NCBI GenBank assembly: GCA_024697065.1
Contig: JAILGE010000011.1
Span: 1 to 64,000 of the forward strand
Direction: 5' to 3'
Length of the DNA stretch: 64,000 nucleotides
DNA from: Lachnospiraceae bacterium
Lineage (GTDB): Bacteria > Bacillota > Clostridia > Lachnospirales > Lachnospiraceae
Shown one piece after another: positions 1-64,000 of the stretch. The notes beneath the pieces are model-generated. The model was not told the DNA's origin. It saw only the letters and a program-made list of their open reading frames with translations, and did no database searches. The position numbers were made by a program, and so were the translations under genes. The first letter of the stretch is position 1. Every line of letters starts with the position of its first letter.

Positions 1-531
1 TTCGGAGTACTTCCTCCTGTATCTATCCTTACACCGGAGCAGACACAGTACTACTTCCTCAGCGGTTTCACAGCTAAGCTTGCAGGTACAGAGCGCGGCA
101 TTACCGAGCCTACACCTACATTCTCAGCTTGCTTCGGACAGGCATTCCTCGAGCTTCATCCTACAAAGTACGGTGAGGAGCTTGTTAAGAAGATGCAGAA
201 GAGCGGAGCTAAGGCTTACCTCGTAAACACAGGCTGGAACGGAACAGGCAAGAGAATCTCCATTCCTGATACAAGAGGTATCATCGATGCTATCCTTAAC
301 GGAGACATCAAGAACGCTCCTACAAAGAAGATCCCTTACTTCAACTTCGAAGTTCCTACAGAGCTTCCCGGAGTATCTACAGAGATCCTTGATCCTCGTG
401 ATACATATGCTAATGCTTCTGAGTGGGAAGAGAAGGCAAAGGATCTTGCAGGAAGATTCATCAAGAACTTCAAGAAGTATGAGACCAACGATGCAGGTAA
501 GGCACTTGTTGCAGCAGGTCCTCAGCTTTGA
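1..531 (+). CDS. pckA: Phosphoenolpyruvate carboxykinase (ATP), C-terminal part
   Basis: The frame is open from base 1, so the gene starts before the window; the last 176 residues are present. ATP-dependent PEP carboxykinase interconverts oxaloacetate plus ATP with PEP, CO2 and ADP in the cytoplasm. The stretch [12 protein letters not shown] followed by [11 protein letters not shown] is the highly conserved late region of this family, and the total family length of about 535 residues fits a start some 1.1 kb upstream. Codon choice is strongly biased, as in msmK at 47 kb, which suggests high expression. In rumen Lachnospiraceae this enzyme often runs in the carboxylating direction during fermentation; that role is inference. 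A strong terminator follows. Confidence 0.95.
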
Positions 532-573
532 TCTGAACCGGGTTTTGCCCGCGGTTTAAATTTATGAATTATG

Positions 574-606
574 CCCCACAGAGAGCGATCTCTGTGGGGT
601 TTTTTT
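574..606 (+). terminator. Rho-independent terminator of pckA
   Basis: A perfect 10-bp GC-rich stem (574-583 with 590-599, loop of six bases) is followed directly by a run of seven T. It closes the pckA transcript. Confidence 0.93.
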
Positions 607-613
607 AATAATT

Positions 614-644
614 TTGATACATTGGAGCTGTTGTTTGGTATAAT
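614..644 (+). promoter_or_regulatory. Possible sigma-A promoter for the 715-3283 genes
   Basis: TTGATA at 614-619 and a perfect TATAAT at 639-644 are separated by 19 bp, longer than the ideal 17. It lies just after the pckA terminator and about 70 bp before the next gene. Confidence 0.4.
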
Positions 645-714
645 AACAAAAGGCGCGGACCGTCCCGGGAGGATTGGTTTTTGCGCACGATAAGAAGTTT
701 GTGAGGAAAAATTG

Positions 715-1485
715 ATGTCCGGAAAAATGATAGGGGTCATAGTAATACTTTCGCTTATCCTGGTGATCCTGATCATAATAATTGTCTCTGTAATGAGAGT
801 CAAAAACAAAATGAATCGTTTCCTGAAAGATAATTTTCAGGTAGACAATTTAAGCGAAGCATTACGACAGACAAAACTTGAGGCATCCAGACAACAGCGT
901 ACGGTTACCGATGTTTCCTCGATCAAAGTTCCGCATATAGTGAAGGATTTCCCGGAGTTCAATGTGAACGAGATGCAGAATAAGGCAGAGAACGTCTTGA
1001 AGTCTTATCTCGTCGCAGTTGATGAGCATAATGTATCAAGGCTTACCGAAGGTAACAGTGAGCTTAAGAATGAACTTCAGAATCATATTTATATAAATGA
1101 TCAGAAAGGCCGCAAGGAACACTTCAAGGATATCAAGGTTCACAGAACGGCACTTTCGAATTACGTGAAGGCTAAGGGTCGATGCACCATCACATTCCAG
1201 TCGGCTGTTCAATACATCCATACCTTTGAGGACGAGCTTAGTCACAAGACGGTGGAGGGCGATCCTGATCTTTATGCCCAGGACAAGTATGAGACAGATC
1301 TGATCTACATACAGGACAGAGAGATAGCCGAGAATGATATTGACGGTGCCATAGCTCTTAATTGTCCGAATTGCGGCGCACCTCTTTCGAGACTTGGTGC
1401 GAAGGTTTGCGAGTATTGCGGCACACCTGTTATAGAGATCAATATCAAAGAGTGGAGTTTCTCTGCTGTCAGAAAGATAGGCTGA
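715..1485 (+). CDS. Membrane-anchored Tim44-like/zinc-ribbon protein
   Basis: About 256 residues. One strongly hydrophobic segment near the N terminus (roughly residues 6-27) should anchor the protein, with the rest probably cytoplasmic. The middle part (about residues 85-195) resembles the Tim44-like fold found in many small Firmicutes membrane proteins. The C terminus carries a zinc ribbon, CPNCGAPL then CEYCGTPV. The function is unknown. I chose ATG 715 over the in-frame TTG 712 because GAGG at 703-706 is then about 8 bases away. It is the first gene of a short run ending with a DUF4236-type protein and may be co-transcribed with it. The family assignment is moderate; the zinc ribbon and membrane segment are directly visible. 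Confidence 0.7.
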   Translation: MSGKMIGVIVILSLILVILIIIIVSVMRVKNKMNRFLKDNFQVDNLSEALRQTKLEASRQQRTVTDVSSIKVPHIVKDFPEFNVNEMQNKAENVLKSYLVAVDEHNVSRLTEGNSELKNELQNHIYINDQKGRKEHFKDIKVHRTALSNYVKAKGRCTITFQSAVQYIHTFEDELSHKTVEGDPDLYAQDKYETDLIYIQDREIAENDIDGAIALNCPNCGAPLSRLGAKVCEYCGTPVIEINIKEWSFSAVRKIG

Positions 1486-1512
1486 CAAAAACGTTAAGAG
1501 GGGTTATTACTA

Positions 1513-2283
1513 TTGTTTGAGACATTGCTGCTGATAAGAAGAGACGAAGGCTTTATCGTTAGTACTGTTCGAAGAAATCTGGAGCAGAGAGCATATACTG
1601 TTCTGGAAAGCGGTTATGATCGCGATGAGATAGCTAAAGTCAAGGATCTTGCAGCTGTGATAATAGTATATGCCGATGAAGATCTGGATGATGTGTCCGC
1701 AGCACTGCTCTATCTGAAAGAAGTGTGCGTGGATGAAAACAGACAGATCATCGTACTTGGCAATCCTTATGAATTTGAGGCGGTAAGCAGGTTAGTATCT
1801 AGCGAAAATATAGCGGAGCTGATAGAAAGGCCCATCAACGTAGAAAGCCTGGTCGCGGCGATAACCACGATCCTCGATGAGCAGTCAATGCAACAGAGGA
1901 AGAGATGTATACTTGTGGTGGATGATGATACTACCTACCTCAGGACCATCAGAGGATGGCTCAAAGACAGATACAGAGTGGGGATGGCTAATTCCGGAAT
2001 GCAGGCACTGACATGGCTTGCGGGAAACACACCGGACCTGATACTGCTCGATTATGATATGCCGGTCACAAACGGACCGCAGGTAATGAAAATGTTGCAT
2101 GGTGAACCCGGGTCAAGCGATATTCCTGTTATGTTTCTTACAGGTAAGTCTGACAAACAGAGTATAATGGAAGTATTGTCATTGAAACCTGCAGGTTATC
2201 TGTTAAAGACCATAGACAGAAATTCACTGTTGGAAACACTGGATAACTTTTTCCTGGATCAGATGATGAAGCATTCCGAATAG
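1513..2283 (+). CDS. Response regulator with a degenerate and a canonical receiver domain
   Basis: 256 residues, two receiver-like modules and no DNA-binding output domain. The C-terminal half (from about residue 130) is a complete receiver: acidic pair in VVDDD, phospho-acceptor Asp in LLDYDMP, Thr in FLTGK and Lys in YLLKT. The N-terminal half starts like a receiver but lacks the acidic pair and has Arg-Pro where Lys-Pro is usual, so it is probably a non-phosphorylated pseudo-receiver. The start is TTG 1513, with AAGAGGGG at 1496-1503 at a suitable distance. No histidine kinase is adjacent. It presumably signals by protein contact, but the partner is not in the window. Confidence 0.8.
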   Translation: MFETLLLIRRDEGFIVSTVRRNLEQRAYTVLESGYDRDEIAKVKDLAAVIIVYADEDLDDVSAALLYLKEVCVDENRQIIVLGNPYEFEAVSRLVSSENIAELIERPINVESLVAAITTILDEQSMQQRKRCILVVDDDTTYLRTIRGWLKDRYRVGMANSGMQALTWLAGNTPDLILLDYDMPVTNGPQVMKMLHGEPGSSDIPVMFLTGKSDKQSIMEVLSLKPAGYLLKTIDRNSLLETLDNFFLDQMMKHSE

Positions 2284-2299
2284 AAAAAGAGGGAAAGTA

Positions 2300-3283
2300 A
2301 TGGGACTCAGATTTCGTAAGAGCATAAAGCTTTGCAAGGGTGTAAAGCTCAATCTTGGCAGCAAGAGCGCCAGTATAAGTGTAGGCGGCAAGGGTTTTCA
2401 TCAGACGTTTTCCACCACCGGCAGGACTACCTCCTCTGTAGGTATACCGGGTACAGGTGTGTCATACCAAAAGAGCGTGAACATGAAAAAAGGCTTTCTG
2501 GGGCTCTTTGGCGGGGATAAGGAAAATAAAAAATCAGAAAAAAAAGAAGATAAGAAGGATGCATCAAAACAGACAGTAGCTGCAACGGCGGCTCCCGCAG
2601 CAGCGGAAACGAATGCAGGAGATAAAACTGATATAGATATAAATGCGAGTGAAAGAGTTCGCGAATATGAAGAGGCGCTGAATACTCTTCGTACGATACA
2701 TACGGAAAGCGATAAGGCCATAGACTGGAGCAATATCACAGATCCGGGGTTAAGAAGTATCGCGGACAGGATACTGAAAGGTGATACGGATGCATATCTT
2801 GAAGTGATATCTCTGAAGGAACCCTTTGCGGATCTTGTAGATTACGGAAGTGAATTTGAGATCGGAACCGACGATCCCGAAAAGCTTGAAATAGAATTTG
2901 ATATAAAGGCAGATGAGACGGTACCCGTGAAGAGCCTGTCTCTTACGGCAGCCGGAAAGCTCACGGAGAAAGAGATGACAAAGACTGCATACTATGAGCT
3001 GATGCAGGATTATGTCTGCAGCGTGATGCTTAAAGTTGCAAGAGATTCTTTTGCACTTCTTCCCGTAAAGGAAGTTATAGTGCATGCGACAGATACGGTG
3101 CTCAACCCGGCCACAGGCAATGATGAGACCATAGCTCTCGTATCCGCTGTGTTTGACAGAGCATCATTTGAACAGATCAATTTCGAAAGGATAGATCCTT
3201 CCGAAACGGTAAAGTCATTCAGATGCAATATGGATTTTAAGAAGACAAAAGGTTTCTCACCGGTCGATCTTATAGAAGCATAG
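2300..3283 (+). CDS. DUF4236-domain protein
   Basis: 327 residues. The first 55 residues (MGLRFRKSIKL to GIPGTGVSY) match the DUF4236 signature, a small Gly/Ser-rich domain of unknown function found at the N terminus of many bacterial proteins. A charged Lys/Glu and Ala linker (about residues 70-115) follows, then a C-terminal domain of about 200 residues that I do not recognise. No signal peptide or membrane segment is evident. The start has GAGGG at 2290-2294 and lies 16 bases after the response regulator stop, so the two are probably co-transcribed. Function unknown. Confidence 0.75.
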   Translation: MGLRFRKSIKLCKGVKLNLGSKSASISVGGKGFHQTFSTTGRTTSSVGIPGTGVSYQKSVNMKKGFLGLFGGDKENKKSEKKEDKKDASKQTVAATAAPAAAETNAGDKTDIDINASERVREYEEALNTLRTIHTESDKAIDWSNITDPGLRSIADRILKGDTDAYLEVISLKEPFADLVDYGSEFEIGTDDPEKLEIEFDIKADETVPVKSLSLTAAGKLTEKEMTKTAYYELMQDYVCSVMLKVARDSFALLPVKEVIVHATDTVLNPATGNDETIALVSAVFDRASFEQINFERIDPSETVKSFRCNMDFKKTKGFSPVDLIEA

Positions 3284-3328
3284 TATGGATCTGCAAAAGG
3301 ATCTGAAAAAATAAAAAGGAGAAAGAAA

Positions 3329-3778
3329 ATGAAGAAGTTTTTAAAAGAGTTTAAAGAGTTTGCATTAAGAGGTAACGTAATGGATATGGCCATCGGTGTT
3401 ATCATCGGTGGAGCTTTTACGGGAATAGTTACGGCGTTTACCGATGACTTCATCACCCCTATCCTTTCACTTATCGGTGGAACCGAATTCGGCGGAAAGA
3501 TAGTACTCGGTTCAGGTGAAGGTCAGGCTATCCTTTGGGGACATTTTGTTTCCGCAATAGTGAATTTCCTTATCATGGCACTCATTCTTTTCTGCATGCT
3601 GAAGGGTATAAATGCGCTGTTAAATCTCGGCAAGAAGAAAAAGGAAGAAGAGGCGGCAGTAGCAGAAGATCCCGCTGATATCAAGCTTATGAAAGAAATG
3701 CTTGCCATCATGAAGGAGACGAATCCCGAAGCTGCCAAAAAGGCTGAAGAAAAGCTTAAGGAAGAAGAAAAGAAATAA
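3329..3778 (+). CDS. mscL: Large-conductance mechanosensitive channel MscL
   Basis: 149 residues. MscL forms a pentameric inner-membrane pore that opens under extreme membrane tension and releases solutes on osmotic downshock. The N terminus KEFKEFALRGNVMDMAIGV is the family signature (amphipathic helix leading into TM1), TM1 continues through the Gly-rich IGVIIGGAFTGI, and TM2 lies near residues 70-95. The C terminus is a long Glu/Lys/Ala helix, as in other MscL cytoplasmic bundles. It has a good ribosome site (AAAGGAG) and is a single gene. A partial copy of the local repeat (TTCTCTTCGTG) begins at its stop codon. Confidence 0.95.
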   Translation: MKKFLKEFKEFALRGNVMDMAIGVIIGGAFTGIVTAFTDDFITPILSLIGGTEFGGKIVLGSGEGQAILWGHFVSAIVNFLIMALILFCMLKGINALLNLGKKKKEEEAAVAEDPADIKLMKEMLAIMKETNPEAAKKAEEKLKEEEKK

Positions 3779-3800
3779 TTCTCTTCGTGTGTGGGTAAGA

Positions 3801-4100
3801 ACTCAGAGAATTTTTATACAAAAATTCTCTTCGTGGAGGTAAAAGTTTGAAAGAAAACTCTGAAGAGCTTTTCTTTCAAACCGGAATTGGCGCAAAAGAA
3901 GTACGCTTCGCGTAGGCGCCAATTCCCCAACTCAGAGAATTTTCATACGAAAATTCTCTTCGTGGAGGTAAGAGTTTGAAAGAAAACTCTGAAGAGCTTT
4001 TCTTTCAAACCGGAATTGGCGCAAAAAAAAGTACGCTTCGCGTAGGCGCCAATTCCCCAACTCAGAGAATTATTATGCAATAATTCTCTTCGTGGAGGTA
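3801..4100 (+). repeat. Tandem three-hairpin repeats, each ending in a ribosome-binding sequence
   Basis: This 325-base gap holds about 2.3 copies of a 129-130 bp unit. Hairpin H1 occurs three times (3805-3830, 3934-3959, 4064-4089) as an 11-bp stem with an ATAC or ATGC loop, each followed at once by TTCGTGGAGGTA, which contains a strong Shine-Dalgarno. H2 (13-bp stem GTTTGAAAGAAAA) and H3 (outer stem GGAATTGGCGC with an inner TACGC/GCGTA stem) lie between copies. H1 stems differ by paired changes: T-A becomes C-G in the second copy, and an internal T-A flips in the third. The last H1 supplies the ribosome site of the glycosyltransferase at 4104. A further fragment (TTCTCTTCGTG) lies at the mscL stop. 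Confidence 0.9.
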
Positions 4101-4103
4101 GGA

Positions 4104-5147
4104 ATGAGCGAGAAGGTCAGCATAATAATCCCGTGCTACAATGTGGAAAAATATATCGACAGATGTCTGGAATCTATAGTGAAGCAGACTATAGGTGTAT
4201 CGGCGATACAGATAATATGTGTCAATGATCACTCTGCCGACAGAACCGGAGATAAACTTCGTGCATGGGAAAAGAAATATCCCGGTACTGTTGTTGTGAT
4301 AATGTGTGAACGCAATAACAAACAGGGTGGTGCCCGCAATATCGGAATGCAGTACGCATCCGGTGAATGGGTATCCTTCATTGATTCGGATGACTGGATC
4401 GAGCCGGACTTCTTTGAAAAGCTGTTCAAGAAGGCAGGAGAGAATACGTTTGATCTGGTTGCCTGCCGTGCGATCGATGATACCTCTACAAGACTCCGCC
4501 TTTTCGCACCGGGAGAGGATAAGGGTTCCGGCGAGAGTGAGAATGTGTTTGTTACCGATGATATGATGAGAGTACAGGTACTTCGTTCCCAGATGTTCGG
4601 AAGAGTATATCCGAGCATCGTAAGAAGAAGCTTTCTCACGACCCACAGACTTATATTCCCCGAGAGACTCAGGTATGAAGATATTTTCTACAAAGAGCTT
4701 CTCCATATGGAGGTGAGCCGTGGTGCACTCATCCATGAAGTTTTATATCATCATTTCGTTGAACAGGAATCTGCCCCTGTTGTCGGAGAGGCATATTCGC
4801 ATGTGGACTATATGACCATGCTCTCCAAGCTTTGGAGAGAGTGGGGAAGAAGAGGTTATTTCAACAGGTATGAGAATGAACTTCTTGCCGAATTCATGAA
4901 GGTGGGATATCTTGGATTCCTTCGGATCATTATCTTTGATTATGAGGAACCGCCCTATCCTTTATTCCTGCTGCTCAAGGAGATGATGCTCACTCTTACG
5001 CCTGCTGCGGACAAGAAACATTATCTGAGAAATTATCCGAATATAACTGTCAATCAGAAGGTTTGGATAGAGGCACTTTGGGGAGATGTGGACAAGGATG
5101 ATTTTGTAATGCTTGCCAACAATACAAAGGAAGCCGGAAGCTTGTGA
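4104..5147 (+). CDS. Family 2 glycosyltransferase
   Basis: 347 residues, cytoplasmic. The N-terminal GT-A domain is plain: VSIIIPCYNVEKYIDRCL, nucleotide-binding VNDHSADRT and the metal-binding DSDD at residues 94-97. GT2 enzymes move a sugar from a nucleotide donor to a glycan, lipid or protein acceptor; donor and acceptor cannot be read here. It resembles the GT2 enzyme at 11594 inside the flagellar locus. An upstream in-frame GTG at 4092 lies within the Shine-Dalgarno GGAGG (4094-4098), so ATG 4104 is the start. The ribosome site is part of the hairpin repeat. It is followed 13 bases later by another sugar-transfer-like gene, probably in the same transcript. Confidence 0.9.
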   Translation: MSEKVSIIIPCYNVEKYIDRCLESIVKQTIGVSAIQIICVNDHSADRTGDKLRAWEKKYPGTVVVIMCERNNKQGGARNIGMQYASGEWVSFIDSDDWIEPDFFEKLFKKAGENTFDLVACRAIDDTSTRLRLFAPGEDKGSGESENVFVTDDMMRVQVLRSQMFGRVYPSIVRRSFLTTHRLIFPERLRYEDIFYKELLHMEVSRGALIHEVLYHHFVEQESAPVVGEAYSHVDYMTMLSKLWREWGRRGYFNRYENELLAEFMKVGYLGFLRIIIFDYEEPPYPLFLLLKEMMLTLTPAADKKHYLRNYPNITVNQKVWIEALWGDVDKDDFVMLANNTKEAGSL

Positions 5148-5160
5148 TCACGGAGTAAAA

Positions 5161-6507
5161 ATGGATATCAGAGAATATGACGGGCTGGTTGTAGTAACCC
5201 CGAAAGATTTTCAACGGATAAAACATCATCACAGCCGTATGATAGGAGATCTTCCTGTCAGACGGCTGTATTTTGTCGGCTCCGAAGAAGTGGGACGGCT
5301 TCTTGATGAAGAGAAAGCTTCCGGAGAGATAGAGGGAAGCATTTCGGAAAAAGCCCTGTTTCTAAATGAAAATGACATACTTCCCTATGATGATGTTTCG
5401 GATGTGATATCTGAAGCGATGAGGGATGTGCTTTTCGGAGAAACCGCGCCCAGAGGACTGGTCGGATGGTATTATCAGCAGTTCTTAAAGATCTCGTATT
5501 CGAAGCTTTGCAAAGACGAGTTCTATTTCGTGTGGGACGGGGATACCATTCCTTGTAGAGAATTTTCGATGTTTGACGCTAACGGTCAGCCTTATCTTGA
5601 CTATAAGCAGGAGCATCATAAGGAATATTTCAACACCATAGAGAAGATCCTGCCGGGTATGCACAAGGTGATCGGACCCTCATTTATTTCCGAACATATG
5701 CTTTTTAAAACAGATACCGTAAAGCAGATGATGTCGAAAATAGAGAGCAATGACAGGATAAAAGGCGGACAATATTGGGAAAAGGTGGTCAACTGCCTGA
5801 ACAGTGAGCTCCTTCAGAGTAACAGCTTTTCTGAATTTGAGACCTATGGAACCTATGTTGCGCTTACGGATCCCATGGCTTACAGGCTAAGAGAGTGGCA
5901 TTCCATGCGCGTGGCGGGGATGTTCTTCGATATGGAGAAGATTAATGAGAGGGATTTTGCGTGGCTTGGAAAAGATTTCACTGCGATCTCCTTCGAGAAG
6001 AATCATTATGTGAGGGATGACTGCAAAAATCTTTTCGATAATCCCGAATATCAGATGAAGCTCAGCGCCAGACAGATGCTGGAGGTTGCCCAGGGAGCCT
6101 TCTACGGTGGATCTTATATTGAAAAGTGGGATTACAGCAACAAGGATGAAGCAACCCTGAAAAAAGAAAGGACTGTTTTCATCCTGGCCTGTGACAAAAC
6201 GGAAAAGATCGCGGACGATCTGTCGGACAGACTGGTCCGTGTCGGTGAGAATATAGTGGTTTCCGATCATCATTATGGGGATTTCGAATCGGTTGACGCA
6301 GTACTTTCCTCAGACCTTAAGGCAGTGATCGCGATAGGATGCCTGATCCCGGATGAAGAGGGACTTCGAAAGAGAGGCATCATATGCCTGTATGCAGGAG
6401 AAGAAACGGGAAAAGAACCCGATATCATCCTTCCGTCTGCAGATGCTGATGAAAAAGAAGTCTGGGAGCCGGTAGTGGAACGGATCCTGGAGTTATTAAA
6501 TCAATAA
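5161..6507 (+). CDS. DUF6492-like putative glycosyltransferase with extra C-terminal domain
   Basis: 448 residues. The central region (about 95-290) has GWYYQQFLKI, then the acidic FVWDGDTIP, resembling DUF6492-type proteins, which are regarded as glycosyltransferase-like and are found in polysaccharide clusters; WDGD could serve as the DxD-type motif. The last 120 residues (from TVFILACDKTEKIADDL) look like a separate alpha/beta domain that I do not recognise. I chose ATG 5161 with GGAG at 5152-5155; an ATG at 5113 would overlap the previous gene and lacks a ribosome site. It is paired with the GT2 gene just upstream. Substrate unknown. The family link is from memory of the motif, so confidence is moderate. 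Confidence 0.6.
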   Translation: MDIREYDGLVVVTPKDFQRIKHHHSRMIGDLPVRRLYFVGSEEVGRLLDEEKASGEIEGSISEKALFLNENDILPYDDVSDVISEAMRDVLFGETAPRGLVGWYYQQFLKISYSKLCKDEFYFVWDGDTIPCREFSMFDANGQPYLDYKQEHHKEYFNTIEKILPGMHKVIGPSFISEHMLFKTDTVKQMMSKIESNDRIKGGQYWEKVVNCLNSELLQSNSFSEFETYGTYVALTDPMAYRLREWHSMRVAGMFFDMEKINERDFAWLGKDFTAISFEKNHYVRDDCKNLFDNPEYQMKLSARQMLEVAQGAFYGGSYIEKWDYSNKDEATLKKERTVFILACDKTEKIADDLSDRLVRVGENIVVSDHHYGDFESVDAVLSSDLKAVIAIGCLIPDEEGLRKRGIICLYAGEETGKEPDIILPSADADEKEVWEPVVERILELLNQ

Positions 6508-6612
6508 TATCTGTTGGATCCCGGCTGGTGATATAACGAAAACAGTGAAGATATGACGGGGGCTCCCTTTTGTTGCGAACACATGTTTGTGAAAAATATT
6601 TTTCGCAGGGGG

Positions 6613-6639
6613 TAAAGTAAAGAGATCTTGTGCCGATAC
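6613..6639 (+). promoter_or_regulatory. Sigma-28 (FliA/SigD) promoter of the flgM operon
   Basis: TAAA at 6613-6616, exactly 15 bases, then GCCGATAC at 6632-6639. This is nearly the full sigma-28 consensus (TAAA-N15-GCCGATAA). Transcription should start near 6646, about 57 bases before flgM. Confidence 0.9.
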
Positions 6640-6702
6640 ATAAATCAGAAGACTATGCTGCACAGGTTGCGGCATGATTGCAATTCCTAAGGAGGAAGCA
6701 TT

Positions 6703-6993
6703 ATGAGGATAGAAGCATATTCACAGATACAGAGCCTGTATCAGCCTTCTGCCACACAAAAGAGTGTTCAGGGCAAGGGTGGCGTAAGCTTTATGGATTC
6801 CCTCAATCTGTCGGGTACAGGTAAGGAACTTCAGACAGCAAAGGATGCTGTTGCGGCTGCACCGGATATAAGGGCCGATAAGGTTGCTGCCATTAAGGAA
6901 GCATACAAAAACGGCACATACAGTGTCAGTGCGGAAGATTTTGCCGACAGGATCCTTGAAAAGTATTCTGATAAGGGCGAGATAAGGTTCTGA
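6703..6993 (+). CDS. flgM: Anti-sigma-28 factor FlgM
   Basis: 96 residues. FlgM binds and inhibits sigma-28 until the hook-basal body is finished and FlgM is exported. The C-terminal half (IRADKVAAIKEAYKNGTYSV through ADRILEKY) is the conserved sigma-binding region; the N-terminal half is low complexity and probably disordered, as usual. The ribosome site AAGGAGG lies just upstream. It is first in a flgM-flgN-flgK-flgK transcript read from a sigma-28 promoter, which gives the usual autoregulatory loop. Confidence 0.93.
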   Translation: MRIEAYSQIQSLYQPSATQKSVQGKGGVSFMDSLNLSGTGKELQTAKDAVAAAPDIRADKVAAIKEAYKNGTYSVSAEDFADRILEKYSDKGEIRF

Positions 6994-7012
6994 TAGAACG
7001 GAGGAGTAAGAT

Positions 7013-7531
7013 TTGGCAAGCCTGATCGACAATATTGTCACGATCCTTAATAAGGAAAATGAAGAATATACCGTTCTTGTCGGACTGTCACGGGAGAAAA
7101 CACCGATCATCATAAAGGGTGACCTGGAGGCTTTGAATGCCGTGACCGAAAAGGAGCAGATAGTGGTCGCGCGTATCCAGAAACTGGAGCGTGACCGTAT
7201 AAGCACCATGAAGGACATTGCCGATGTTACCAACAGAAAGCAGGAAGAATTAAAGCTTGCAGACCTGATAGAAATGATGAACAATCGCCCTGCTGAGCAG
7301 AAAAAGCTCAGAGAGGTTCATGACAGGTTGAAGACAACCATGAAAAACATGGTAACGGTAAATGACCAGAACAGGGTATTGCTTAAGAACTCCCTGGACA
7401 TGGTACAGTTTGAGATGAATCTGCTGCAGTCCATGCGGCAGGCACCGGAGACGGCGGATTACAACAAGGATGCGTATTCCACCGGAACGATAATGGGAAG
7501 CGGAACCAAACGTTTTGATGCGAAACAGTAG
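7013..7531 (+). CDS. flgN: Flagellar export chaperone FlgN
   Basis: 172 residues, predicted all-helical and coiled-coil, with the FlgN pattern near the N terminus (LIDNIVTILNKENEEYTVL) and the long charged helix that follows. FlgN keeps the hook-filament junction proteins FlgK and FlgL unfolded and delivers them to the export gate. Start TTG 7013 with GGAGGA at 7001-7006; no suitable ATG lies nearby. It sits 19 bases after flgM and 14 before flgK, its client, so it is in the same operon. Confidence 0.88.
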   Translation: MASLIDNIVTILNKENEEYTVLVGLSREKTPIIIKGDLEALNAVTEKEQIVVARIQKLERDRISTMKDIADVTNRKQEELKLADLIEMMNNRPAEQKKLREVHDRLKTTMKNMVTVNDQNRVLLKNSLDMVQFEMNLLQSMRQAPETADYNKDAYSTGTIMGSGTKRFDAKQ

Positions 7532-7545
7532 AGAGGTTTAAGCCT

Positions 7546-9438
7546 ATGTCACTATTTGGAGCTTTATATGTAGGCACATCCGGATTACAGTCCAGCCAGG
7601 AAGCGCTGAATGTAGTCGCTCATAACGTGACCAATACAGACACCCAGGGCTATGTGCGCCAGCAGGTGTCTTATAATTCAAGAGAATATAACAGCCTTAC
7701 CAAGGATATCACCGGCGTATCTCAGAAGCAGACAGGCTTAGGTGTTTATATTGCCGAAGTACGTCAGGTCAGAGACCGTTTCGTTGACGAGTCCTACAGA
7801 AATCAGTACGGCAGGCAGGGCTTTTATGATATTTCATCGGATGCCATCGAAGAGATCCAGGAAGTAATGGGCGAACTCGATGGTCCCATCTTCTACGAAT
7901 CAATGAACAGTATCTGGAGTGCTATCGAGGAGCTGGCAAAGGATCCCGACAGTGAAGTCTGCCAGTCCATGCTCATCCAGTATGCGCAGTCATTTACGGA
8001 AGCTGCACATAATGTTTATAAGGATTATTCGGATTACCAGGATAAGCTTAATGTAAAGATAAAAGATTCGGTTGACCGCATCAACGAGCTTGGTAATAAG
8101 ATCTACGAGCTCAATGAGAAGATCCGCGGAATCGAAGCCGGCGGTATTGAAAATGCCAATGACTACAAGGACGCTCTCAACCAGGCAATGGATGAGCTGG
8201 CAAACCTTGCCAATGTAACATACAGCAGGGATTACTACGGAAATGTTCTTGTGAGACTTGAGAATCATGACTTTGTAACAATGAACAAGGTCAATGAAAT
8301 GGGTGTTAAAGCAGACGAAGAGAATGCCGGATTCTATGAAGTCTACTGGCCGGATTCGGCGAAGATGCTTGGAAGAGATAATTACGGAAAGCCGATCTAT
8401 AATGCAGATACAGCACCTGTATTCGATTTTTCAATAGAGATATCGGCGTCCAAGAATACAGATGTGGGAGCACTGAAGGCACTTGTACTTGCAAGAGGTG
8501 ATCACAGAGGTAATTATACCGATCTCGAAGGTAAGATGAGAAAAGTTGTAACTGACGGAAGCGGAAATGAGACCGTGACAAACTTTTCTTATACCGAACA
8601 GGATCTGGCGGATATTCTGGCTGATATTAAGGTGGGAGCACAGCAGACACCTCCCAGATATACCAATTTCTCCGAGAATACCGACAGAGCGGGAACCAAG
8701 TATTACAGCTATACGGATGAGGCAGGCAGGGATGTAACGCTGCAGGTGGTGGTATCACCGGAAGAGAATTATGCGAAGGTGGCAGATTCCGTAATGATGA
8801 ATACCATGGCTGAGTTTGACGGACTGGTTCACAGCGTTGTGACCGCCATCAATCAGGCCCTTATAGATGCAGCTGAAAATGCCAGACTTGCGAAACCCAA
8901 TTCAAACTATATGAGAGATGCTGCAGGAAATCCCATACTCTTATTTGAGCGTACTTCCTGTGATGAATTCGACAGTTCCCATAATGTAAATCCGGAAGAT
9001 CCGACAGATTCACATACATGGTTCTCATCATTAAATATATGTGTAAATAAGGATCTGCTCCAGTATCCTACACATCTGGGGCTGGTAAAGGATGACGGAT
9101 CCGTTGATTACGAGACAGCAGCTACTTTCCGTGATGCTTTTACCAAAGCAAAATATGTTTTAAATCCTACGCTTTCGAATCAGATATCCATACAGGATTA
9201 CTATTCGAACTTTATGGCACAGATCGCCAATTCCGGCAATGTGTACCAGAGCCTTAAAAAGAATCAGGAACTGACGGTCAATCAGATAGAAGGTACCCGA
9301 CAGGGATCTATCGGAGTATCGACCGATGAAGAACTCTCGAACATGATCAAGTTCCAGAATGCATACAATGCAAGCAGCCGTTTTATCAATGTGATAGATG
9401 AGTGCACGGAGCACATAATCACACAGCTCGGATCGTGA
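7546..9438 (+). CDS. flgK: Flagellar hook-associated protein FlgK (first copy)
   Basis: 630 residues. FlgK (HAP1) forms the first ring of the hook-filament junction. The N terminus shows the family pattern SLFGALYVGTSGLQSSQEAL and NVTNTDTQGYVRQ; the C terminus returns to the D0 coiled coil (LSNMIKFQNAYNASSRFI to the end). The middle is variable. Exported by the flagellar type III system, so no signal peptide. It is followed 10 bases later by a second, longer FlgK-type gene; the two share the same AAGCCTATGTCA start context. It could differ in filament partner or expression from the second copy. Confidence 0.93.
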   Translation: MSLFGALYVGTSGLQSSQEALNVVAHNVTNTDTQGYVRQQVSYNSREYNSLTKDITGVSQKQTGLGVYIAEVRQVRDRFVDESYRNQYGRQGFYDISSDAIEEIQEVMGELDGPIFYESMNSIWSAIEELAKDPDSEVCQSMLIQYAQSFTEAAHNVYKDYSDYQDKLNVKIKDSVDRINELGNKIYELNEKIRGIEAGGIENANDYKDALNQAMDELANLANVTYSRDYYGNVLVRLENHDFVTMNKVNEMGVKADEENAGFYEVYWPDSAKMLGRDNYGKPIYNADTAPVFDFSIEISASKNTDVGALKALVLARGDHRGNYTDLEGKMRKVVTDGSGNETVTNFSYTEQDLADILADIKVGAQQTPPRYTNFSENTDRAGTKYYSYTDEAGRDVTLQVVVSPEENYAKVADSVMMNTMAEFDGLVHSVVTAINQALIDAAENARLAKPNSNYMRDAAGNPILLFERTSCDEFDSSHNVNPEDPTDSHTWFSSLNICVNKDLLQYPTHLGLVKDDGSVDYETAATFRDAFTKAKYVLNPTLSNQISIQDYYSNFMAQIANSGNVYQSLKKNQELTVNQIEGTRQGSIGVSTDEELSNMIKFQNAYNASSRFINVIDECTEHIITQLGS

Positions 9439-9448
9439 GGATAAGCCT

Positions 9449-11521
9449 ATGTCATCTACTTTCCTTGGATTAAATACAGCATATACAGGTCTTCAGTCTT
9501 CCAATGCATCGTTGAATACGACTGCAAATAACATTTCCAATGCGGAGACAAAGGGTTACAGCAGGCAGGTTGTTACAACGCAGGCCGCTGAATCCATCAG
9601 ATCATTTACTACTTACGGTTGCGTAGGCGCGGGCGTAGAGACAATTGCCATTGAGCGTGTACGTGATAATTTCTATGATCAGAAATACTGGAACAACCAG
9701 ACAAAGCTTGGCGAATATGAAGCAAAACAGTATTACATGCAGGTTCTGGAACAGTATTACACCGATGATGATACCGTTAACGGATTTACCACCGTTTATG
9801 AAGACTTTTATAAATCTGTTCAGGAGCTTTCCAAGAATGCCGGAGATACTACTGTAAGGCAGCAGATGATAGGTCAGGCGGGAAGGCTTACCACATACTT
9901 TAATGATATGTATACCAATCTGCAGAAGATGCAGTCGGATATCAATCAGGAGATCAAGGTTCAGGTAGACAGGATCAATTCTGTTGCGGAAGAGATCGCA
10001 TCCCTCAATAAGCAGATCAATATCATCGAGATGAATACGGGGGCGGTTGCCAACGAACTTCGTGACCAGAGAGATCTGCTGGTGGATGAACTTGCTGAGG
10101 TCGTTGATGTGGAGGTAACAGAAGTTCCCATTGTTGATTCCAACAATGAAGAACGTACCACAGGCGGAAACAGATTCATGGTAAAGATCTGCGGGCAGCA
10201 GCTTATAGACGGTAAGGATTATAAGACCCTCACCTGTGTTGTTCGCGATGTGGATAATAAGGTATGCCAGTCCGATATAGACGGACTGTATGATATTTAT
10301 TTCAGCGGCAGACAGGACTGGACCGATAAGGATTATCTGAGGAAAGGTGATGCCTTAAATATCTACGGAAACGCATCGGGAGGAAAGCTTTACGGGCTGA
10401 TGCAGATGCGTGACGGTAATAACGGTGAAGGTTTTGAAGGTGAAGTTGTTAATACCGGCGCTGCATATGAGAGAAATATTGAGGGTAAAGGATTTTTCGA
10501 CAGTGACGGGAACGGCGGATATGTTTACAATCCTGCGGGAACAGGACAGTATGACAAGCTTGATACCGTTAAGGTTAAGGTTACTGCGGATTATCTCATG
10601 GATATGAACAAGTTAAATCTTACCCAGTCGGGCGGTGTGATACAGATCGCCAGCAAGAATTATTATATTACCGGTGACTGGACCTTTGATTATACCGAGG
10701 GTCAGACAGATGCAGCCGGAAGACCTTATGCGGAATACACTTTTACGCTGGATCCCAACAGAAACAGCGGCAGTACTGTTATGAGCAGCGGATCATCTGC
10801 TTTTATCGGAAGATCCATTTCCTATCAGGGTATTCCTTACTACATGTCACAGATGAACGAGTGGGTAAGGATGTACGCAACTGCTACAAACAACATTTAC
10901 AGCGAAGGTGTGACGGATCAGGGAACCGACGGTATCAATTTCTTCAATTGCGAAGATAACGGTGGTGTGGCATATAAATTCGGTCAGCCCGGAGATACTT
11001 ATTCATACGAGCGCACGGGGACAGCAGGTCATACAATTTCGATCAAGTCAACGGATCCCAGCTATTATATGCTCACGGGTGGAAATTTCAGAGTAAATGA
11101 GCAACTGATAAAAGATGCGGATCTTCTTGCCACCAGGAAGAAGATCTATTCGACGGAAAACGGCGGACCTTATACCGACGGTGTCAATGAAGGTATAAGC
11201 AAGGATGATATAGTATCGGATATCATTGATCTTAAGACAAATAAGGATAAGATGGAATTCAGAGGGTGCGCTTCCGATCAGTATCTGGTATGTGTGCTTT
11301 CGGATGTAGCTCTCAATACCAACAGAGCAAACAATTTCACCAGCAATTATCAGTATCTTCAGAATTCTATCCAGAACCAGCGCCTGTCAGTATTCGGCGT
11401 GGACAATGATGAAGAAGCTGTAAATCTCACAAAGTATCAGCAGCAATATAATATGGCTTCGAAGATGATACAGACTCTTACGGAGATATATGACAGACTG
11501 ATACTACAGACAGGAGTATGA
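9449..11521 (+). CDS. flgK: Flagellar hook-associated protein FlgK (second copy)
   Basis: 690 residues. N terminus STFLGLNTAYTGLQSSNASL with NNISNAETKGYSRQVV is the FlgK signature; C terminus EAVNLTKYQQQYNMASKMI is the conserved D0 helix. The central domain is longer than in the first copy and only the ends are clearly alike, so this is an old duplication rather than a recent one. It is the last gene before a strong terminator, so it closes the flgM transcript. Tandem flgK genes occur in some motile Lachnospiraceae; whether both are in the same junction is unknown. Confidence 0.92.
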   Translation: MSSTFLGLNTAYTGLQSSNASLNTTANNISNAETKGYSRQVVTTQAAESIRSFTTYGCVGAGVETIAIERVRDNFYDQKYWNNQTKLGEYEAKQYYMQVLEQYYTDDDTVNGFTTVYEDFYKSVQELSKNAGDTTVRQQMIGQAGRLTTYFNDMYTNLQKMQSDINQEIKVQVDRINSVAEEIASLNKQINIIEMNTGAVANELRDQRDLLVDELAEVVDVEVTEVPIVDSNNEERTTGGNRFMVKICGQQLIDGKDYKTLTCVVRDVDNKVCQSDIDGLYDIYFSGRQDWTDKDYLRKGDALNIYGNASGGKLYGLMQMRDGNNGEGFEGEVVNTGAAYERNIEGKGFFDSDGNGGYVYNPAGTGQYDKLDTVKVKVTADYLMDMNKLNLTQSGGVIQIASKNYYITGDWTFDYTEGQTDAAGRPYAEYTFTLDPNRNSGSTVMSSGSSAFIGRSISYQGIPYYMSQMNEWVRMYATATNNIYSEGVTDQGTDGINFFNCEDNGGVAYKFGQPGDTYSYERTGTAGHTISIKSTDPSYYMLTGGNFRVNEQLIKDADLLATRKKIYSTENGGPYTDGVNEGISKDDIVSDIIDLKTNKDKMEFRGCASDQYLVCVLSDVALNTNRANNFTSNYQYLQNSIQNQRLSVFGVDNDEEAVNLTKYQQQYNMASKMIQTLTEIYDRLILQTGV

Positions 11522-11527
11522 TAAGAT

Positions 11528-11558
11528 CCGGTCGGGAATGATCCCGGCCGGTTTTTTT
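11528..11558 (+). terminator. Terminator of the flgM-flgN-flgK-flgK operon
   Basis: A 10-bp GC-rich stem (11528-11537 with 11542-11551, one G-T pair, loop ATGA) is followed by seven T. It separates the early part of the flagellar locus from the glycosyltransferase gene that follows. Confidence 0.92.
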
Positions 11559-11593
11559 GGGTATAATGAAAACAGAAAGGTTTATTCTTTATT

Positions 11594-12640
11594 ATGGATC
11601 ATCAAAAAAAGATAAGTCTGATCATGCCGGTACATAATGCTGCGGAATATCTGGATATTTCCATAGGCAGTGTATTGAAGCAGACTGTCGGGATCGATGA
11701 TGTGGAAATGATAATAGTGGACGATCATTCCGATGATGAAAGGACCGTGAAACGGTTAAAGGAATATGAATCGGCTTTTCCGGATAATATCATACTGATC
11801 CTAAACAGTGAAAATATGGGACCGGGAGGATGCAGGAATGTGGCAATGGGATACGCTACCGGAGAATATGTCATGTTTCTTGACAGCGATGACCGGCTGG
11901 ATGAAGATGCTTTTGAGTGTCTCTATGACATTGCAAAGCAGCATGATGCCGATGTGGTTGAGTTCGGATTTGTCAGAGAGACTTCTGCCGTTTACGGAGT
12001 AAAAAGATCTGACAGACGCAAAAATGAGATAGTATATTCATATACGATCTCTTCCGGGGAAGAAAGACAGGGGTTCGTCCTGCCTTCGGATTCGTCCGTC
12101 GTATGTTGGGATAAGATGTACAGAACCGGATTGTTAAGAGAGAATGATATTGTCTTTGCCGAAAGGATATCATATGAGGAACCTCCTTTTTCGTATATGG
12201 TCAGATTCTTTTGTAAAAAATATCTGAAGATATCGGAAGCTTTTTATCATTACTACAAAAGAGAAGGCAGCTGTTCTGATATTGAGAATTATAAGAAAAA
12301 CAGGTTCCATATCGTTGAAGGATATTTAAAACTTCATGAAGAATTTGTAAAGAGAGGGCTTGATAAACGGTATAAAGAAGAAATGGAATATATCTTCTGG
12401 TGTGGGGCTTTCTATCTGCCCCTGTTCAATATGGCTGCGGCAAATACTTTTTATGATGAAAAAGAATTCTATGATCTGCAGCGATGTGTAAAAGAGATCG
12501 TGGAGGATATCACCCAAAACCGGTATTTCAGGAGAGATTTCAAAGATCTGGGGATAATAGGTAAACTTACCTATGTACCGGAATACAAAGTACCGTTTGA
12601 AGATATCAGAGAACTTTTCTTTAAGATAGCCGGAACGTAA
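11594..12640 (+). CDS. Family 2 glycosyltransferase inside the flagellar locus
   Basis: 348 residues, soluble GT-A fold: ISLIMPVHNAAEYLDISI, IVDDHSDDERT and a clean DSDD at residues 97-100. The C-terminal 200 residues have the Tyr/Phe-rich character of GT2 enzymes acting on glycans and resemble the paralogue at 4104. It lies between flgK and flgL on the same strand but after a strong terminator, and a TATAAT at 11562-11567 could start its own transcript. Placement suggests a flagellin or hook-protein glycosylation role (inference). Ribosome site weak (AAAGG at about 11577). No obvious terminator follows, so transcripts may run into flgL. Confidence 0.88.
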   Translation: MDHQKKISLIMPVHNAAEYLDISIGSVLKQTVGIDDVEMIIVDDHSDDERTVKRLKEYESAFPDNIILILNSENMGPGGCRNVAMGYATGEYVMFLDSDDRLDEDAFECLYDIAKQHDADVVEFGFVRETSAVYGVKRSDRRKNEIVYSYTISSGEERQGFVLPSDSSVVCWDKMYRTGLLRENDIVFAERISYEEPPFSYMVRFFCKKYLKISEAFYHYYKREGSCSDIENYKKNRFHIVEGYLKLHEEFVKRGLDKRYKEEMEYIFWCGAFYLPLFNMAAANTFYDEKEFYDLQRCVKEIVEDITQNRYFRRDFKDLGIIGKLTYVPEYKVPFEDIRELFFKIAGT

Positions 12641-12660
12641 ATTTTTTTAGGGATGTGTGT

Positions 12661-12687
12661 TAGTATTATAAGAAAGCATGCCGATAT
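12661..12687 (+). promoter_or_regulatory. Likely sigma-28 promoter of flgL
   Basis: GCCGATAT at 12680-12687 is a perfect sigma-28 minus-10 (as in hag genes). At 15 bases upstream lies TAGT (12661-12664), only half matching TAAA, so the minus-35 is weak. It sits about 65 bases before flgL. Confidence 0.65.
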
Positions 12688-12696
12688 ACTCTATGA

Positions 12697-12747
12697 AAGA
12701 AAACTGAAAATGGCTTTTCTCATACGAAAATTCTCTTCGTGGAGGTA
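12697..12747 (+). repeat. Rearranged copy of the hairpin-ribosome-site repeat before flgL
   Basis: Pieces of the 3.8 kb repeat are joined here: the H2 edges (GAAAGAAAACT and GCTTTTCT) run directly into the right half of H1 (CATACGAAAATTCTCTTCG) and then TGGAGGTAA, the flgL ribosome site. The left arm of H1 is lost, so only weaker pairings (AGAAAA with TTTTCT) remain. Confidence 0.75.
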
Positions 12748-12751
12748 AATA

Positions 12752-14314
12752 ATGAGGATAACGAATAAGGTAATGCAGAATAATTCTCTGCGAAATATCA
12801 ATAACAATAAGGTACAGCAGGATATGTTCAATACTCAGCTTGCTACAGGCAAGAAGGTTGATAAGCCTTCCGATGATCCCGTTGTGGCGATCCGCTCTCT
12901 GCGACTGAGAAGCGATGTTGCACAGATCGATCAGTACTACAAGAGAAATATCGAGGATGCTTCCAGCTGGCTTCAGCTTACCGAAGGCTCCGCAAAGCAG
13001 ACTATTTCCGCTATTACGGGAATGATAGAAAAGTGCGAAAGCGGTGCGTCCGATCAGTACACGGTAGAAGATAAGCTCGTAATGATTGACAGTCTTATAG
13101 AGCTTAAGAATGAAGTATATCGTACGGGTGATTCGGATTACGCCGGACGTTATATTTTTACGGGATACAGAACAAACACATCTCTTTCTTTCGGAAATGA
13201 GGTGCCCGAAAATGAGACTTATCAGATAACGGAAGCCTTTGATTTCGATGATCTGGATGAGATGACATATGTGGATACCGGAAAGCTTTCCGATATCACA
13301 TCATCCAACTATTCAACCTACGGAAGCGGAACGACAGATGAAGTAACAGAGCAGTCCATAGAATCAATGCAGTATTACAGATTCAGAGTAGGCTACGATA
13401 ATCTGGACGGCACTGCGATTACACTTTCTGCGGTAGATGGAGATCCGCTTCCTGCGGGTATTCCCACTACGGCTGCTGTTGCCGCTGACAGAGACGCCGC
13501 TTACAATGCCGCAGCCTCCGGAACAGGTGTGTTCCAGCTTATCAAAGAAACCGGCGAAGTTGTGATGAGCCGAGATGTTTACGATGCCATCAACAATGCC
13601 AAGAATGCGGACGGCACTCACAGAAAGCTTTCCGTAACATATGAAAAATCCGAGTTCAGGAATACGGATCTGAGACCGGAGCACTATTACTACTGCAACA
13701 GATTCCCGCAGGGATCGGACAGCACTGATCCCGGAAATATAGAATTCAATGCCGATTATAAGAACAGCGGCGCCTGGGATCAGCCCATAGAATACCAGAT
13801 AGGTTTTAATCAGAAGATTCAGGTAAATTCATACGCGGCAGATATTTTTTCAACATCCATAGGACGTGATGTCAGTGAAGTGACCGACATAGCAGACAGA
13901 TTAAAGGATGTTATTAGTCAGGTGGATATGTTAAAGGGGCTGGCCGGGGATAAGACCAAGAGTGATGCAGAGCTTGCTGACATAAATGCAGAGCTTGATG
14001 CGGCGAAAAAGGCGAAGACGTATCTTTCCGATCAGCTTCAAAAGACATTCAGCAAATATATAACCAGGATGCAGGGCTATCTTGATATCGCGGATGAAGC
14101 CCTCACCCAGATGGGTAACAGAGGTGCGCAGTTAGATCTGGTAAAGAACAGACTTTCCGATCAGCAGACAACTTTCAAAGAGCTTCAGTCCAATAATGAA
14201 GATGCTGATGCGACAGAAGTTGCGGTACAGCTTTCAAGTGCTCAGGTGTCTTATGAAGCGGCACTTATGGCTACCGGAAAGATGATTCAGACTACACTTC
14301 TTAACTATTTATAA
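12752..14314 (+). CDS. flgL: Flagellar hook-associated protein FlgL
   Basis: 520 residues. FlgL (HAP3) links FlgK to the flagellin filament. The N terminus MRITNKVMQNNSLRNINNNK and QLATGKKVDKPSDDPV, and the C-terminal TEVAVQLSSAQVSYEAALMA helix, are the conserved flagellin-like D0/D1 parts. It is much longer than the roughly 300 residues of the enteric protein; the extra residues form a large variable centre (about 140-380). Ribosome site GGAGG comes from the dispersed repeat. Probably sigma-28 dependent. It begins the second half of the late flagellar locus. Confidence 0.92.
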   Translation: MRITNKVMQNNSLRNINNNKVQQDMFNTQLATGKKVDKPSDDPVVAIRSLRLRSDVAQIDQYYKRNIEDASSWLQLTEGSAKQTISAITGMIEKCESGASDQYTVEDKLVMIDSLIELKNEVYRTGDSDYAGRYIFTGYRTNTSLSFGNEVPENETYQITEAFDFDDLDEMTYVDTGKLSDITSSNYSTYGSGTTDEVTEQSIESMQYYRFRVGYDNLDGTAITLSAVDGDPLPAGIPTTAAVAADRDAAYNAAASGTGVFQLIKETGEVVMSRDVYDAINNAKNADGTHRKLSVTYEKSEFRNTDLRPEHYYYCNRFPQGSDSTDPGNIEFNADYKNSGAWDQPIEYQIGFNQKIQVNSYAADIFSTSIGRDVSEVTDIADRLKDVISQVDMLKGLAGDKTKSDAELADINAELDAAKKAKTYLSDQLQKTFSKYITRMQGYLDIADEALTQMGNRGAQLDLVKNRLSDQQTTFKELQSNNEDADATEVAVQLSSAQVSYEAALMATGKMIQTTLLNYL

Positions 14315-14321
14315 ACACAAC

Positions 14322-14350
14322 TTGTCACTTTGCACAAAAGATGATAAAAT
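14322..14350 (+). promoter_or_regulatory. Sigma-A-type promoter of fliW-csrA
   Basis: TTGTCA at 14322-14327, 17 bases, TAAAAT at 14345-14350, about 85 bases before fliW. It would allow fliW-csrA to be made from a vegetative promoter independent of sigma-28. Confidence 0.65.
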
Positions 14351-14435
14351 GAATTCGTCGGGATGTATATTTTTAACATGCCGGCGGATTTTTATCTCCA
14401 AATTATTACAAACGCGTGAGCGGAGGGAAGGTCAA

Positions 14436-14897
14436 ATGCAGATAAAAACAAGGATTTTTGGGGAAGTTACAATTGATGACAGCAAGATGATAAAGTTTCC
14501 GAACGGTATAGTCGGATTCCCGGATCTTACGGATTTTGCGCTTATCCATGACGCCGAACAGGGTGATCAGGCAGGTATAAGATGGCTGCAGTCCGTACAG
14601 GAACCTACTTTTGCAATGCCTGTAGTTGATCCTCTTATCGCTAAGGAAGATTATAATCCACTGGTTGACGATGATCTTTTAAAGGTTATAGGAGAGGGAG
14701 AAAATATCCTGGTACTTGTTACCATCACAGTTCCTTCGGATCTTTCCAAGATGAGTGTTAATCTTAAGGCTCCGCTTGTAGTTAATGTCGACACGCGTAA
14801 GGCTGTTCAGGTGGTTCTGGAAGAGGATTATCCGGTTAAGTTTTATATTTACGATATCCTTAAGTCACGCAAAGAAAATGCCGCTGATAAAAAGTAA
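14436..14897 (+). CDS. fliW: Flagellar assembly factor FliW (CsrA antagonist)
   Basis: 153 residues. FliW binds flagellin and, when free, binds and inactivates CsrA, so that flagellin is translated only when it is being exported (known in Bacillus subtilis and Campylobacter). The family pattern is clear: IKFPNGIVGFPDLTDFALI, then PLVVNVDTRKAVQVVL. The start is ATG 14436 with CGGAGGG at 14421-14427; the long upstream extension in frame is non-coding leader. csrA follows after 25 bases, the usual pairing. Confidence 0.95.
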   Translation: MQIKTRIFGEVTIDDSKMIKFPNGIVGFPDLTDFALIHDAEQGDQAGIRWLQSVQEPTFAMPVVDPLIAKEDYNPLVDDDLLKVIGEGENILVLVTITVPSDLSKMSVNLKAPLVVNVDTRKAVQVVLEEDYPVKFYIYDILKSRKENAADKK

Positions 14898-14922
14898 CAG
14901 CAGATGAAAGGCCGGTGTTAAT

Positions 14923-15144
14923 ATGCTAGCATTATCCAGAAAAAAGGGCGAAGCCCTTATCATAAATAATAATATCGAAGTTACCGTTCTTGAGGTCAAG
15001 GGAGATCAGGTCAAGATCGGTATCAAGGCGCCTAAGGAAATCTCAATCTACAGGAATGAAGTATACGAGCAGATCCAGGCGGCCAACAGAGAGGCTATGA
15101 CGGAACAGACTCCCGATGCATTGAACAAGCTGTTCAATTCATGA
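14923..15144 (+). CDS. csrA: Carbon storage/translation regulator CsrA
   Basis: 73 residues. CsrA is a homodimeric RNA-binding protein that recognises ANGGA motifs, often in hairpin loops, and blocks ribosome access. MLALSRKKGEALIINNNIEV, VKIGIKAPKEISIYRNEVY is a full-length family match, including the early Arg and the IYRNEV strand that forms the RNA-binding surface. Likely targets in this window are the two flagellin leaders, each with one AGGA-type loop plus one at the ribosome site. Pairs with fliW. Confidence 0.96.
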   Translation: MLALSRKKGEALIINNNIEVTVLEVKGDQVKIGIKAPKEISIYRNEVYEQIQAANREAMTEQTPDALNKLFNS

Positions 15145-15287
15145 TTTTATCGCGCATTGTATTATTTTTATCGACGTTATGACGATATAAATATTACGAT
15201 GTGGAAATGTAAAAGTTATTATGCGGTGGCGAGCCGTCTAATATAAGTTACCGGTAGGCAAAACATTTTCACATGGAGGTGAGAAAA

Positions 15288-15734
15288 ATGACAGTAGAAC
15301 CATTAGGAAGTGCAATGAGTTACAATGCACAGACAATGCGCCCTGCAGTACAGGAAGCGCAGACATCAGAGACCATGGAAGGTCAGCCTATAGAGTCCAA
15401 TGCTCCGCAGGTGGACAGTTCCACAATTTCGGTCGCAAAAACACAGACAGATGATGAGAGTCACGGAAATGACAACGGACAGAATAATGCTGCAAAGCAG
15501 AACTCTCAGCAGGTAACGGAAGAAGCTATCCGTAAGGCAATGAAGGAGCTGCAGAAGAAGAATACCAATTATATTTCCGAATTCGGTATTCATGAGCAGA
15601 CCAACCGCATTACCATCAAGATAGTTGACAAGAAGACGAAGGAAGTCATCAAGGAGCTTCCTCCGGAAAAGACGCTGGATATGATCGCAAGAGTCTGGGA
15701 GTATGCCGGACTTGTTGTCGACGAGAAGAGATAA
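15288..15734 (+). CDS. flaG: FlaG family flagellar protein
   Basis: 148 residues. The N-terminal half is Gln/Ser/Thr-rich and low complexity; the C-terminal 60 residues (FGIHEQTNRITIKIVDKKT, then VIKELPPEKTLDMIARVWE) are the FlaG domain. FlaG influences filament length in several bacteria; its molecular role is unclear. Start ATG 15288 with GGAGGTG at 15276-15282; the in-frame ATG 15273 overlaps that ribosome site. It lies 19 bases before fliD, as is typical. Confidence 0.92.
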   Translation: MTVEPLGSAMSYNAQTMRPAVQEAQTSETMEGQPIESNAPQVDSSTISVAKTQTDDESHGNDNGQNNAAKQNSQQVTEEAIRKAMKELQKKNTNYISEFGIHEQTNRITIKIVDKKTKEVIKELPPEKTLDMIARVWEYAGLVVDEKR

Positions 15735-15753
15735 AGAAAGGAGGTCATGACCT

Positions 15754-17373
15754 ATGGGAGCATCGGATCTTTTACGTGTTACCGGCATGAACTCCGGACT
15801 TGATACCGAGAGCATCATTTCAGCGTACACGTCAAAAGCAAATTTAAGGCTCAACAAGGCCAAGGGATCACTTACAAAAAATAAGTGGACTCAGGATGCA
15901 TGGAAGTCTATGAACAGCAAGATCATGTCCTTCTACTCGGGGACACTCTCAAAGAACAGACTTTCAACTGCTTACACGAAGAAAAAGACCACAACGTCCA
16001 ACAGCGCTCTTTCGGTTATTCCGGGAGCAGGTGCAACGGACGGAGTTCAGACTGCAAAGATCGTTAAGACCGCCAATGCGGCTTATCTGACCAGTGATGT
16101 TCTTAAGTATACCGAGGAAGGCGAGTCCAAGGTACTCGGAGCTGATGACAATCTGGTTGAAAAGCTTGGCATTACCGCAGGAAGTCAGTTCTCTTTCAAG
16201 ACAAAGACAGGAGAAGAAAAGGTAATCCAGATCGGCGGAGAAGATGCAGGAGACGGAGCGACTGTTGTTAACAGCATGAAAGGTCTCGCTGATGCGCTCA
16301 AGAGCTCAGGCGTTAATGCTAACTATGATGCGGCTAACGGAAGAATGTTTATCAGTGCAAAGACCAGCGGTGAAAAGAGTGATTTCGCGTTCTCATCCGT
16401 AGGCGCGGCGTTCGGTTCCCTCGACAGCACTACAGCTGCGACTCTCGGTAAGCTTGGGCTTACCAAGGAATCCGGAGCGTCCAAAGTTGACGGATCAAAT
16501 GCAAAGCTTATTCTTAATAATGCGGAATTTACATCCGAGAATAATACTTTCTCGATCAACGGAAGTACCTATACCATCAATTCGATGCCGGCTAATCCCA
16601 ATGAGGAGATATCCGTTACAACGGGTACCGACTACGATGCTGTATACGATGTCATCAAGGATATGATCAAGGAATACAACAGCATCATCAATGAGATGTC
16701 TAAGGCATATGGTGCGGATCCTGCAAGAAAGTATGATCCTCTTACTGATGAACAGAAAGAGGAGATGACAGATAAAGAGATCGAAGAGTGGGAGAAAAAG
16801 ATCAAGGACGGCCTGCTTTCAGGAAACAGTCAGCTTTATGATGTCAGACAGGCAATGATCAATGTAACATTGCAGGGCTTCGATACGGATAAGGACGGCA
16901 ATGCGCTGTTCGGCCTGGACAAGAACGGCGATCCTATAAAGATGTATCTTGCAGATTTCGGTATTGCTACAGGCGGATACTTCGATACCGAAGAAAATGA
17001 AAGATATGCTCTTCATATCGACGGAAATCCCGATGATGAGAGTACTGCCGGAAAAGAAGATAAGTTAAAGAGTATGATAGCGTCGGATCCCGAGAAGGTA
17101 ACCAAGTTCTTCCAAAAATTCTCGGATACCATGTACAACACTCTCTTTAAGCAGATGTCAGGTAATTCGAATCTGTCCAGTATCTATAAGGTGTACAACG
17201 ACAAGCAGTTATCCAAGGAAGAGAGCGATTGGGAGACCAAGATCAAGGATATCGAGCAGGAGATATCCGACATCGAAGATAAGTGGTACGATAAGTTCAC
17301 TACGATGGAGAAAGCTCTTGCCAACATGAACAGCAATCAGAGCGCAGTATCTTCTATGCTGGGAATGAGATGA
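15754..17373 (+). CDS. fliD: Flagellar filament cap protein FliD
   Basis: 539 residues. FliD (HAP2) forms the cap under which flagellin monomers fold. N terminus (RVTGMNSGLDTESIISAYTS) and the C-terminal coiled coil ending in NMNSNQSAVSSMLGMR are diagnostic. The exposed middle region is family-variable. Exported by the flagellar system. Ribosome site AAGGAGG (15738-15744) overlaps a perfect 12-bp palindrome (15742-15753) that abuts the ATG and could fold over the ribosome site. Next gene is fliS. Confidence 0.95.
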   Translation: MGASDLLRVTGMNSGLDTESIISAYTSKANLRLNKAKGSLTKNKWTQDAWKSMNSKIMSFYSGTLSKNRLSTAYTKKKTTTSNSALSVIPGAGATDGVQTAKIVKTANAAYLTSDVLKYTEEGESKVLGADDNLVEKLGITAGSQFSFKTKTGEEKVIQIGGEDAGDGATVVNSMKGLADALKSSGVNANYDAANGRMFISAKTSGEKSDFAFSSVGAAFGSLDSTTAATLGKLGLTKESGASKVDGSNAKLILNNAEFTSENNTFSINGSTYTINSMPANPNEEISVTTGTDYDAVYDVIKDMIKEYNSIINEMSKAYGADPARKYDPLTDEQKEEMTDKEIEEWEKKIKDGLLSGNSQLYDVRQAMINVTLQGFDTDKDGNALFGLDKNGDPIKMYLADFGIATGGYFDTEENERYALHIDGNPDDESTAGKEDKLKSMIASDPEKVTKFFQKFSDTMYNTLFKQMSGNSNLSSIYKVYNDKQLSKEESDWETKIKDIEQEISDIEDKWYDKFTTMEKALANMNSNQSAVSSMLGMR

Positions 17374-17454
17374 TAATGATTTTTATGGAATGAATACAAG
17401 CCGTCAGTCTGTGTACAGGCAGGCGGCTTGATTTCATCCTGTGGAGGTAAAATT

Positions 17455-17841
17455 ATGACTAGAAATCCTTACGAGCAGTATAAGACCAACTCAATATCAA
17501 CGGCAACTCCGGCGGAACTGACGCTCATGCTCTATGAGGGGGCTATCAAGTTCGGAAATATCGCTATACAGGCTATTGAAGAAAAAAATATAGAAAAAGC
17601 ACATATCAATATCACTAAGGTACAGCGTATAATCACGGAATTCAGAAATACTCTTAATTTCAAATATCCTGTGGCGCAGGATTTTGACAGAGTATATGTT
17701 TATCTTGAAAAGCGACTGGTTGAAGCCAACATGACCAAAGATAAAGAGATCATGGAAGAGGTTGTAAGACATATCAGATCCATGAGAGATACATGGAAAG
17801 AGGTTATGAAGAAAGCAAAGCAGCAGACACCGCAGGGGTAA
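17455..17841 (+). CDS. fliS: Flagellin export chaperone FliS
   Basis: 128 residues, all-helical. FliS binds the C-terminal D0 helix of flagellin in the cytoplasm and prevents premature polymerisation. NPYEQYKTNSISTATPAELT and LMLYEGAIKF are the family signature. Start ATG 17455 with GGAGG at 17442-17446; the in-frame ATG 17428 lacks one. An imperfect hairpin (17398-17430, no T-run) lies between fliD and fliS and may be a weak terminator or processing site. Confidence 0.95.
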   Translation: MTRNPYEQYKTNSISTATPAELTLMLYEGAIKFGNIAIQAIEEKNIEKAHINITKVQRIITEFRNTLNFKYPVAQDFDRVYVYLEKRLVEANMTKDKEIMEEVVRHIRSMRDTWKEVMKKAKQQTPQG

Positions 17842-17847
17842 ATGCAT

Positions 17848-18324
17848 ATGCCGGAACAGTACTTAAAGACTCTTATTCAAAGTATGGAAGAAAAGAAGGC
17901 TGTCCTGAAGGCCATTCTTGACGGAACGGATAAACAGCGCAGTGCTCTTGAAGCTGAGGAGCCGGACTGGGAGGAATTTGACCGGATGCTCGATGAGAAA
18001 GGAAAGCTCATCGAAGAACTGATAAAGCTGGATGACGGATTCAATGCCGTATTTGACAGGATAAAAGATGATCTTGTAAGCAATAAGGAAAAGTATAAGA
18101 ACGAGATAGCTACGCTTCAGGAGCAGATCAGATATGTTACCGAGCAAAGCAATGCCATCCAGGCAGCAGAATCCAGGAACAGCTCTCTTGTGAAGATAAA
18201 GCTGGGTGAGAGCAGAAAGAAGATAAAACAGACTAAAGTTTCCGTACAGGCAGCGAGTCGTTATTATACGGCAATGAACCGTATAAATCTGGTGGATCCT
18301 CAGCTGATGGACAAGAAAAAATAG
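17848..18324 (+). CDS. Putative FliT/FlgN-like flagellar chaperone
   Basis: 158 residues, predicted all-helical and coiled-coil (regular Leu/Ile, Glu/Lys heptads at about 20-130), no signal peptide. The position directly after fliS and before flagellin is that of fliT in other flagellated bacteria, whose product is the FliD chaperone. Sequence identity to a named family is not certain by eye. ATG 17848 is better spaced from CAGGGG (17833-17838) than ATG 17842, which immediately follows the fliS stop. Translationally coupled to fliS in either case. Confidence 0.65.
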   Translation: MPEQYLKTLIQSMEEKKAVLKAILDGTDKQRSALEAEEPDWEEFDRMLDEKGKLIEELIKLDDGFNAVFDRIKDDLVSNKEKYKNEIATLQEQIRYVTEQSNAIQAAESRNSSLVKIKLGESRKKIKQTKVSVQAASRYYTAMNRINLVDPQLMDKKK

Positions 18325-18449
18325 TGTACAAAAAAATATACTAAAAATCTAACAAAAAGAAGTTGAAACGACTTTCGATTTTTGCTAATATTGCATTAGC
18401 AACTGAAAAGAAGTTTTTTAGTTAATCAAAAAATTTTATAAAAAAGGTA

Positions 18450-18476
18450 TTAACTATCGGATAATTTATCCGATAT
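18450..18476 (+). promoter_or_regulatory. Sigma-28 promoter of the first flagellin gene
   Basis: TTAA (18450-18453), 15 bases, TCCGATAT (18469-18476). A palindrome ATCGGATA/TATCCGAT (18456-18474) overlaps the minus-10. The upstream gap from 18325 also holds an 8-bp hairpin at 18382-18402 without a T-run. Confidence 0.82.
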
Positions 18477-18517
18477 AATTAATACAAGCAACCGAGAGGT
18501 TGTAACAACCAATAAGC

Positions 18518-18554
18518 GTGGCAAGGATGCCACATAATCCAATTTCAAGGAGGA
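18518..18554 (+). promoter_or_regulatory. Putative CsrA two-site operator in the first flagellin leader
   Basis: Site 1: a perfect 6-bp hairpin GTGGCA/TGCCAC (18518-18533) whose four-base loop is exactly AGGA. Site 2: AAGGAGGA at 18547-18554, the ribosome site itself. The GGA cores are 24 bases apart, within the range a CsrA dimer is known to bridge. Another hairpin (CAACC/GGTTG, 18489-18502) lies closer to the 5' end. Confidence 0.72.
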
Positions 18555-18561
18555 AAATATT

Positions 18562-19380
18562 ATGGTAGTACAGCACAACTTAACAGCAATGAACAGCAAC
18601 AGAATGTTAGGCCTTACGACTAGCGCTCAGGCTAAGTCCACCGAGAAGTTATCTTCCGGTTACAGAGTCAACCGTGCAGCCGATGATGCAGCAGGTCTCG
18701 CAATTTCCGAGAAGATGCGTCGACAGGTCAAAGGTTTAACACAGGCCAGCAGAAATGCACAGGACGGTATTTCCGCAGTGCAGACCGCTGAAGGTGCTCT
18801 TACTGAAGTACACGATATGCTTCAGAGAATGAACACTCTTGCAGTTCAGGCCTCTAATGAGACCATGACATCAACAGATCGTGCTTATCTTGATCAGGAA
18901 GTTCAGGCCCTTAAGTCTGAAATCGATCGTGTAGCTTCAACAACTACATTCAATGAGCAGAATCTTCTTGATGGATCATTCGTTGGCAAGAACCTTCAGG
19001 TAGGTGCAGAGTCCGGTCAGTATATCGGTATCTCGATCGCTTCAATGAAAGCATCCGGTATCGGTGTAAGCGGTGTATCCGTATCCGGAAACACTAACGT
19101 AAATGCTGAATCTGCAATCTCTACTATCAAGAATGCTCTTAAGAGCGTATCTTCTCAGAGAGCAGATCTCGGTGCTGTTCAGAACAGACTTGAGCACACA
19201 ATCAAGAACCTCGACAACGTTATAGAGAATACAACGGCTGCCGAGAGTGCTATCCGCGACACGGATATGGCAACAGAGATGGTTGCATACTCGAATGCCA
19301 ACATCCTTGCACAGGCTGGTACATCGATGCTTGCTCAGGCAAATCAGTCCAACCAGAACGTACTTTCAATTCTCGGCTAA
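18562..19380 (+). CDS. hag: Flagellin, short form (first copy)
   Basis: 272 residues. The main filament subunit. Conserved N-terminal D0/D1 ([40 protein letters not shown]) and C-terminal D1/D0 ([24 protein letters not shown]) are joined by only a short centre (about residues 140-190), so the exposed D2/D3 domains are missing. The TLR5-contact stretch [14 protein letters not shown] is retained. Read from a sigma-28 promoter and probably repressed by CsrA. About 80 percent identical by eye to the second copy; the centre differs most. Confidence 0.96.
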
Positions 19381-19415
19381 GACTGAAATTCGAAATCGAA
19401 TTAAACTACCAAAGA

Positions 19416-19445
19416 AGGGGCTGTCCGAAAGGGCAGCCCTTTCAT
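19416..19445 (+). terminator. Terminator of the first flagellin gene
   Basis: GC-rich stem with a GAAA loop (19416-19426 with 19431-19441), two G-T pairs, followed by a short T-rich stretch. Probably partial, since the T-run is poor. Confidence 0.7.
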
Positions 19446-19552
19446 GTTGGCTTAAAAGCCCTCGCTGATCAAACCGATTGAGATTATGCAAAAGATTTCC
19501 GGGATCCGGAAAAGAGATTTCGGAAATTTTTTAATTTTTTTGATAATTACTG

Positions 19553-19579
19553 TAAACTAATTTGTTAAAGCACCGATAT
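19553..19579 (+). promoter_or_regulatory. Sigma-28 promoter of the second flagellin gene
   Basis: TAAA (19553-19556), exactly 15 bases, ACCGATAT (19572-19579). One mismatch from the consensus minus-10. Start point expected near 19586. Confidence 0.88.
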
Positions 19580-19589
19580 ATGTATTGTA

Positions 19590-19657
19590 AGGCGCAGGGA
19601 ACGCCTGAAAAGAAAAAATAACGGAATGAAAGATCCCGCAGTATATCATTTAAGGAG
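19590..19657 (+). promoter_or_regulatory. Putative CsrA two-site operator in the second flagellin leader
   Basis: Site 1: hairpin AGGCG/CGCCT (19590-19606) with a seven-base loop CAGGGAA that contains AGGGA, within a few bases of the expected RNA 5' end. Site 2: AAGGAG at 19652-19657, the ribosome site. Spacing is about 56 bases. Same layout as the first flagellin, different sequence. Confidence 0.55.
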
Positions 19658-19663
19658 AGAGAG

Positions 19664-20482
19664 ATGGTAGTACAGCATAATTTGATCGCAATGAACAGTA
19701 ACAGAATGTTAGGTCTTACGACCAGCGCACAGGCTAAGTCCACTGAGAAGTTATCTTCCGGATACAGAGTAAACCGTGCAGCCGATGATGCAGCAGGTCT
19801 TGCAATTTCAGAGAAGATGCGTCGTCAGATCAAGGGCCTTACACAGGCAAGCAGAAACGCTCAGGACGGTATTTCCTGCGTACAGACTGCTGAAGGTGGT
19901 CTTGGTGAAGTACATGATATGCTTCAGCGTATGACAACTCTTGCGGTTCAGGCTTCCAATGAGACGCTTACAAGTGCTGACAGAGGATACCTCGATCAGG
20001 AAGTACAGGCTCTCAAGAGTGAGATCGACAGAGTTGCTTCTACTACAACATTCAATGAGCAGAATCTTCTTGACGGATCATTCACCGCTAAGAACCTTCA
20101 GGTTGGTGCAGAGTCAGGTCAGTATATAGCTATATCAATCGCCGGAATGAGTGCATCCGGAATAGGAATAGATACAGTCAGCGTATCGGGTAGCGATAAC
20201 AGTCTTGCAGAGAATGCGATCTCACAGGTTAAGGCCGCACTTGCAAGTGTATCTTCACAGAGAGCAGATCTCGGTGCTGTTCAGAACAGACTCGAGCATA
20301 CGATAAAGAACCTCGATAACGTTGTTGAGAATACAACATCAGCTGAGGCAGCAATAAGAGATACAGATATGGCTACCGAAATGGTAACATACTCGAATGC
20401 AAACATTCTTGCTCAGGCAGGCACATCAATGCTCAGCCAGGCAAATCAGTCCAATCAGAATGTGCTTTCTCTCCTCGGATGA
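19664..20482 (+). CDS. hag: Flagellin, short form (second copy)
   Basis: 272 residues, same length and layout as the first flagellin, with intact D0/D1 ends and a minimal centre. Differences cluster at residues 140-195 and a few helix positions. It has a cysteine at residue 72 ([10 protein letters not shown]) where the first copy has alanine; flagellins usually avoid Cys. Own sigma-28 promoter and strong terminator, so expression can differ from the first copy. It may form a mixed filament or replace the first under other conditions (inference). Confidence 0.96.
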
Positions 20483-20500
20483 TAATAAATCACCCGATGA

Positions 20501-20535
20501 AAAAACTGCAGTATCGAAAGATACTGCAGTTTTTA
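20501..20535 (+). terminator. Terminator of the second flagellin gene
   Basis: A perfect 15-bp stem (20501-20515 with 20520-20534) capped by GAAA, with the T-run as part of the right arm. The A-run on the left makes it able to work in both directions. It ends the flagellar locus. Confidence 0.95.
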
Positions 20536-20590
20536 TTTATAGCGGCACTTATGATAAAATAGTAATGTCGTCACATCGCGACAATTTCCC

Positions 20591-20646
20591 GACTCAGAGG
20601 ATCTTTTCGAGATTTATTCGACAGTTCTCTTCGTACAGGTAATTGT
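20591..20646 (+). repeat. Diverged copy of the hairpin-ribosome-site repeat
   Basis: GACTCAGAGG, then TTCTCTTCGT and CAGGTAATTGTTTGAAA align with the edges and centre of the 3.8 kb unit, but the H1 stem is largely lost. Here the ribosome-site part has drifted (TACAGGT), and the next gene uses a separate GAGGT at about 20665. Confidence 0.55.
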
Positions 20647-20674
20647 TTGAAAAGATATCTTGCAGAGGTAGATA

Positions 20675-21871
20675 ATGAAACCGAGATTTTTATATTTTCA
20701 ACAGACGATTACCATCACTACCCTTAGCGGTATTCTTTGGGGACTCATTGAAACAGACCATGAGACCAGACAAGGGCAGGTGCTGGTGCCCGATGCAGAA
20801 TATGATGAAAAGACATTGTCACTGGTCAAAAGCGAGATAGATAACGGCGGTAAGGATGAGATAGTCATCACTCAGGATTTCTGCGCCGTTGTGGCAGAGG
20901 CATGCCATGAAAAAGGACATATATATATATCCTGGGTTTATGATTCTCCGCAGAGAGCTTTATATATGAGAGAAGCTCAGTATGATACAAATATCATTTT
21001 CGTATTCGATAAGACACAATATAACAGATTAAAAAATGAAGGCCTGAAAAATCTTTTCTATGAACCCCTTGCCGGAAATATAACCAAAGCGGATATGTTC
21101 GATCCTGCGCAAAACGAACTTGCGGAATACAGGAGTGACATTTCTTTTGTCGGAAATCTTTACAGTGACAGTATCAGAGAAAAACTTTTTACCGAGTTCG
21201 GGGGCGCGATGAAGGAAGAGGCAGATGCTCTCATGGATTCGGTGGTGGGAAGATGGGATAAGGGATCCGGAGTATATGATAAAGTTTCGGATGCATTTAT
21301 CAATGCGATATATACAGGGATGTCCCATAAAGGGGAAGACAAATACAGCATTTCCCCGAGATTTCTGGTGGAAACACTGATCCTTGCCTACGAAAAATCA
21401 TCCAGGGACAGGATCACTGTATTAAGAAGACTTTCAGAAACAAAACAGGTCGCATTATATACATCAAAGGCTGTCCCGGAAGTGTTAAGAGAAAGATTGA
21501 TAAGAAAAGATTTTGTGACCTATGATGAAGGAATGCCTAAAGTATTTCTGGCATCAAAGATAAATCTGAATATCACAATGGCGGGAATAGAGACGGGAGT
21601 CCCTCAGAGAGTTTTTGACATAATGAGTTACGGAGGCTTCTGTCTGACCAACTGGCAGGAAGAGATGGAAGAATTGTTCGAGCCGGGGAAAGAACTGATC
21701 ACGGCAAATAGTACAGATGAAATGAATGAAAAGGCGGACTTCTATCTCAGACATGATAAGGAAAGAGCTGCAATAGCATACGCAGGATACAAGAGGGTTA
21801 AGGAACAATACAGCTATCCGATGGCTGTATCCAGGATCATAGCTAAAACAAAAGAAGTTTTTGATATTTAG
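20675..21871 (+). CDS. CgeB-like glycosyltransferase (DUF3880 type)
   Basis: 398 residues. N-terminal half (FLYFQQTITITTLSGILWGL ... ITQDFCAVVAEACHEKGHIY) has the DUF3880 look; the C-terminal third (NINLNITMAGIETGVPQRVF, DIMSYGGFCLTNWQEEMEEL, FEPGKELI) is the GT-B donor-binding lobe seen in CgeB-type enzymes. These proteins are common beside flagellin genes and in spore-coat loci, with glycan transfer as presumed role. Start ATG 20675 with GAGGT upstream. First gene after the flagellins; the next gene follows after 11 bases, so they are probably co-transcribed. Confidence 0.8.
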   Translation: MKPRFLYFQQTITITTLSGILWGLIETDHETRQGQVLVPDAEYDEKTLSLVKSEIDNGGKDEIVITQDFCAVVAEACHEKGHIYISWVYDSPQRALYMREAQYDTNIIFVFDKTQYNRLKNEGLKNLFYEPLAGNITKADMFDPAQNELAEYRSDISFVGNLYSDSIREKLFTEFGGAMKEEADALMDSVVGRWDKGSGVYDKVSDAFINAIYTGMSHKGEDKYSISPRFLVETLILAYEKSSRDRITVLRRLSETKQVALYTSKAVPEVLRERLIRKDFVTYDEGMPKVFLASKINLNITMAGIETGVPQRVFDIMSYGGFCLTNWQEEMEELFEPGKELITANSTDEMNEKADFYLRHDKERAAIAYAGYKRVKEQYSYPMAVSRIIAKTKEVFDI

Positions 21872-21882
21872 GATGAGGGGTT

Positions 21883-24033
21883 ATGTATTTTAATTTATCA
21901 TTTGAGCCGGGACAGATAAAACAACAGACAAGAATGCTTGTTGATATGGGCGAAACAGGAAAAGATTTCCCGGCAGTCTATATCGACAGAGGAAGCTATA
22001 TAGTGAGCGCATGCCTGGAAACCGGAGCCAACATGAGAGGCGGCGGGATTTGCGGTCTGCATATCGGACGATACTCTGCTCTTGCAGAGAATATCCGTTT
22101 TCTCGCGGATATAGATCATGATATCGATTCGGTATTCCAGGGAGAAATAGAAGGAATAAAGAATGACTCTTATAAGCATAAGAGAAAAGGTCAGATCATA
22201 ATCGGAAATGACTGCTGGATAGGATACGGAGCAGTCATAATCGGAAGTGTATATATTGGAGACGGAGCGGTGGTGGCGGCAGGCGCGGTTGTCACGAAGG
22301 ATGTTCCGCCCTATGCCATAGTTGCCGGTAATCCTGCTAAAGTTGTGAGATACCGCTTTGAAGAAGAAATCATTGATAAACTCATGCGTATCAGATGGTG
22401 GGAGTGCCCTGCAGAAGTTCTGGCCACAATGTCCGAGGATCTTAAGGGGGATGTTGAAGATTTTGCGCGAAAGTATGGGAGGATGATCTCTCATAAAGAA
22501 GTTGCAGACTGTGGATCTTCTGTCGCCGTAATGGGAGAGAAGGTACCTGTATATACATATATAGCGGACTGGAAAGAAAGATATTGCACCTACAAAAATG
22601 TTATCAGGGGATTCTGCGAAGCCTTTCATAACGAGGATGCGCAGCTTGTGATTTTTATACAGGGAGAGTCTGAGCAGGAACGTCAAAAAGGGTTTGAGCT
22701 GATAATGGCGGAACTGGAGAAATACAGTGAATACGACAGTCTTATCCTGGTGATAGATGATCCTGCTGTGGATCCGGAATCTGTGATCATCAATTCAGAT
22801 CATGTGATCACGTCAAGAGACGGCAATGCAGTGGATTTGTGTTCATTGGCATCGCTCTATGGAAAACACATCATATTCGGGACGGACAGTCCTATTTTCG
22901 ATGAATCAGATCATAAAAACAAAAAAATAATAAAGATACAAAGGGAAGAAAGGGCGGCATCCTATATTAATGAAGGGCAGTGGGATAAAGCTCTTGCCGA
23001 AGTAAGGGACCTTTTAAGTGATAAGCCCTCCGTTAAAAGTCTCATAGAGGCTTCAGAGCTTATGTTCAGAGCGGGGGAAGATGAAAGTGCTTTATCAATG
23101 CTGTACAGAGCATTAAGGAAGGATCCCTATGATCATGAACTGTACTATATGCTGGCTTCTTATCTGAGAGACAGGAATCCGGACCAGGCATATCTTTGTT
23201 ATGAAAATGCATTATTCTTCTGTGATAATGAAGGTGATAAGGAAATAATAAAATCAGCCCGGAATGAACTTAAGCAAACAAAAGAAATAAATGTTAAGCC
23301 TGCATCGATCATCATTCTGGCACATAACAATGTGGAAGAAACAAAGAAATGCATAGAAAGCATACGCGCAAACTGCCACGAAGACGCATACCGGATCGTG
23401 GTAGTTGATAATGCTTCCATAGACGGAACTGCAAAATATTTGAGAGAGCAGGCAGATATATTAAGTATATTCAATGAGGAGAATGAGGGCTTCCCACGCG
23501 GTTGTAATATCGGAGCACGAGCTGCCGAAGCCGGTAATGATATTTTTCTGCTCAACAATGACACTGTTCTTTTGCCGAATTCACTTTTTAATCTGAGGAT
23601 GGGGCTTTATTCGGGAAATGATGTGGCGGCGGCCGGTGCTGTTACCAATTATGCCGCAAATGCACAGATGGTGACGGCGCGTGAGACCTCCTTTGAAGCG
23701 TGCAGGAATCTGGCGGTGAATATTAATATTCCGGCTCCGGATGCATTGGAGGACAGGCAATGGCTTGTAGGATTTGCATTATTGATAAAGAGAAAAGCTT
23801 GGGATGAAACAGGCGAACTTGACGAACGCTTTTCGCCGGGGAATTTTGAAGATACGGATTACGGTTACAGAATAAAGGAAGCGGGATACAGAAACGTGCT
23901 TTGCAGGAATGCTTTTGTGTATCACCATGGAAGTGTCAGCTTTGGAAAAGATAATGAAAAATACAGAAAGCTGTTGGAAGACAACCTGGTAAAGTTTAAT
24001 GAAAAATGGAAAGGGAAAGTTACTCTTCCGTAA
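21883..24033 (+). CDS. Fusion: hexapeptide acetyltransferase, TPR-like region and GT2 glycosyltransferase
   Basis: 716 residues in three parts. Residues about 1-190: left-handed beta-helix acyltransferase of the CatB/XAT kind ([55 protein letters not shown]). Residues about 220-460: an alpha/beta stretch with [20 protein letters not shown] resembling a GT-B donor lobe, then TPR-like helices. Residues about 475-716: GT2 of the rhamnosyltransferase type ([53 protein letters not shown]). It may acetylate and transfer a sugar in one protein (inference). GAGGGG before ATG 21883. Its stop overlaps the convergent gene by 14 bases. Confidence 0.85.
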
Positions 24034-25081
24034 GGGCTTTTAAGCGCGCAAGAGAGCGGGGATAGTCACCGGCTCTTCTGTAGAAATCGACTGCGATCTC
24101 CCTGTCTCCGAGGATCTCGCTGATGGCTCCGAGATTATGGAAAGCGAAATAACTTGTGATACCCCTGGTACGGTTTTCCTTCATGGAAAGACATTTTACA
24201 AAGCTTGAAAGTGCATCACCGTACATTTGATTGTTCATATAGATAGTGCCCATCATAAAGATATATTCGGGAATGTTTCCGAACATATCCTGATATTTTG
24301 AGAGTTCGAGAGCTTTTTTATTCTCTCCGCAGGCTATGAGGCACTGACCGTATCCGGTGACAAGCATATTCGAATATTCGATTTTCGGATCGATGTTAAG
24401 GTTAAGTCCCTGTTCGAACCAGGGAAGAGCTGATCTTTCATCACGCATCATCAGGTAGGACTGGCCAAGCTGGAAATATATATACGGATTTTCCGGATGA
24501 AGGGACAGCTCATTTTTCAACAGTTCGATGTTGCGCAGGGATTTTGCTTCAAGCTTTTCGGGACTGAGACAATATCCCGTGTGGGTGATCTCTAAGGGTA
24601 TACGGATATAAGAAGACGGTCCCTCCAGAGGAACAAGCTGTTCGTGTACGGAGTATTCGAAGTGTGTGGTATGCCTGTTATAAAAGCGCTCCAAAGGACT
24701 GCTCTGGATATTTTCAATACCATCTGCACGGATGATATTGTGACAGATCAACTGTCCTATGGCTGATGGAGACGCCTTAACCATTGAGGCCAGAGAGTCG
24801 CCGTCGAAGGCTGTGATATATTCATCCGCATCGAGAGCGAGTACATAGTCCGTGTGAGCCAGAGAAGCCGCATAATTTCTGGCCTCCGAGAAATCATTGT
24901 TCCATTTATGCAGGTAAGGAGTAATACCGAAGGATTCCGCTATAGATACGGAAGAATCTGTGGAACCGGTATCGACGATTATGATATTTGAAAGGGGAAT
25001 ATTGAAGTCTTTCAAGGAAGAAAGACATTTACCTATAACACTCTCCTCATTTTTCATTATCATACATACGGAAAAGTCCAT
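24020..25081 (-). CDS. GT2 glycosyltransferase with TPR tail
   Basis: 353 residues. [40 protein letters not shown] and the acidic DADEYI (residues 84-89) mark the GT2 domain; the second half (from about residue 200) is a set of TPR-like helices ([20 protein letters not shown]). This GT2-TPR layout is common in Firmicutes glycan loci and is related to the SunS type, which glycosylates peptides. I chose the ATG at 25081 with AAAGGAG upstream; the longer frame upstream of it is not protein-like. Overlaps the previous convergent gene by 14 bases at the 3' end. Confidence 0.87.
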
Positions 25082-25283
25082 GATAACTCCTTTTGGACCG
25101 GAGCAGGATTTACGGCCCGATGAACAGTAATTAAATGTAATGATTGATATAATCTTATCATAAAACCGGTGAGATAAATACTGATGCGGATTTCTTTCGC
25201 CCCGGGGGGCAGTGCAGATAAATACGATTCGCATGAGCGCAGATGTTTGATCCGGAAAATAATCATTTGAAAAGGAAAAAGAT

Positions 25284-26240
25284 ATGGGTAAGCCGATAGT
25301 AAGTCTTTGTATCCCGACTAAAAATGAAGTACTCAGATTAAAAAATACCATCGCCACTATAGTTGCGGAGAAATGCTTTATTAAGGGGGAGCTTGAGCTG
25401 GTGATCTCCGATAACTGTTCTGATGATGACACGGAAGCAGTGTGCAGAGAGTATGCTGAAAAATATGATAATTTCGTCTATAACCGTAACGTATCGGATA
25501 TCAAGGACAGGAATTTTCCGCGGGTAATGAGATGCGGAAACGGTATCTACAGAAAGCTGTCGAATACGTCCAACTGCTTTTGCCCCGGTAGCCTCGATCT
25601 TCTTGTTGAGTTGATTAAGAGCTGCCTGGATGAGAGACCCGTGATCATAACGAATCAGGAATTGGGACGTAGGGAACCTGATATAAAGGCCTGTACCACT
25701 ATGGATGATATTCTGAAAAAGATCAGTTATTATGTGACATGGATAGGCGAATTCGGACTGTGGGAGGATGACATTCCCTATCTCGATGAGACGGAGGAAG
25801 AATGTGATACAAATTTATGGCAGATCCCGACGCTTTTGAATTCTTTTAAAAGAAGGGGCGTATGTCTTATACTGACATATGACTGGATAAGGGTTCAGGA
25901 CAGAGATAAGAGTAAGATCTATGATACTTTTTTCCGGATCTTTTATAAAAATTATACCGAACATCTGAAGAAATATCTTATGTCGGGAGATCTGGGGGCA
26001 GAATGTTATGAATGGCTGGAGAAGGATCTTTTATATAATTTCCTGACGCCATGGATGATCAGATGCCAGCTGGATCAGTCGCGTATCGCCAAAGGCGAAC
26101 AGGACATGATAAGAGAAAAGGTTTTTGAAACCTATAAGGATAAGCCGTATTTTAATGAATACCTTGAGTTTTATGTGGCAGTCCTTAAGAAAAAAACATA
26201 TGATATGATGGTAGAGATACAAAACAAATTAAATAATTAA
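25284..26240 (+). CDS. GT2-like protein with a degenerate acidic motif
   Basis: 318 residues. N terminus is GT2-like (IVSLCIPTKNEVLRLKNTIA, LELVISDNCSDDDTEAVC). Where an acidic DxD/DDD is expected after the NG segment, the sequence reads KLSNTSNCFCPGSLDLLVEL, with Asn/Thr/Ser in place of the Asp residues, so catalysis by the usual metal-dependent route is doubtful. The C-terminal part resembles abequosyltransferase-like GT2 proteins in general shape only. It could be inactive, metal-independent or a partner subunit. Divergent from the GT-TPR gene at 25081; ribosome site AAGGAAAAAG. Confidence 0.7.
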   Translation: MGKPIVSLCIPTKNEVLRLKNTIATIVAEKCFIKGELELVISDNCSDDDTEAVCREYAEKYDNFVYNRNVSDIKDRNFPRVMRCGNGIYRKLSNTSNCFCPGSLDLLVELIKSCLDERPVIITNQELGRREPDIKACTTMDDILKKISYYVTWIGEFGLWEDDIPYLDETEEECDTNLWQIPTLLNSFKRRGVCLILTYDWIRVQDRDKSKIYDTFFRIFYKNYTEHLKKYLMSGDLGAECYEWLEKDLLYNFLTPWMIRCQLDQSRIAKGEQDMIREKVFETYKDKPYFNEYLEFYVAVLKKKTYDMMVEIQNKLNN

Positions 26241-26280
26241 AGCTTTATAAGAAATAATCCTATATGGGGGGAGTCACCAA

Positions 26281-26322
26281 ATTCCCCGGATCAGAAAAAA
26301 ATATCTCATTTGCGGAGGTATT
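26281..26322 (+). repeat. Weak copy of the hairpin-ribosome-site repeat
   Basis: ATTCCCC, TCAGA, ATCTC and GCGGAGGTA fall in the same order and spacing as in the 3.8 kb unit, and CTGAAAGAAAAC follows at 26327-26338 like the H2 edge. The H1 stem is gone. It precedes the rfbF-like gene, which has its own AGGAGG. Confidence 0.45.
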
Positions 26323-26362
26323 GATCTGAAAGAAAACACGGATGCTGTTGAGGAGGTTGAAG

Positions 26363-27139
26363 ATGAAAGTCGTATTGCTTGCAGGTGGTAAGGGAACAAG
26401 AATATCGGAAGAATCGGGATTCAGACCCAAGCCCATGGTAGAGATAGGTGGTATGCCCATATTATGGCATATCATGAAGGAATACAGCTATTACGGATTC
26501 CATAATTTTATCATCTGTGCCGGATACAAACAGCATATGATAAAGGAGTGGTTTGCGGATTATTTTCTTTCCACATCGGATGTTACTTTTGACTTCACCA
26601 GAGAGAATTCCGTTATCTATCATGACAAGAGGACTGAACCATGGAAGGTGACTATAGTTGATACGGGGCTGGAGACCATGACGGGCGGACGTATCAAGAG
26701 AATACAGAAATATATCGGAAACGAGCCGTTTATGATGACCTACGGCGACGGTGTAAGTGATATCAACATCAGCGAGCTCCTGGCATTCCATCAGAGACAC
26801 AAGAAGATGGCAACACTTACAACTGTTTTCCAGGAACAGCAAAAGGGAGTTCTGGATATCGATGAGGCCAATTCCGTAAGATCTTTCAGAGAAAAAGCTT
26901 CTGATGACAGCATTCCCATCAACGCCGGATATATGGTACTGGAACCTGAAATATTCGATTATATAGATGGTGATACTACTGTTTTTGAAAAAGGGCCTCT
27001 TCAGAAGATCGCTGAGGAAGGTGAATTAAAGAGCTATCCTCATCACGGTTTCTGGCAGTGCATGGATACTTTAAGAGAAGAGAAAGTGCTGGAACAGCTT
27101 TGGATGAGCGGAAATGCACCCTGGAAAAAGTGGGATTGA
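26363..27139 (+). CDS. rfbF: Glucose-1-phosphate cytidylyltransferase
   Basis: 258 residues. RfbF makes CDP-glucose from CTP and glucose 1-phosphate, the entry to 3,6-dideoxyhexose sugars. VVLLAGGKGTRISEE, then PKPMVEIGGMPILWHIMK and TYGDGVSDINI are the nucleotidyltransferase hallmarks, and the length fits. CDP-glucose dehydratase (rfbG) and later steps are not in the window, so the product may be used as such or the other genes lie elsewhere. I chose ATG 26363 (AGGAGG at 26351-26356) over the ATG at 26342. Convergent with the radical SAM gene, 9 bases apart. Confidence 0.9.
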   Translation: MKVVLLAGGKGTRISEESGFRPKPMVEIGGMPILWHIMKEYSYYGFHNFIICAGYKQHMIKEWFADYFLSTSDVTFDFTRENSVIYHDKRTEPWKVTIVDTGLETMTGGRIKRIQKYIGNEPFMMTYGDGVSDINISELLAFHQRHKKMATLTTVFQEQQKGVLDIDEANSVRSFREKASDDSIPINAGYMVLEPEIFDYIDGDTTVFEKGPLQKIAEEGELKSYPHHGFWQCMDTLREEKVLEQLWMSGNAPWKKWD

Positions 27140-27148
27140 TCCGGGGAT

Positions 27149-28243
27149 TCAGATACTGTCGATGATGATATCTTCCGGGGAACCGAAACCGGCCGGGCCG
27201 TGCTTCCATTTACACGGATCGCCGGGCTGTTTGCAGTAGGAACAGAATTCGATGGGGACATTTAACCGTCGCATGATCTTTTCGGTTGTGAGATCTGCTT
27301 CATTAAGAGAGAAGCTTCCGCTTTCGGGAAGCCGGTATTCGGTATAATATTCATTAAAATACTTTGTCAGAAAAGAAAATGCACACAGGCCCAATCTGTC
27401 ATCACGAAGCATCGTACAGTAACGCCATGTGCATTTTTTAAAACTGTCGGCAGCGTTCTGTGAGCCTGACGGATCGGTCACTTTGCTGAATTCACTTATC
27501 ATGGGAGAGACAAAATAGGGGATGTTTAAACTGTCGAGATGAGCAGTGACATCCGCCATCCTGTCTTTCATGGCGGGATAAAATGAAATATTCATCACTA
27601 TGCGGTTTTCCTTAATGGAGCGGATAAGAGCATCCGGCATTTTATTGACAAGTATGCCGTTGGTGACTATTTCTATCCTTGAATCGGGGAATATCTCCCT
27701 GTTCATGGCGATATATTTATCAAGCTCCGGATTGATAAGGGGCTCGCCGCCAAGGACTCTTATGAGACAGATGTTGTCTACATATTTTTTTAGACTTAAG
27801 AAACCGTTGCGGGTGCTTTCGAGATCCGAGAGAACATTTCCTTTTATCAGATTGGAATAATGCGAACAGGATGAGCAATTCATATTGCAGTTGTCCGCAA
27901 CCTGGTATTCAAGGTAAGAAAGTTCACGGCGTTCGAAGAATGGCGTTATATCATAATTCTGTGAGACATACCAGATATCATTCTCCGACACACCCAGTCT
28001 GAGAAAAGAATATGCAGTAGCATCCGCCTTGAGTTTTTCGCCGGGAGTTACATAGAAGTGATCGACCTTGCCGGAACGGTACAGAAGGATACCTTTTTCG
28101 TAGGAGAGAACCGGAAGCCCGGAGCACTCTTTATCCGTTGATTCGGTTGAGAGAAAACAAAGAATATCCTCGTCGGGAATGGTTCTTAAGATCTCATATA
28201 ACTGTTGCTCGGATTTGCCGTTTCCCGCGATTATTCCGCTCAA
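27149..28243 (-). CDS. Radical SAM protein in a glycosylation cluster
   Basis: 364 residues. A CX3CX2C cluster site (C119, C123, C126 in CNMNCSSC) plus LGGEPLINPELDKYIAMN and EIVTNGILV fit the radical SAM fold. The C-terminal region has more Cys pairs (KKCTWRYC, LGLC, FCSYCKQPGDPC) that may bind further Fe-S clusters, SPASM-like. The first 100 residues form an extra domain. Radical SAM enzymes of this kind occur among polysaccharide genes, with unknown sugar chemistry. Start TTG 28243 with AAAGGAG upstream. No partner peptide gene is visible. Confidence 0.82.
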   Translation of the reverse strand: MSGIIAGNGKSEQQLYEILRTIPDEDILCFLSTESTDKECSGLPVLSYEKGILLYRSGKVDHFYVTPGEKLKADATAYSFLRLGVSENDIWYVSQNYDITPFFERRELSYLEYQVADNCNMNCSSCSHYSNLIKGNVLSDLESTRNGFLSLKKYVDNICLIRVLGGEPLINPELDKYIAMNREIFPDSRIEIVTNGILVNKMPDALIRSIKENRIVMNISFYPAMKDRMADVTAHLDSLNIPYFVSPMISEFSKVTDPSGSQNAADSFKKCTWRYCTMLRDDRLGLCAFSFLTKYFNEYYTEYRLPESGSFSLNEADLTTEKIMRRLNVPIEFCSYCKQPGDPCKWKHGPAGFGSPEDIIIDSI

Positions 28244-28315
28244 GACTTTTCTCCTTTTGTGCGAATAACAGATGTTTTATACAATTATACATTATGTAAA
28301 AAAAAGGTCAAAGAC

Positions 28316-29485
28316 ATGCAGATATTTATAAAAGGCGGTAATATTCATTTGAATCTGTTTCTCGATGCCATGGCGGCCGGATGCGAAGATGGTGTTTTTT
28401 TGGATTACAGCAATAATGATAGTTTTACCAGAGAACTGATCAGACTGGATCCGGAGATAGATCATTCCACGAGGGTAATATGTTTCAATAATATAGGCGT
28501 GAGTGCAATTCTCCCGGGACATGATATGTTCTATTGGGCAGAAAAAGATGTTGAAGTGGTTGATATCCTGGTGGATCATCCGTTGTATTACTTTGAATCA
28601 TTTTCTATAGCATTATATATAAAACGCCTGAAATTCTATTGCGTGGACAGACATCAGGCCGGATCGATAGCGGAGAGTTTCCCTATATTAAAGGGCAGAA
28701 TAGGATTTCTACCCCACGGTGGTTTATCGGAAGAAGATGTCGATGTGATCAAGGGACTTGGCGAAAAGACATATAGAGGAAAAGCAGAAAAGAACATTGA
28801 CGTGTTATATCTCGGCACGGGTCATCGCATGGATGTGAATCATCCCGCAACCGGCATTCCGGGGATAGATGATAAAGAATTCTACGATATGGCATTTGAA
28901 TCTCTGATATCGGATCCGTATATGCAGGAAGATATAGCCGTCGGCCGGTATGAAAAGGAGAAGGGGCTGACGCTTAATGCGGCGGAGAGGATGACACTTA
29001 CCGCAGTATTGCTTAAGACTGTGCACTATACGGCATTGCATCATTTGAAAGAACAGATGATAGAAGCCTTGGCTGATGAGGGGATAAGGCTTGAGATACA
29101 TGGAGAAGGATGGGAAGATATCGCAGGAAAGCACAGGAATAATGTGACTTTAGGAGAGTATTTGGATCCCGTCTGCTGTCCGGCACTTATGGAAAGGGCA
29201 AAGATAGTGCTTAATTTCCATCCCTTCTTCTCGGAAGGTTCACATGAAAGAGTATTCGGCGCAATGAGATGCGGGTGCGTTTGTGTGAGCAGCAAAAGCA
29301 GGTATCTGGAGTCAAGATTCGAAGACGGGAAGGACATCATATATTACGATATAAGAGATCCTAAAGCATCGGCAAAGCGGATCAAAGAGCTCTTAACAAA
29401 TGAAGTTCTTCTTAAAGAGATCGCGGAAAACGGAAAAATGAAGACGGAAAATGACAGCTGGGCAGAACGCCTGAGATCACTGTGA
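28316..29485 (+). CDS. CgeB-like glycosyltransferase
   Basis: 389 residues. The C-terminal part (VLNFHPFFSEGSHERVFGAM, RCGCVCVSSKSRYLE, EDGKDIIYYD) is the GT-B donor lobe of CgeB/DUF3880-type enzymes and a distant relative of the 20675 product. The N-terminal acceptor lobe is less conserved. ATG 28316 follows AAAAGG at a good distance; the upstream in-frame extension overlaps the divergent radical SAM start and is not protein-like. Convergent with the next gene, 62 bases apart. Confidence 0.8.
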   Translation: MQIFIKGGNIHLNLFLDAMAAGCEDGVFLDYSNNDSFTRELIRLDPEIDHSTRVICFNNIGVSAILPGHDMFYWAEKDVEVVDILVDHPLYYFESFSIALYIKRLKFYCVDRHQAGSIAESFPILKGRIGFLPHGGLSEEDVDVIKGLGEKTYRGKAEKNIDVLYLGTGHRMDVNHPATGIPGIDDKEFYDMAFESLISDPYMQEDIAVGRYEKEKGLTLNAAERMTLTAVLLKTVHYTALHHLKEQMIEALADEGIRLEIHGEGWEDIAGKHRNNVTLGEYLDPVCCPALMERAKIVLNFHPFFSEGSHERVFGAMRCGCVCVSSKSRYLESRFEDGKDIIYYDIRDPKASAKRIKELLTNEVLLKEIAENGKMKTENDSWAERLRSL

Positions 29486-29547
29486 CCCCCGCATGATACA
29501 TATACCGGAAGCCTGTACAGGAAAGGGCGGAGGTAATCATATGATCT

Positions 29548-30939
29548 TTATGCAGGAAATATCTGTCCGCCGGGGAGCAGATATGAACCGTATTTTTCCA
29601 TCATCATATGTGAATTTAAAACAGAGTCGGAGTCTCTGTTTTTTATTATGATGAAATCAAAGCTCCTGCGGGGGAAGGGAAGCCGGTCATTATTTTCAAG
29701 GAAAAGAACCGTGGCGGAATCCAGTGAAAAAGATACGGCGGTCTCATCCGATTCAGCCCCAATTATAAAAGCGTTGGGGTATTTGTATTTAAGGCGTGAG
29801 ATAAAATCTCCCGTGCCGGCACCGATCTCTATAAGTCGGAAATGCATATCCTTGGGATCTGTCTGGGAAGGATATCTTTCTTTTAAAAGTTCTTCGATCT
29901 GCTTTTGAACCTCTGTCTCGGAATCTGATGTTTCCTGCCAGATCCTGCAGTCATAATTCCATTTACGTATAAAGCTTAGATGATTACGCTCATTGATTGG
30001 CTCCAGGTCAAACTGTCTGAAGCTCTTGGAGCCTGCATGATAAATATAGGAATTATGAACCAGCATTAGTCTGTATCCCTGCAGTCTGATACGAAGACAC
30101 AGATCGTTATCATCAAAATATCCGGGAAAGAACTGTTCATCAAAATATTCGGTGCGCTCAGGAATTTCAATACCGTTGTCATCTGTGATGATATATCTGA
30201 TCTGTTCCAGAACATCTCTCTTTATCAGCATCGCAAAGGCACTCAATATGCTCTTTTCCTCAATGGGATTGAGGGTGGGAATGTTGATGGAATTACCGTA
30301 TTCGATATATTCTTCTACCGATGCAACAGTATAATTAACAACAGTATCATTTGAACCATAGTTGGAAACAGCGCCTACAGCACCGATAAGGGGACTGCGG
30401 CAGAGTGCTTTTTGCAGGAAGCTTAAGGAATTGTGCAGCAGTCTCGTGTCATTATTGAGCAGGAAGATATCGCTCCTGGGTGAAGCGGCCCTGATACCGA
30501 CATTGCATCCTCCGGGAAACCCTGCATTCTTTTCCATGAGCAGGAGGAGCATGGCGAAGGGATAATCGTTTACATGATCGCAAAGCCATTGGTCGGAACC
30601 GTCTGAAGAAGCATTATCGATCACGATGACTTCTATGTCTTCTGCATTGCAGTGAGCCGCAATGCTATCCAGACAGTCTTTGGTAAGCTCGTATTGTTCA
30701 TAGGATACGATGATGACAGAGATCTTCGGATGAGATTTCCTGTTTTGATATCCGGTATTTTCGACACGTCTGAATTGTATATTGGCAGAGCTTACGGCTT
30801 CATCGGAGAAGCCCTTGTGAGAACCTGACGACAGCTCGTCACGGACGATGTCCTCCACCTGTTCGCGGGTGAGCTTCCCGGCGTATCTGGGATTGTTCAT
30901 TATATCTTCAACTATTTTATTGAACTCTGTATTGTCCAT
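29548..30939 (-). CDS. Fusion: GT2 glycosyltransferase plus methyltransferase-like domain
   Basis: 463 residues. After a helical lead (1-65) comes a rhamnosyltransferase-type GT2 (SHPKISVIIVSYEQYELTKD, VIVIDNASSDGSDQWL, LLNNDTRLL, FFPGYFDDNDLCLRIRLQGY), then a short class I SAM-methyltransferase-like domain (RLIEIGAGTGDFISRLKYKY, then SFDFIIIKN) that ends at the stop after about 95 residues, near the size of Methyltransf_11. It may methylate a sugar it transfers (inference). ATG with CGGAG at 8 bases. Last gene of a GH5-GT-GT operon. Confidence 0.83.
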   Translation of the reverse strand: MDNTEFNKIVEDIMNNPRYAGKLTREQVEDIVRDELSSGSHKGFSDEAVSSANIQFRRVENTGYQNRKSHPKISVIIVSYEQYELTKDCLDSIAAHCNAEDIEVIVIDNASSDGSDQWLCDHVNDYPFAMLLLLMEKNAGFPGGCNVGIRAASPRSDIFLLNNDTRLLHNSLSFLQKALCRSPLIGAVGAVSNYGSNDTVVNYTVASVEEYIEYGNSINIPTLNPIEEKSILSAFAMLIKRDVLEQIRYIITDDNGIEIPERTEYFDEQFFPGYFDDNDLCLRIRLQGYRLMLVHNSYIYHAGSKSFRQFDLEPINERNHLSFIRKWNYDCRIWQETSDSETEVQKQIEELLKERYPSQTDPKDMHFRLIEIGAGTGDFISRLKYKYPNAFIIGAESDETAVSFSLDSATVLFLENNDRLPFPRRSFDFIIIKNRDSDSVLNSHMMMEKYGSYLLPGGQIFPA

Positions 30940-30957
30940 ATCGATCTCCGTAATAAT

Positions 30958-32667
30958 TTATCCGGGAATTATAAGAGCCATACCGGTATCCGCTAACACA
31001 CATTCGGTATTCCCGCCGTCTGAGAGGGCTTTGCCCGAAAAAGTAAGCCCGGTGCCTTTATTATTTATGATACTTATCAGTTCGCTGTGGGGGATCTTCC
31101 ATGCCTGAAGATCCTTTTCTCTGGCAGGTTCAAGATAGAGATTATCCTGATCATGGAAAATGCCGCACCTGATCACGGAAGGAGAATAGTTGTGAAGAAG
31201 GTCAAAAAATTCTTTTATGGTCCTTGCATGATCGACATGGATCCGGTCTCCGGGTTTAAGGAAGGAGAGCAGAGGTGCTGTCGAATATTGAAGCACACTG
31301 CCCAGTATCTCTGTGCCGGATGTATTTCTGTCATAATCATCTGCTTCGAGTACAAGTATATTATCCGGGGATTCAGTCTCCCAGGTTCTTATCTGATCAA
31401 AGAGGGGAGATCTTTCCCATTCTTTGTGAGAAAGACAGACAAAGGTCACCATTACATGATCAAAGCCCACAGTCTGGTCTTTCAGCAGATTCATTGAAGA
31501 TCTCACTTTATCCTGATCGCTATCGGCATCGCATATAATGATATAGTTATGGAAAAAGGTCTTTTCCCCGCACCCTTCGCTTTTGAGCTTTGTCTTAAGA
31601 GCCGAGGCCCTGTCTGCCGAATATTTATGACCGGCTTTGTCTGCGGCTGTAAAGTGTGCGATGGCTGTCGGATAATCTCCAAAGCCTTCATATATACATC
31701 CGAGATTGTGATGGGGAAGTGCATCTGCCGCAGCGGTCAGATTATGTCTCGGAGCGGTGAGAGCTTTTTTGTAATAATATGCGGATGTCAGATACTTTCC
31801 TGCCTGAAGAGCAGCGAAGCCTAGCATTGTAAAGTAGTCTGCATAATCGTCTATGTAATCCGCATATCTGTCCAGTAAGAGGGCTTCCGAAGGCCGGCCT
31901 GAATCAGTAAGCGCATTGCCATAGTTAGTGATCATCATCTGAACATAGGTAAGTGTCGGATCTAAGGGAAGCTTAAGCCCCAGACTGTAATATTCGACGG
32001 CCTTATCCTTATCTGCCATCAGCGTACATGCCTGGCCTAACTGATAGAAGATATAGGGGTCATCGGGAAGATCCCTCTTCCTGTTTTCTTCCAGGTCTTT
32101 AAGAAGGAGCGACAGATCCCGCTCGCCTTTTTTCTTCTTTTGCTCCGGAGTCCCCAGATATCCGTCATGTGAAAAATACATGGGAAGGTGATAAGCGGAA
32201 GGCATGGAACCGTCACGCCTCACAGGTTGTTCATGGATGCTTCCGGTGTATTTAAAGAGTCGTCTGTCAAAGAGCCTTTCTACCCGGTCTTCATAGATCG
32301 TCTGCCCGCCATTTCCGTCATCGCAAAGGTTACGGCGGAGTATCTGCCCCAGAGCATCGGGATATCGCTCCATGAGAGAAAGGGCTTCATCTACGGATGA
32401 GTCTTCCTCAAGGTATTCATCACAATCCACGAAGAAGATCATATCTTCCGATGCCTGCTCCATGGCAAAGTTTCTGGCCGCGGAAAAATCATTTATCCAT
32501 TCAAAGAAAAAGACTTTATCGGTAAATTCTTTTGCAACGGCAACTGTATCATCGGATGAGCCCGTATCAACATAAACGATCTCCTGCCCGCATTTTTTTA
32601 ATGCGGGCAGGCAGGAACGTATGTGTGATGATTCATTTTTTCCGATGATACAAAATGAAAAATTCAC
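30958..32667 (-). CDS. GT2-TPR glycosyltransferase with a third, GT-like domain
   Basis: 569 residues. GT2 at residues 1-110 (FSFCIIGKNESSHIRSCLPA, VYVDTGSSDDTVAVAKEF, DCDEYL at 81-86), TPR-like helices at about 195-385 (YIFYQLGQACTLMADKDKAV), and a C-terminal part from about 390 that begins like another GT-A domain (HNYIIICDADSDQDKVRSSM) but lacks a clear acidic motif. GTG start at 32667 lies 3 bases after the GH5 stop, with GGAG inside the end of that gene, so translation is coupled. Substrate unknown. Confidence 0.83.
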   Translation of the reverse strand: MNFSFCIIGKNESSHIRSCLPALKKCGQEIVYVDTGSSDDTVAVAKEFTDKVFFFEWINDFSAARNFAMEQASEDMIFFVDCDEYLEEDSSVDEALSLMERYPDALGQILRRNLCDDGNGGQTIYEDRVERLFDRRLFKYTGSIHEQPVRRDGSMPSAYHLPMYFSHDGYLGTPEQKKKKGERDLSLLLKDLEENRKRDLPDDPYIFYQLGQACTLMADKDKAVEYYSLGLKLPLDPTLTYVQMMITNYGNALTDSGRPSEALLLDRYADYIDDYADYFTMLGFAALQAGKYLTSAYYYKKALTAPRHNLTAAADALPHHNLGCIYEGFGDYPTAIAHFTAADKAGHKYSADRASALKTKLKSEGCGEKTFFHNYIIICDADSDQDKVRSSMNLLKDQTVGFDHVMVTFVCLSHKEWERSPLFDQIRTWETESPDNILVLEADDYDRNTSGTEILGSVLQYSTAPLLSFLKPGDRIHVDHARTIKEFFDLLHNYSPSVIRCGIFHDQDNLYLEPAREKDLQAWKIPHSELISIINNKGTGLTFSGKALSDGGNTECVLADTGMALIIPG

Positions 32668-32670
32668 GTT

Positions 32671-33690
32671 TTACTCCATCCACATTTTAATGAGCTTGTC
32701 GTATATTGGAGCATAGTGCTCATCTGTCAGACCGAAGTCCATCTTCTTGTATGTCCAAAGTGCAAATCCGATATCGTATTTCTTAAATACTTCATTAACA
32801 TCGACAAACCATCTGCAGGTATCTTCTATGGGAGCTCTGTCTATAACACCGAATTCGCCGCAATAGAGCCCCACACCTGCTGCTTTGGCAGCGGTGATGG
32901 CTTCGTTGATCATTTCTTCGATGAATTCAGAACCCATGGTACATGCTTTGGATTCTCTGGCAACATCTCCCTGGAATCCGAGTCTTTCGGACTTATCGGT
33001 GTAGTAGCTCATGGTTTCCGGATAGAATATGTCTTCATCCGGATCCATACCCTTAACCCAATATGCTTTCTGATGAGTGAAAATGAGTGGTTCATAAAAA
33101 TGGAACGTAAAGAGCACGTTTTTATCGACAGGTTTTTCAAGGAGTTTCAGTGTCTTAACACTGTTCCAGTGGATACCTCCGTAGATGATAAGAGTGTCCC
33201 TGTTAACCTTTCTGATAGCTTCGACAGATTTGGAGATCAGTTCATTCCAGAGATCTGCATTTTCCTTTTCAACGACTTCGTTAAGAAGCTCAAATGCCAC
33301 ATGGGGATATTTCCCGTATTTCTCTGCTATCTTTGTCCAGAGCTTTAAGAATCTTTCCTTAAGATCCTCTCTTGTAAAGAGATTGTTCTTTTCGCTGTCT
33401 CCGGCATCATTAAAGTCATAACCGGGAGCTTTATGAAGGTCAAGAATGATGGAGAGACCTGCGCTGCCGGCCCATTCAACAGCCATGGTCACATACTTTA
33501 TCCATGCGGTATTTTCGCTTCCGTCTTCATTCTCGAAAATGTTATAGTCAACGGGAAGCCTTACATGATCAAAGCCTGCGGCGGCAATTTTCTTTATATC
33601 ACTTTCTGTGATGAATTCTTTAAAGTGATCTTCATTGTAGTCACATTGCGATAAAAATCCCCCAAGATTGACACCTCTTTTAAGCTTCAT
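32671..33690 (-). CDS. GH5 endoglucanase-like glycoside hydrolase, no signal peptide
   Basis: 339 residues. KRGVNLGGFLSQCDY, HVRLPVDYNIFE, the general acid in FELLNEVVEKE and the nucleophile Glu in LYCGEFGVID are the GH5 cellulase pattern; the usual fold length is matched. There is no signal peptide, lipobox or binding module, so the enzyme should work in the cytoplasm on small beta-glucans or glycan intermediates. It starts at ATG 33690 (GGAGGAAGG upstream); the longer frame is not protein-like. First gene of an operon with two glycosyltransferases, 3 bases from the next start. A TATAAT on the same strand lies at 33761-33766. Confidence 0.9.
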   Translation of the reverse strand: MKLKRGVNLGGFLSQCDYNEDHFKEFITESDIKKIAAAGFDHVRLPVDYNIFENEDGSENTAWIKYVTMAVEWAGSAGLSIILDLHKAPGYDFNDAGDSEKNNLFTREDLKERFLKLWTKIAEKYGKYPHVAFELLNEVVEKENADLWNELISKSVEAIRKVNRDTLIIYGGIHWNSVKTLKLLEKPVDKNVLFTFHFYEPLIFTHQKAYWVKGMDPDEDIFYPETMSYYTDKSERLGFQGDVARESKACTMGSEFIEEMINEAITAAKAAGVGLYCGEFGVIDRAPIEDTCRWFVDVNEVFKKYDIGFALWTYKKMDFGLTDEHYAPIYDKLIKMWME

Positions 33691-33974
33691 ACCTTCCTCC
33701 TGATCTCTTAAAGTGTTTTGACTCATACACGCCAAAACAGCAACCATTAACCCCAGGAATATTATATCAGATTGGGGATGCAAAGCGAATGATACGCGAT
33801 GATGCAAAAAAAAGAAAAAAATTAAAAAATTCCCATAAATTACCGGAGGCAGGTCCGTATATATAACAGCGGAGGAAAATAACGGCTGGTGAAACGGCAA
33901 ACAAAAAACAGACGCGCAAACAAATTATAAAAACACGTTGTAAAAAGCTAAACAGAAAAAAGGGAGGCATTAAT

Positions 33975-35738
33975 ATGAAAAAGAGAATGTTCGCGATAAT
34001 GATATGTATGACAATGGCAGTGGGGATGCTTTCGGGATGTACCGGAAAGCCGGAACCTTCCGTAAGCGACGGTCGTATCGTATCGGGCAAAGACACCGGA
34101 GAGAACAAAGGAGGGGATCTGTCTGCATGGGACGATGAGGAGGAACTCCCTTCACAAAGGGAAATGGAAAAATTCAACTCCGGGGATTCATACGGTAAAA
34201 AAGGCATGCTCGGTTTTCTCTCAAACCAGAATTCGGTATACGAAGCAGAATGTGGGACAGAAGAGGCGTGTGTTCAGAGTGTTGATAATTCATATGCCGG
34301 GAGTACATACTGCGGTGATCTTGATGCCGAAATCCCGTTCAATACCGAAGAATATAATGCAATAAATGAAAACGGATTTTTAAACACATCAATAACACCG
34401 CTTTCAACCTTTGCGGCAGATGTGGATACAGGGTCATATGCTAATTTCAGACGTATGATCAATGATGGATACGATCTGAATTCCATTCCTTCAGGAGCCA
34501 TCAGAACCGAGGAAATGCTTAATTATTTCGACTATACCGTAGATGATGCGAATATTTCTTCCGGAGCGTTTTCGGTACAGTATGAGACCGGCACCTGTCC
34601 ATGGAATAAGGACAATACTCTCCTTATGATGACAGTTCAGGCCAATCAGGTGGAGAGCACCTATGAGGGCAATAACTACGTATTTCTGATAGATACATCG
34701 GGATCCATGGCACAGTCTGATAAGATAGACCTTTGCATACTTGCGTTCAAGAAGCTTGCAAATACATTGACTGATGCCGACCGTGTATCGATAGTAACAT
34801 ATTCCGGATCATCATCCACACTTCTTGAAGGCGCGGAAGGAACAGAACAGGATGATATAGATGAAGCGCTGGATGAGGCTTACATGCATTGCTATTGCTA
34901 CGGTGGCGGAACCAACGGCTCCGGCGGTATTGAGGCTGCGTACAAGCTTGCAGAGAAGAATTTTATCGAAGGCGGTAATAACCGCGTCATCATTGCCTCC
35001 GACGGTGATATGAACCTTGGTATCACAGATAATTCGGGATTGGTGGATCTGATCGAGGAGAAAAAGGAGAGCGGCATATTCCTTACCACGCTCGGATTTG
35101 GAAGCGGAAATTATTCGGATGCGAATATGGAATCCATAGCAGATGCAGGTAACGGAAATTATTTCTATATCGACTGCATGGATGAGGCTAAGAGAGTGTT
35201 ATGTGACAAAATGGCCCAGACATTTGTTACGGTAGCGAAGGATGTTAAATTCCAGGTTGAGTTCAATCCTGCGGCAGTATCCGAGTACAGGCTTATCGGT
35301 TATGAAAACAGAACAATGGCAGCCGAGGATTTTACGGATGATACCAAGGACGGCGGAGAAGTAGGTGCGGGAGCACAGGTTACGGTTCTTTACGAACTTG
35401 TTCCTGCGGGCGAAGGAACAGACATTGATCTTAAGTATCAGGAAGACAGATCTCTTACCGATGCGGCTGCATCCAATGAGGTGGGCACGGTTTCCATCCG
35501 CTATAAGGCTCCGGACGGGGATACAAGTACTGAAGAAGACTATGCTGTATGTCTTACAACAGGAAATGCATCTGATGATTTTAATTTTGCATCTGCAGTG
35601 GCTGAAGCATCCATGGTGATCACGGGAAGCGAATACAAGGAGAATTCCGATATTTCGAATGCGGCACAGCGTGCAAAGGACAGTGCCGGCGGAGATGAGG
35701 CAAGAGAGCAGTTTGCTGAACTGATCGAAAACCTCTGA
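33975..35738 (+). CDS. VWA-domain lipoprotein (YfbK family)
   Basis: 587 residues. Signal peptide with lipobox (LSGC, Cys22), so exported and lipid-anchored. A YfbK-type N-terminal part (FAADVDTGSYANFRRMINDG) leads into a von Willebrand A domain with the MIDAS motif DTSGSMAQSD, and the C-terminal region (FQVEFNPAAVSEYRLIGYEN) matches the DUF3520 type. Such proteins bind ligands via a metal site; the partner is unknown. Strong ribosome site AGGGAGG. The gap before it (33691-33974) holds only promoter-like sequence. A bidirectional terminator follows. Confidence 0.88.
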   Translation: MKKRMFAIMICMTMAVGMLSGCTGKPEPSVSDGRIVSGKDTGENKGGDLSAWDDEEELPSQREMEKFNSGDSYGKKGMLGFLSNQNSVYEAECGTEEACVQSVDNSYAGSTYCGDLDAEIPFNTEEYNAINENGFLNTSITPLSTFAADVDTGSYANFRRMINDGYDLNSIPSGAIRTEEMLNYFDYTVDDANISSGAFSVQYETGTCPWNKDNTLLMMTVQANQVESTYEGNNYVFLIDTSGSMAQSDKIDLCILAFKKLANTLTDADRVSIVTYSGSSSTLLEGAEGTEQDDIDEALDEAYMHCYCYGGGTNGSGGIEAAYKLAEKNFIEGGNNRVIIASDGDMNLGITDNSGLVDLIEEKKESGIFLTTLGFGSGNYSDANMESIADAGNGNYFYIDCMDEAKRVLCDKMAQTFVTVAKDVKFQVEFNPAAVSEYRLIGYENRTMAAEDFTDDTKDGGEVGAGAQVTVLYELVPAGEGTDIDLKYQEDRSLTDAAASNEVGTVSIRYKAPDGDTSTEEDYAVCLTTGNASDDFNFASAVAEASMVITGSEYKENSDISNAAQRAKDSAGGDEAREQFAELIENL

Positions 35739-35786
35739 TACATTGAGGATCCGGCTTTACGTCATTGAAGATCTCACAAAATAATA

Positions 35787-35823
35787 AAAGCGCTCCGCCG
35801 TTAATGGCGGGGCGCTTTCTGTG
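35787..35823. terminator. Bidirectional terminator between VWA and GH9 genes
   Basis: A 13-bp stem (35787-35799 with 35806-35818, one G-T pair, loop of six) with AAA on one side and TTT on the other serves both convergent genes. Confidence 0.85.
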
Positions 35824-35874
35824 TTTTGCAGGCGATCAACACTGCCTTGATGTTTTGAGTGACGCAATGTATCG

Positions 35875-38301
35875 TTATTTCATCTCTGCAGCCAGGATAT
35901 AGATAAAAGGCGAATTCCAGTAGATCGCTATCTCGTTGGTGGAGTAGCTTTGGGAATTATCCACATAACACATGGAAGGAGCGGCTTCCGAAAGAACGGA
36001 TTCCGCGTAAGGATCTTCCAGTCTGTTATTTGCGCCTCCCGCAAGGAGACCGGGCATGGCTTTGCCGGCTGCCAGCGAAGGACGGTGGTGGATATCCTTC
36101 GGATAGAAGGTTCCGTAACCTGTTATGAATGAATATCCGAGAGCGTTGGCACCAAGGAGATAATCAAGAGCTCTCGAAGCAAGACCTCTGTATTCGGCTG
36201 CTTTGGCCTCATCGGATATGTTGGCCGCCATGTATAAGAGCTCTGCATCAGATGCTATTCCCATGTTGCTGCCCCAGTAATAGTTTGTTCCGAGACACAT
36301 AAAATATCTGTCTTTGGTCGAAGCCTCAAGCATTCTGTCTGCTTCTTCCGTAAGCTTTGCTTTTGCGGCAGATGCAAATTCGGTATCGGATCTTGCCAGA
36401 TCATACCATGCGTATGAAATGATATCTGCCCAACCCAGCCTGTTCTCCGGATTGGAATCATCGCCATGAACTGGATCGGTGTGAGTAGCCTTTTCTTCAT
36501 CATACTGCTTTGAAAGTTCATCCAGATGACTGCTGTATTTCGCAGGATCGTCGTTCTCGGACCCGGGAGCACCGGACAGGCACGCGAGATAAAGTTCAGT
36601 GGATGCCCAGTATCTCTCATCCGCTGTTATGGGATCGGGATATTCTCCGGTCTCGATACCTTCGGGGTTAAGGAATCCCACTGTATCTTCATTATCGATG
36701 ATATATTCCCAGGCTTTTGCAGCTGCGCTGTAGGCCGTAGCCGCAAATTCGGGATCTTTGTCTTTGTAGAGAACGGAAGCTTTGGCCATGACAGCCGCAA
36801 AGTCTCCTGTTGCGGTAACGGATATGGGAGAGATGATGAGTTCCTCAGTCTCTTCCTCGGGAGCTGCATCCATTGCAGGGAAATTGCTGCAGGTTACTTT
36901 GTGATATACACCGCCTGTCTTTTCATCCTGCATCTTGAGCATCCAGTCAAGCTCGTATCTTGCTTCGTCAAGGAGATCGGGGAATCCGTTTCCGCTTTCG
37001 GGGATACCCATATCATCTGAATCAACGGAGTAATCCTCGTATGCCGCAAAAAGATCTGCGACAGTCTTGGCACCGGGAACTACATATCTTCCGTAATCGC
37101 CTGCATCATGCCATCCGCCGCTGACGTCCTTCGTCGTCTTGGTTCCGTAGATGACAGCGGGAGATGTATGACATGCTTCATGTGCATAGTCGCCTGCCGA
37201 TGCGCTGTCCAGAGCCATTCCGCATCTCTGTCTGTAGAGCATGGAAACCGCATCTTTATAAAGATCGTTATAAACATCTTCTCCTATCGCAAAGGGGTAG
37301 GATACTCCGGATGCGGTATAAATAAAGTAGCTTCCCGGCCCGGTTACTTCCGAAAAGTCTCCTCTTGCTGTTTTGGTATTGCTTGCAGGATCGTCTTCGG
37401 ATCCGGAAAGTTTTCCCTGCCATACGATGGAGGAATCGGATGTTTTACATACGAAGAAATCCTCACCGTCATTCTCTGTCTTTACAAATACGATCTTGGT
37501 ATCATCCGGGCGGAAGCCTAACTGATTGGTATTTACTTTCAGATATGCAGGGAGTGATCCGGCTCCCGCAAGGGAGGCATTATCCGCATTTTTGATCTTA
37601 AGCTTTATATTGTCCACAAATACGTGGTGATCGCCGGGATCGGATGACATGTCATCCATTTTTCCCATATTGAATACCAGACGCGGTGAAGGATCGGAAG
37701 CCTCCTCCATGGTGAAATCAACGGAAAAATGCAGGACATCGGGTGAAATCTGAATATAATCACCCTGATAAGCGTGGTAATCACCGCCGTTAAGCTGAAG
37801 TCGGTATTCGACTTTTCGTGCGATATCGGAAGAAATATCGAAGCTGTAAGTGTATTCGCAGCCCTGTACCAGTTCAAAGCCGTCGAGATAGGCCTGGTTG
37901 CCGTAGTCGACACTTCCGCATTTGGAGATACTGCAGTCAAGCCGGCCCTCTGAATTCTCCAGATCGAAGCTTCCGCCGTTGGTGAAAGTCATAAAGCCTG
38001 CGGTATTACCGTCATCAAAATTGATGTTTAACAGCTCATCGCCTGTTTTGGGTGCGGCTGCCGCTCCTTCCTCGGGAACGGGGATATTATCGTCCGTTGT
38101 AGCGGCACCTCTGGGAGCAGTCTGACCCACCATCGGTCCGTTAAAGCCGGTGCCGTTGTCTGATGATACTGTTTGAGTTGCAGCACTCCCTTCTGAAGCA
38201 GAGCTTCCGGGAGGTGTCGGATTTTTGCCCGCAGTACACCCTGCGGTGGTACATACAATAGCAGTCACAAGCGCAATACCTCTCAATTTTGTCTTTTTCA
38301 T
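35875..38301 (-). CDS. GH9 cellulase, lipoprotein, with CBM-like and Ig-like modules
   Basis: 808 residues. Lipobox TAGC (Cys22) and a Ser/Pro linker; then a carbohydrate-binding module of the CBM4/9 type (about 80-245: LLNINFDDGNTAGFMTF, VDNIKLKI), the cellulase Ig-like domain (LKVNTNQLGFRPDDTKIVFV) and the GH9 barrel. Catalytic landmarks: GGWHDAGDYGRYV (nucleophile region), HHRPS, and the acid Glu in STNEIAI near residue 790. It should hydrolyse beta-1,4-glucan at the cell surface, anchored by lipid. Weak ribosome site. It is the only extracellular plant-fibre enzyme in the window. Confidence 0.94.
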   Translation of the reverse strand: MKKTKLRGIALVTAIVCTTAGCTAGKNPTPPGSSASEGSAATQTVSSDNGTGFNGPMVGQTAPRGAATTDDNIPVPEEGAAAAPKTGDELLNINFDDGNTAGFMTFTNGGSFDLENSEGRLDCSISKCGSVDYGNQAYLDGFELVQGCEYTYSFDISSDIARKVEYRLQLNGGDYHAYQGDYIQISPDVLHFSVDFTMEEASDPSPRLVFNMGKMDDMSSDPGDHHVFVDNIKLKIKNADNASLAGAGSLPAYLKVNTNQLGFRPDDTKIVFVKTENDGEDFFVCKTSDSSIVWQGKLSGSEDDPASNTKTARGDFSEVTGPGSYFIYTASGVSYPFAIGEDVYNDLYKDAVSMLYRQRCGMALDSASAGDYAHEACHTSPAVIYGTKTTKDVSGGWHDAGDYGRYVVPGAKTVADLFAAYEDYSVDSDDMGIPESGNGFPDLLDEARYELDWMLKMQDEKTGGVYHKVTCSNFPAMDAAPEEETEELIISPISVTATGDFAAVMAKASVLYKDKDPEFAATAYSAAAKAWEYIIDNEDTVGFLNPEGIETGEYPDPITADERYWASTELYLACLSGAPGSENDDPAKYSSHLDELSKQYDEEKATHTDPVHGDDSNPENRLGWADIISYAWYDLARSDTEFASAAKAKLTEEADRMLEASTKDRYFMCLGTNYYWGSNMGIASDAELLYMAANISDEAKAAEYRGLASRALDYLLGANALGYSFITGYGTFYPKDIHHRPSLAAGKAMPGLLAGGANNRLEDPYAESVLSEAAPSMCYVDNSQSYSTNEIAIYWNSPFIYILAAEMK

Positions 38302-38424
38302 AATCTTTAGTTACCCCATTACAGATAGTTCACATTTTCATCCGCCCTGTCAGGCATCCCCGGATGATATTTTACCATAATAGTAAAGAATAAAGTGTCG
38401 CATCCGTTCATTCGGTATATATTT

Positions 38425-38454
38425 TTGGAGAGTGTATACACTATGTGGTATTAT
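38425..38454 (+). promoter_or_regulatory. Promoter of the MATE gene with a palindromic operator candidate
   Basis: TTGGAG (38425-38430), 18 bases, TATTAT (38449-38454). The spacer contains the perfect 12-bp palindrome AGTGTATACACT (38431-38442), placed where a dimeric repressor could block polymerase. Confidence 0.6.
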
Positions 38455-38491
38455 GTCCTGGTCAGAAAAAAGGAAGATTAAAGTAAATAAC

Positions 38492-39910
38492 ATGGATGAT
38501 AAAGAAAAACAGCAATATATCAAAATGACACAGGTTCCGCCCGCAAAGCTCATAACGGGACTTGCGATACCTGCGATAATCAGTATGCTCACCACCATGA
38601 TATATAACCTGGTGGATGCTTTTTTTGTAGGAAGACTTGGAACTTCGGCAAGTGCAGCCATAGGAATAATCATGAGTCTGCAGGCTATGTTCCAGGCGGC
38701 GGGCTTTATGTTCGGACATGGGACAGGAAGCATAATAGGAAGGAAGCTTAGCGAAGGAAGGACGGATGATGCCAACAGATTCTTGAGTCTGGCTGTGACG
38801 GGCGGTATAACCCTGGGGTGCGTTATGATGATAGCAGGGCTGGCTTTCAGAACCCCGCTGGTATATATGCTGGGCAGCACTGATACCATACTGCCCTATG
38901 CAAAAAATTATGCTTTCTACATTCTCATTGCAGGACCGGCAATGATGGCAAGCTGCATATTGAATAATGTCATGCGTTACGAAGGAAAAGCCTTTTATGC
39001 CATGATAGGTCTGGTAAGCGGCGGCGCCATAAATATGATCGCGGACCCCATATTCATGTTCGGACTTAAGATGGGAATAAACGGAGCCGGACTTTCGACC
39101 GCTATCTCACAATATATAAGCTGTTTCCTGCTGCTTTCAATGTTTTTAACGGGAAAGACTATCTCGAGATTTTCGTTTTCAGGGTTATTTAAGAGTAAAA
39201 GAGCGGCATTTGCCGATATTTTACTGATAATCAAAACGGGTATACCGAGTCTCATCAGACAGGGACTTGGAAGTATTTCCACCATAACACTGAATCTCTG
39301 TGCGGGCCCCTACGGAGATCCGGCTATCGCCGGAATGACAATAGCCGGACGTGTGATGATGTTTATGGGCTCGGTAATGATAGGCGTGGGGCAGGGGCTT
39401 CAGCCGGTGTCGGCATTTAATTACGGAGCAAAAAAGTTTAAGAGACTCAGGGAGAGCTTTAGATTTACCTGGCTGGCAGGCACGCTGCTCATGATAGTCA
39501 TGGGAACTGCCGGATGGATATTTTCGGGTGATATAGTAAAGATCTTCATTGACGATCCGGATCCTGCAATGATCAGGCAGACGCTGGATTATGGTACGCC
39601 GGCGCTTAAATGCATGTGCATCGCGGTGATGATCCAGCCACTTAGCATCATAACCAATATGCTCTTTCAGAGTGTTGGAAAGAGTAAGAACGCATCGATA
39701 CTTGCTACTCTCAGAAGCGGTACATGTTATATCCCCGTTCTGGTTATACTGCCGTATTTTATCGGATTTGCAGGCATACAGTCCGCGCAGATGATAGCGG
39801 ATATGCTGGCCAGTCTTATCAGCATACCTTTCCTGGTACGGTTTATGAGAGAGATACCTGCAAAAGATGAGCTGACAGACATGGACAGAAAGTTGGATTT
39901 ATCCGCATAA
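38492..39910 (+). CDS. MATE family efflux transporter
   Basis: 472 residues with about 12 hydrophobic segments. MATE proteins export drugs and toxic compounds by Na+ or H+ antiport. Diagnostic stretches: LITGLAIPAIISMLTTMIYN, LVDAFFVGRLGTSASAAIGI, GAGLSTAISQ, GQGLQPVSAFNYGAKK. Start ATG 38492 is uncertain because the nearest ribosome site (AAGGAAG, about 38470) is far; the frame is open further upstream but overlaps the promoter. Divergent from GH9. Substrate unknown. Confidence 0.9.
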   Translation: MDDKEKQQYIKMTQVPPAKLITGLAIPAIISMLTTMIYNLVDAFFVGRLGTSASAAIGIIMSLQAMFQAAGFMFGHGTGSIIGRKLSEGRTDDANRFLSLAVTGGITLGCVMMIAGLAFRTPLVYMLGSTDTILPYAKNYAFYILIAGPAMMASCILNNVMRYEGKAFYAMIGLVSGGAINMIADPIFMFGLKMGINGAGLSTAISQYISCFLLLSMFLTGKTISRFSFSGLFKSKRAAFADILLIIKTGIPSLIRQGLGSISTITLNLCAGPYGDPAIAGMTIAGRVMMFMGSVMIGVGQGLQPVSAFNYGAKKFKRLRESFRFTWLAGTLLMIVMGTAGWIFSGDIVKIFIDDPDPAMIRQTLDYGTPALKCMCIAVMIQPLSIITNMLFQSVGKSKNASILATLRSGTCYIPVLVILPYFIGFAGIQSAQMIADMLASLISIPFLVRFMREIPAKDELTDMDRKLDLSA

Positions 39911-39940
39911 TATGGTAAAATTATGCACGATAATGCTCGT

Positions 39941-39962
39941 TCGAAATTTTCTTCGTGGAGGT
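39941..39962 (+). repeat. Short piece of the hairpin-ribosome-site repeat
   Basis: TTCGAAATTTTCTTCGTGGAGGT matches the right arm of H1 and the ribosome site (one insertion relative to TTCTCTTCGTGG); the left arm is absent. It precedes the small protein at 39974. Confidence 0.5.
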
Positions 39963-39973
39963 GGAACGTAACA

Positions 39974-40204
39974 ATGAAAAAGACAATGCGAATGTGTTTT
40001 GCTGTTCTTTTAAGTGCACTTATGTACGGAATGCCTGTTATGGCAGCAGATACGGGTGCGCAGGCTGTTGATAATCAGGGTTCTCTTTTCTTCCTGCTTG
40101 CAGGCGGCCTCGTTGTTATAATCATAGCGGTAGTAGCCTCAGTAGTAACATCGGTAATAAGTACTATAGCATCCGTTGTGGATGACGCTGATTCGGAAGA
40201 GTGA
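39974..40204 (+). CDS. Small secreted/membrane protein
   Basis: 76 residues. An N-terminal signal-like segment (MRMCFAVLLSALMYGMPVMA, likely cut after AMA/AAD) is followed by a short Gln/Asp stretch and a second hydrophobic segment (FFLLAGGLVVIIIAVVASVV) before an acidic tail. It probably ends up as a small membrane protein. The longer frame upstream is leader; ATG 39974 follows GGAGGT at 39957-39962. Unknown function. A terminator follows, so it is its own unit. Confidence 0.65.
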   Translation: MKKTMRMCFAVLLSALMYGMPVMAADTGAQAVDNQGSLFFLLAGGLVVIIIAVVASVVTSVISTIASVVDDADSEE

Positions 40205-40235
40205 TCTTTTCGGAAATATGCAGATGAAAGATATT

Positions 40236-40266
40236 GGGGCTGCGATAGCGGCTCCTTTTATTTTTT
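40236..40266 (+). terminator. Terminator between the small protein and clpS
   Basis: An 8-bp stem (40236-40243 with 40248-40255, two G-T pairs, GATA loop) is followed by a T-rich run interrupted by one A. clpS starts only 28 bases later, with no clear promoter between, so partial read-through may feed clpS. Confidence 0.75.
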
Positions 40267-40293
40267 ACACAGATACAGATGAGGAAAGGTCTA

Positions 40294-40602
40294 ATGTCAC
40301 AGGTAGAAAAGCAAGAGAGCAGGAAAACGGGAATAAAGATCAAATTCAAAGAACCGTCGCTTTATGATGTGATCATGTTGAATGATGATATCACAACAAT
40401 GGATTTTGTCGTGACGATACTTACGGAGATCTTCGATAAAAACCAGCCGGAAGCCGTGGAACTGATGCTTAAGGTTCATAAGGAAGGACAGGCTGCTGTG
40501 GCGAGATATCCGTTTGATATAGCCGAGACTAAAAGAAGAGCTGCGGTAGACAGGGCAAGAGCTGAGGGATTTCCGTTTCAGCTGAGACTGGATAAAGTGT
40601 AA
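40294..40602 (+). CDS. clpS: ATP-dependent Clp protease adaptor ClpS
   Basis: 102 residues. ClpS recognises proteins with bulky hydrophobic N termini (N-degron pathway) and hands them to ClpA. The substrate pocket residues are in LNDDITTMDFVV, and the His of VHKEGQAAVA, plus the ClpA-binding C-terminal part AETKRRAAVDRARAEGFPFQ, are all there. I chose ATG 40294 (GGAAAGG upstream) over ATG 40279. It precedes clpA by 26 bases, as in Proteobacteria. In Bacillus-type Firmicutes ClpS is absent; in Clostridia it occurs. Confidence 0.95.
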   Translation: MSQVEKQESRKTGIKIKFKEPSLYDVIMLNDDITTMDFVVTILTEIFDKNQPEAVELMLKVHKEGQAAVARYPFDIAETKRRAAVDRARAEGFPFQLRLDKV

Positions 40603-40628
40603 AAATTTCTTGGGGAGAAGGAAAGTAA

Positions 40629-43001
40629 ATGATACTTGATGAAATATCGGAAAAAGTTATGCATCAGGCACTTATGCTTGCTGCCAGGGTCGGCAGCGAG
40701 TATGTCACACCGGAGCATATAATGTATGCGGCGACGGAAGTGCCTTTATTTCAGCGCACCGTAAAGATGATGGAAGGAAACATCAATGATCTGAGAAATA
40801 ATCTTACGGAGTTCATAAATGACAAGATCCCGAAACGAAAGGATCTGTCGGATACGAATATGGAAAACAGGATCTCGGATTCTTTTGCATCCACAATTGA
40901 GATCGCAGTCGAAACTGCCCGGGAAAGCGACGAGGATAAGGTCAGGCTCGATCACATAATTTGGGGTATTTCCCAGCAAAATGAGAGTTTTGCCATTTTC
41001 TATCTTGTGTCGGAAGTGGGGAACATTGAAGAGTTTCTCAATACCATGCAGCTTCTTGCCCGGGGAATTGAAGAAAAGGATTACAAGGATAATGATGATT
41101 TTACGGACAATCCCGAGGAATTCATCCTGGACTATGCGGATGTGTTAAATGAAAAGGTAAAAAACAGGGATGAGCTCATAGGACGGGATAAAGAGATTGA
41201 CCGTATGATACGCATACTTCTCAGACGTGAGAAGAACAATCCCATCCTTATAGGTGAACCGGGAGTTGGCAAGACAAGTATCGTATATGGATTGGCCCGA
41301 CGCATCAACGAAGGGCTGGTTCCTGATGCTCTTAAGGGATCAAAGATATACAGGCTGGATGTAGCAGAGCTCCTTGCCGGGACTCAGTATCGTGGTGATT
41401 TCGAACTCAGGTTCAAAGAGCTGATGGATGCTTTCGGTGAAATGGATTCGCCCATAGTGTTTATTGATGAGATACACAGCATAATCGGAGCAGGACAGAT
41501 GGGAAACGGATCTTCCGATGTATCGAGTATGTTAAAGCCCTATCTTGAGGAAGGGAAGATACGCTTTATCGGAACCACAACCTATTCCGACTACAGGAGA
41601 TATCTGGAAAAGAATACTACTCTCGTCAGACGCTTTCAGAATATAGATGTGAAGGAACCTGATGAAGAAGAGACGGTAAAGATACTTGAGGGATTACGTC
41701 CCGGATATGAGAAATTCCATGGCGTTAAGTATGCAAAAGATGCGCTGCCATATGCGGTCCGACTCAGCAGGAATTTTATCGGAGGAAGATTCCTTCCCGA
41801 TAAAGCTATCGATCTGATAGACGAAGCGGGAGCGTACAGACGCATGCATCCCATCGATGGTCAGAAAAGACAGACTGTGGGTAAAGATGTTATTGAAACA
41901 GTGCTTTCAGAGATCGGCAATATACCCAAGGCTACGGCGGAACAGTCTGAAGTTGACAGATTAAAGGATCTGTACGGAAGGATCACAGCGAAGATATTCG
42001 GTCAGGATGAAGCGGTTCATAAGATCGTGGATGCAATACTCATGAGCAGAGCAGGTCTCGTCGCAGACAATAAGCCTATTGCATCCTTCCTCTTCGTGGG
42101 ACCTACAGGTGTCGGCAAGACAGAAGTGGCAAAGGTTCTGGCTTCGGAGCTTGGTATAGGTTTTGTGCGCTTCGATATGAGTGAATATATGGAAAAGCAT
42201 ACGGTATCAAAGCTTATCGGATCCCCGGCCGGATATGTGGGATATGAAGACGGAGGGCTGCTTACGGATGCCATAAACAAGACGCCGAATTGCGTGCTGC
42301 TCCTTGATGAGATAGAAAAAGCTCATCCGGATATTTACAATGTGCTCCTGCAGGTAATGGATTATGCTTCTCTCACCGACAGCAGAGGAAAGAAGGCGGA
42401 TTTCAAGAACGTCATTATCATCATGACATCCAATGCCGGAGCTAGGCTTATCGGAAAGCAGTCTATAGGATTCGGAGCACAGACATTCAATGACGGTGTG
42501 ATGATGGAAGAGGTAAAGAGAGTATTCTCACCCGAATTCAGAAACAGGCTGAGTGCTATCGTAAGCTTCAACCATATGAGCGAGAAGATGGCAGGACAGA
42601 TAACACAGAAGAAGCTTGATGAGCTCATTGTAAAGCTTACTGCAAAGAATATTAAGATCACTGTCGATCAGAAAGCTGTCAGCTATATAAGGAGCAAAGG
42701 GATCACGAGAGAATACGGTGCCAGAGAGATCGAGCGTGTGATAGATACTCAGATCAAGCCTTTATTCGTATCCGAAATACTTTTCGGAAAGCTTAGAAAC
42801 GGAGGCAAAGCGGTACTCACTACCGGTGTGGATGAGACTTCTAAAAGATCAAATGCTGAGAAGGGCCGTGTGAAAAAATCGGGTAAGACAGATACGGAGA
42901 GATTATCGGTAAAAAAAGCGGATCGTTCTTCGGATAAACCACTGCTCATAGTTGAGAAAGCGAAAGTCGCTGTCAGAAAGAAACAGGAAGATAAAGTTTG
43001 A
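40629..43001 (+). CDS. clpA: ATP-dependent Clp protease ATP-binding subunit ClpA
   Basis: 790 residues. Clp N-domain (1-145), AAA module 1 with GEPGVGKTS (about 208) and [16 protein letters not shown] module 2 with GPTGVGKTE (about 490) and [20 protein letters not shown], and the D2-small domain. The IGF tripeptide for ClpP docking is in KQSIGFGAQ. There is no middle M-domain between the modules, which marks ClpA rather than ClpB/C. The last 50 residues are a Lys/Ser-rich tail not usual in ClpA. Same operon as clpS. Confidence 0.95.
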
Positions 43002-43026
43002 GATTTCTCTTCATGGAGGTTTGAAA

Positions 43027-43782
43027 ATGAAATTTATATCATGGAATGTGAACGGCCTCAGAGCCTGTGTCGGAAAAAACTTCATGGAATATTTTAATGA
43101 AGCCGATGCAGATATATTCTGCCTGCAGGAGACCAAGATGCAGGCAGGGCAGCTTGAGCTTGATACTCCGGGATATCATCAGTATTTTAATTATGCAGAG
43201 AAGAAGGGATACTCGGGAACAGCGATATTTGCAAAGGAAGAACCGATAAATGTAACCTATGGCATAGGTGTGGAGGAGCATGACCACGAGGGAAGAGTGA
43301 TAACCCTCGAATATCCGGAGTTTTATTTCATAACCGTATACGTCCCCAATTCCCAGGATGGGTTAAAGCGTCTGGATTACCGCATGAGATGGGAAGATGA
43401 TTTCCTGAAATATATAAAAAAGCTTGATAAAAAGAAACCGGTCATCTACTGCGGGGATCTGAATGTGGCCCACAAACCCATCGATCTGAAGAACCCTACC
43501 ACCAATCATGAAAATGCGGGATTTACGGATGAGGAGAGAGGGAAGTTTTCGGAAGTATTAAAGGCAGGATTTGTGGATTCTTTCAGATACTTCTATCCCG
43601 ACCTTGAAGGCGCATATTCCTGGTGGTCCTACAGAATGAAAGCCAGGGAAAGGAATACCGGGTGGCGCATAGACTATTTTGTGGTATCCGACAGGATAAA
43701 GGATAAAATGAAGGATGCGAAGATACACAATGAAGTCTTCGGATCGGATCATTGCCCGATAGAGCTGGAAATAGACCTGTAA
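43027..43782 (+). CDS. xthA: Exodeoxyribonuclease III
   Basis: 251 residues. AP endonuclease/3'-exonuclease for base excision repair. FISWNVNGLRACVGK, IFCLQETKMQ, YCGDLNVAHKPIDLKNP, GWRIDYFVVS and DHCPIELEI cover the metal-binding and catalytic residues (Asn, Glu, Asp-Leu-Asn, His). Start ATG 43027 follows TCTTCATGGAGGT (43007-43019), a form of the repeat-type ribosome site; the track-length upstream extension overlaps clpA. Reads on from clpA after 25 bases. Confidence 0.95.
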   Translation: MKFISWNVNGLRACVGKNFMEYFNEADADIFCLQETKMQAGQLELDTPGYHQYFNYAEKKGYSGTAIFAKEEPINVTYGIGVEEHDHEGRVITLEYPEFYFITVYVPNSQDGLKRLDYRMRWEDDFLKYIKKLDKKKPVIYCGDLNVAHKPIDLKNPTTNHENAGFTDEERGKFSEVLKAGFVDSFRYFYPDLEGAYSWWSYRMKARERNTGWRIDYFVVSDRIKDKMKDAKIHNEVFGSDHCPIELEIDL

Positions 43783-43872
43783 TTTCGTAAAAACAAAGAT
43801 TTACAATACAAATTAAAGTAATTGTTTGCATTATGGCTATGAAATAAGCGGAAGAATGATGTATTGACCAAA

Positions 43873-43902
43873 TTGGATTTATACACAGATTTTTGCTATC
43901 AT
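43873..43902 (+). promoter_or_regulatory. Possible promoter of metG
   Basis: TTGGAT (43873-43878), 18 bases, TATCAT (43897-43902), about 45 bases before the start. No T-box pattern is visible in the short leader. Confidence 0.4.
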
Positions 43903-43944
43903 TGCTTAAATGTTCATGAACTTTTGATTAAGGAGAAATATATC

Positions 43945-46017
43945 ATGCAAAACAAAGGAAACTATTATCTTACTACGGCAATTGCCTATACATCAGGTAA
44001 GCCGCATATCGGCAATACCTACGAGGCGATCCTTGCAGATGCCATCGCAAGATATAAGAGAGCTGATGGATATAATGTACACTTCCAGACGGGATCCGAT
44101 GAGCATGGCCAGAAGATAGAGAGCAGGGCTATTGAGGCCGGATGCGCATCACCTAAGGAATTTGTAGATGAGGTATCCGGTGAGATAAAGCGCCTTTGGG
44201 ATATGATGGGTACTTCTTACGATCGTTTCATCCGTACTACGGACGAGGATCATGTGAGACAGGTCCAGAAGATGTTTAAGAAGTTCTATGATCAGGGTGA
44301 TATATACAAGGGCTCCTACAGCGGAAAATACTGTACAGAGTGTGAAGCTTTTTACACTGAGTCCCAGCTTGATAACGGCAGGTGCCCCGTCTGCGGCGGA
44401 GCCGTTCATGATGCCGAGGAAGAAGCTTACTTCTTCAAGATGAGCAAGTATACACCGAAGCTCATCGAGCATATCAACAGTCATCCCGAGTTCATCCAGC
44501 CCGTATCCCGCAAGAACGAGATGATGAACAATTTCCTGCTTCCCGGTGTTCAGGATCTTTGCGTATCCAGAACAAGCTTTAAGTGGGGCATCCCTGTTGA
44601 TTTTGATGATAAGCATGTCGTATATGTATGGCTTGATGCGCTGGCTAACTACATCACCGGCGTGGGTTACGATGTTGACGGCAACAGCACTGAGGAGTAT
44701 AAGCAGTTCTGGCCGGCAGACCTTCATCTTATAGGAAAGGATATCCTTCGTTTCCATACCATTTACTGGCCTATATTCCTTATGGCACTGGGAGTTCCGT
44801 TGCCTAAGCAGATCTTCGGTCATCCCTGGCTGTTACAGGGTGGCGAGAAGATGAGTAAGTCCAAGGGAAATGTTATCTACGCTGATGATCTTGCTGATAT
44901 ATTCGGTGTTGATGCAGTCCGTTATTTCGTTCTCCATGAGATGCCTTTCGATAATGACGGAACCATCACTTGGGAGCTGATGGTAGAGCGTTTCAACTCG
45001 GATCTTGCAAATACTCTGGGAAATCTCGTAAGCCGCACTATCGCCATGTCCAATAAGTACTTTGGAGGCGTTGTAGAGGATAAGCATGTTACGGAAGCTG
45101 TTGATGAAGACTTAAAGAAGGTTGTTACCGGAACATACGCGGTAGTTGAAGAGAAGATGAATGAGCTCCGTGTTGCTGATTCTCTTACCGAGATATTCAA
45201 CCTCTTCAAGAGATGCAATAAATATATTGATGAGACGGAGCCCTGGGTACTTGCCAAGGATGAGGCAAAAAAGGACCGCCTTGCAACAGTTCTTTACAAC
45301 CTCACCGAATCCATAGTTATAGGTGCGTCACTCCTTGCGCCTTTTATGCCTGAGACAGGAAAGCATATTTCTGAGAATCTGAATACAGAGCTCAGAGACT
45401 TCGATACACTCGGCGAGTTCGGAAAGTATCAGAATGGCAATAAAGTATCCTCAGAGCCGAAGATGCTTTTTGCAAGAAAGGATATGGAGGAAGTCTTAAA
45501 GCTTACAGCCGAGATCACACGCAAGCAGAAAGCGGAATTCATCGAATCACAGACCAAGGCTGCGGAAAATCTCGAGAAGGCAGGACGTGCTCAGGATGCG
45601 GAGAAGATCCGTCAGAATCTTAAGGCGATCACAGGTGAAAACGGCAATGCGGATGCGGAGTCCGGTGATGCCATTCATGTGGAGCTTAAGGATCAGATCA
45701 CATATGATGATTTTGCAAAGTGTCAGTTTGTTGTAGGTGAGATCGTTAAGTGTGAGGAAGTGCCCAAGTCCAAGAAGCTTCTTTGCTCACAGGTTAAGAT
45801 AGGCGATACCACTAAACAGATCCTTTCAGGTATAAAGGCGTGGTATTCTCCGGAACAGATGGTTGGCAAAAAGGTAATGGTACTTCTCAATCTCAAGCCT
45901 GTTAAGATGGCAGGTCTTGATTCGGAAGGCATGCTCCTTTGTGCAGAGGATTCAAAAGGAAATGTCGTCCTCATGACACCGGAGACTCCCGTAGAGAGCG
46001 GAAGTGAGATAGGCTGA
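43945..46017 (+). CDS. metG: Methionyl-tRNA synthetase with C-terminal tRNA-binding domain
   Basis: 690 residues. Charges tRNA-Met. Rossmann core with the HIGH-type motif (KPHIGNTYEAI) and MSKSKGN, a zinc knuckle (YCTECEAF then CPVCGG), anticodon-binding helices and a C-terminal OB-fold (from about 590: FAKCQFVVGEIVKCEEVPKS) that dimerises and binds tRNA. Start ATG 43945 has AAGGAG upstream; an in-frame TTG at 43864 has none. The next gene starts at its stop (TGATG), so translation is coupled. Confidence 0.96.
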   Translation: MQNKGNYYLTTAIAYTSGKPHIGNTYEAILADAIARYKRADGYNVHFQTGSDEHGQKIESRAIEAGCASPKEFVDEVSGEIKRLWDMMGTSYDRFIRTTDEDHVRQVQKMFKKFYDQGDIYKGSYSGKYCTECEAFYTESQLDNGRCPVCGGAVHDAEEEAYFFKMSKYTPKLIEHINSHPEFIQPVSRKNEMMNNFLLPGVQDLCVSRTSFKWGIPVDFDDKHVVYVWLDALANYITGVGYDVDGNSTEEYKQFWPADLHLIGKDILRFHTIYWPIFLMALGVPLPKQIFGHPWLLQGGEKMSKSKGNVIYADDLADIFGVDAVRYFVLHEMPFDNDGTITWELMVERFNSDLANTLGNLVSRTIAMSNKYFGGVVEDKHVTEAVDEDLKKVVTGTYAVVEEKMNELRVADSLTEIFNLFKRCNKYIDETEPWVLAKDEAKKDRLATVLYNLTESIVIGASLLAPFMPETGKHISENLNTELRDFDTLGEFGKYQNGNKVSSEPKMLFARKDMEEVLKLTAEITRKQKAEFIESQTKAAENLEKAGRAQDAEKIRQNLKAITGENGNADAESGDAIHVELKDQITYDDFAKCQFVVGEIVKCEEVPKSKKLLCSQVKIGDTTKQILSGIKAWYSPEQMVGKKVMVLLNLKPVKMAGLDSEGMLLCAEDSKGNVVLMTPETPVESGSEIG

Positions 46018-46250
46018 TGGATAAGAAGACCGGTGCAGGTATAATCTTTGTGATCATCCTTGTGGGAACGATCACTGCGATAATAATAAACGTTTGGTCG
46101 GCAAAGCAGGAAGTAAAGCATTATCAGGAGATGCAGCAGACCATCAGTGCCAATGCGAAGAATGTGGACGAGATGGGTGATGCGATGCAGGATATAAAGA
46201 AGCAGACGGAAGAGGGTTATGAAAACCTGGATCAGCAGATCGGCAATTGA
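46017..46250 (+). CDS. Small membrane-anchored coiled-coil protein
   Basis: 77 residues. One N-terminal membrane helix (IIFVIILVGTITAIIINVW) and a hydrophilic, Glu/Gln/Lys-rich tail that looks coiled-coil (EMQQTISANAKNVDEMGDAM). The start overlaps the metG stop by one base. Function unknown. It reads on into the next gene, whose start lies inside this one. Confidence 0.6.
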   Translation: MDKKTGAGIIFVIILVGTITAIIINVWSAKQEVKHYQEMQQTISANAKNVDEMGDAMQDIKKQTEEGYENLDQQIGN

Positions 46251-46872
46251 TAATTCAAAGGATAAAATCCATAGCATCCGCCGGGGAGGACTCCCGGCGG
46301 ATGTTGTTATACGCAGGGCTTTCCCGGAGGAATGGGAAGCTGCCATGGCATTCGCATGGACTGTCTTTTCCGAATTTGAGGCACCGATCTACAGTAGGAG
46401 AGGAGCCGAGAGTTTTATGGAATTCATCTCGGATGCACGTCTCAAGAGCATGTTCCTGCATGGAAAATATCCTCTTTTTCTGGCTGTTGAAAAAAATACG
46501 GAGGGGGAGAGCCTGGGAGGCGCTTTTGAAAACAGGACTGTCGGAGATAAGATAGTTGGGATAGTTACTTTAAGACAGTACAATTTTATATCCCTCCTTT
46601 TCGTGGATGGCAGATATCAGCATCGTGGGATCGGAGAAGCGCTGATAGACAGGGCCTGTGAATATGTAAGGACTGACACGGAAGAAGCAAGGATCGACCG
46701 GAATAAAGAAGAGGATTACCGCTATGAGAGGGAAAGCGGGGGATTTGTCACGGTCTTTGCTGCGCTGAATGCCGTGGGATTCTACGAGAAACTTGGGTTC
46801 TACAGGACAGGACCCGAGAGCGAGAATGACGGTATTTCCTACATTCCCATGAGGCGTGACCGCGCAGGATAA
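46219..46872 (+). CDS. GNAT family N-acetyltransferase
   Basis: 217 residues. Residues from about 28 onward form a GNAT domain: VVIRRAFPEEWEAAMAFAW (strand and helix 1), the acetyl-CoA loop LFVDGRYQHRGIGEALIDRA (motif A, R/Q-x-x-G-I-G) and VFAALNAVGFYEKLGFYRTG. Acceptor unknown. ATG 46219 overlaps the 46017 gene by 32 bases with AGAGGG 4 bases before it, so the exact start is uncertain; a later one near residue 28 would still leave a full domain. Confidence 0.82.
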   Translation: MKTWISRSAIDNSKDKIHSIRRGGLPADVVIRRAFPEEWEAAMAFAWTVFSEFEAPIYSRRGAESFMEFISDARLKSMFLHGKYPLFLAVEKNTEGESLGGAFENRTVGDKIVGIVTLRQYNFISLLFVDGRYQHRGIGEALIDRACEYVRTDTEEARIDRNKEEDYRYERESGGFVTVFAALNAVGFYEKLGFYRTGPESENDGISYIPMRRDRAG

Positions 46873-46994
46873 AGGTTTCGTCGGATTGACGAAAGAATGA
46901 CCGGATATTTCGGCGTGCGGTCAATGGAAAAAAACCGTATGCAAAAGTATAATGTTGATGTTTAGAAAAACCAACCAATCAGGAGGAAACAAAA

Positions 46995-48107
46995 ATGGCA
47001 AGTCTTTCTTTAAAGAATGTCTGCAAGGTATATCCTAACGGCTTCGAAGCTGTTAAGAACTTCAACCTTGAGATAGCAGATCAGGAATTCATCATCTTCG
47101 TAGGTCCTTCAGGATGCGGTAAGTCAACAACTCTCCGTATGATCGCAGGTCTCGAAGATATTTCATCCGGTGAACTTCGCATCGGTGATCGTCTCGTTAA
47201 CGATGTAGAGCCTAAGGACCGTGATATCGCAATGGTATTCCAGAACTACGCTCTGTATCCTCATATGACAGTTTACGATAACATGGCTTTCGGTCTTAAG
47301 CTCCGTAAGGTTCCTTCAGACGAGATCGACAAGATGGTTAAAGAAGCTGCTAAGATCCTTGACCTTGTTCCTTACCTTGAGAGAAAGCCTAAGGCTCTTT
47401 CCGGTGGTCAGAGACAGCGTGTTGCCATGGGTCGTGCTATAGTTCGTAATCCTAAGGTATTCCTTATGGACGAGCCTCTTTCAAACCTTGATGCAAAGCT
47501 TCGTGTACAGATGAGAATTGAGATCGCTAAGCTTCATCAGCGTCTCGGCACCACTATCATCTACGTTACACATGACCAGACAGAGGCTATGACACTTGGT
47601 ACCAGAATCGTAGTTATGAAGGATGGGGTTATCCAGCAGGTTGATACACCTCAGAACCTTTATGACAGACCTCAGAACCTCTTCGTAGCAGGTTTCATGG
47701 GATCACCTCAGATGAACTTCCTTGATGCTGTAGTTGAGATCCAGGGAGAGACAGCATACCTTAAGGTTGCTAACAAGGCTATCCCTCTTTCACCTGAGAA
47801 GAGCAAGAAGCTCATCGATGGCGGATACGACGGAAAGACAGTTACATTCGGTATCAGACCTGAGGATGTTTACGATTCAGAGATGATGGTTGAGGCTTCT
47901 CCTACCAGCGTATTCGAGTCAACTATCCGTGTATACGAGCTCCTTGGTGCAGAAGTATTCCTGTACTTCGATCTTGACGAGTTCCCTATGACTGCAAGAG
48001 TTGATCCTCGTACAACAGCAAGACCCGGTGATGTTGTTAAGTTTGCTTTCGATACAGAGAAGATCCACGTATTCGACAAGGAAACAGAGCAGATCATTAC
48101 CAACTAA
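46995..48107 (+). CDS. msmK: Sugar ABC transporter ATP-binding protein (MsmK/UgpC type)
   Basis: 370 residues. ATPase of a multi-sugar importer, shared by several permeases in many Firmicutes. Walker A GPSGCGKST, Q-loop in MVFQNYALYPHMTVYDNMAF, signature LSGGQRQRVAMGRAI, Walker B FLMDEPLSNLD and H-loop YVTHDQTEAM are all intact; the last 130 residues are the OB-type regulatory domain. No permease or binding protein is adjacent, typical for this stand-alone type. Codon use is strongly biased, suggesting high expression. Preceded by two small hairpins and a TATAAT at 46948-46953. Confidence 0.95.
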   Translation: MASLSLKNVCKVYPNGFEAVKNFNLEIADQEFIIFVGPSGCGKSTTLRMIAGLEDISSGELRIGDRLVNDVEPKDRDIAMVFQNYALYPHMTVYDNMAFGLKLRKVPSDEIDKMVKEAAKILDLVPYLERKPKALSGGQRQRVAMGRAIVRNPKVFLMDEPLSNLDAKLRVQMRIEIAKLHQRLGTTIIYVTHDQTEAMTLGTRIVVMKDGVIQQVDTPQNLYDRPQNLFVAGFMGSPQMNFLDAVVEIQGETAYLKVANKAIPLSPEKSKKLIDGGYDGKTVTFGIRPEDVYDSEMMVEASPTSVFESTIRVYELLGAEVFLYFDLDEFPMTARVDPRTTARPGDVVKFAFDTEKIHVFDKETEQIITN

Positions 48108-48132
48108 TCCTGATTTACAAAATAGAATTATT

Positions 48133-48163
48133 ATCAGCCGGGAGAATATCCCGGCTGATTTTG
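48133..48163 (+). terminator. Terminator of msmK
   Basis: A perfect 11-bp stem (48133-48143 with 48149-48159, loop GAATA) followed by TTTT. Confidence 0.92.
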
Positions 48164-48174
48164 CGTGATAGGGC

Positions 48175-48226
48175 CGTCAAGCGAGTGCGGCACCGAAGAG
48201 GCAAAGCCACGAGGTGCTTGTTGACG
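48175..48226 (+). other. Nested stem structure after msmK
   Basis: Three nested pairings: CGTCAA (48175-48180) with TTGACG (48221-48226), GCACC (48190-48194) with GGTGC (48213-48217), GGC (48200-48202) with GCC (48206-48208). No T-run, and it lies between a terminator and a promoter, so it may be an RNA leftover or an inverted-repeat relic. No match to a known RNA family that I recognise. Confidence 0.35.
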
Positions 48227-48232
48227 TAATTA

Positions 48233-48261
48233 TTGATTAAGACAGGGATTTTAAGTATAAT
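48233..48261 (+). promoter_or_regulatory. Sigma-A promoter with start point at the coding sequence (GT4 gene)
   Basis: TTGATT (48233-48238), exactly 17 bases, TATAAT (48256-48261). Transcription would begin near 48268, two bases before the GTG start, giving a leaderless mRNA. Confidence 0.75.
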
Positions 48262-48269
48262 TAAAAATC

Positions 48270-49493
48270 GTGAATGAAGAAGTCAGAAAAATTGCAGTGA
48301 TAGTACCGAGGTACGGCGAAGATGTGAGAGGCGCCGTGCCTGAATTTGCGTACCATCTTGTTAAGAGACTCAAGTCTTTTTATTCAATAGATGTGCTTAC
48401 TTCCACAGCTACGGATTTTGAGACCTGGGATAACAGCATGGATGACGGGGAAGTGGTGGATGATGACGTACATATCATCCGTTTTCGCACGACCCAGACC
48501 AGAGATATGGCTTCCTTTGAGAAGCTTGATGAGCTGAGGAGAAATCTCGGGATTGCCGGGGGCATGCTGGATCAGAAGAGGATCTACGAGCAGGGGCCTG
48601 TAGTAAGAGGTCTTATTGCATATCTCAGAGAGCATATTGATCATTACGATAGGTTTTTATTTATATCATTTCAGTATTTTCCTACAGTTTACGGTCTGCC
48701 ACATGTGGCAGAGAAGTCTGTGCTTATCCCATTTGCAGATCCTGTAAAGGATGAGAAGCATGTTAATTACAAGATCTACAGGGAGCTCTTTGACAGCACG
48801 AGAGTACTGATCTTCCGCGATGAGAACGAGAAGAAGTTCGTATCAAGGGTGGTTAAAAAGAGTAATGTGGGAAAAGTAGTAGCCGGATCAGGTATAGAGG
48901 TTCCGGATTATCTTGCCGACCCTGATGAAAGGATCGATGCCATCGCACGTTTCCGCAAGAAATACGGTATATCCGGAGATTATATCATCTATAACGGAAG
49001 GATCTGTAAGGAAAACGGATGCGATGAGATGTTCAGGATATTCAGGGCATATCACGAGGTTCATCCCGACAGTCCCTTACATCTCCTTGCTATCGGTAAA
49101 CCTGATGCGGATATGGCACTGCCTCCCGGAATAGGTGCATATTATCCGGGATTCGTATCCGAGAAGGAAAAGCTCTCGGCTATGGCCGGCGCGAAGTACC
49201 AGTGGATCCCTTCAAAAGAGGATTGCGCGCCTGTGGCTTTTCTTAACGGACTTATACTAGGTGTGCCAGGCATCGTTAACGAGGCGGCAGGGCGTACTGC
49301 CAGAGAAGCAAAGCTTAGTGAATCTGCATATATTTACAAGACAGCCGAGGATTGTGTTACCCTGATCGAAGAGGCGGAGAAATCTGCCGGAGAGGGATAT
49401 GATCTTTTAAGTGTACGCTCAAAGATCTACGCAAGAGACAACTATGGCTGGGGATCCGTAATGAAGACGGTGAGAAATGCCATTGAGGCATAG
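48270..49493 (+). CDS. Family 4 glycosyltransferase
   Basis: 407 residues. GT-B fold: the acceptor lobe starts VIVPRYGEDVRGAVPEFAYH (Gly-rich entry of GT4), and the donor lobe has YIIYNGRICKENGCDEMFRI, YYPGFVSEKEKLSAMAGAKY and, near the C terminus, PVAFLNGLILGVPGIVNEAA with an E-x7-E-like end. Cytoplasmic sugar transferase; acceptor unknown. Start GTG 48270 has no ribosome site, but the sigma-A promoter places the RNA start at about 48268, so it is probably leaderless. Followed 10 bases later by a regulator gene. Confidence 0.87.
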   Translation: MNEEVRKIAVIVPRYGEDVRGAVPEFAYHLVKRLKSFYSIDVLTSTATDFETWDNSMDDGEVVDDDVHIIRFRTTQTRDMASFEKLDELRRNLGIAGGMLDQKRIYEQGPVVRGLIAYLREHIDHYDRFLFISFQYFPTVYGLPHVAEKSVLIPFADPVKDEKHVNYKIYRELFDSTRVLIFRDENEKKFVSRVVKKSNVGKVVAGSGIEVPDYLADPDERIDAIARFRKKYGISGDYIIYNGRICKENGCDEMFRIFRAYHEVHPDSPLHLLAIGKPDADMALPPGIGAYYPGFVSEKEKLSAMAGAKYQWIPSKEDCAPVAFLNGLILGVPGIVNEAAGRTAREAKLSESAYIYKTAEDCVTLIEEAEKSAGEGYDLLSVRSKIYARDNYGWGSVMKTVRNAIEA

Positions 49494-49502
49494 AGGTGTC
49501 GT

Positions 49503-50432
49503 GTGAAAAAGAGTGAGGCGCAGAAGGCGCTTGAAAATCTGAAAAAATATACAGGTGCTGATCTTAAAGTGACCGGAGTCAAAGGACAGATGCTTACGGT
49601 GGATGGCACGATACCTGTAGAAGTGCTTGAAACCCTGCTTGACCGGGTAAAAAATTCCGGAAGCAGGGATAATTTTTTTAAGGGTATCTTATCCGGTGAG
49701 CTGTCTGAGAGCGAGATCAGGAGATATGCAGATAAGCTGGGAATAGATGATGACAGCAGGAGAAGTGTTTTTCTCATCGAGCAGGGATCGGCTTCTCTTT
49801 CCATTGAGGTGATAAGACAGATCTTTTCGGAAGAGGATCAAAACGACATACTGCTGATCAATGATGATACTATCGCTTTGATACGCACCATAACCGGCAA
49901 GAAAGAATCGGAACAGTTAAAACATGATGCGGAGAAGATAATTAGTACCATAAATACCGAGCTTATGGAAAAGGCAAGGGTTGCATACGGAAGAAGTGCA
50001 GGATCGCTGGCGGCGCTTAGAGAATCCTATACCGAAGCCAGAACAGCCATGGAAGTGGCTGCTATCTTTTATGATGAGATGAGTGTTGCATCTTTTGCCG
50101 AGCTTGGAATAGGCAGGCTTATCAGAGAGCTGCCTTTCTCTCTTTGTGAGCTTTTCCTTGAGGAAGTATGCGGTGAAAAGAAGCGCTTCAGATTAAGCGA
50201 AGATGAACTGCAGATGATCAATAAATTTTTCGAGGAAAGCCTCAACATCTCTGAGACGGCAAGAGACCTGTATCTCCACAGGAATACGCTGGTTTATCAT
50301 CTGGAGAAGCTTGAGAAGAAGACAGGTCTTGATATAAGGAATTTTGACGATGCATTGACACTTAAGATCGCATTGATGGTAGGGCAGTATCTGGACTATA
50401 TAGAGACTCATCCGGGCAGCAGAAGAGATTGA
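49503..50432 (+). CDS. PucR/CdaR-type transcriptional regulator
   Basis: 309 residues. The C-terminal 60 residues (LNISETARDLYLHRNTLVYH, LEKLEKKTGLDIRNFDDALT) are the PucR-type helix-turn-helix found at the end of CdaR-family regulators, and the middle has the GGDEF-like regulatory fold of that family (LRESYTEARTAMEVAAIF). The signal is unknown. GTG 49503 with GAGGT 5 bases upstream. Converges with the NrdG-like gene (4 bases apart). Confidence 0.85.
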   Translation: MKKSEAQKALENLKKYTGADLKVTGVKGQMLTVDGTIPVEVLETLLDRVKNSGSRDNFFKGILSGELSESEIRRYADKLGIDDDSRRSVFLIEQGSASLSIEVIRQIFSEEDQNDILLINDDTIALIRTITGKKESEQLKHDAEKIISTINTELMEKARVAYGRSAGSLAALRESYTEARTAMEVAAIFYDEMSVASFAELGIGRLIRELPFSLCELFLEEVCGEKKRFRLSEDELQMINKFFEESLNISETARDLYLHRNTLVYHLEKLEKKTGLDIRNFDDALTLKIALMVGQYLDYIETHPGSRRD

Positions 50433-50436
50433 TGAT

Positions 50437-51162
50437 CTAATCCACACCGCGAAGCCGGGCAGAAGGTATCTTTTCTTTAACTATATCGAGAAATTCGTCT
50501 AACTCTTTTCTTGAGAAGCTTTCGAAATGCATGTCGTCTTTATTCAGAACGCAAAGTATGTTGTCATTTTCCGAATAGGACTGCAGGAAGTATGCTTTCG
50601 CTCCCTCAAGCCACCGGGCAAGATCTTCTATCTGTTTTTTATCGTGAAGTCCCTTAACCAGTGTGGTGCGGAATTCATAATCGATACCGGAACTTCTTAT
50701 GAAATCAACAGACTCTTCTATATTCTTTAAAAGATCCGGATGACTGTCGGGATCGAGCCCGCAGACTTTAAGATAAGCAGATTTCGATGACTTTATATCC
50801 ATTGCTATCATATCGATCAGACCGTCTTTATACAGGTCTTTTAAGATCTCCGGACGGCTGCCGTTGGAATCCAGCTTAACAAGAAGGCCCATGTCCTTTA
50901 TCTTTGCAAGAAATCCGGCGAGATCAGGCTGATTGGTAGGTTCACCGCCGCTGACGCAGACGCCTTCAAACATTTTGGATCTGCTTTTTATCTTGGCAAG
51001 GATCTGCTCCTCATCCATAATATCATCGAAATATTCGGGCAGGACCAGTGATCCGTTTTGACAATAGGGACAGCGAAAATTGCATCCCTGTGTAAAGACA
51101 GTGCATGCAAGGTGTCCCGGATAATCGAGAAGTGTGGTTGATTGAAAGCCAGCAATACGCAT
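50437..51162 (-). CDS. nrdG: Anaerobic ribonucleotide reductase-activating-type radical SAM protein
   Basis: 241 residues. CX3CX2C at C27, C31, C34 (GCNFRCPYC), GGEPTNQPD and SNGSRPEILKDLYKDGLIDM are the pattern of NrdG-like activases (type II, about 230 residues). NrdG puts a glycyl radical on class III ribonucleotide reductase; here no nrdD is adjacent, so the partner lies elsewhere or the protein activates another glycyl-radical enzyme. ATG at 51162 with GAGGCGG upstream. Own promoter (TATAAT on this strand at 51196-51201). Needs an anaerobic lifestyle. Confidence 0.85.
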   Translation of the reverse strand: MRIAGFQSTTLLDYPGHLACTVFTQGCNFRCPYCQNGSLVLPEYFDDIMDEEQILAKIKSRSKMFEGVCVSGGEPTNQPDLAGFLAKIKDMGLLVKLDSNGSRPEILKDLYKDGLIDMIAMDIKSSKSAYLKVCGLDPDSHPDLLKNIEESVDFIRSSGIDYEFRTTLVKGLHDKKQIEDLARWLEGAKAYFLQSYSENDNILCVLNKDDMHFESFSRKELDEFLDIVKEKIPSARLRGVD

Positions 51163-51235
51163 TTTGACCGCCTCTTTACAAATAATCTGATATCATTATA
51201 GCACAACGAAAAACTGATTTTTTACGGAGGAAGAA

Positions 51236-51844
51236 ATGGCCGGTAGAAAGAGAGCCAGAAGAGCCGCGAGAAGAGCTGAAAAAGAGATAAATACCGCAGC
51301 TGCCGCCAGGGAACAGGAGAAGCTGGACATAAAATACATGAAGGAAGCCATGAAGCAGGCTAAGAAAGCGGCTCTCCTGGGTGAAGTGCCCATAGGCTGT
51401 GTAATAGTTTACTATGGTGATGAGGAAGAACCTGAGGCAGGTCATGTAAAGAAGGGACGCGTAATCGGGCGTGGATACAACAGGAGAAATACGGATAAGA
51501 GTACCCTGTCACACGCAGAGATCACGGCTATCAGGAAGGCGGGAAAGATCCTTGATGACTGGCGGCTTGAGGACTGTACTTTATATGTGACTCTGGAGCC
51601 TTGTCAGATGTGTGCCGGTGCCATAGTGCAGGCGAGGATACCAAGGACGGTCATCGGCTGCATGAATCCCAAGGCAGGCTGTGCGGGATCCATATTGAAT
51701 ATCCTGGAGATGGATGGCTTCAATCATAAAGTACTTGTTACCAGAGGCGTATGCGAAGAAGAGTGCAGCCTCATGCTGAAGGAATTCTTCAAGGGACTGC
51801 GCCAAAGACTCAAAACAGGGGATGATAAATCCGGTGAGAGTTGA
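51236..51844 (+). CDS. tadA: tRNA-specific adenosine deaminase TadA
   Basis: 202 residues. Makes inosine at the wobble position of tRNA-Arg(ACG). Zinc and catalytic residues: H93 and E95 (SHAEITAI), C123 and C126 (PCQMCAG); AGCAGSILNIL is a family hallmark. The first 30 residues are an Arg/Ala/Lys-rich extension that is not in E. coli TadA and may aid RNA binding. Ribosome site GGAGG. The stop codon overlaps the SRP RNA promoter. Confidence 0.95.
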   Translation: MAGRKRARRAARRAEKEINTAAAAREQEKLDIKYMKEAMKQAKKAALLGEVPIGCVIVYYGDEEEPEAGHVKKGRVIGRGYNRRNTDKSTLSHAEITAIRKAGKILDDWRLEDCTLYVTLEPCQMCAGAIVQARIPRTVIGCMNPKAGCAGSILNILEMDGFNHKVLVTRGVCEEECSLMLKEFFKGLRQRLKTGDDKSGES

Positions 51845-51870
51845 CAATTCATCATTCTAAAGGATATACT
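51841..51870 (+). promoter_or_regulatory. Promoter of the SRP RNA gene
   Basis: Perfect TTGACA at 51841-51846 (sharing the tadA stop codon), 18 bases, TATACT at 51865-51870. Start expected near 51877. Confidence 0.85.
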
Positions 51871-51876
51871 ACGAAA

Positions 51877-52089
51877 AGCCGTGTGGTCGGCTGGGCTTTG
51901 GCCGGTATGGCTGCCCGGTATAAGTGACGTTGATCTCCGGGTCTTGCGCAATGCGTGCCTGCGAACCGTGTCAGGGTGGGAACACAGCAGCACTAAGTGG
52001 GAATGTCGCATGTGACGTGAGGGTTCCTGGAAGGAGTTAACTGTACCGGTAACGCATATCGGTGTCACTCGCCGGCCGCATGGTTTTTT
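51877..52089 (+). ncRNA. ffs: Signal recognition particle RNA (long, with Alu-like domain)
   Basis: The S-domain core is perfect: GTCAGG (51970-51975), GTG-GGAA-CAC tetraloop hairpin, AGCAGC (51986-51991), which bind Ffh. Flanking arms pair over a long distance (5' GCCGTG region with the 3' CCGCATGG region), and the 5' part holds additional hairpins like the Alu domain of Clostridia and Bacillus SRP RNAs. A terminator-like CGGCCGCATGG then seven T ends it. The length of about 213 bases is shorter than the usual 265, so the 5' end is approximate. It lies next to tadA, as in many Clostridia. Confidence 0.9.
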
Positions 52090-52122
52090 ATTTTCGAAAA
52101 ATGAGTGTGGGATTGAAGGTTC

Positions 52123-53637
52123 ATGGAATCTAAAAAGCAGGGGAAAAGTATAGATCTTAGACCTATCATATATCTGTACGTGTATCTTCCGGTACTGGTA
52201 TTTATGATCGGATGGTTTAAATGGTATATAGGGATCCCTGTATCTGCTGCTATTCTGTATGCGTTGTATTATGCGTTGTATGGTTCTCCGGAAAAAAAGA
52301 ACAGGATAAGTTTTGAATTAAACGGAGTAAATCTTTTTTCTTCCGTATTGATAATAGAGATGCTTTTTATCTGGTGCCTGTATTCGGGACAGGGCGGATA
52401 TGTGGAGCAGGCCGGTGACTGGAATAAGCATAATTCTGTATTGCGTCTGCTCACAAGCAACGAATGGCCGGTGAGAGGCGGGTATGAAGGTGAGACAGGA
52501 GTGCTTACATACTATGTTGCCGGTTATATCATTCCTGCTTTATGCGGCAAGATATCCGGCGGTTTTCTTGTGGCACAGAAGATGACTTTCGTCTGGACTC
52601 TTACAGGACTCTTTCTGATAATCAATCTTATCGCAGACGGTCTTAAGGTAAAGAACCCGTGGGTAAAAGTGGCGATAGTCCCGTTGTTTATCTGTTTCTC
52701 GTCTTTTTCGTGTTTGCTGGGCGGAGTATACGGCTATGCGGTGCCGGGAGATGTCTACAATCCCACCCACTTTATGAGCTTTAGCCTGCCGATCCAGTTT
52801 ACTTCCAATATCATCAATCTGGCATGGGTTTATCCCCAGGCACTTGCGGGATGGGTCACCACGCTGCTGCTTCTCAGGAATGTTAGGAAAGTGGAGAATT
52901 GGGGGCTGATCATCGCACCCTCGATCCTTTATTCGGCATTTGTATTCGTATCCATCGTTTTCACGGCTTTCGTTCTGTATGCATGGAATATGGCAGATGT
53001 TTGGTCGAAGCATGGATTTAAGGACGGAGCGGCTCCAATGTTTAAAAAGCTTATGGACAGAAGGATGCTTCTGGCGTTTGTATTTATTCTTCCCCTGGGA
53101 TTATATCTTTCCACATCTGTATTCCAGGATAAGCATGGATTCTCGGAAATGGGATTTTCCTTTGTGGAATATCAGGGGAATTACAAGGGACTTGTGATAG
53201 TGAACCTGATGTGGGGGCTGTGGATGTTACTTCTCCTTAAGAAGGAAAAGGGCAACATGTTATTGTATGCGGCATCCATTGTTTTCTTTGTTCTTTCATT
53301 GGTAAAGTTTGGGACATTTAATGATATATGCATGAGAGGAAGCCTCGTGCCGATGACCGTATTCGCTGTCCTGGTTATAAAGAATGTGATCTATTCCGGG
53401 AAAGACAAGTGGTACAGATGGCTTCTTGTTGCCTGTCTTTTGCTGACGGCATCCGGAGGGATGAGAGAACTGGTGGATCTGTATTCCGTAAGAGGTTTGG
53501 ACTTTGAAGATGTAGAGCGCGGCGAGTCTACCGTAGAGGGATTTATCAATATGATGGGAGACGGATGGACCGACTTGTATAAGTATCAGTATTTTTACTG
53601 GGGCGGCGGCGGATTGTCGGATATGCTCCTTAAGTAA
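52123..53637 (+). CDS. Polytopic membrane protein, function unknown (possible GT-C type)
   Basis: 504 residues with about 11-12 membrane segments. I do not recognise the family. Layout (an early large loop with the conserved-looking WPVRGGYEGETGVLTYYVAG between membrane segments) resembles GT-C glycosyltransferases, but no diagnostic motif is certain. Start ATG 52123 with GAAGGT; it begins just after the SRP RNA and continues into the next membrane protein (27 bases to its chosen start), so the two are probably one unit. The last 60 residues are hydrophilic. Confidence 0.55.
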   Translation: MESKKQGKSIDLRPIIYLYVYLPVLVFMIGWFKWYIGIPVSAAILYALYYALYGSPEKKNRISFELNGVNLFSSVLIIEMLFIWCLYSGQGGYVEQAGDWNKHNSVLRLLTSNEWPVRGGYEGETGVLTYYVAGYIIPALCGKISGGFLVAQKMTFVWTLTGLFLIINLIADGLKVKNPWVKVAIVPLFICFSSFSCLLGGVYGYAVPGDVYNPTHFMSFSLPIQFTSNIINLAWVYPQALAGWVTTLLLLRNVRKVENWGLIIAPSILYSAFVFVSIVFTAFVLYAWNMADVWSKHGFKDGAAPMFKKLMDRRMLLAFVFILPLGLYLSTSVFQDKHGFSEMGFSFVEYQGNYKGLVIVNLMWGLWMLLLLKKEKGNMLLYAASIVFFVLSLVKFGTFNDICMRGSLVPMTVFAVLVIKNVIYSGKDKWYRWLLVACLLLTASGGMRELVDLYSVRGLDFEDVERGESTVEGFINMMGDGWTDLYKYQYFYWGGGGLSDMLLK

Positions 53638-53663
53638 GTATTTTGTCATTGAAAGGCATGGAA

Positions 53664-55904
53664 ATGGAAAAAATTAAAAAGGCTGCAGGCCCGGGAATAT
53701 CAGCGGTTTTATTTATTGCGATGTTGATCTTCGCACATGTAACTTTTGGAGATGAATTCTCAAAGGTCATTTCATGGTATCTTGCAATGTTATTGACCGG
53801 AGCCTTGATATATCCCGCGGTGATGATGCTTTTTCCGGATTTTGCCGACAGAGGATGGGTATTCTCCAAGGTATTTGGCATCCTGGCTCCGGGGTATCTG
53901 ATGTGGTTGCTGTCCTCGCTGCATATCCTTAAATTCAATTTTGCTTCCAGCTGGATATGTGTGATCATTACCCAGGCTGCGATATTTGCTTTTTTATATT
54001 GGAGGAGCAGGAAGAAAGGAACTTCCGGCATCATCCCGGGGAAGATACCGGTAAATGCTGTTCTTTTGCGGGAGATCATTTTCTTTGCATCATTCCTTTT
54101 CTTCTGCTATTTCAGGTGCTTCAGACCGGAAGCATTCGGACAGGAAAAAATGATGGACTACGGTTTTATGAACCGCATGTTCTATACGGATTATTTTCCG
54201 CCTGAGGATTTCTGGTATGCCGGTGAGAAGATAAATTATTACTATTTCGGTCAGTATATTTTTACATTCATAACACGTATCTCAGGTAATAAAGTTGATA
54301 TCGGATACAACCTCGGTATGGCAACCGCTTTTGCTTTCTATATGATGCTTCCCTTTGAGCTGGCTTTTGAGCTTACGGGATGCGCAAGAAATGTAAAAAA
54401 CTGGCACAGGCATGCAGCGGGATTTGCCGCAGGCTGCATATCTTTGTTCAGCGCAAATATGCAGTATGTGATATACGGCAAGGTAGTTCCCGTAATATGG
54501 GATATCCTCCAGATCGAGGGTGAAAAGCCTTCTTACTGGTATTCCAATGCATCGAGATACATAGGAGAATTCCCTGAAGTCGAGGATAAGACTGCCATAG
54601 AGTTTGGTGCTTATTCAATGGTAACAGGAGATCTGCATGCCCATGTGGTGAACCAGCTTTTTGTAATGACTTTCTTAGGCCTCCTTCTTGCCTACATGAT
54701 CACGAGGAGCAAGGAAAGTCCCGATGAGAAAAAGAACATTTGGAAGATAAGCCTTTTAGAGCCCAGGGTGATCCTGTGTGCCGTATTGATGGGAATCTTC
54801 AGCATATGTAATTCATGGGATGTCGCTATCTATTATGTTGTAGCGGGATCTGTTCTCCTTGCGGTCAATATAGTCAGATGCAGGAAGCCGTTGGAGACTG
54901 CGGGGGTGACTGCGGCCCAGGGAGTGCTTTTTATAGCTGTGATGTTTCTTCTGACACTTCCTTTCATGTTGCAGTTCAAGCCCATGGCAAGCGGGATAGC
55001 AAGAGTATCCAGAAGATCGCTTTTCTATCAGCTTGTGGTTTTATGGGGATTGCCCTTTGGCATGTTCACGGGATTCTTTGTTAATCTCTTTAAAGGAAAA
55101 AAGGGACTTAAATTCAGGGGATTTCTGGAGTCGCTTTCGGTTGACGAGATGTACATCATGCTTACGGGGCTGTGTGCTTTCGGACTGGTATTGATTCCTG
55201 AGTTTATTTATCTTAAGGATATTTACGCCGGCGCGTATGAGAGATTCAATACCATGTTCAAGCTGACGTACCAGACCAACAGTATGCTTGCTGTATTTTT
55301 CGGATATATCCTCATCCGGTTCATCTTCAGACCTGAGATGCAGGGCCAGAGAAAATGGGGGATCATCTGTTTAGTACTTCAGCTCGTATCCTGCACATAT
55401 TTTTTTGCCTATGCCAAAGCGTGGTACGGAGATTACACAAAATACTCGGAAAGAGAATCGCTCACCGCAGATCATTTTGTTGAAAGAGAAGCTCCTGCGG
55501 ATATGGAGGCCATAAGATGGATCGAAAGAAGTATCGCCCCCGGCGCGGTGGTGCTTGAATCCCAGGGGAGCGGTTATTCCCTTGATGACAGGGTGTCGGT
55601 ATTTGCGGCTACAAGAACAGTCATCGGATGGCATACCCATGAGTGGCTGTGGCATGACAGTCTGGATGCGGTAAGAGACAGGGAAGCCGATGTTAAGAAG
55701 ATATATACTTCGGATAATATCAATGAGGTAAAGATGCTGCTGGATAAATATGATGTGGAATATATATTTGTGGGCAGCAGGGAATACGAATGGTACGGCG
55801 AAGAAGGTATGGATCCGGAGTTCCTGTGCTCCCTGGGATATGTGGTATACACGGGAGAAAATGATATAAATGACGAGACAGTATATGTCATAGATGTGGA
55901 TTGA
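53664..55904 (+). CDS. DUF2298/YYY-type polytopic membrane protein (possible GT-C glycosyltransferase)
   Basis: 746 residues, at least 12 membrane segments and a C-terminal soluble part. The loop DYFPPEDFWYAGEKINYYYF followed by GQYIFTF is the signature of the YYY (DUF2298) family, known mainly from archaea and some bacteria and thought to be GT-C-like; the acidic residue near the first loop (MMDYGF) fits a GT-C active site. The C-terminal 150 residues resemble a periplasmic/extracellular domain with RWIERSIAPGAVVLESQGSG and VEYIFVGSREYEWYG. Start ATG 53664 from GAAAGG; the TTG 53643 has no site. Just upstream of a Ser/Thr-rich surface protein. Confidence 0.75.
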   Translation: MEKIKKAAGPGISAVLFIAMLIFAHVTFGDEFSKVISWYLAMLLTGALIYPAVMMLFPDFADRGWVFSKVFGILAPGYLMWLLSSLHILKFNFASSWICVIITQAAIFAFLYWRSRKKGTSGIIPGKIPVNAVLLREIIFFASFLFFCYFRCFRPEAFGQEKMMDYGFMNRMFYTDYFPPEDFWYAGEKINYYYFGQYIFTFITRISGNKVDIGYNLGMATAFAFYMMLPFELAFELTGCARNVKNWHRHAAGFAAGCISLFSANMQYVIYGKVVPVIWDILQIEGEKPSYWYSNASRYIGEFPEVEDKTAIEFGAYSMVTGDLHAHVVNQLFVMTFLGLLLAYMITRSKESPDEKKNIWKISLLEPRVILCAVLMGIFSICNSWDVAIYYVVAGSVLLAVNIVRCRKPLETAGVTAAQGVLFIAVMFLLTLPFMLQFKPMASGIARVSRRSLFYQLVVLWGLPFGMFTGFFVNLFKGKKGLKFRGFLESLSVDEMYIMLTGLCAFGLVLIPEFIYLKDIYAGAYERFNTMFKLTYQTNSMLAVFFGYILIRFIFRPEMQGQRKWGIICLVLQLVSCTYFFAYAKAWYGDYTKYSERESLTADHFVEREAPADMEAIRWIERSIAPGAVVLESQGSGYSLDDRVSVFAATRTVIGWHTHEWLWHDSLDAVRDREADVKKIYTSDNINEVKMLLDKYDVEYIFVGSREYEWYGEEGMDPEFLCSLGYVVYTGENDINDETVYVIDVD

Positions 55905-55965
55905 AAGTGATGCTTTTGCAAGGGATCTTATGGAAGCTGTATGTGAATTTGAACAAAAATGGTTT

Positions 55966-56046
55966 ATGTAAACGTCACGAAATAAACAAAAATCGGCATC
56001 AATAGTCGTGGGAAAACGTTTACATTTTAGAAAAGTATAGTACAAT
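55966..56046 (+). promoter_or_regulatory. Promoter with two CcpA/LacI-type operator candidates for the surface protein
   Basis: Minus-35 TTTACA (56019-56024), 16 bases, minus-10 TACAAT (56041-56046). ATGTAAACGT (55966-55975) and its exact inverse ACGTTTACAT (56016-56025) lie 50 bp apart, about five helix turns. The second, read on the minus strand, matches 14 of 15 positions of the cre consensus WTGNAANCGNWNNCW and covers the minus-35; the first matches 13 of 15. A long leader (about 105 bases) follows. Confidence 0.6.
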
Positions 56047-56159
56047 AAAATAAATTATTCACATTCTGAGTTATATTCTAAAAATATTACGCTGAAAAAT
56101 AAAAAAGGTTTTATTAAATTGTACAGAGCCGCTTTGTCTGCGGCGTGTTGGAGGAAGAG

Positions 56160-59009
56160 ATGAAGAAAAAGCAGTCATTAATGAAGAAGATCATTGCAGG
56201 GTCTTTCGCTGCGGTATTGACCGCTGGAATGGTGATCGCTGCACCAAAGAGAATGGTTTCGGCTGACGGAACGGTTTTTGGTGATGATTATTCACTGAAC
56301 AGCATACTTACAAAGTATGATTTCTTTGTTGAAGGTGATATGACAGGAACAGGTCATACCGTAGGTGCCTTTGTAGTAGGTGGTACGCTGGATATCGAAC
56401 AGGGCGTCGGAAGTGCTGCTGCAGCTCCTTCATACGCAGGTACTGTAGCCGGAATGCACGGTGAGGCTAACAGAGGAGAGCTGCTCAAGAATCTGGAAAC
56501 GAATTTTGACCTCTACGTGAGTGATTCTTCATATGATGAGAATAAAGCTAATATGGGGCATTGGGCCGGAGTTCATAATGTTACTTCCAATTTCAGTGCA
56601 GATGAGTTTATAAATGCATCTGCAGCGTGGAGTGCAGTCAGAAGCGAGTCGGCAGCTCTTGCAAAGACAGGTGATACCGCTAATGTAAAGAGAAACGGAA
56701 ATACTCTTGTGATAGACCTTACGGATTATTATTCCGCTACAATAGATGCAAATCCTTCGGATTTCGCAAGGATCGAACTTAAGGGTGTTGAACCTCAGGA
56801 TGTCAGAAAGAATAAATATGTGATCAGTTTCCTTGGAAATGACTGTTCCGAAAATTCCCAGAGTATATACTTTGGAAATAATACACTTGGAAATTCCGCA
56901 GCGAATTGCATGCTTTCCGGCGAAAGCAGAGAGGCTAATGATAGCGGCTTTTATCTGATATGGAACTTCCCCAATGCTACTCAGGGAACACTGGATTGGC
57001 ATTTTGGACATATAGTGGCTCCTAATGCAGACGTAGTATTAAACGGTGGATCTTCAGACGGTGCGGTTATAGCCAAGTCTATAGTAACTTACAACCAAAA
57101 CCACTTCTGGTCTGCATACGGAATAGAGAATGCTCCTGAAATGTCTGAAAATGCAAAGGCTACAGAGGCTGCCGAGAAGGAAGCAAGTAAGGAAGTAGAG
57201 GCAAGCGAGTCCGCGAAGGCAAGTGAAGAAGCTTTGGCAAGTGAATCAGCAAAGGCAAGCGAAGAAGCTTTGGCAAGTGAGTCTGCAAAGGCAAGCGAAG
57301 AAGCGATAGCAAGCGAGTCAGCAAAGGCAAGCGAAGAAGCGATAGCAAGTGAGTCTGCAAAGGCAAGTGAAGAAGCGATAGCAAGCGAGTCTGCAAAAGC
57401 AAGTGAATATGCAAAAGCAAGCGAGTCTGCAAAGGCAAGCGAAGAAGCGATCGCAAGTGAGTCTGCAAAGGCAAGTGAAGATGCAAAAGCCAGCGAGTCC
57501 GCAAAAGCAAGTGAAGATGCAAAAGCAAGCGAGTCCGCAAAAGCAAGCGAAGATGCAAAAGCAAGTGAGTCTGCAAAAGCAAGTGAAGCAGTAAAGGCAA
57601 CAGAGTCCGCGATAGCAAGCGAGTCAGCAAAGGCAAGTGAGGCGGTAAAGGCAACAGAATCCGCAAGAGCCAGTGAAGACGCAAAGGCAAGTGAAGCAGT
57701 AAAGGCAACAGAGTCCGCCAGAGCCAGCGAAGACGCAAAGGCAAGTGAAGCAGTAAAGGCAACAGAGTCCGCCAGAGCCAGCGAAGATGCAAGAGCAAGT
57801 GAATCCGCAAAGGCAAGCGAGACTGCAAGAGCCAGTGAAGAAACATCGGTAAGAGCCAGCGAAGAAGCAAGGGCAAGCGAAGCTGCTAAGGCAACAGAAT
57901 CCGCAAGAGCCAGCGAAGACGCAAAGGCAAGTGAATCCGCAAAGGCAAGCGAGTCTGCAAGAGCCAGCGAGGATGCGAGAGCAAGTGAATCCGCAAAGGC
58001 AAGCGAAGATGCGAGAGCAAGCGAAGACGCGAAGGCAAGTGAAGCTGCTAAGCCCAGTGAGGCAGCACAGGTAACTGAGACGACCCAGGCTACAGAAGCA
58101 ACAGCACCCAGTGAGTCTACACAGCCCAGCGAAGCAGCACAGGTAACTGAGACGACCCAGGCTACAGAAGCAACAGCACCCAGTGAGTCTACACAGCCCA
58201 GTGAGGCAGCACAGGTAACAGAGACAACCCAGGCTACGGAGACAACAGCACCCAGTGAGTCTACACAGCCCAGCGAAGCAGCACAGGTAACTGAGACGAC
58301 CCAGGCTACAGAAGCAACAGCACCCAGTGAGTCTACACAGCCCAGTGAAGCGGTACAGGTAACAGAGACAACCCAGGCTACGGAGACAACTGAACCCAGT
58401 GAGTCTACACAGCCCAGCGAAGCAACACAGGTAACAGAGACAACCCAGGCTACAGAAACAACTGAGACAGCTGAGCCTACACCTACTCCCGAGGCATCCG
58501 AGCCTGAAACAGTAGTCGTATCGGTACCTACACCTACACCGACACCTCAGCCGGATGACAGCTCAGTATCAGACGGACCTGTTCAGCCTTCACCTGCACC
58601 CGTACAGGTACAGTCTACAAGGGTTGGCGGCAAGGTTAAGGTTAACGATTCGGACAATACAGGAAGCACAAGCACTAAGACCTATCAGTGGGAGCGCTCC
58701 ACTGACGGAGGAAATACCTGGAGTGTTATCGACGGAGCAAATGACAGCACTTATGTTACAGGCGACGACGATGAGGAATCACTGGTGAGAGCAAAACTTA
58801 CAGACGGAGATCTGGTATCATTTACAGATTCCGTATGGGTAGATGCAAAGGATAGAAGCAGGAAGACTACAGATACAGACTCGGATAAGTCTGATGATGT
58901 ACCTAAGACAGGAACAGATGAGACTCCTGCAGCAATCTTCATCATAGTAGGTCTTGCAGCAGCAGGCGGCCTGGTTTACACAGGAAAGAAGAAGAGAAAT
59001 TACAGATAA
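56160..59009 (+). CDS. Sortase-type surface protein with anchor-A domain and long Ser/Thr-rich repeats
   Basis: 949 residues. Signal peptide (about 1-35, MKKKQSLMKKIIAGSFAAVL), a choice-of-anchor A type beta domain (about 40-320: DFFVEGDMTGTGHTVGAFVV), two repeat blocks (E-x-A-x-A-S hexads, then 24-residue Thr/Ser/Pro units), a proline stalk, an Ig-like domain (about 820-900: YQWERSTDGGNTWSVIDGAN) and a C-terminal VPKTG sortase motif, hydrophobic helix and basic tail. It should be covalently attached to the wall as an adhesin-like stalk; Ser/Thr richness suggests glycosylation. Sortase not in the window. ATG 56160 with GGAGGA; GTG 56145 overlaps that site. Confidence 0.9.
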   Translation: MKKKQSLMKKIIAGSFAAVLTAGMVIAAPKRMVSADGTVFGDDYSLNSILTKYDFFVEGDMTGTGHTVGAFVVGGTLDIEQGVGSAAAAPSYAGTVAGMHGEANRGELLKNLETNFDLYVSDSSYDENKANMGHWAGVHNVTSNFSADEFINASAAWSAVRSESAALAKTGDTANVKRNGNTLVIDLTDYYSATIDANPSDFARIELKGVEPQDVRKNKYVISFLGNDCSENSQSIYFGNNTLGNSAANCMLSGESREANDSGFYLIWNFPNATQGTLDWHFGHIVAPNADVVLNGGSSDGAVIAKSIVTYNQNHFWSAYGIENAPEMSENAKATEAAEKEASKEVEASESAKASEEALASESAKASEEALASESAKASEEAIASESAKASEEAIASESAKASEEAIASESAKASEYAKASESAKASEEAIASESAKASEDAKASESAKASEDAKASESAKASEDAKASESAKASEAVKATESAIASESAKASEAVKATESARASEDAKASEAVKATESARASEDAKASEAVKATESARASEDARASESAKASETARASEETSVRASEEARASEAAKATESARASEDAKASESAKASESARASEDARASESAKASEDARASEDAKASEAAKPSEAAQVTETTQATEATAPSESTQPSEAAQVTETTQATEATAPSESTQPSEAAQVTETTQATETTAPSESTQPSEAAQVTETTQATEATAPSESTQPSEAVQVTETTQATETTEPSESTQPSEATQVTETTQATETTETAEPTPTPEASEPETVVVSVPTPTPTPQPDDSSVSDGPVQPSPAPVQVQSTRVGGKVKVNDSDNTGSTSTKTYQWERSTDGGNTWSVIDGANDSTYVTGDDDEESLVRAKLTDGDLVSFTDSVWVDAKDRSRKTTDTDSDKSDDVPKTGTDETPAAIFIIVGLAAAGGLVYTGKKKRNYR
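57190..58052 (+). repeat. Hexad repeat block (E-x-A-x-A-S) of the surface protein
   Basis: About 860 bases of 36-base units, each two related hexads (ES-A-K-A-S then EE-A-L/I-A-S, later ED-A-K-A-S or EA-V-K-A-T). Third-position changes show it is an ageing tandem array. The opposite strand is open for long stretches, as a by-product. Confidence 0.92.
58053..58470 (+). repeat. 72-base Thr/Ser/Pro repeat block of the surface protein
   Basis: Six copies of a 24-residue unit (PSEAAQVTETTQATEATAPS then ESTQ), the last partial. Copies differ by a few substitutions; two alternate types (TEAT and TETT) suggest duplication of pairs. Confidence 0.93.
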
Positions 59010-59022
59010 TGATCCAACACGG

Positions 59023-59057
59023 AATCCCCTCCTGCAGTGATGCGGGAGGGGATTTTT
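59023..59057 (+). terminator. Terminator of the surface protein gene
   Basis: A 14-bp stem (59023-59036 with 59041-59054, one G-T pair, loop GTGA) followed by TTTTT. Confidence 0.94.
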
Positions 59058-59085
59058 AATGTATCACTTTACCGGCTATTTGGGT

Positions 59086-59091
59086 TATAAT
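59086..59091 (+). promoter_or_regulatory. Minus-10 of the ATP-grasp gene, start point at the ATG
   Basis: TATAAT at 59086-59091 with no good minus-35. A start at about 59098 would be one base before the ATG at 59099; there is no ribosome site, so the mRNA would be leaderless. Confidence 0.55.
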
Positions 59092-59098
59092 TACACGT

Positions 59099-60073
59099 AT
59101 GAAAAAGAAGATATTGATCACTGCCGGCGGTACAGGATCTGCCTGGCAGATAGCAGAAACGATAAAAAAATATTATTCGGACAGTTTTGAATTATTCATC
59201 ACGGATACAAATGAAAAATGGCTGGTGGCATCCGCAGCATTAGCGGATCATTTCTTTACGGTCCCTCCGGTGAAAAGCAGAGGTTATGCTGCATATATGT
59301 ATGATCTCATTGAAAAAAACGGGATAGATATAATCATCCCCCTTATTCCATGGGAACAGAGGTTCTTTGCACCGGATAATAAGCATTTCGCGGCTCTTGG
59401 TATCGTATCCACAGCACCTTTAACCGTTACGGAGGAATTGCTTAACGATAAAAACAGTCTTTACGGATTTTGCGTTTCAAATAAAATACCGACGGTCAGG
59501 ATTGTGGATATTAAGGATGTAAGCAGGGATAAAACCTATTTTATAAAAAGCAGCTGCGGCTTCGGATCTATGGGGGCAGGCAGGGTCTCAGGTTCCGATA
59601 TCCTTAAAATGGATAAGAAAGAGATCGCATCCATAGTGATCCAGGAGGACTGTACAGGTAAGGGTACTCGAAAAGGTGCAGTGGAAGAAGTTACTGCCGA
59701 GTGTTTTTATGACGGCAGGAAGTGTCATGTGGCTGTCAGAGAACGACTGGAAGCAAAAAGCGGAGTGTGTACAAAGGCGGGTTTTCGTAACGAACCTGAA
59801 ATAGAAGAGACAATAAATAAAATATGTGAAATGGTTGAAATGCCAAAGGTTTTCAATATCCAGTTCATACGTAAAGGAAAAAAATGGCTTGTTATGGATG
59901 TTAATCTAAGACTTGCGGCGGGAACAGGACTTTCGGCAGCTGCGGGATTTGATGTTGTAAGAGCTCTGCTTGCTGACTTATCAGGAAAAAAAGTCAATCC
60001 GAAGTGGCTGAAGATAGATCCGTCTGTTGAAACCGTGCTCAGAGTATACAGAGAGGTTACGATTAAAAAGTGA
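59099..60073 (+). CDS. ATP-grasp domain protein
   Basis: 324 residues. Starts with a Rossmann-type KILITAGGTGSAWQIAETIK, then an ATP-grasp core (FIKSSCGFGSMGAGRV, glycine-rich loop; IVIQEDCTGKGT; WLVMDVNLRLAAGTGLSAAA, metal-binding Asp/Asn). Such carbamoyl-phosphate-synthase-like ligases occur in sugar nucleotide and surface glycan clusters; the substrate is not predictable. The next gene overlaps the stop (GTGA). Probably leaderless (see promoter). Confidence 0.8.
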   Translation: MKKKILITAGGTGSAWQIAETIKKYYSDSFELFITDTNEKWLVASAALADHFFTVPPVKSRGYAAYMYDLIEKNGIDIIIPLIPWEQRFFAPDNKHFAALGIVSTAPLTVTEELLNDKNSLYGFCVSNKIPTVRIVDIKDVSRDKTYFIKSSCGFGSMGAGRVSGSDILKMDKKEIASIVIQEDCTGKGTRKGAVEEVTAECFYDGRKCHVAVRERLEAKSGVCTKAGFRNEPEIEETINKICEMVEMPKVFNIQFIRKGKKWLVMDVNLRLAAGTGLSAAAGFDVVRALLADLSGKKVNPKWLKIDPSVETVLRVYREVTIKK

Positions 60074-60765
60074 TCATGACAAGAGATGAAAAACTCCAAA
60101 AGAATATTTTCCTGATCGATCTTGACGGGACTATCATCGATTCGGGAAAGAGGCATATTGATGTAATGGAAGCAGTTCTTGCTTCCGGTAATCCGGAATA
60201 TGCTGACGGAAAAGCACGAGCTGATTTTGACGGTAATGAATATCTGACCTACAAGGCCGATGGTCATACCGGAAAAGAATATCTGACTGAGATAATTGGA
60301 CTAACGGTAAGCTCGGCTGCGGAGATACAGAGACTGTGGACAGAGCAGATAGAATTCTCTGCAAATCTAAATAAAGACAGACTCTATGATGATGCTGTTT
60401 TTTTCCTGGATAATATATATGAGAGTGCCGGAGTTGTATTTTTGACGGCAAGAAAAAATGTGGACGGACTAAAGGGTGAACTGCGGCGTTTAAGTCTGGA
60501 GGCCTATGCCGACTATACCATAGTTGCCGATCCCTTTGACGCAGCTGCGCAGAAGGCACTTGCATATGAGGCATTGAAAAAGATGTATCCGGCAGCTTCC
60601 TTTACCATAGTAGGGGATACGGAGAATGAATATGATCTGTCGGTGAATAAAAAGACAGATCAAAGACTTTTAAACAGAGGCTTCAGAAGCAGGAAGTACT
60701 GGGATGGAAGAAAAGTCAGATCTTATGATGATCTGGTCGCTGTTTATAAAAGTTTAAAGAAATAA
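60070..60765 (+). CDS. HAD family hydrolase
   Basis: 231 residues. HAD motif I with nucleophile D17 and acid D19 (FLIDLDGTIIDSG), motif II in VFLTARKN, a Lys in the AAQKALAYEAL stretch and motif IV GDTENEYDL. Probably a phosphatase on a sugar or small phosphate, coupled to the ATP-grasp protein by a 4-base overlap. Start GTG 60070 or ATG 60076; the overlap favours the former. No ribosome site of its own is needed. Confidence 0.83.
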   Translation: MIMTRDEKLQKNIFLIDLDGTIIDSGKRHIDVMEAVLASGNPEYADGKARADFDGNEYLTYKADGHTGKEYLTEIIGLTVSSAAEIQRLWTEQIEFSANLNKDRLYDDAVFFLDNIYESAGVVFLTARKNVDGLKGELRRLSLEAYADYTIVADPFDAAAQKALAYEALKKMYPAASFTIVGDTENEYDLSVNKKTDQRLLNRGFRSRKYWDGRKVRSYDDLVAVYKSLKK

Positions 60766-60808
60766 AGAAGTGAGTTTTCCAAACTCATCATACCATGGAG
60801 GTAAAAAG

Positions 60809-61930
60809 ATGAAATACGATCTGCTTATAGTAGGAGCAGGGCTGTATGGAGCCGTGATCGCACATGAAGCTGTGAATATGGGAAAGAAGGTTCTCGTTAT
60901 TGAGAGAAGAGACCATATTGCCGGAAATATGTATACGGAGAATATTGAAGGGATAAATGTCCATATCTACGGACCGCATATTTTCCATACATCCGATAGG
61001 AAGATATGGGATTACATCGGACAGTTTGCGGAATTTAACCGCTATACCAACACACCCGTTGCCCGTTATAAAGATGAGATCTACAACATGCCATTTAACA
61101 TGAATACATTCAGCAGGATGTGGAATGTTAAGACTCCGGCGGAAGCAAAGGCAAAGATAGCTGAGCAGATTAAAGAAGCGGGGATCACGGACCCTAAGAA
61201 TCTGGAAGAGCAGGCGATATCTCTTGTCGGCAGGGATATATATGAAAAGCTGGTAAAAGGATATACACAGAAGCAGTGGGGAAGAAAGTGCACGGAACTT
61301 CCTGCCTTTATCATAAAGAGACTACCTGTACGTTTTACTTACGATAACAATTACTTTAACGATCTCTATCAGGGAATACCCATCGGAGGCTTTACACAGA
61401 TCGCCGAAAAAATGTTTCGCGGTACGGAAGTCCGTCTGAATACGGATTATTTTGCTGACAGGGAGACCTTTGATAACTGTGCGGAAAAGATAGTTTTTAC
61501 CGGTATGATCGATGAATTCTTCGGATATTCCGAGGGAGAACTTGAGTACAGAAGTCTTAGATTTGAGAGAGAGATCCTGGATACGGATAACTTCCAGGGG
61601 AATGCTATCGTGAACTATACGGAGTATGAGATACCCTATACCCGCGTGATCGAGCATAAGCACTTTGAATTCGGTTGCAGGGGTGACAATGTTAATCCGA
61701 AGACTGTCATCACACATGAATATCCCGCGACATGGAAGCGCGGTGATGAACCGTATTATCCCATGAATGATGAGAAGAATAACTCGCTCTATGAGAAGTA
61801 CACAAAGCTTGCGGCTAAAGAGCGCCCTGATGTTTATTTCGGAGGAAGACTCGGAAAGTATAAATATCTCGATATGGATAAGGTTATAGCAGTTGCGCTT
61901 GAAGATGCAGCGACAATTCTATGTAAATGA
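60809..61930 (+). CDS. glf: UDP-galactopyranose mutase
   Basis: 373 residues. Flavoenzyme that turns UDP-galactopyranose into UDP-galactofuranose for surface glycans. DLLIVGAGLYGAVIAHEAV (FAD-binding), RRDHIAGNMYTENIEGINVH, GPHIFHTSDRKIWDYI, NMPFNMNTFSRMWNV, YTQKQWGRKCTELPAFIIKR and GGRLGKYKYLDMDKVI match family motifs. ATG 60809 with CATGGAGG (60793-60800), similar to the ribosome-site core of the repeat family. Confidence 0.96.
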   Translation: MKYDLLIVGAGLYGAVIAHEAVNMGKKVLVIERRDHIAGNMYTENIEGINVHIYGPHIFHTSDRKIWDYIGQFAEFNRYTNTPVARYKDEIYNMPFNMNTFSRMWNVKTPAEAKAKIAEQIKEAGITDPKNLEEQAISLVGRDIYEKLVKGYTQKQWGRKCTELPAFIIKRLPVRFTYDNNYFNDLYQGIPIGGFTQIAEKMFRGTEVRLNTDYFADRETFDNCAEKIVFTGMIDEFFGYSEGELEYRSLRFEREILDTDNFQGNAIVNYTEYEIPYTRVIEHKHFEFGCRGDNVNPKTVITHEYPATWKRGDEPYYPMNDEKNNSLYEKYTKLAAKERPDVYFGGRLGKYKYLDMDKVIAVALEDAATILCK

Positions 61931-61953
61931 TATTTTCGGTATGTTTTGCCCTG

Positions 61954-61998
61954 ATCCGCAGGGAGAGAGTGGGGCAGGGATGCCCGATACCTGCGGAT
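61954..61998 (+). other. Nested hairpin between glf and pseI
   Basis: Outer pairing ATCCGCAGG (61954-61962) with CCTGCGGAT (61990-61998), 9 bp; inner GGGC (61972-61975) with GCCC (61982-61985). No T-run after it, so not a classical terminator; possibly a terminator relic or an mRNA-end stabiliser. Confidence 0.5.
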
Positions 61999-62020
61999 TA
62001 TGTTATAACAGGGATTATGA

Positions 62021-62026
62021 TATAAT
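62021..62026 (+). promoter_or_regulatory. Minus-10 of pseI
   Basis: TATAAT 26 bases before the ATG, weak minus-35. The expected leader of about 19 bases has no ribosome site. Confidence 0.5.
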
Positions 62027-62051
62027 ATACCGGTTGTAAACGGTAATTGAT

Positions 62052-63107
62052 ATGAATGAAATAAAAATAGGAAACAGGATCATTGGACAGGATCGTCCGG
62101 CTTATCTGATCGCCGAAATGAGTGGCAATCATGCGGGCGATTTTTCGCGTGCGGTGGAGATAATCCATGCCGCGAAGGAAGCCGGAGCAGACTGTATCAA
62201 GATACAGACTTATACACCGGATACCATAACGCTTAATTGCCATAATGATTATTTTACACTGGGTAAAGGTACATGGGAGAAGGAAAATCTTTACGACCTG
62301 TACGGCAAAGCCTATACCCCGTGGGAATGGCAGCAGGGGCTGAAAGAAGAAGCCGACAAGGCAGGGATAGACTTCTTCTCTACGCCATTTGATCTGACTT
62401 CGGTGGATTTCCTCGAGCAGATGAAAGTAGGCTTTTATAAGATCGCATCCTTTGAGTTGGTGGATATACCCCTCATAAAAGCTGTTGCCCGTACAGGCAA
62501 GCCCATCATAATGTCGGTGGGTATGGGAAGTCCCGAAGAGATACAGGAAGCCATTGATACCGTAAAGGGAGAAGGAAACGATCAGCTTGCCATACTTAAA
62601 TGCTGCAGTGTTTACCCGGCGATCTCGGATGATATGAATCTGAGAACGATACCCGATATGATAAAACGTTTTGATGTGCCCGTAGGACTGTCGGATCATT
62701 CAATGGGACATGTGGCAGCTCTCACTGCCGTATCCATAGGGGCCTGCATAGTTGAAAAACACTTTTGTCTCTCCAGAGAGATAGAGAACCCTGACTCTTC
62801 ATTTTCCATGGAACCGGCGGAATTTGCTGCAATGGTAAAGGATATACGTGAGGCGGAGAAAGCTCTCGGACGTGTGAGTTATGAGCTTACGGAATCTGAA
62901 CGGGAGAGCAGAAAGGTGAGAAAATCCATCTTTGTATCGGCGGATATTAAAAAGGGCGATATCTTCACGAATGAGAATATCCGTGTTGTAAGACCTGCAT
63001 ACGGAATGCATCCCAGGTATTACGAGGGGATAATGGGGAAGAGGGCTGCAAAAGACATAGCATTCGGAACCCCGTTGTCAAAGGAAATGATAGAGGATTT
63101 CGAATAA
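62052..63107 (+). CDS. pseI: Pseudaminic acid synthase PseI
   Basis: 351 residues. Condenses a 2,4-diacetamido-trideoxy sugar with PEP to give pseudaminic acid. IIGQDRPAYLIAEMSGNHAG, KIQTYTPDTITL, YDLYGKAYTPWEWQQGLKEE, FFSTPFDLTSVDFLEQM, YKIASFELVDIPLI and LKCCSVYP closely match PseI over NeuB/LegI; the C-terminal SAF domain (VRKSIFVSADIKKGDIFTNE) is present. ATG 62052 has no ribosome site and the leader is short. pseG follows 12 bases later. Confidence 0.92.
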   Translation: MNEIKIGNRIIGQDRPAYLIAEMSGNHAGDFSRAVEIIHAAKEAGADCIKIQTYTPDTITLNCHNDYFTLGKGTWEKENLYDLYGKAYTPWEWQQGLKEEADKAGIDFFSTPFDLTSVDFLEQMKVGFYKIASFELVDIPLIKAVARTGKPIIMSVGMGSPEEIQEAIDTVKGEGNDQLAILKCCSVYPAISDDMNLRTIPDMIKRFDVPVGLSDHSMGHVAALTAVSIGACIVEKHFCLSREIENPDSSFSMEPAEFAAMVKDIREAEKALGRVSYELTESERESRKVRKSIFVSADIKKGDIFTNENIRVVRPAYGMHPRYYEGIMGKRAAKDIAFGTPLSKEMIEDFE

Positions 63108-63119
63108 CGGGAGAAACGA

Positions 63120-64000
63120 TTGGAGCTTTTCATAAGGACAGAAGCAAATGAAACTACGGCATCGGGACATATGACCAGATGCCTTTCTGTTGCGGAAGCT
63201 GCCCGAAAAACAGGGGCGGTTCCTGTCTTTATAGTTGCGGAAGAAGTCTCGGCTGCAATGCCGAGGGAAAAAGGTTTTGAGACAATAGTCTTAAACCGGA
63301 TATTTGATGATTATGATAATGAGATTGCCGTAATGGCAAAACTCGTTGAAAAAAGAGGGATAAAGACACTTCTTATAGACAGCTATTGGGTCACGGAGAA
63401 ATATGTCTCCGCCATGACGAAGCTTACAAATACGGCATATTTCGATGATCTGCACGAAAAGATATGGGATGTTGATATTCTGATCAATTATGCGGTGAAT
63501 GCCAAAAAGTATTCATATGAAAAGGAATACAAAGGCACGAAACTCCTGCTGGGCTGTGATTATATGCCGCTTCGCGGAGAATATAATGAAAACCTGCCGG
63601 AGAAGATAATAAATGATGAAGTGAAAAATATCCTTGTGGTAAGCGGCGGCGCTGATGAACCTCATTTTCTTTACGGGCTGACAAGGCGCCTTAAGGATCA
63701 TGGAGAATTTGCCGGAATAACATTTACTGTGATAACCGGAAGATTCAACAATGATCATGAAAGGATAGAAGAGATCTCAAAAGAGAATTCCTCGGATATA
63801 TCACTTCCGCACATCAGAGTATGCAGAAATCTTCCTTCCCTTAAGGATGAACTGTTAAATGCAGATATATGCATAAGCGCCGGCGGTACTACATTATACG
63901 AGCTGGCGGCAACCGGTACTCCGGGTATCTGCTGTATGATAGCTGATAATCAAAGGGACAATGTGGAGGGCTTTTCTTCAAAGGGATTGCTTGAATATGC
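63120..64000 (+). CDS. pseG: PseG UDP-sugar hydrolase, 5' part (runs off the window)
   Basis: At least 293 residues; the frame is open at the window end. PseG removes UDP in the step before PseI. The N terminus (RTEANETTASGHMTRCLSVA) keeps the GH-M-x-R-C motif with the catalytic His, and the GT-B-like donor lobe has CISAGGTTLYELAATGTPGI. Start TTG 63120 with GGGAG at 63109-63113; no ATG is close. The rest of the pathway (PseB, PseC, PseH, PseF) is not in the window and probably lies beyond it. Partner of pseI in one operon. Confidence 0.9.
   Translation, partial: MELFIRTEANETTASGHMTRCLSVAEAARKTGAVPVFIVAEEVSAAMPREKGFETIVLNRIFDDYDNEIAVMAKLVEKRGIKTLLIDSYWVTEKYVSAMTKLTNTAYFDDLHEKIWDVDILINYAVNAKKYSYEKEYKGTKLLLGCDYMPLRGEYNENLPEKIINDEVKNILVVSGGADEPHFLYGLTRRLKDHGEFAGITFTVITGRFNNDHERIEEISKENSSDISLPHIRVCRNLPSLKDELLNADICISAGGTTLYELAATGTPGICCMIADNQRDNVEGFSSKGLLEY

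Follow-up and report, generated by a model that had tools for sequence, protein, structure and literature searches.

Why three hairpins, each ending in a Shine–Dalgarno (SD) sequence, should stand in line before a single gene start is the question raised by the interval between an mscL-like gene and a glycosyltransferase gene in a Lachnospiraceae genome (G000; 2.69 Mb in 44 contigs). The window, that is, the whole stretch of 64,000 nucleotides that was analysed (G000:C12:1-64000), contains at 3796-4103 three H1 hairpins of 11 bp, with TTCGTGGAGGTA after each of them and two H2-H3 hairpin pairs in between. From the upstream gene, which we take from its sequence to be mscL, to the glycosyltransferase gene the order is H1-SD / H2-H3-H1-SD / H2-H3-H1-SD (Table 1). 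All three H1 loops comprise 4 nt, and only the third H1-SD has a gene directly 3' of it, while the left end of the first H2, GTTTGAAAG, places a TTG codon 7 nt 3' of the preceding SD. The minimum free energy of 3779-4110 is -130.9 kcal/mol (z -9.5), and none of 100 shuffled sequences was as stable. A previous sequence-only reading had described the stems with their tails and had pointed to paired changes between the H1 copies, from T-A to C-G beside the loop and from T-A to A-T inside the third copy; direct inspection and repeat finding agree with the former, and the latter are confirmed. We consider, with a probability of about 0.7, that the array marks a place invaded by a small, non-autonomous element, dispersed in Lachnospiraceae, that lands between an SD and a start codon and re-supplies the SD. 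A full unit of it, about 130 nt long, comprises H2-H3-H1 followed by a 3' tail that terminates in an SD belonging to the element.

Table 1. Features of the array, its neighbouring genes and damaged copies elsewhere in the window (R1 and R2, covariance models described in the text).
Feature	Position	Strand	Basis
mscL-like upstream gene	3329..3778	+	ORF list; homologues in 29/34 genus genomes
Degraded fourth tail TTCTCTTCGTGTGTGGGTAAGA of an older unit, 3' of the mscL-like stop and 5' of the array	3779..3800	+	sequence
H1 copy 1, 11 bp, loop ATAC	3805..3830 (arms 3805-3815/3820-3830)	+	R1, 65.5 bits
SD GGAGG of unit 1, adjoining H2 copy 1	3835..3839	+	sequence
H2 copy 1	3845..3881	+	13-bp arms, 100%; R2
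H3 copy 1, GGAATTGGCGC / GCGCCAATTCC, inner ACGC-TTC-GCGT hairpin	3883..3926	+	sequence, R2
H1 copy 2, 11 bp	3934..3959 (arms 3934-3944/3949-3959)	+	R1, 72.3 bits
SD GGAGG of unit 2	3964..3968	+	sequence
H2 copy 2	3974..4010	+	repeat finding, R2
H3 copy 2	4012..4056	+	sequence, R2
H1 copy 3, TTATT ATGC AATAA variant, 11 bp	4064..4089 (arms 4064-4074/4079-4089)	+	R1, 66.9 bits
SD GGAGG of downstream gene	4094..4098	+	5-nt spacing to ATG 4104
Downstream gene, family 2 glycosyltransferase	4104..5147	+	Pfam PF00535, 4.9e-34
5'-truncated copy, half H1 + TTCGTGGAGGTA, before gene start 12752 (presumably a flagellar-type gene)	12696..12747	+	R1, E 0.03
Decayed copy, H1-like, altered SD, then H2-like GTTTGAAAAG, before gene start 20675	20587..20641	+	R1, E 0.3

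The hairpins of the array recur throughout the genome. With the array as query, BLASTN gave 16 matches, a number that counts the array itself and its self-palindromes. When up to 2 mismatches are allowed, the tail TTCTCTTCGTGGAGGT occurs at 33 places; allowing 3 brings the pattern near its backward control (71 vs 47 in all). Among 30 tail places that were read, 24 have their end no more than 12 bases from an ATG, four are tandem-internal, and two are neither (L045, L048), with H1 intact in some of them and decayed or truncated in others. H1 arms drifting without pairing, which the sequence-only reading had set against a selected structure, were seen only in decayed copies that retain the tail, and a recent duplication limited to this site, its other reservation, is excluded by the dispersed copies. 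Two further tails in the window, TTTTCTTCGTGGAGGT and TTCTCTTCATGGAGGT (39906-39963 and 42990-43021), stand before gene starts with no clear hairpin and could be decayed copies or due to chance. The sole Rfam match in the window is a large bacterial SRP RNA at 51879-52083 on the forward strand (95.4 bits).

A covariance search of this genome and of related Lachnospiraceae, which the sequence-only reading had advised, found dispersed copies with two models. R1, which describes H1 plus the SD and was built from 16 copies picked for having the hairpin, gave 17 matches at E ≤ 3e-10 in the own genome (G000) and, at E ≤ 1e-5 among 60 genomes, matched in 11 of the 35 genomes of the genus (the own genome included) and in none of the 25 others, two of which contain weak palindromic matches (E 0.001-0.04). 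R2, built from nine sequences of H2-H3 alone and blind to H1 and the SD, matched in 15 of the 35 genus genomes (E ≤ 0.01), in 13 of 392 genomes of the order at E ≤ 0.001 (G325 and G396 among these were judged to be chance, as was G024), and in 17 of 397 sampled family genomes, from 14 of 334 genera, at E ≤ 1e-5. Scanning 84,980 species genomes with a sequence pattern yielded 15 stretches, ten of them in Lachnospiraceae bacterium NK4A179 and one each in three Lachnospiraceae MAGs, Rhizobium, and Streptomyces; those in Rhizobium and in the MAG ABMPRH_260_1 seem to have arisen by chance within coding DNA. That from a distant phylum, in Streptomyces sp. BV286 (L058, 4696-4725, reverse strand) is a lone, H1-SD-like hairpin with TTCGTGGAGGC before an ATG, by chance or convergence. 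Carriage by phages was looked for with two narrow exact patterns, which had no match in viral contigs. Copies of the element are alike within one species and differ between species. Moreover, genome G013 contains five identical H1-SD copies at five sites (L143-L147), which suggests a recent spread in that lineage, and two of these (L143 and L144) are H1-only copies with a common left boundary, TCCCGACTC, which gives the impression that H1-SD is able to move by itself.

Most full units lie, in a single orientation, between an SD, either the gene's own or the tail of the previous unit, and a start codon, and units also occur in tandem. This placement was assessed in 82 R2 matches drawn from the genus (E ≤ 0.01) and order (E ≤ 0.001) searches, leaving out eight antisense palindrome matches and five others (contig edge or not fetched) and without counting the additions of the family search. 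On the right side, 71 of the 82 H2-H3 matches are followed within 135 nt by an SD, a start codon, and an ORF that spans 50 codons or more; in the control, this holds for 25.7% of 1305 random positions. On the left side, an SD tetramer (GGAG, GAGG, AGGA, or GGGG) occurs at most 16 nt before the left end in 62 of the 80 assessable matches, against 16.9% in the control; an earlier left-side count had given 23 of 29, against 16.6% of 506 control windows. Thus, most full units are situated between two SDs, the second of which precedes a gene, and a preceding unit supplies some of the left SDs through its tail. The insertion-side rule tested, namely, that full units lie 3' of a short SD tetramer in one orientation, holds for the same 62 of 80. 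The 11 matches that failed on the right side (18 failed on the left) include tandem-internal ones (L224, L248, and one of L339), matches that contain the ATG and represent deletion derivatives (L241, L246), and others due to chance (L235, L325). Ten additions from the family search, read by eye, have a left SD in eight cases and a right SD with a start codon in eight. In H1-only copies, a left-edge SD is not enriched (19 of 64 vs 24% in the control). The sequence-only reading had missed the SD that stands immediately before the start of full copies, as well as the pairing of a loop with the SD flank in relatives.

The left end of the element provides an ATG, GTG, or TTG in 67 of the 82 R2 matches. 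In 58 copies with an assigned gene start, the frame opened by the left end stops within -20 to +10 of that start in seven, and the three frames are represented 27, 20, and 11 times; thus, since a start codon is supplied but its frame is not conserved, coding is not supported. A conserved leader peptide was rejected, as lengths, stops, and frames vary. At L232 and L252 (G007:C149 and G018:C114), a short unit devoid of H1 stands before a gene whose start context, GATTGAA, resembles the left end of the element.

By sequence comparison, three loci have orthologous sites that lack the unit and in which SD and start codon follow each other directly. The clearest case of a site lacking the unit is found at a presumably deformylase-like gene located after what we take to be a priA-like gene, where G034 carries the H2-H3-H1 unit and the 20 other genus genomes examined are all devoid of it. 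Seventeen of these 20 have a plain SD-ATG leader, such as AAAACGGAGGTACGCACC-ATG in the own genome, and the other three (G003, G008, and G026) have a GC-rich palindrome and AGAAGGAG or AGAAAGGAG before the ATG, a state that could have arisen by loss through recombination between two tails. The leader of G034 is homologous to that of G026 (AAAGAGAAACGCAAAGGCGGCAGAAAGGAG vs AAAGAGAACCGCAAAGGCGGCAGAAGGAGG), and the full unit with its own SD sits between this homologous leader and the ATG. At the C2 locus, which precedes a transglycosylase gene (PF00912), G027 has CATCTTTGAGGTACAGAC-ATG and the own genome has TATCTTTAGAGGTATAAG, a tandem array, and then GGAGGGTATAAAA-ATG; the SD located 5' of this array may be an old native SD or an older decayed tail, and G027 may bear a decayed unit rather than a never-invaded site. 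The third locus is the junction in the window itself. In G008 and G034, the mscL-like gene is followed, after a short spacer without an array, by the glycosyltransferase gene (57% identity), and these sites may likewise represent decayed units rather than never-invaded ones, while G027 (91% identity) has a deletion derivative with a tail, TTCTCTTCGTGTGAAGGTAAGA, similar to TTCTCTTCGTGTGTGGGTAAGA, at the corresponding place. Sites without the unit could also be explained by its precise loss through recombination between the flanking SD repeats. Together with the dispersal and the patchy distribution, these sites favour the mobile leader that had been listed among the possible roles of the array. 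The acetate kinase gene (L183, L185, L186, L187) has H1-SD in G000 and G027, a full unit in G002, an apparent remnant of the type B described below in G034, and none in G020, G003, G026, G004, and G022, in a comparison where 9 of the 30 fetched loci were parsed by script.

The retention of pairing in diverged and orthologous copies supports selection on the structure of H1, as had been proposed from the paired changes in the array. In the 16 copies of the R1 model, which were chosen for the hairpin, 96.6% of the cells pair and double changes affect 6 of the 11 pairs; the covariation score of 0.452 (0.185 in shuffled alignments) was equalled in none of 500 shuffles and lies above that of all slid registers. 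The tally in 81 unique sense copies, obtained from 101 matches by removing 14 antisense palindrome rows and merging identical ones, is 786 Watson–Crick, 46 G-U, 12 A-C, and 21 other cells. Seven orthologous gene groups have copies in more than one genome. In three orthologous pairs, 11 H1 pairs differ in total and the pairing is never broken: there are two double changes at an ABC-type gene of the own genome and G027, one double and four single changes between G003 and G026, and four single changes in the first pair from G034 and G008. Among the others, the acetate kinase copies of the own genome and G027 differ by one A-U to G-U change, a further G034/G008 pair (L155/L158) has an identical stem, the H1 of G033 has a one-base bulge in its comparison with G013 (L146/L152), and the pair formed by the window and G027 includes the deletion derivative. 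The H2 and H3 hairpins of the type C copies described below are near perfect, with G-U and A-C cells numbering 3 and 3 in H2 and 4 and 2 in H3, that is, with no G-U excess, and thus their pairing could be maintained at the DNA level. Correction of palindromes at the DNA level as the full cause of the H1 covariation is disfavoured by the 46 G-U against 12 A-C cells, an excess that might also stem from folding of the top DNA strand or from a bias of the model towards G-U.

Three subfamilies were defined by reading the copies. Type A (own genome, G002, G013, G014, G027, and G033) has the form H2-H3-H1-TTCGNGGAGG; type B (G034, G008, and G026) has an additional GCCGC..GCGGC hairpin before AGAAAGGAGG; and in type C (G018, G011, G022, and other genera) the loop of H3 shows complementarity to the nucleotides that immediately precede the SD, as in CCGCAGGCAC/GTGCCTGCGG, TCGCAGACGT/ACGTCTGCGG, CCGGAGCGT/ACGCTCCGG, and TCAGAGC/GCTCTGA. 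In 39 type C units (4 of 43 were dropped), with kinship within genomes uncorrected, the mean complementary run is 7.56, against 5.13 with tails permuted (0/500) and 3.64 with tails shuffled; the run reaches at least 6 in 34 of the 39 units and lies 3-6 nt from the SD in 33. A looser pseudoknot statistic is weaker, with a mean longest run of 8.3 vs 7.2 for the tails of other genomes. In type A, to which the window belongs, no convincing pseudoknot pairing was seen by eye. The pre-SD bases of types B and C, for example in L336, can pair in two ways, locally as a GGCAC/GTGCC hairpin or with the loop of H3, which might constitute a switch.

In the own genome, Pfam matches were obtained for nine of ten downstream genes, in several unrelated families (two glycosyltransferases, a transglycosylase, an ABC protein, a tRNA-synthetase-type protein, an oxidoreductase, a dihydrofolate reductase, and two TPP enzymes), and the tenth had no Pfam match at E ≤ 1e-10. 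Most downstream genes are not common to the sampled species, several of whose genomes are incomplete; the downstream proteins of 87 match rows include seven shared groups. This variety bears on the foremost alternative, a cis-regulatory RNA regulon in which the hairpins would bind a protein, a metabolite, or a small RNA and control the translation of many genes. The position directly before start codons, the covariation of H1, orthologous copies included, and the loop pairing in relatives would all suit such a role; nevertheless, we regard it as unlikely, since the genes belong to unrelated families mostly unshared between the sampled species, orthologous sites lack the unit, units are found in tandem, copies are alike within a species and different between species, and the left edge sits on an SD.

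Still less probable is an ordinary palindromic repeat of the BOX, REP, or MITE kind, unrelated to translation, whose copies before gene starts would survive because their SD-like end is harmless. The copy number, the palindromes, and the modular, tandem architecture do recall BOX-type repeats, H2 and H3 pair without a wobble excess, and Rfam had no match in 11 element loci (the best sub-threshold match of the array scored 25.5 bits against a cut-off of 69). However, such a repeat leaves both the left-edge SD (62/80) and the SD with a start codon on the right (71/82) unexplained, and the pneumococcal BOX and RUP repeats are, according to the accessible part of the source, over-represented between convergent genes, unlike the copies described here (PMC3049150). 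In the same text, BOX (boxA-boxB(n)-boxC) is called parasitic and can affect downstream genes; it resembles the element in being small, dispersed, hairpin-forming, and modular, with variable tandem units, and, compared by description and not by sequence, differs in not being tied there to an SD or a start codon (PMC3049150).

In the literature searched, mostly without subscription papers, no description or name for such an element was found, in keeping with the earlier statement that no named family fits. Neisseria REP2 repeats also lie upstream of genes and carry a ribosome-binding site, but they bring a promoter as well and serve a contact-regulated gene set, and we know of no insertion of REP2 between an SD and a start codon. 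REP/RAYT sequences, in the accessible text, are likewise short palindromes, and they possess a short conserved foot such as GTAG (PMC2817692). The units described here differ in their length of about 130 nt and their three hairpins, and in preceding start codons in a single orientation. The TAACTGA repeats of Beggiatoaceae are, in the portion of the paper available, mostly located no more than several nucleotides upstream of the start codons of unrelated genes, as the element is, and a role in translation has been suggested for them; in contrast to it, they are unstructured heptamer direct repeats in genomes where canonical ribosome-binding sites are rare (PMC4679880). Two surveys of bacterial RNA motifs do not mention Lachnospiraceae in their accessible parts, and one of them includes a class of mobile or repeat sequence candidates, often beside transposase genes (PMC11109978, PMC8632094).

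A thermometer-like role had been left open by the sequence-only reading. An RNA thermometer or SD gate, in which H1 and an upstream CCCCA, able to pair with UGG-A-GG in full A-type copies, would sequester GGAGG until melted, is highly improbable, since the mean predicted probability of the SD being unpaired is the same as at other ORF starts (0.45 in 75 copies vs 0.49 in 28 other ORF starts of the window with an SD, P=0.40, at 37 °C only), CCCCA is missing in many copies, and the functions of the downstream genes are unrelated. With the 50 upstream bases shuffled, the probability is slightly lower, at 0.37 (P 0.003).

Returning to the mobile element at gene starts, whose active movement and targeting we infer, an enzyme or process would place the unit immediately ahead of the start codon, on the 3' side of an SD-like sequence. 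With an SD at the end of the unit, a ribosome-binding site would be preserved for the invaded gene and the insertion would be tolerated, and this new terminal SD would make the site a target again, which would result in tandem arrays. Once transcribed, the unit would fold into a compact leader whose end lies immediately 5' of the SD, with the SD remaining roughly as accessible as it is at other ORF starts. Over time, H2-H3 would be lost and H1-SD kept, apparently because H1 aids the leader. The mobilising gene was not found: the Y1 transposase family PF01797, to which RAYTs presumably belong, has no match in G000; of the 11 strong carriers, some of them incomplete, only G002 and G027 have it and nine, the own genome among them, lack it, and it occurs altogether in 15 of the 35 genus genomes. 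Since PF01797 does not track the carriers, mobilisation by Y1 or RAYT was rejected as an established fact. No convincing target-site duplication was seen in flanks read by eye, where the spacers are A-rich and too short to decide. As a guess by analogy, the likeliest mobility would be single-strand insertion beside a short fixed sequence, like that of IS200/IS605-type elements, whose terminal hairpins TnpA recognises as single strands. The ends-only derivatives of these (PATEs) are described, in the accessible part of the source, as having hairpin ends, no inverted repeats, and no target-site duplication, and as inserting 3' of a specific tetra- or pentanucleotide (PMC7290912); from insertion of this kind, 3' of a fixed sequence, a single orientation relative to the target would follow. 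Unlike PATEs, the element has neither a full-length parent that could be found nor a Y1 transposase in the own genome and most carriers.

Tentatively, and at slightly less than even odds, the element may represent a class for which the SD is the target and also forms the right end; it would enter between SD and start codon, give the old SD a start codon (ATG, GTG, or TTG), and end in a new SD. Such elements would fold as RNA, in some genera with a conserved pseudoknot between loop and SD flank, and would have spread through many Lachnospiraceae genera by repeatedly re-wiring the translation initiation of unrelated genes. Dispersed bacterial repeats are usually seen as intergenic passengers, whereas here a structured repeat is found at one exact place and carries the very signal that it displaces. 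With mobility confirmed, the filled, tandem, decayed, and empty sites would provide natural series for testing the effect of leader hairpins on translation. An insertion rule of this kind, 3' of an SD, also suggests that mobilisation proceeds by an unknown process. If its mobility is confirmed, a mobile element can swap ribosome-binding sites and 5' leaders gene by gene.
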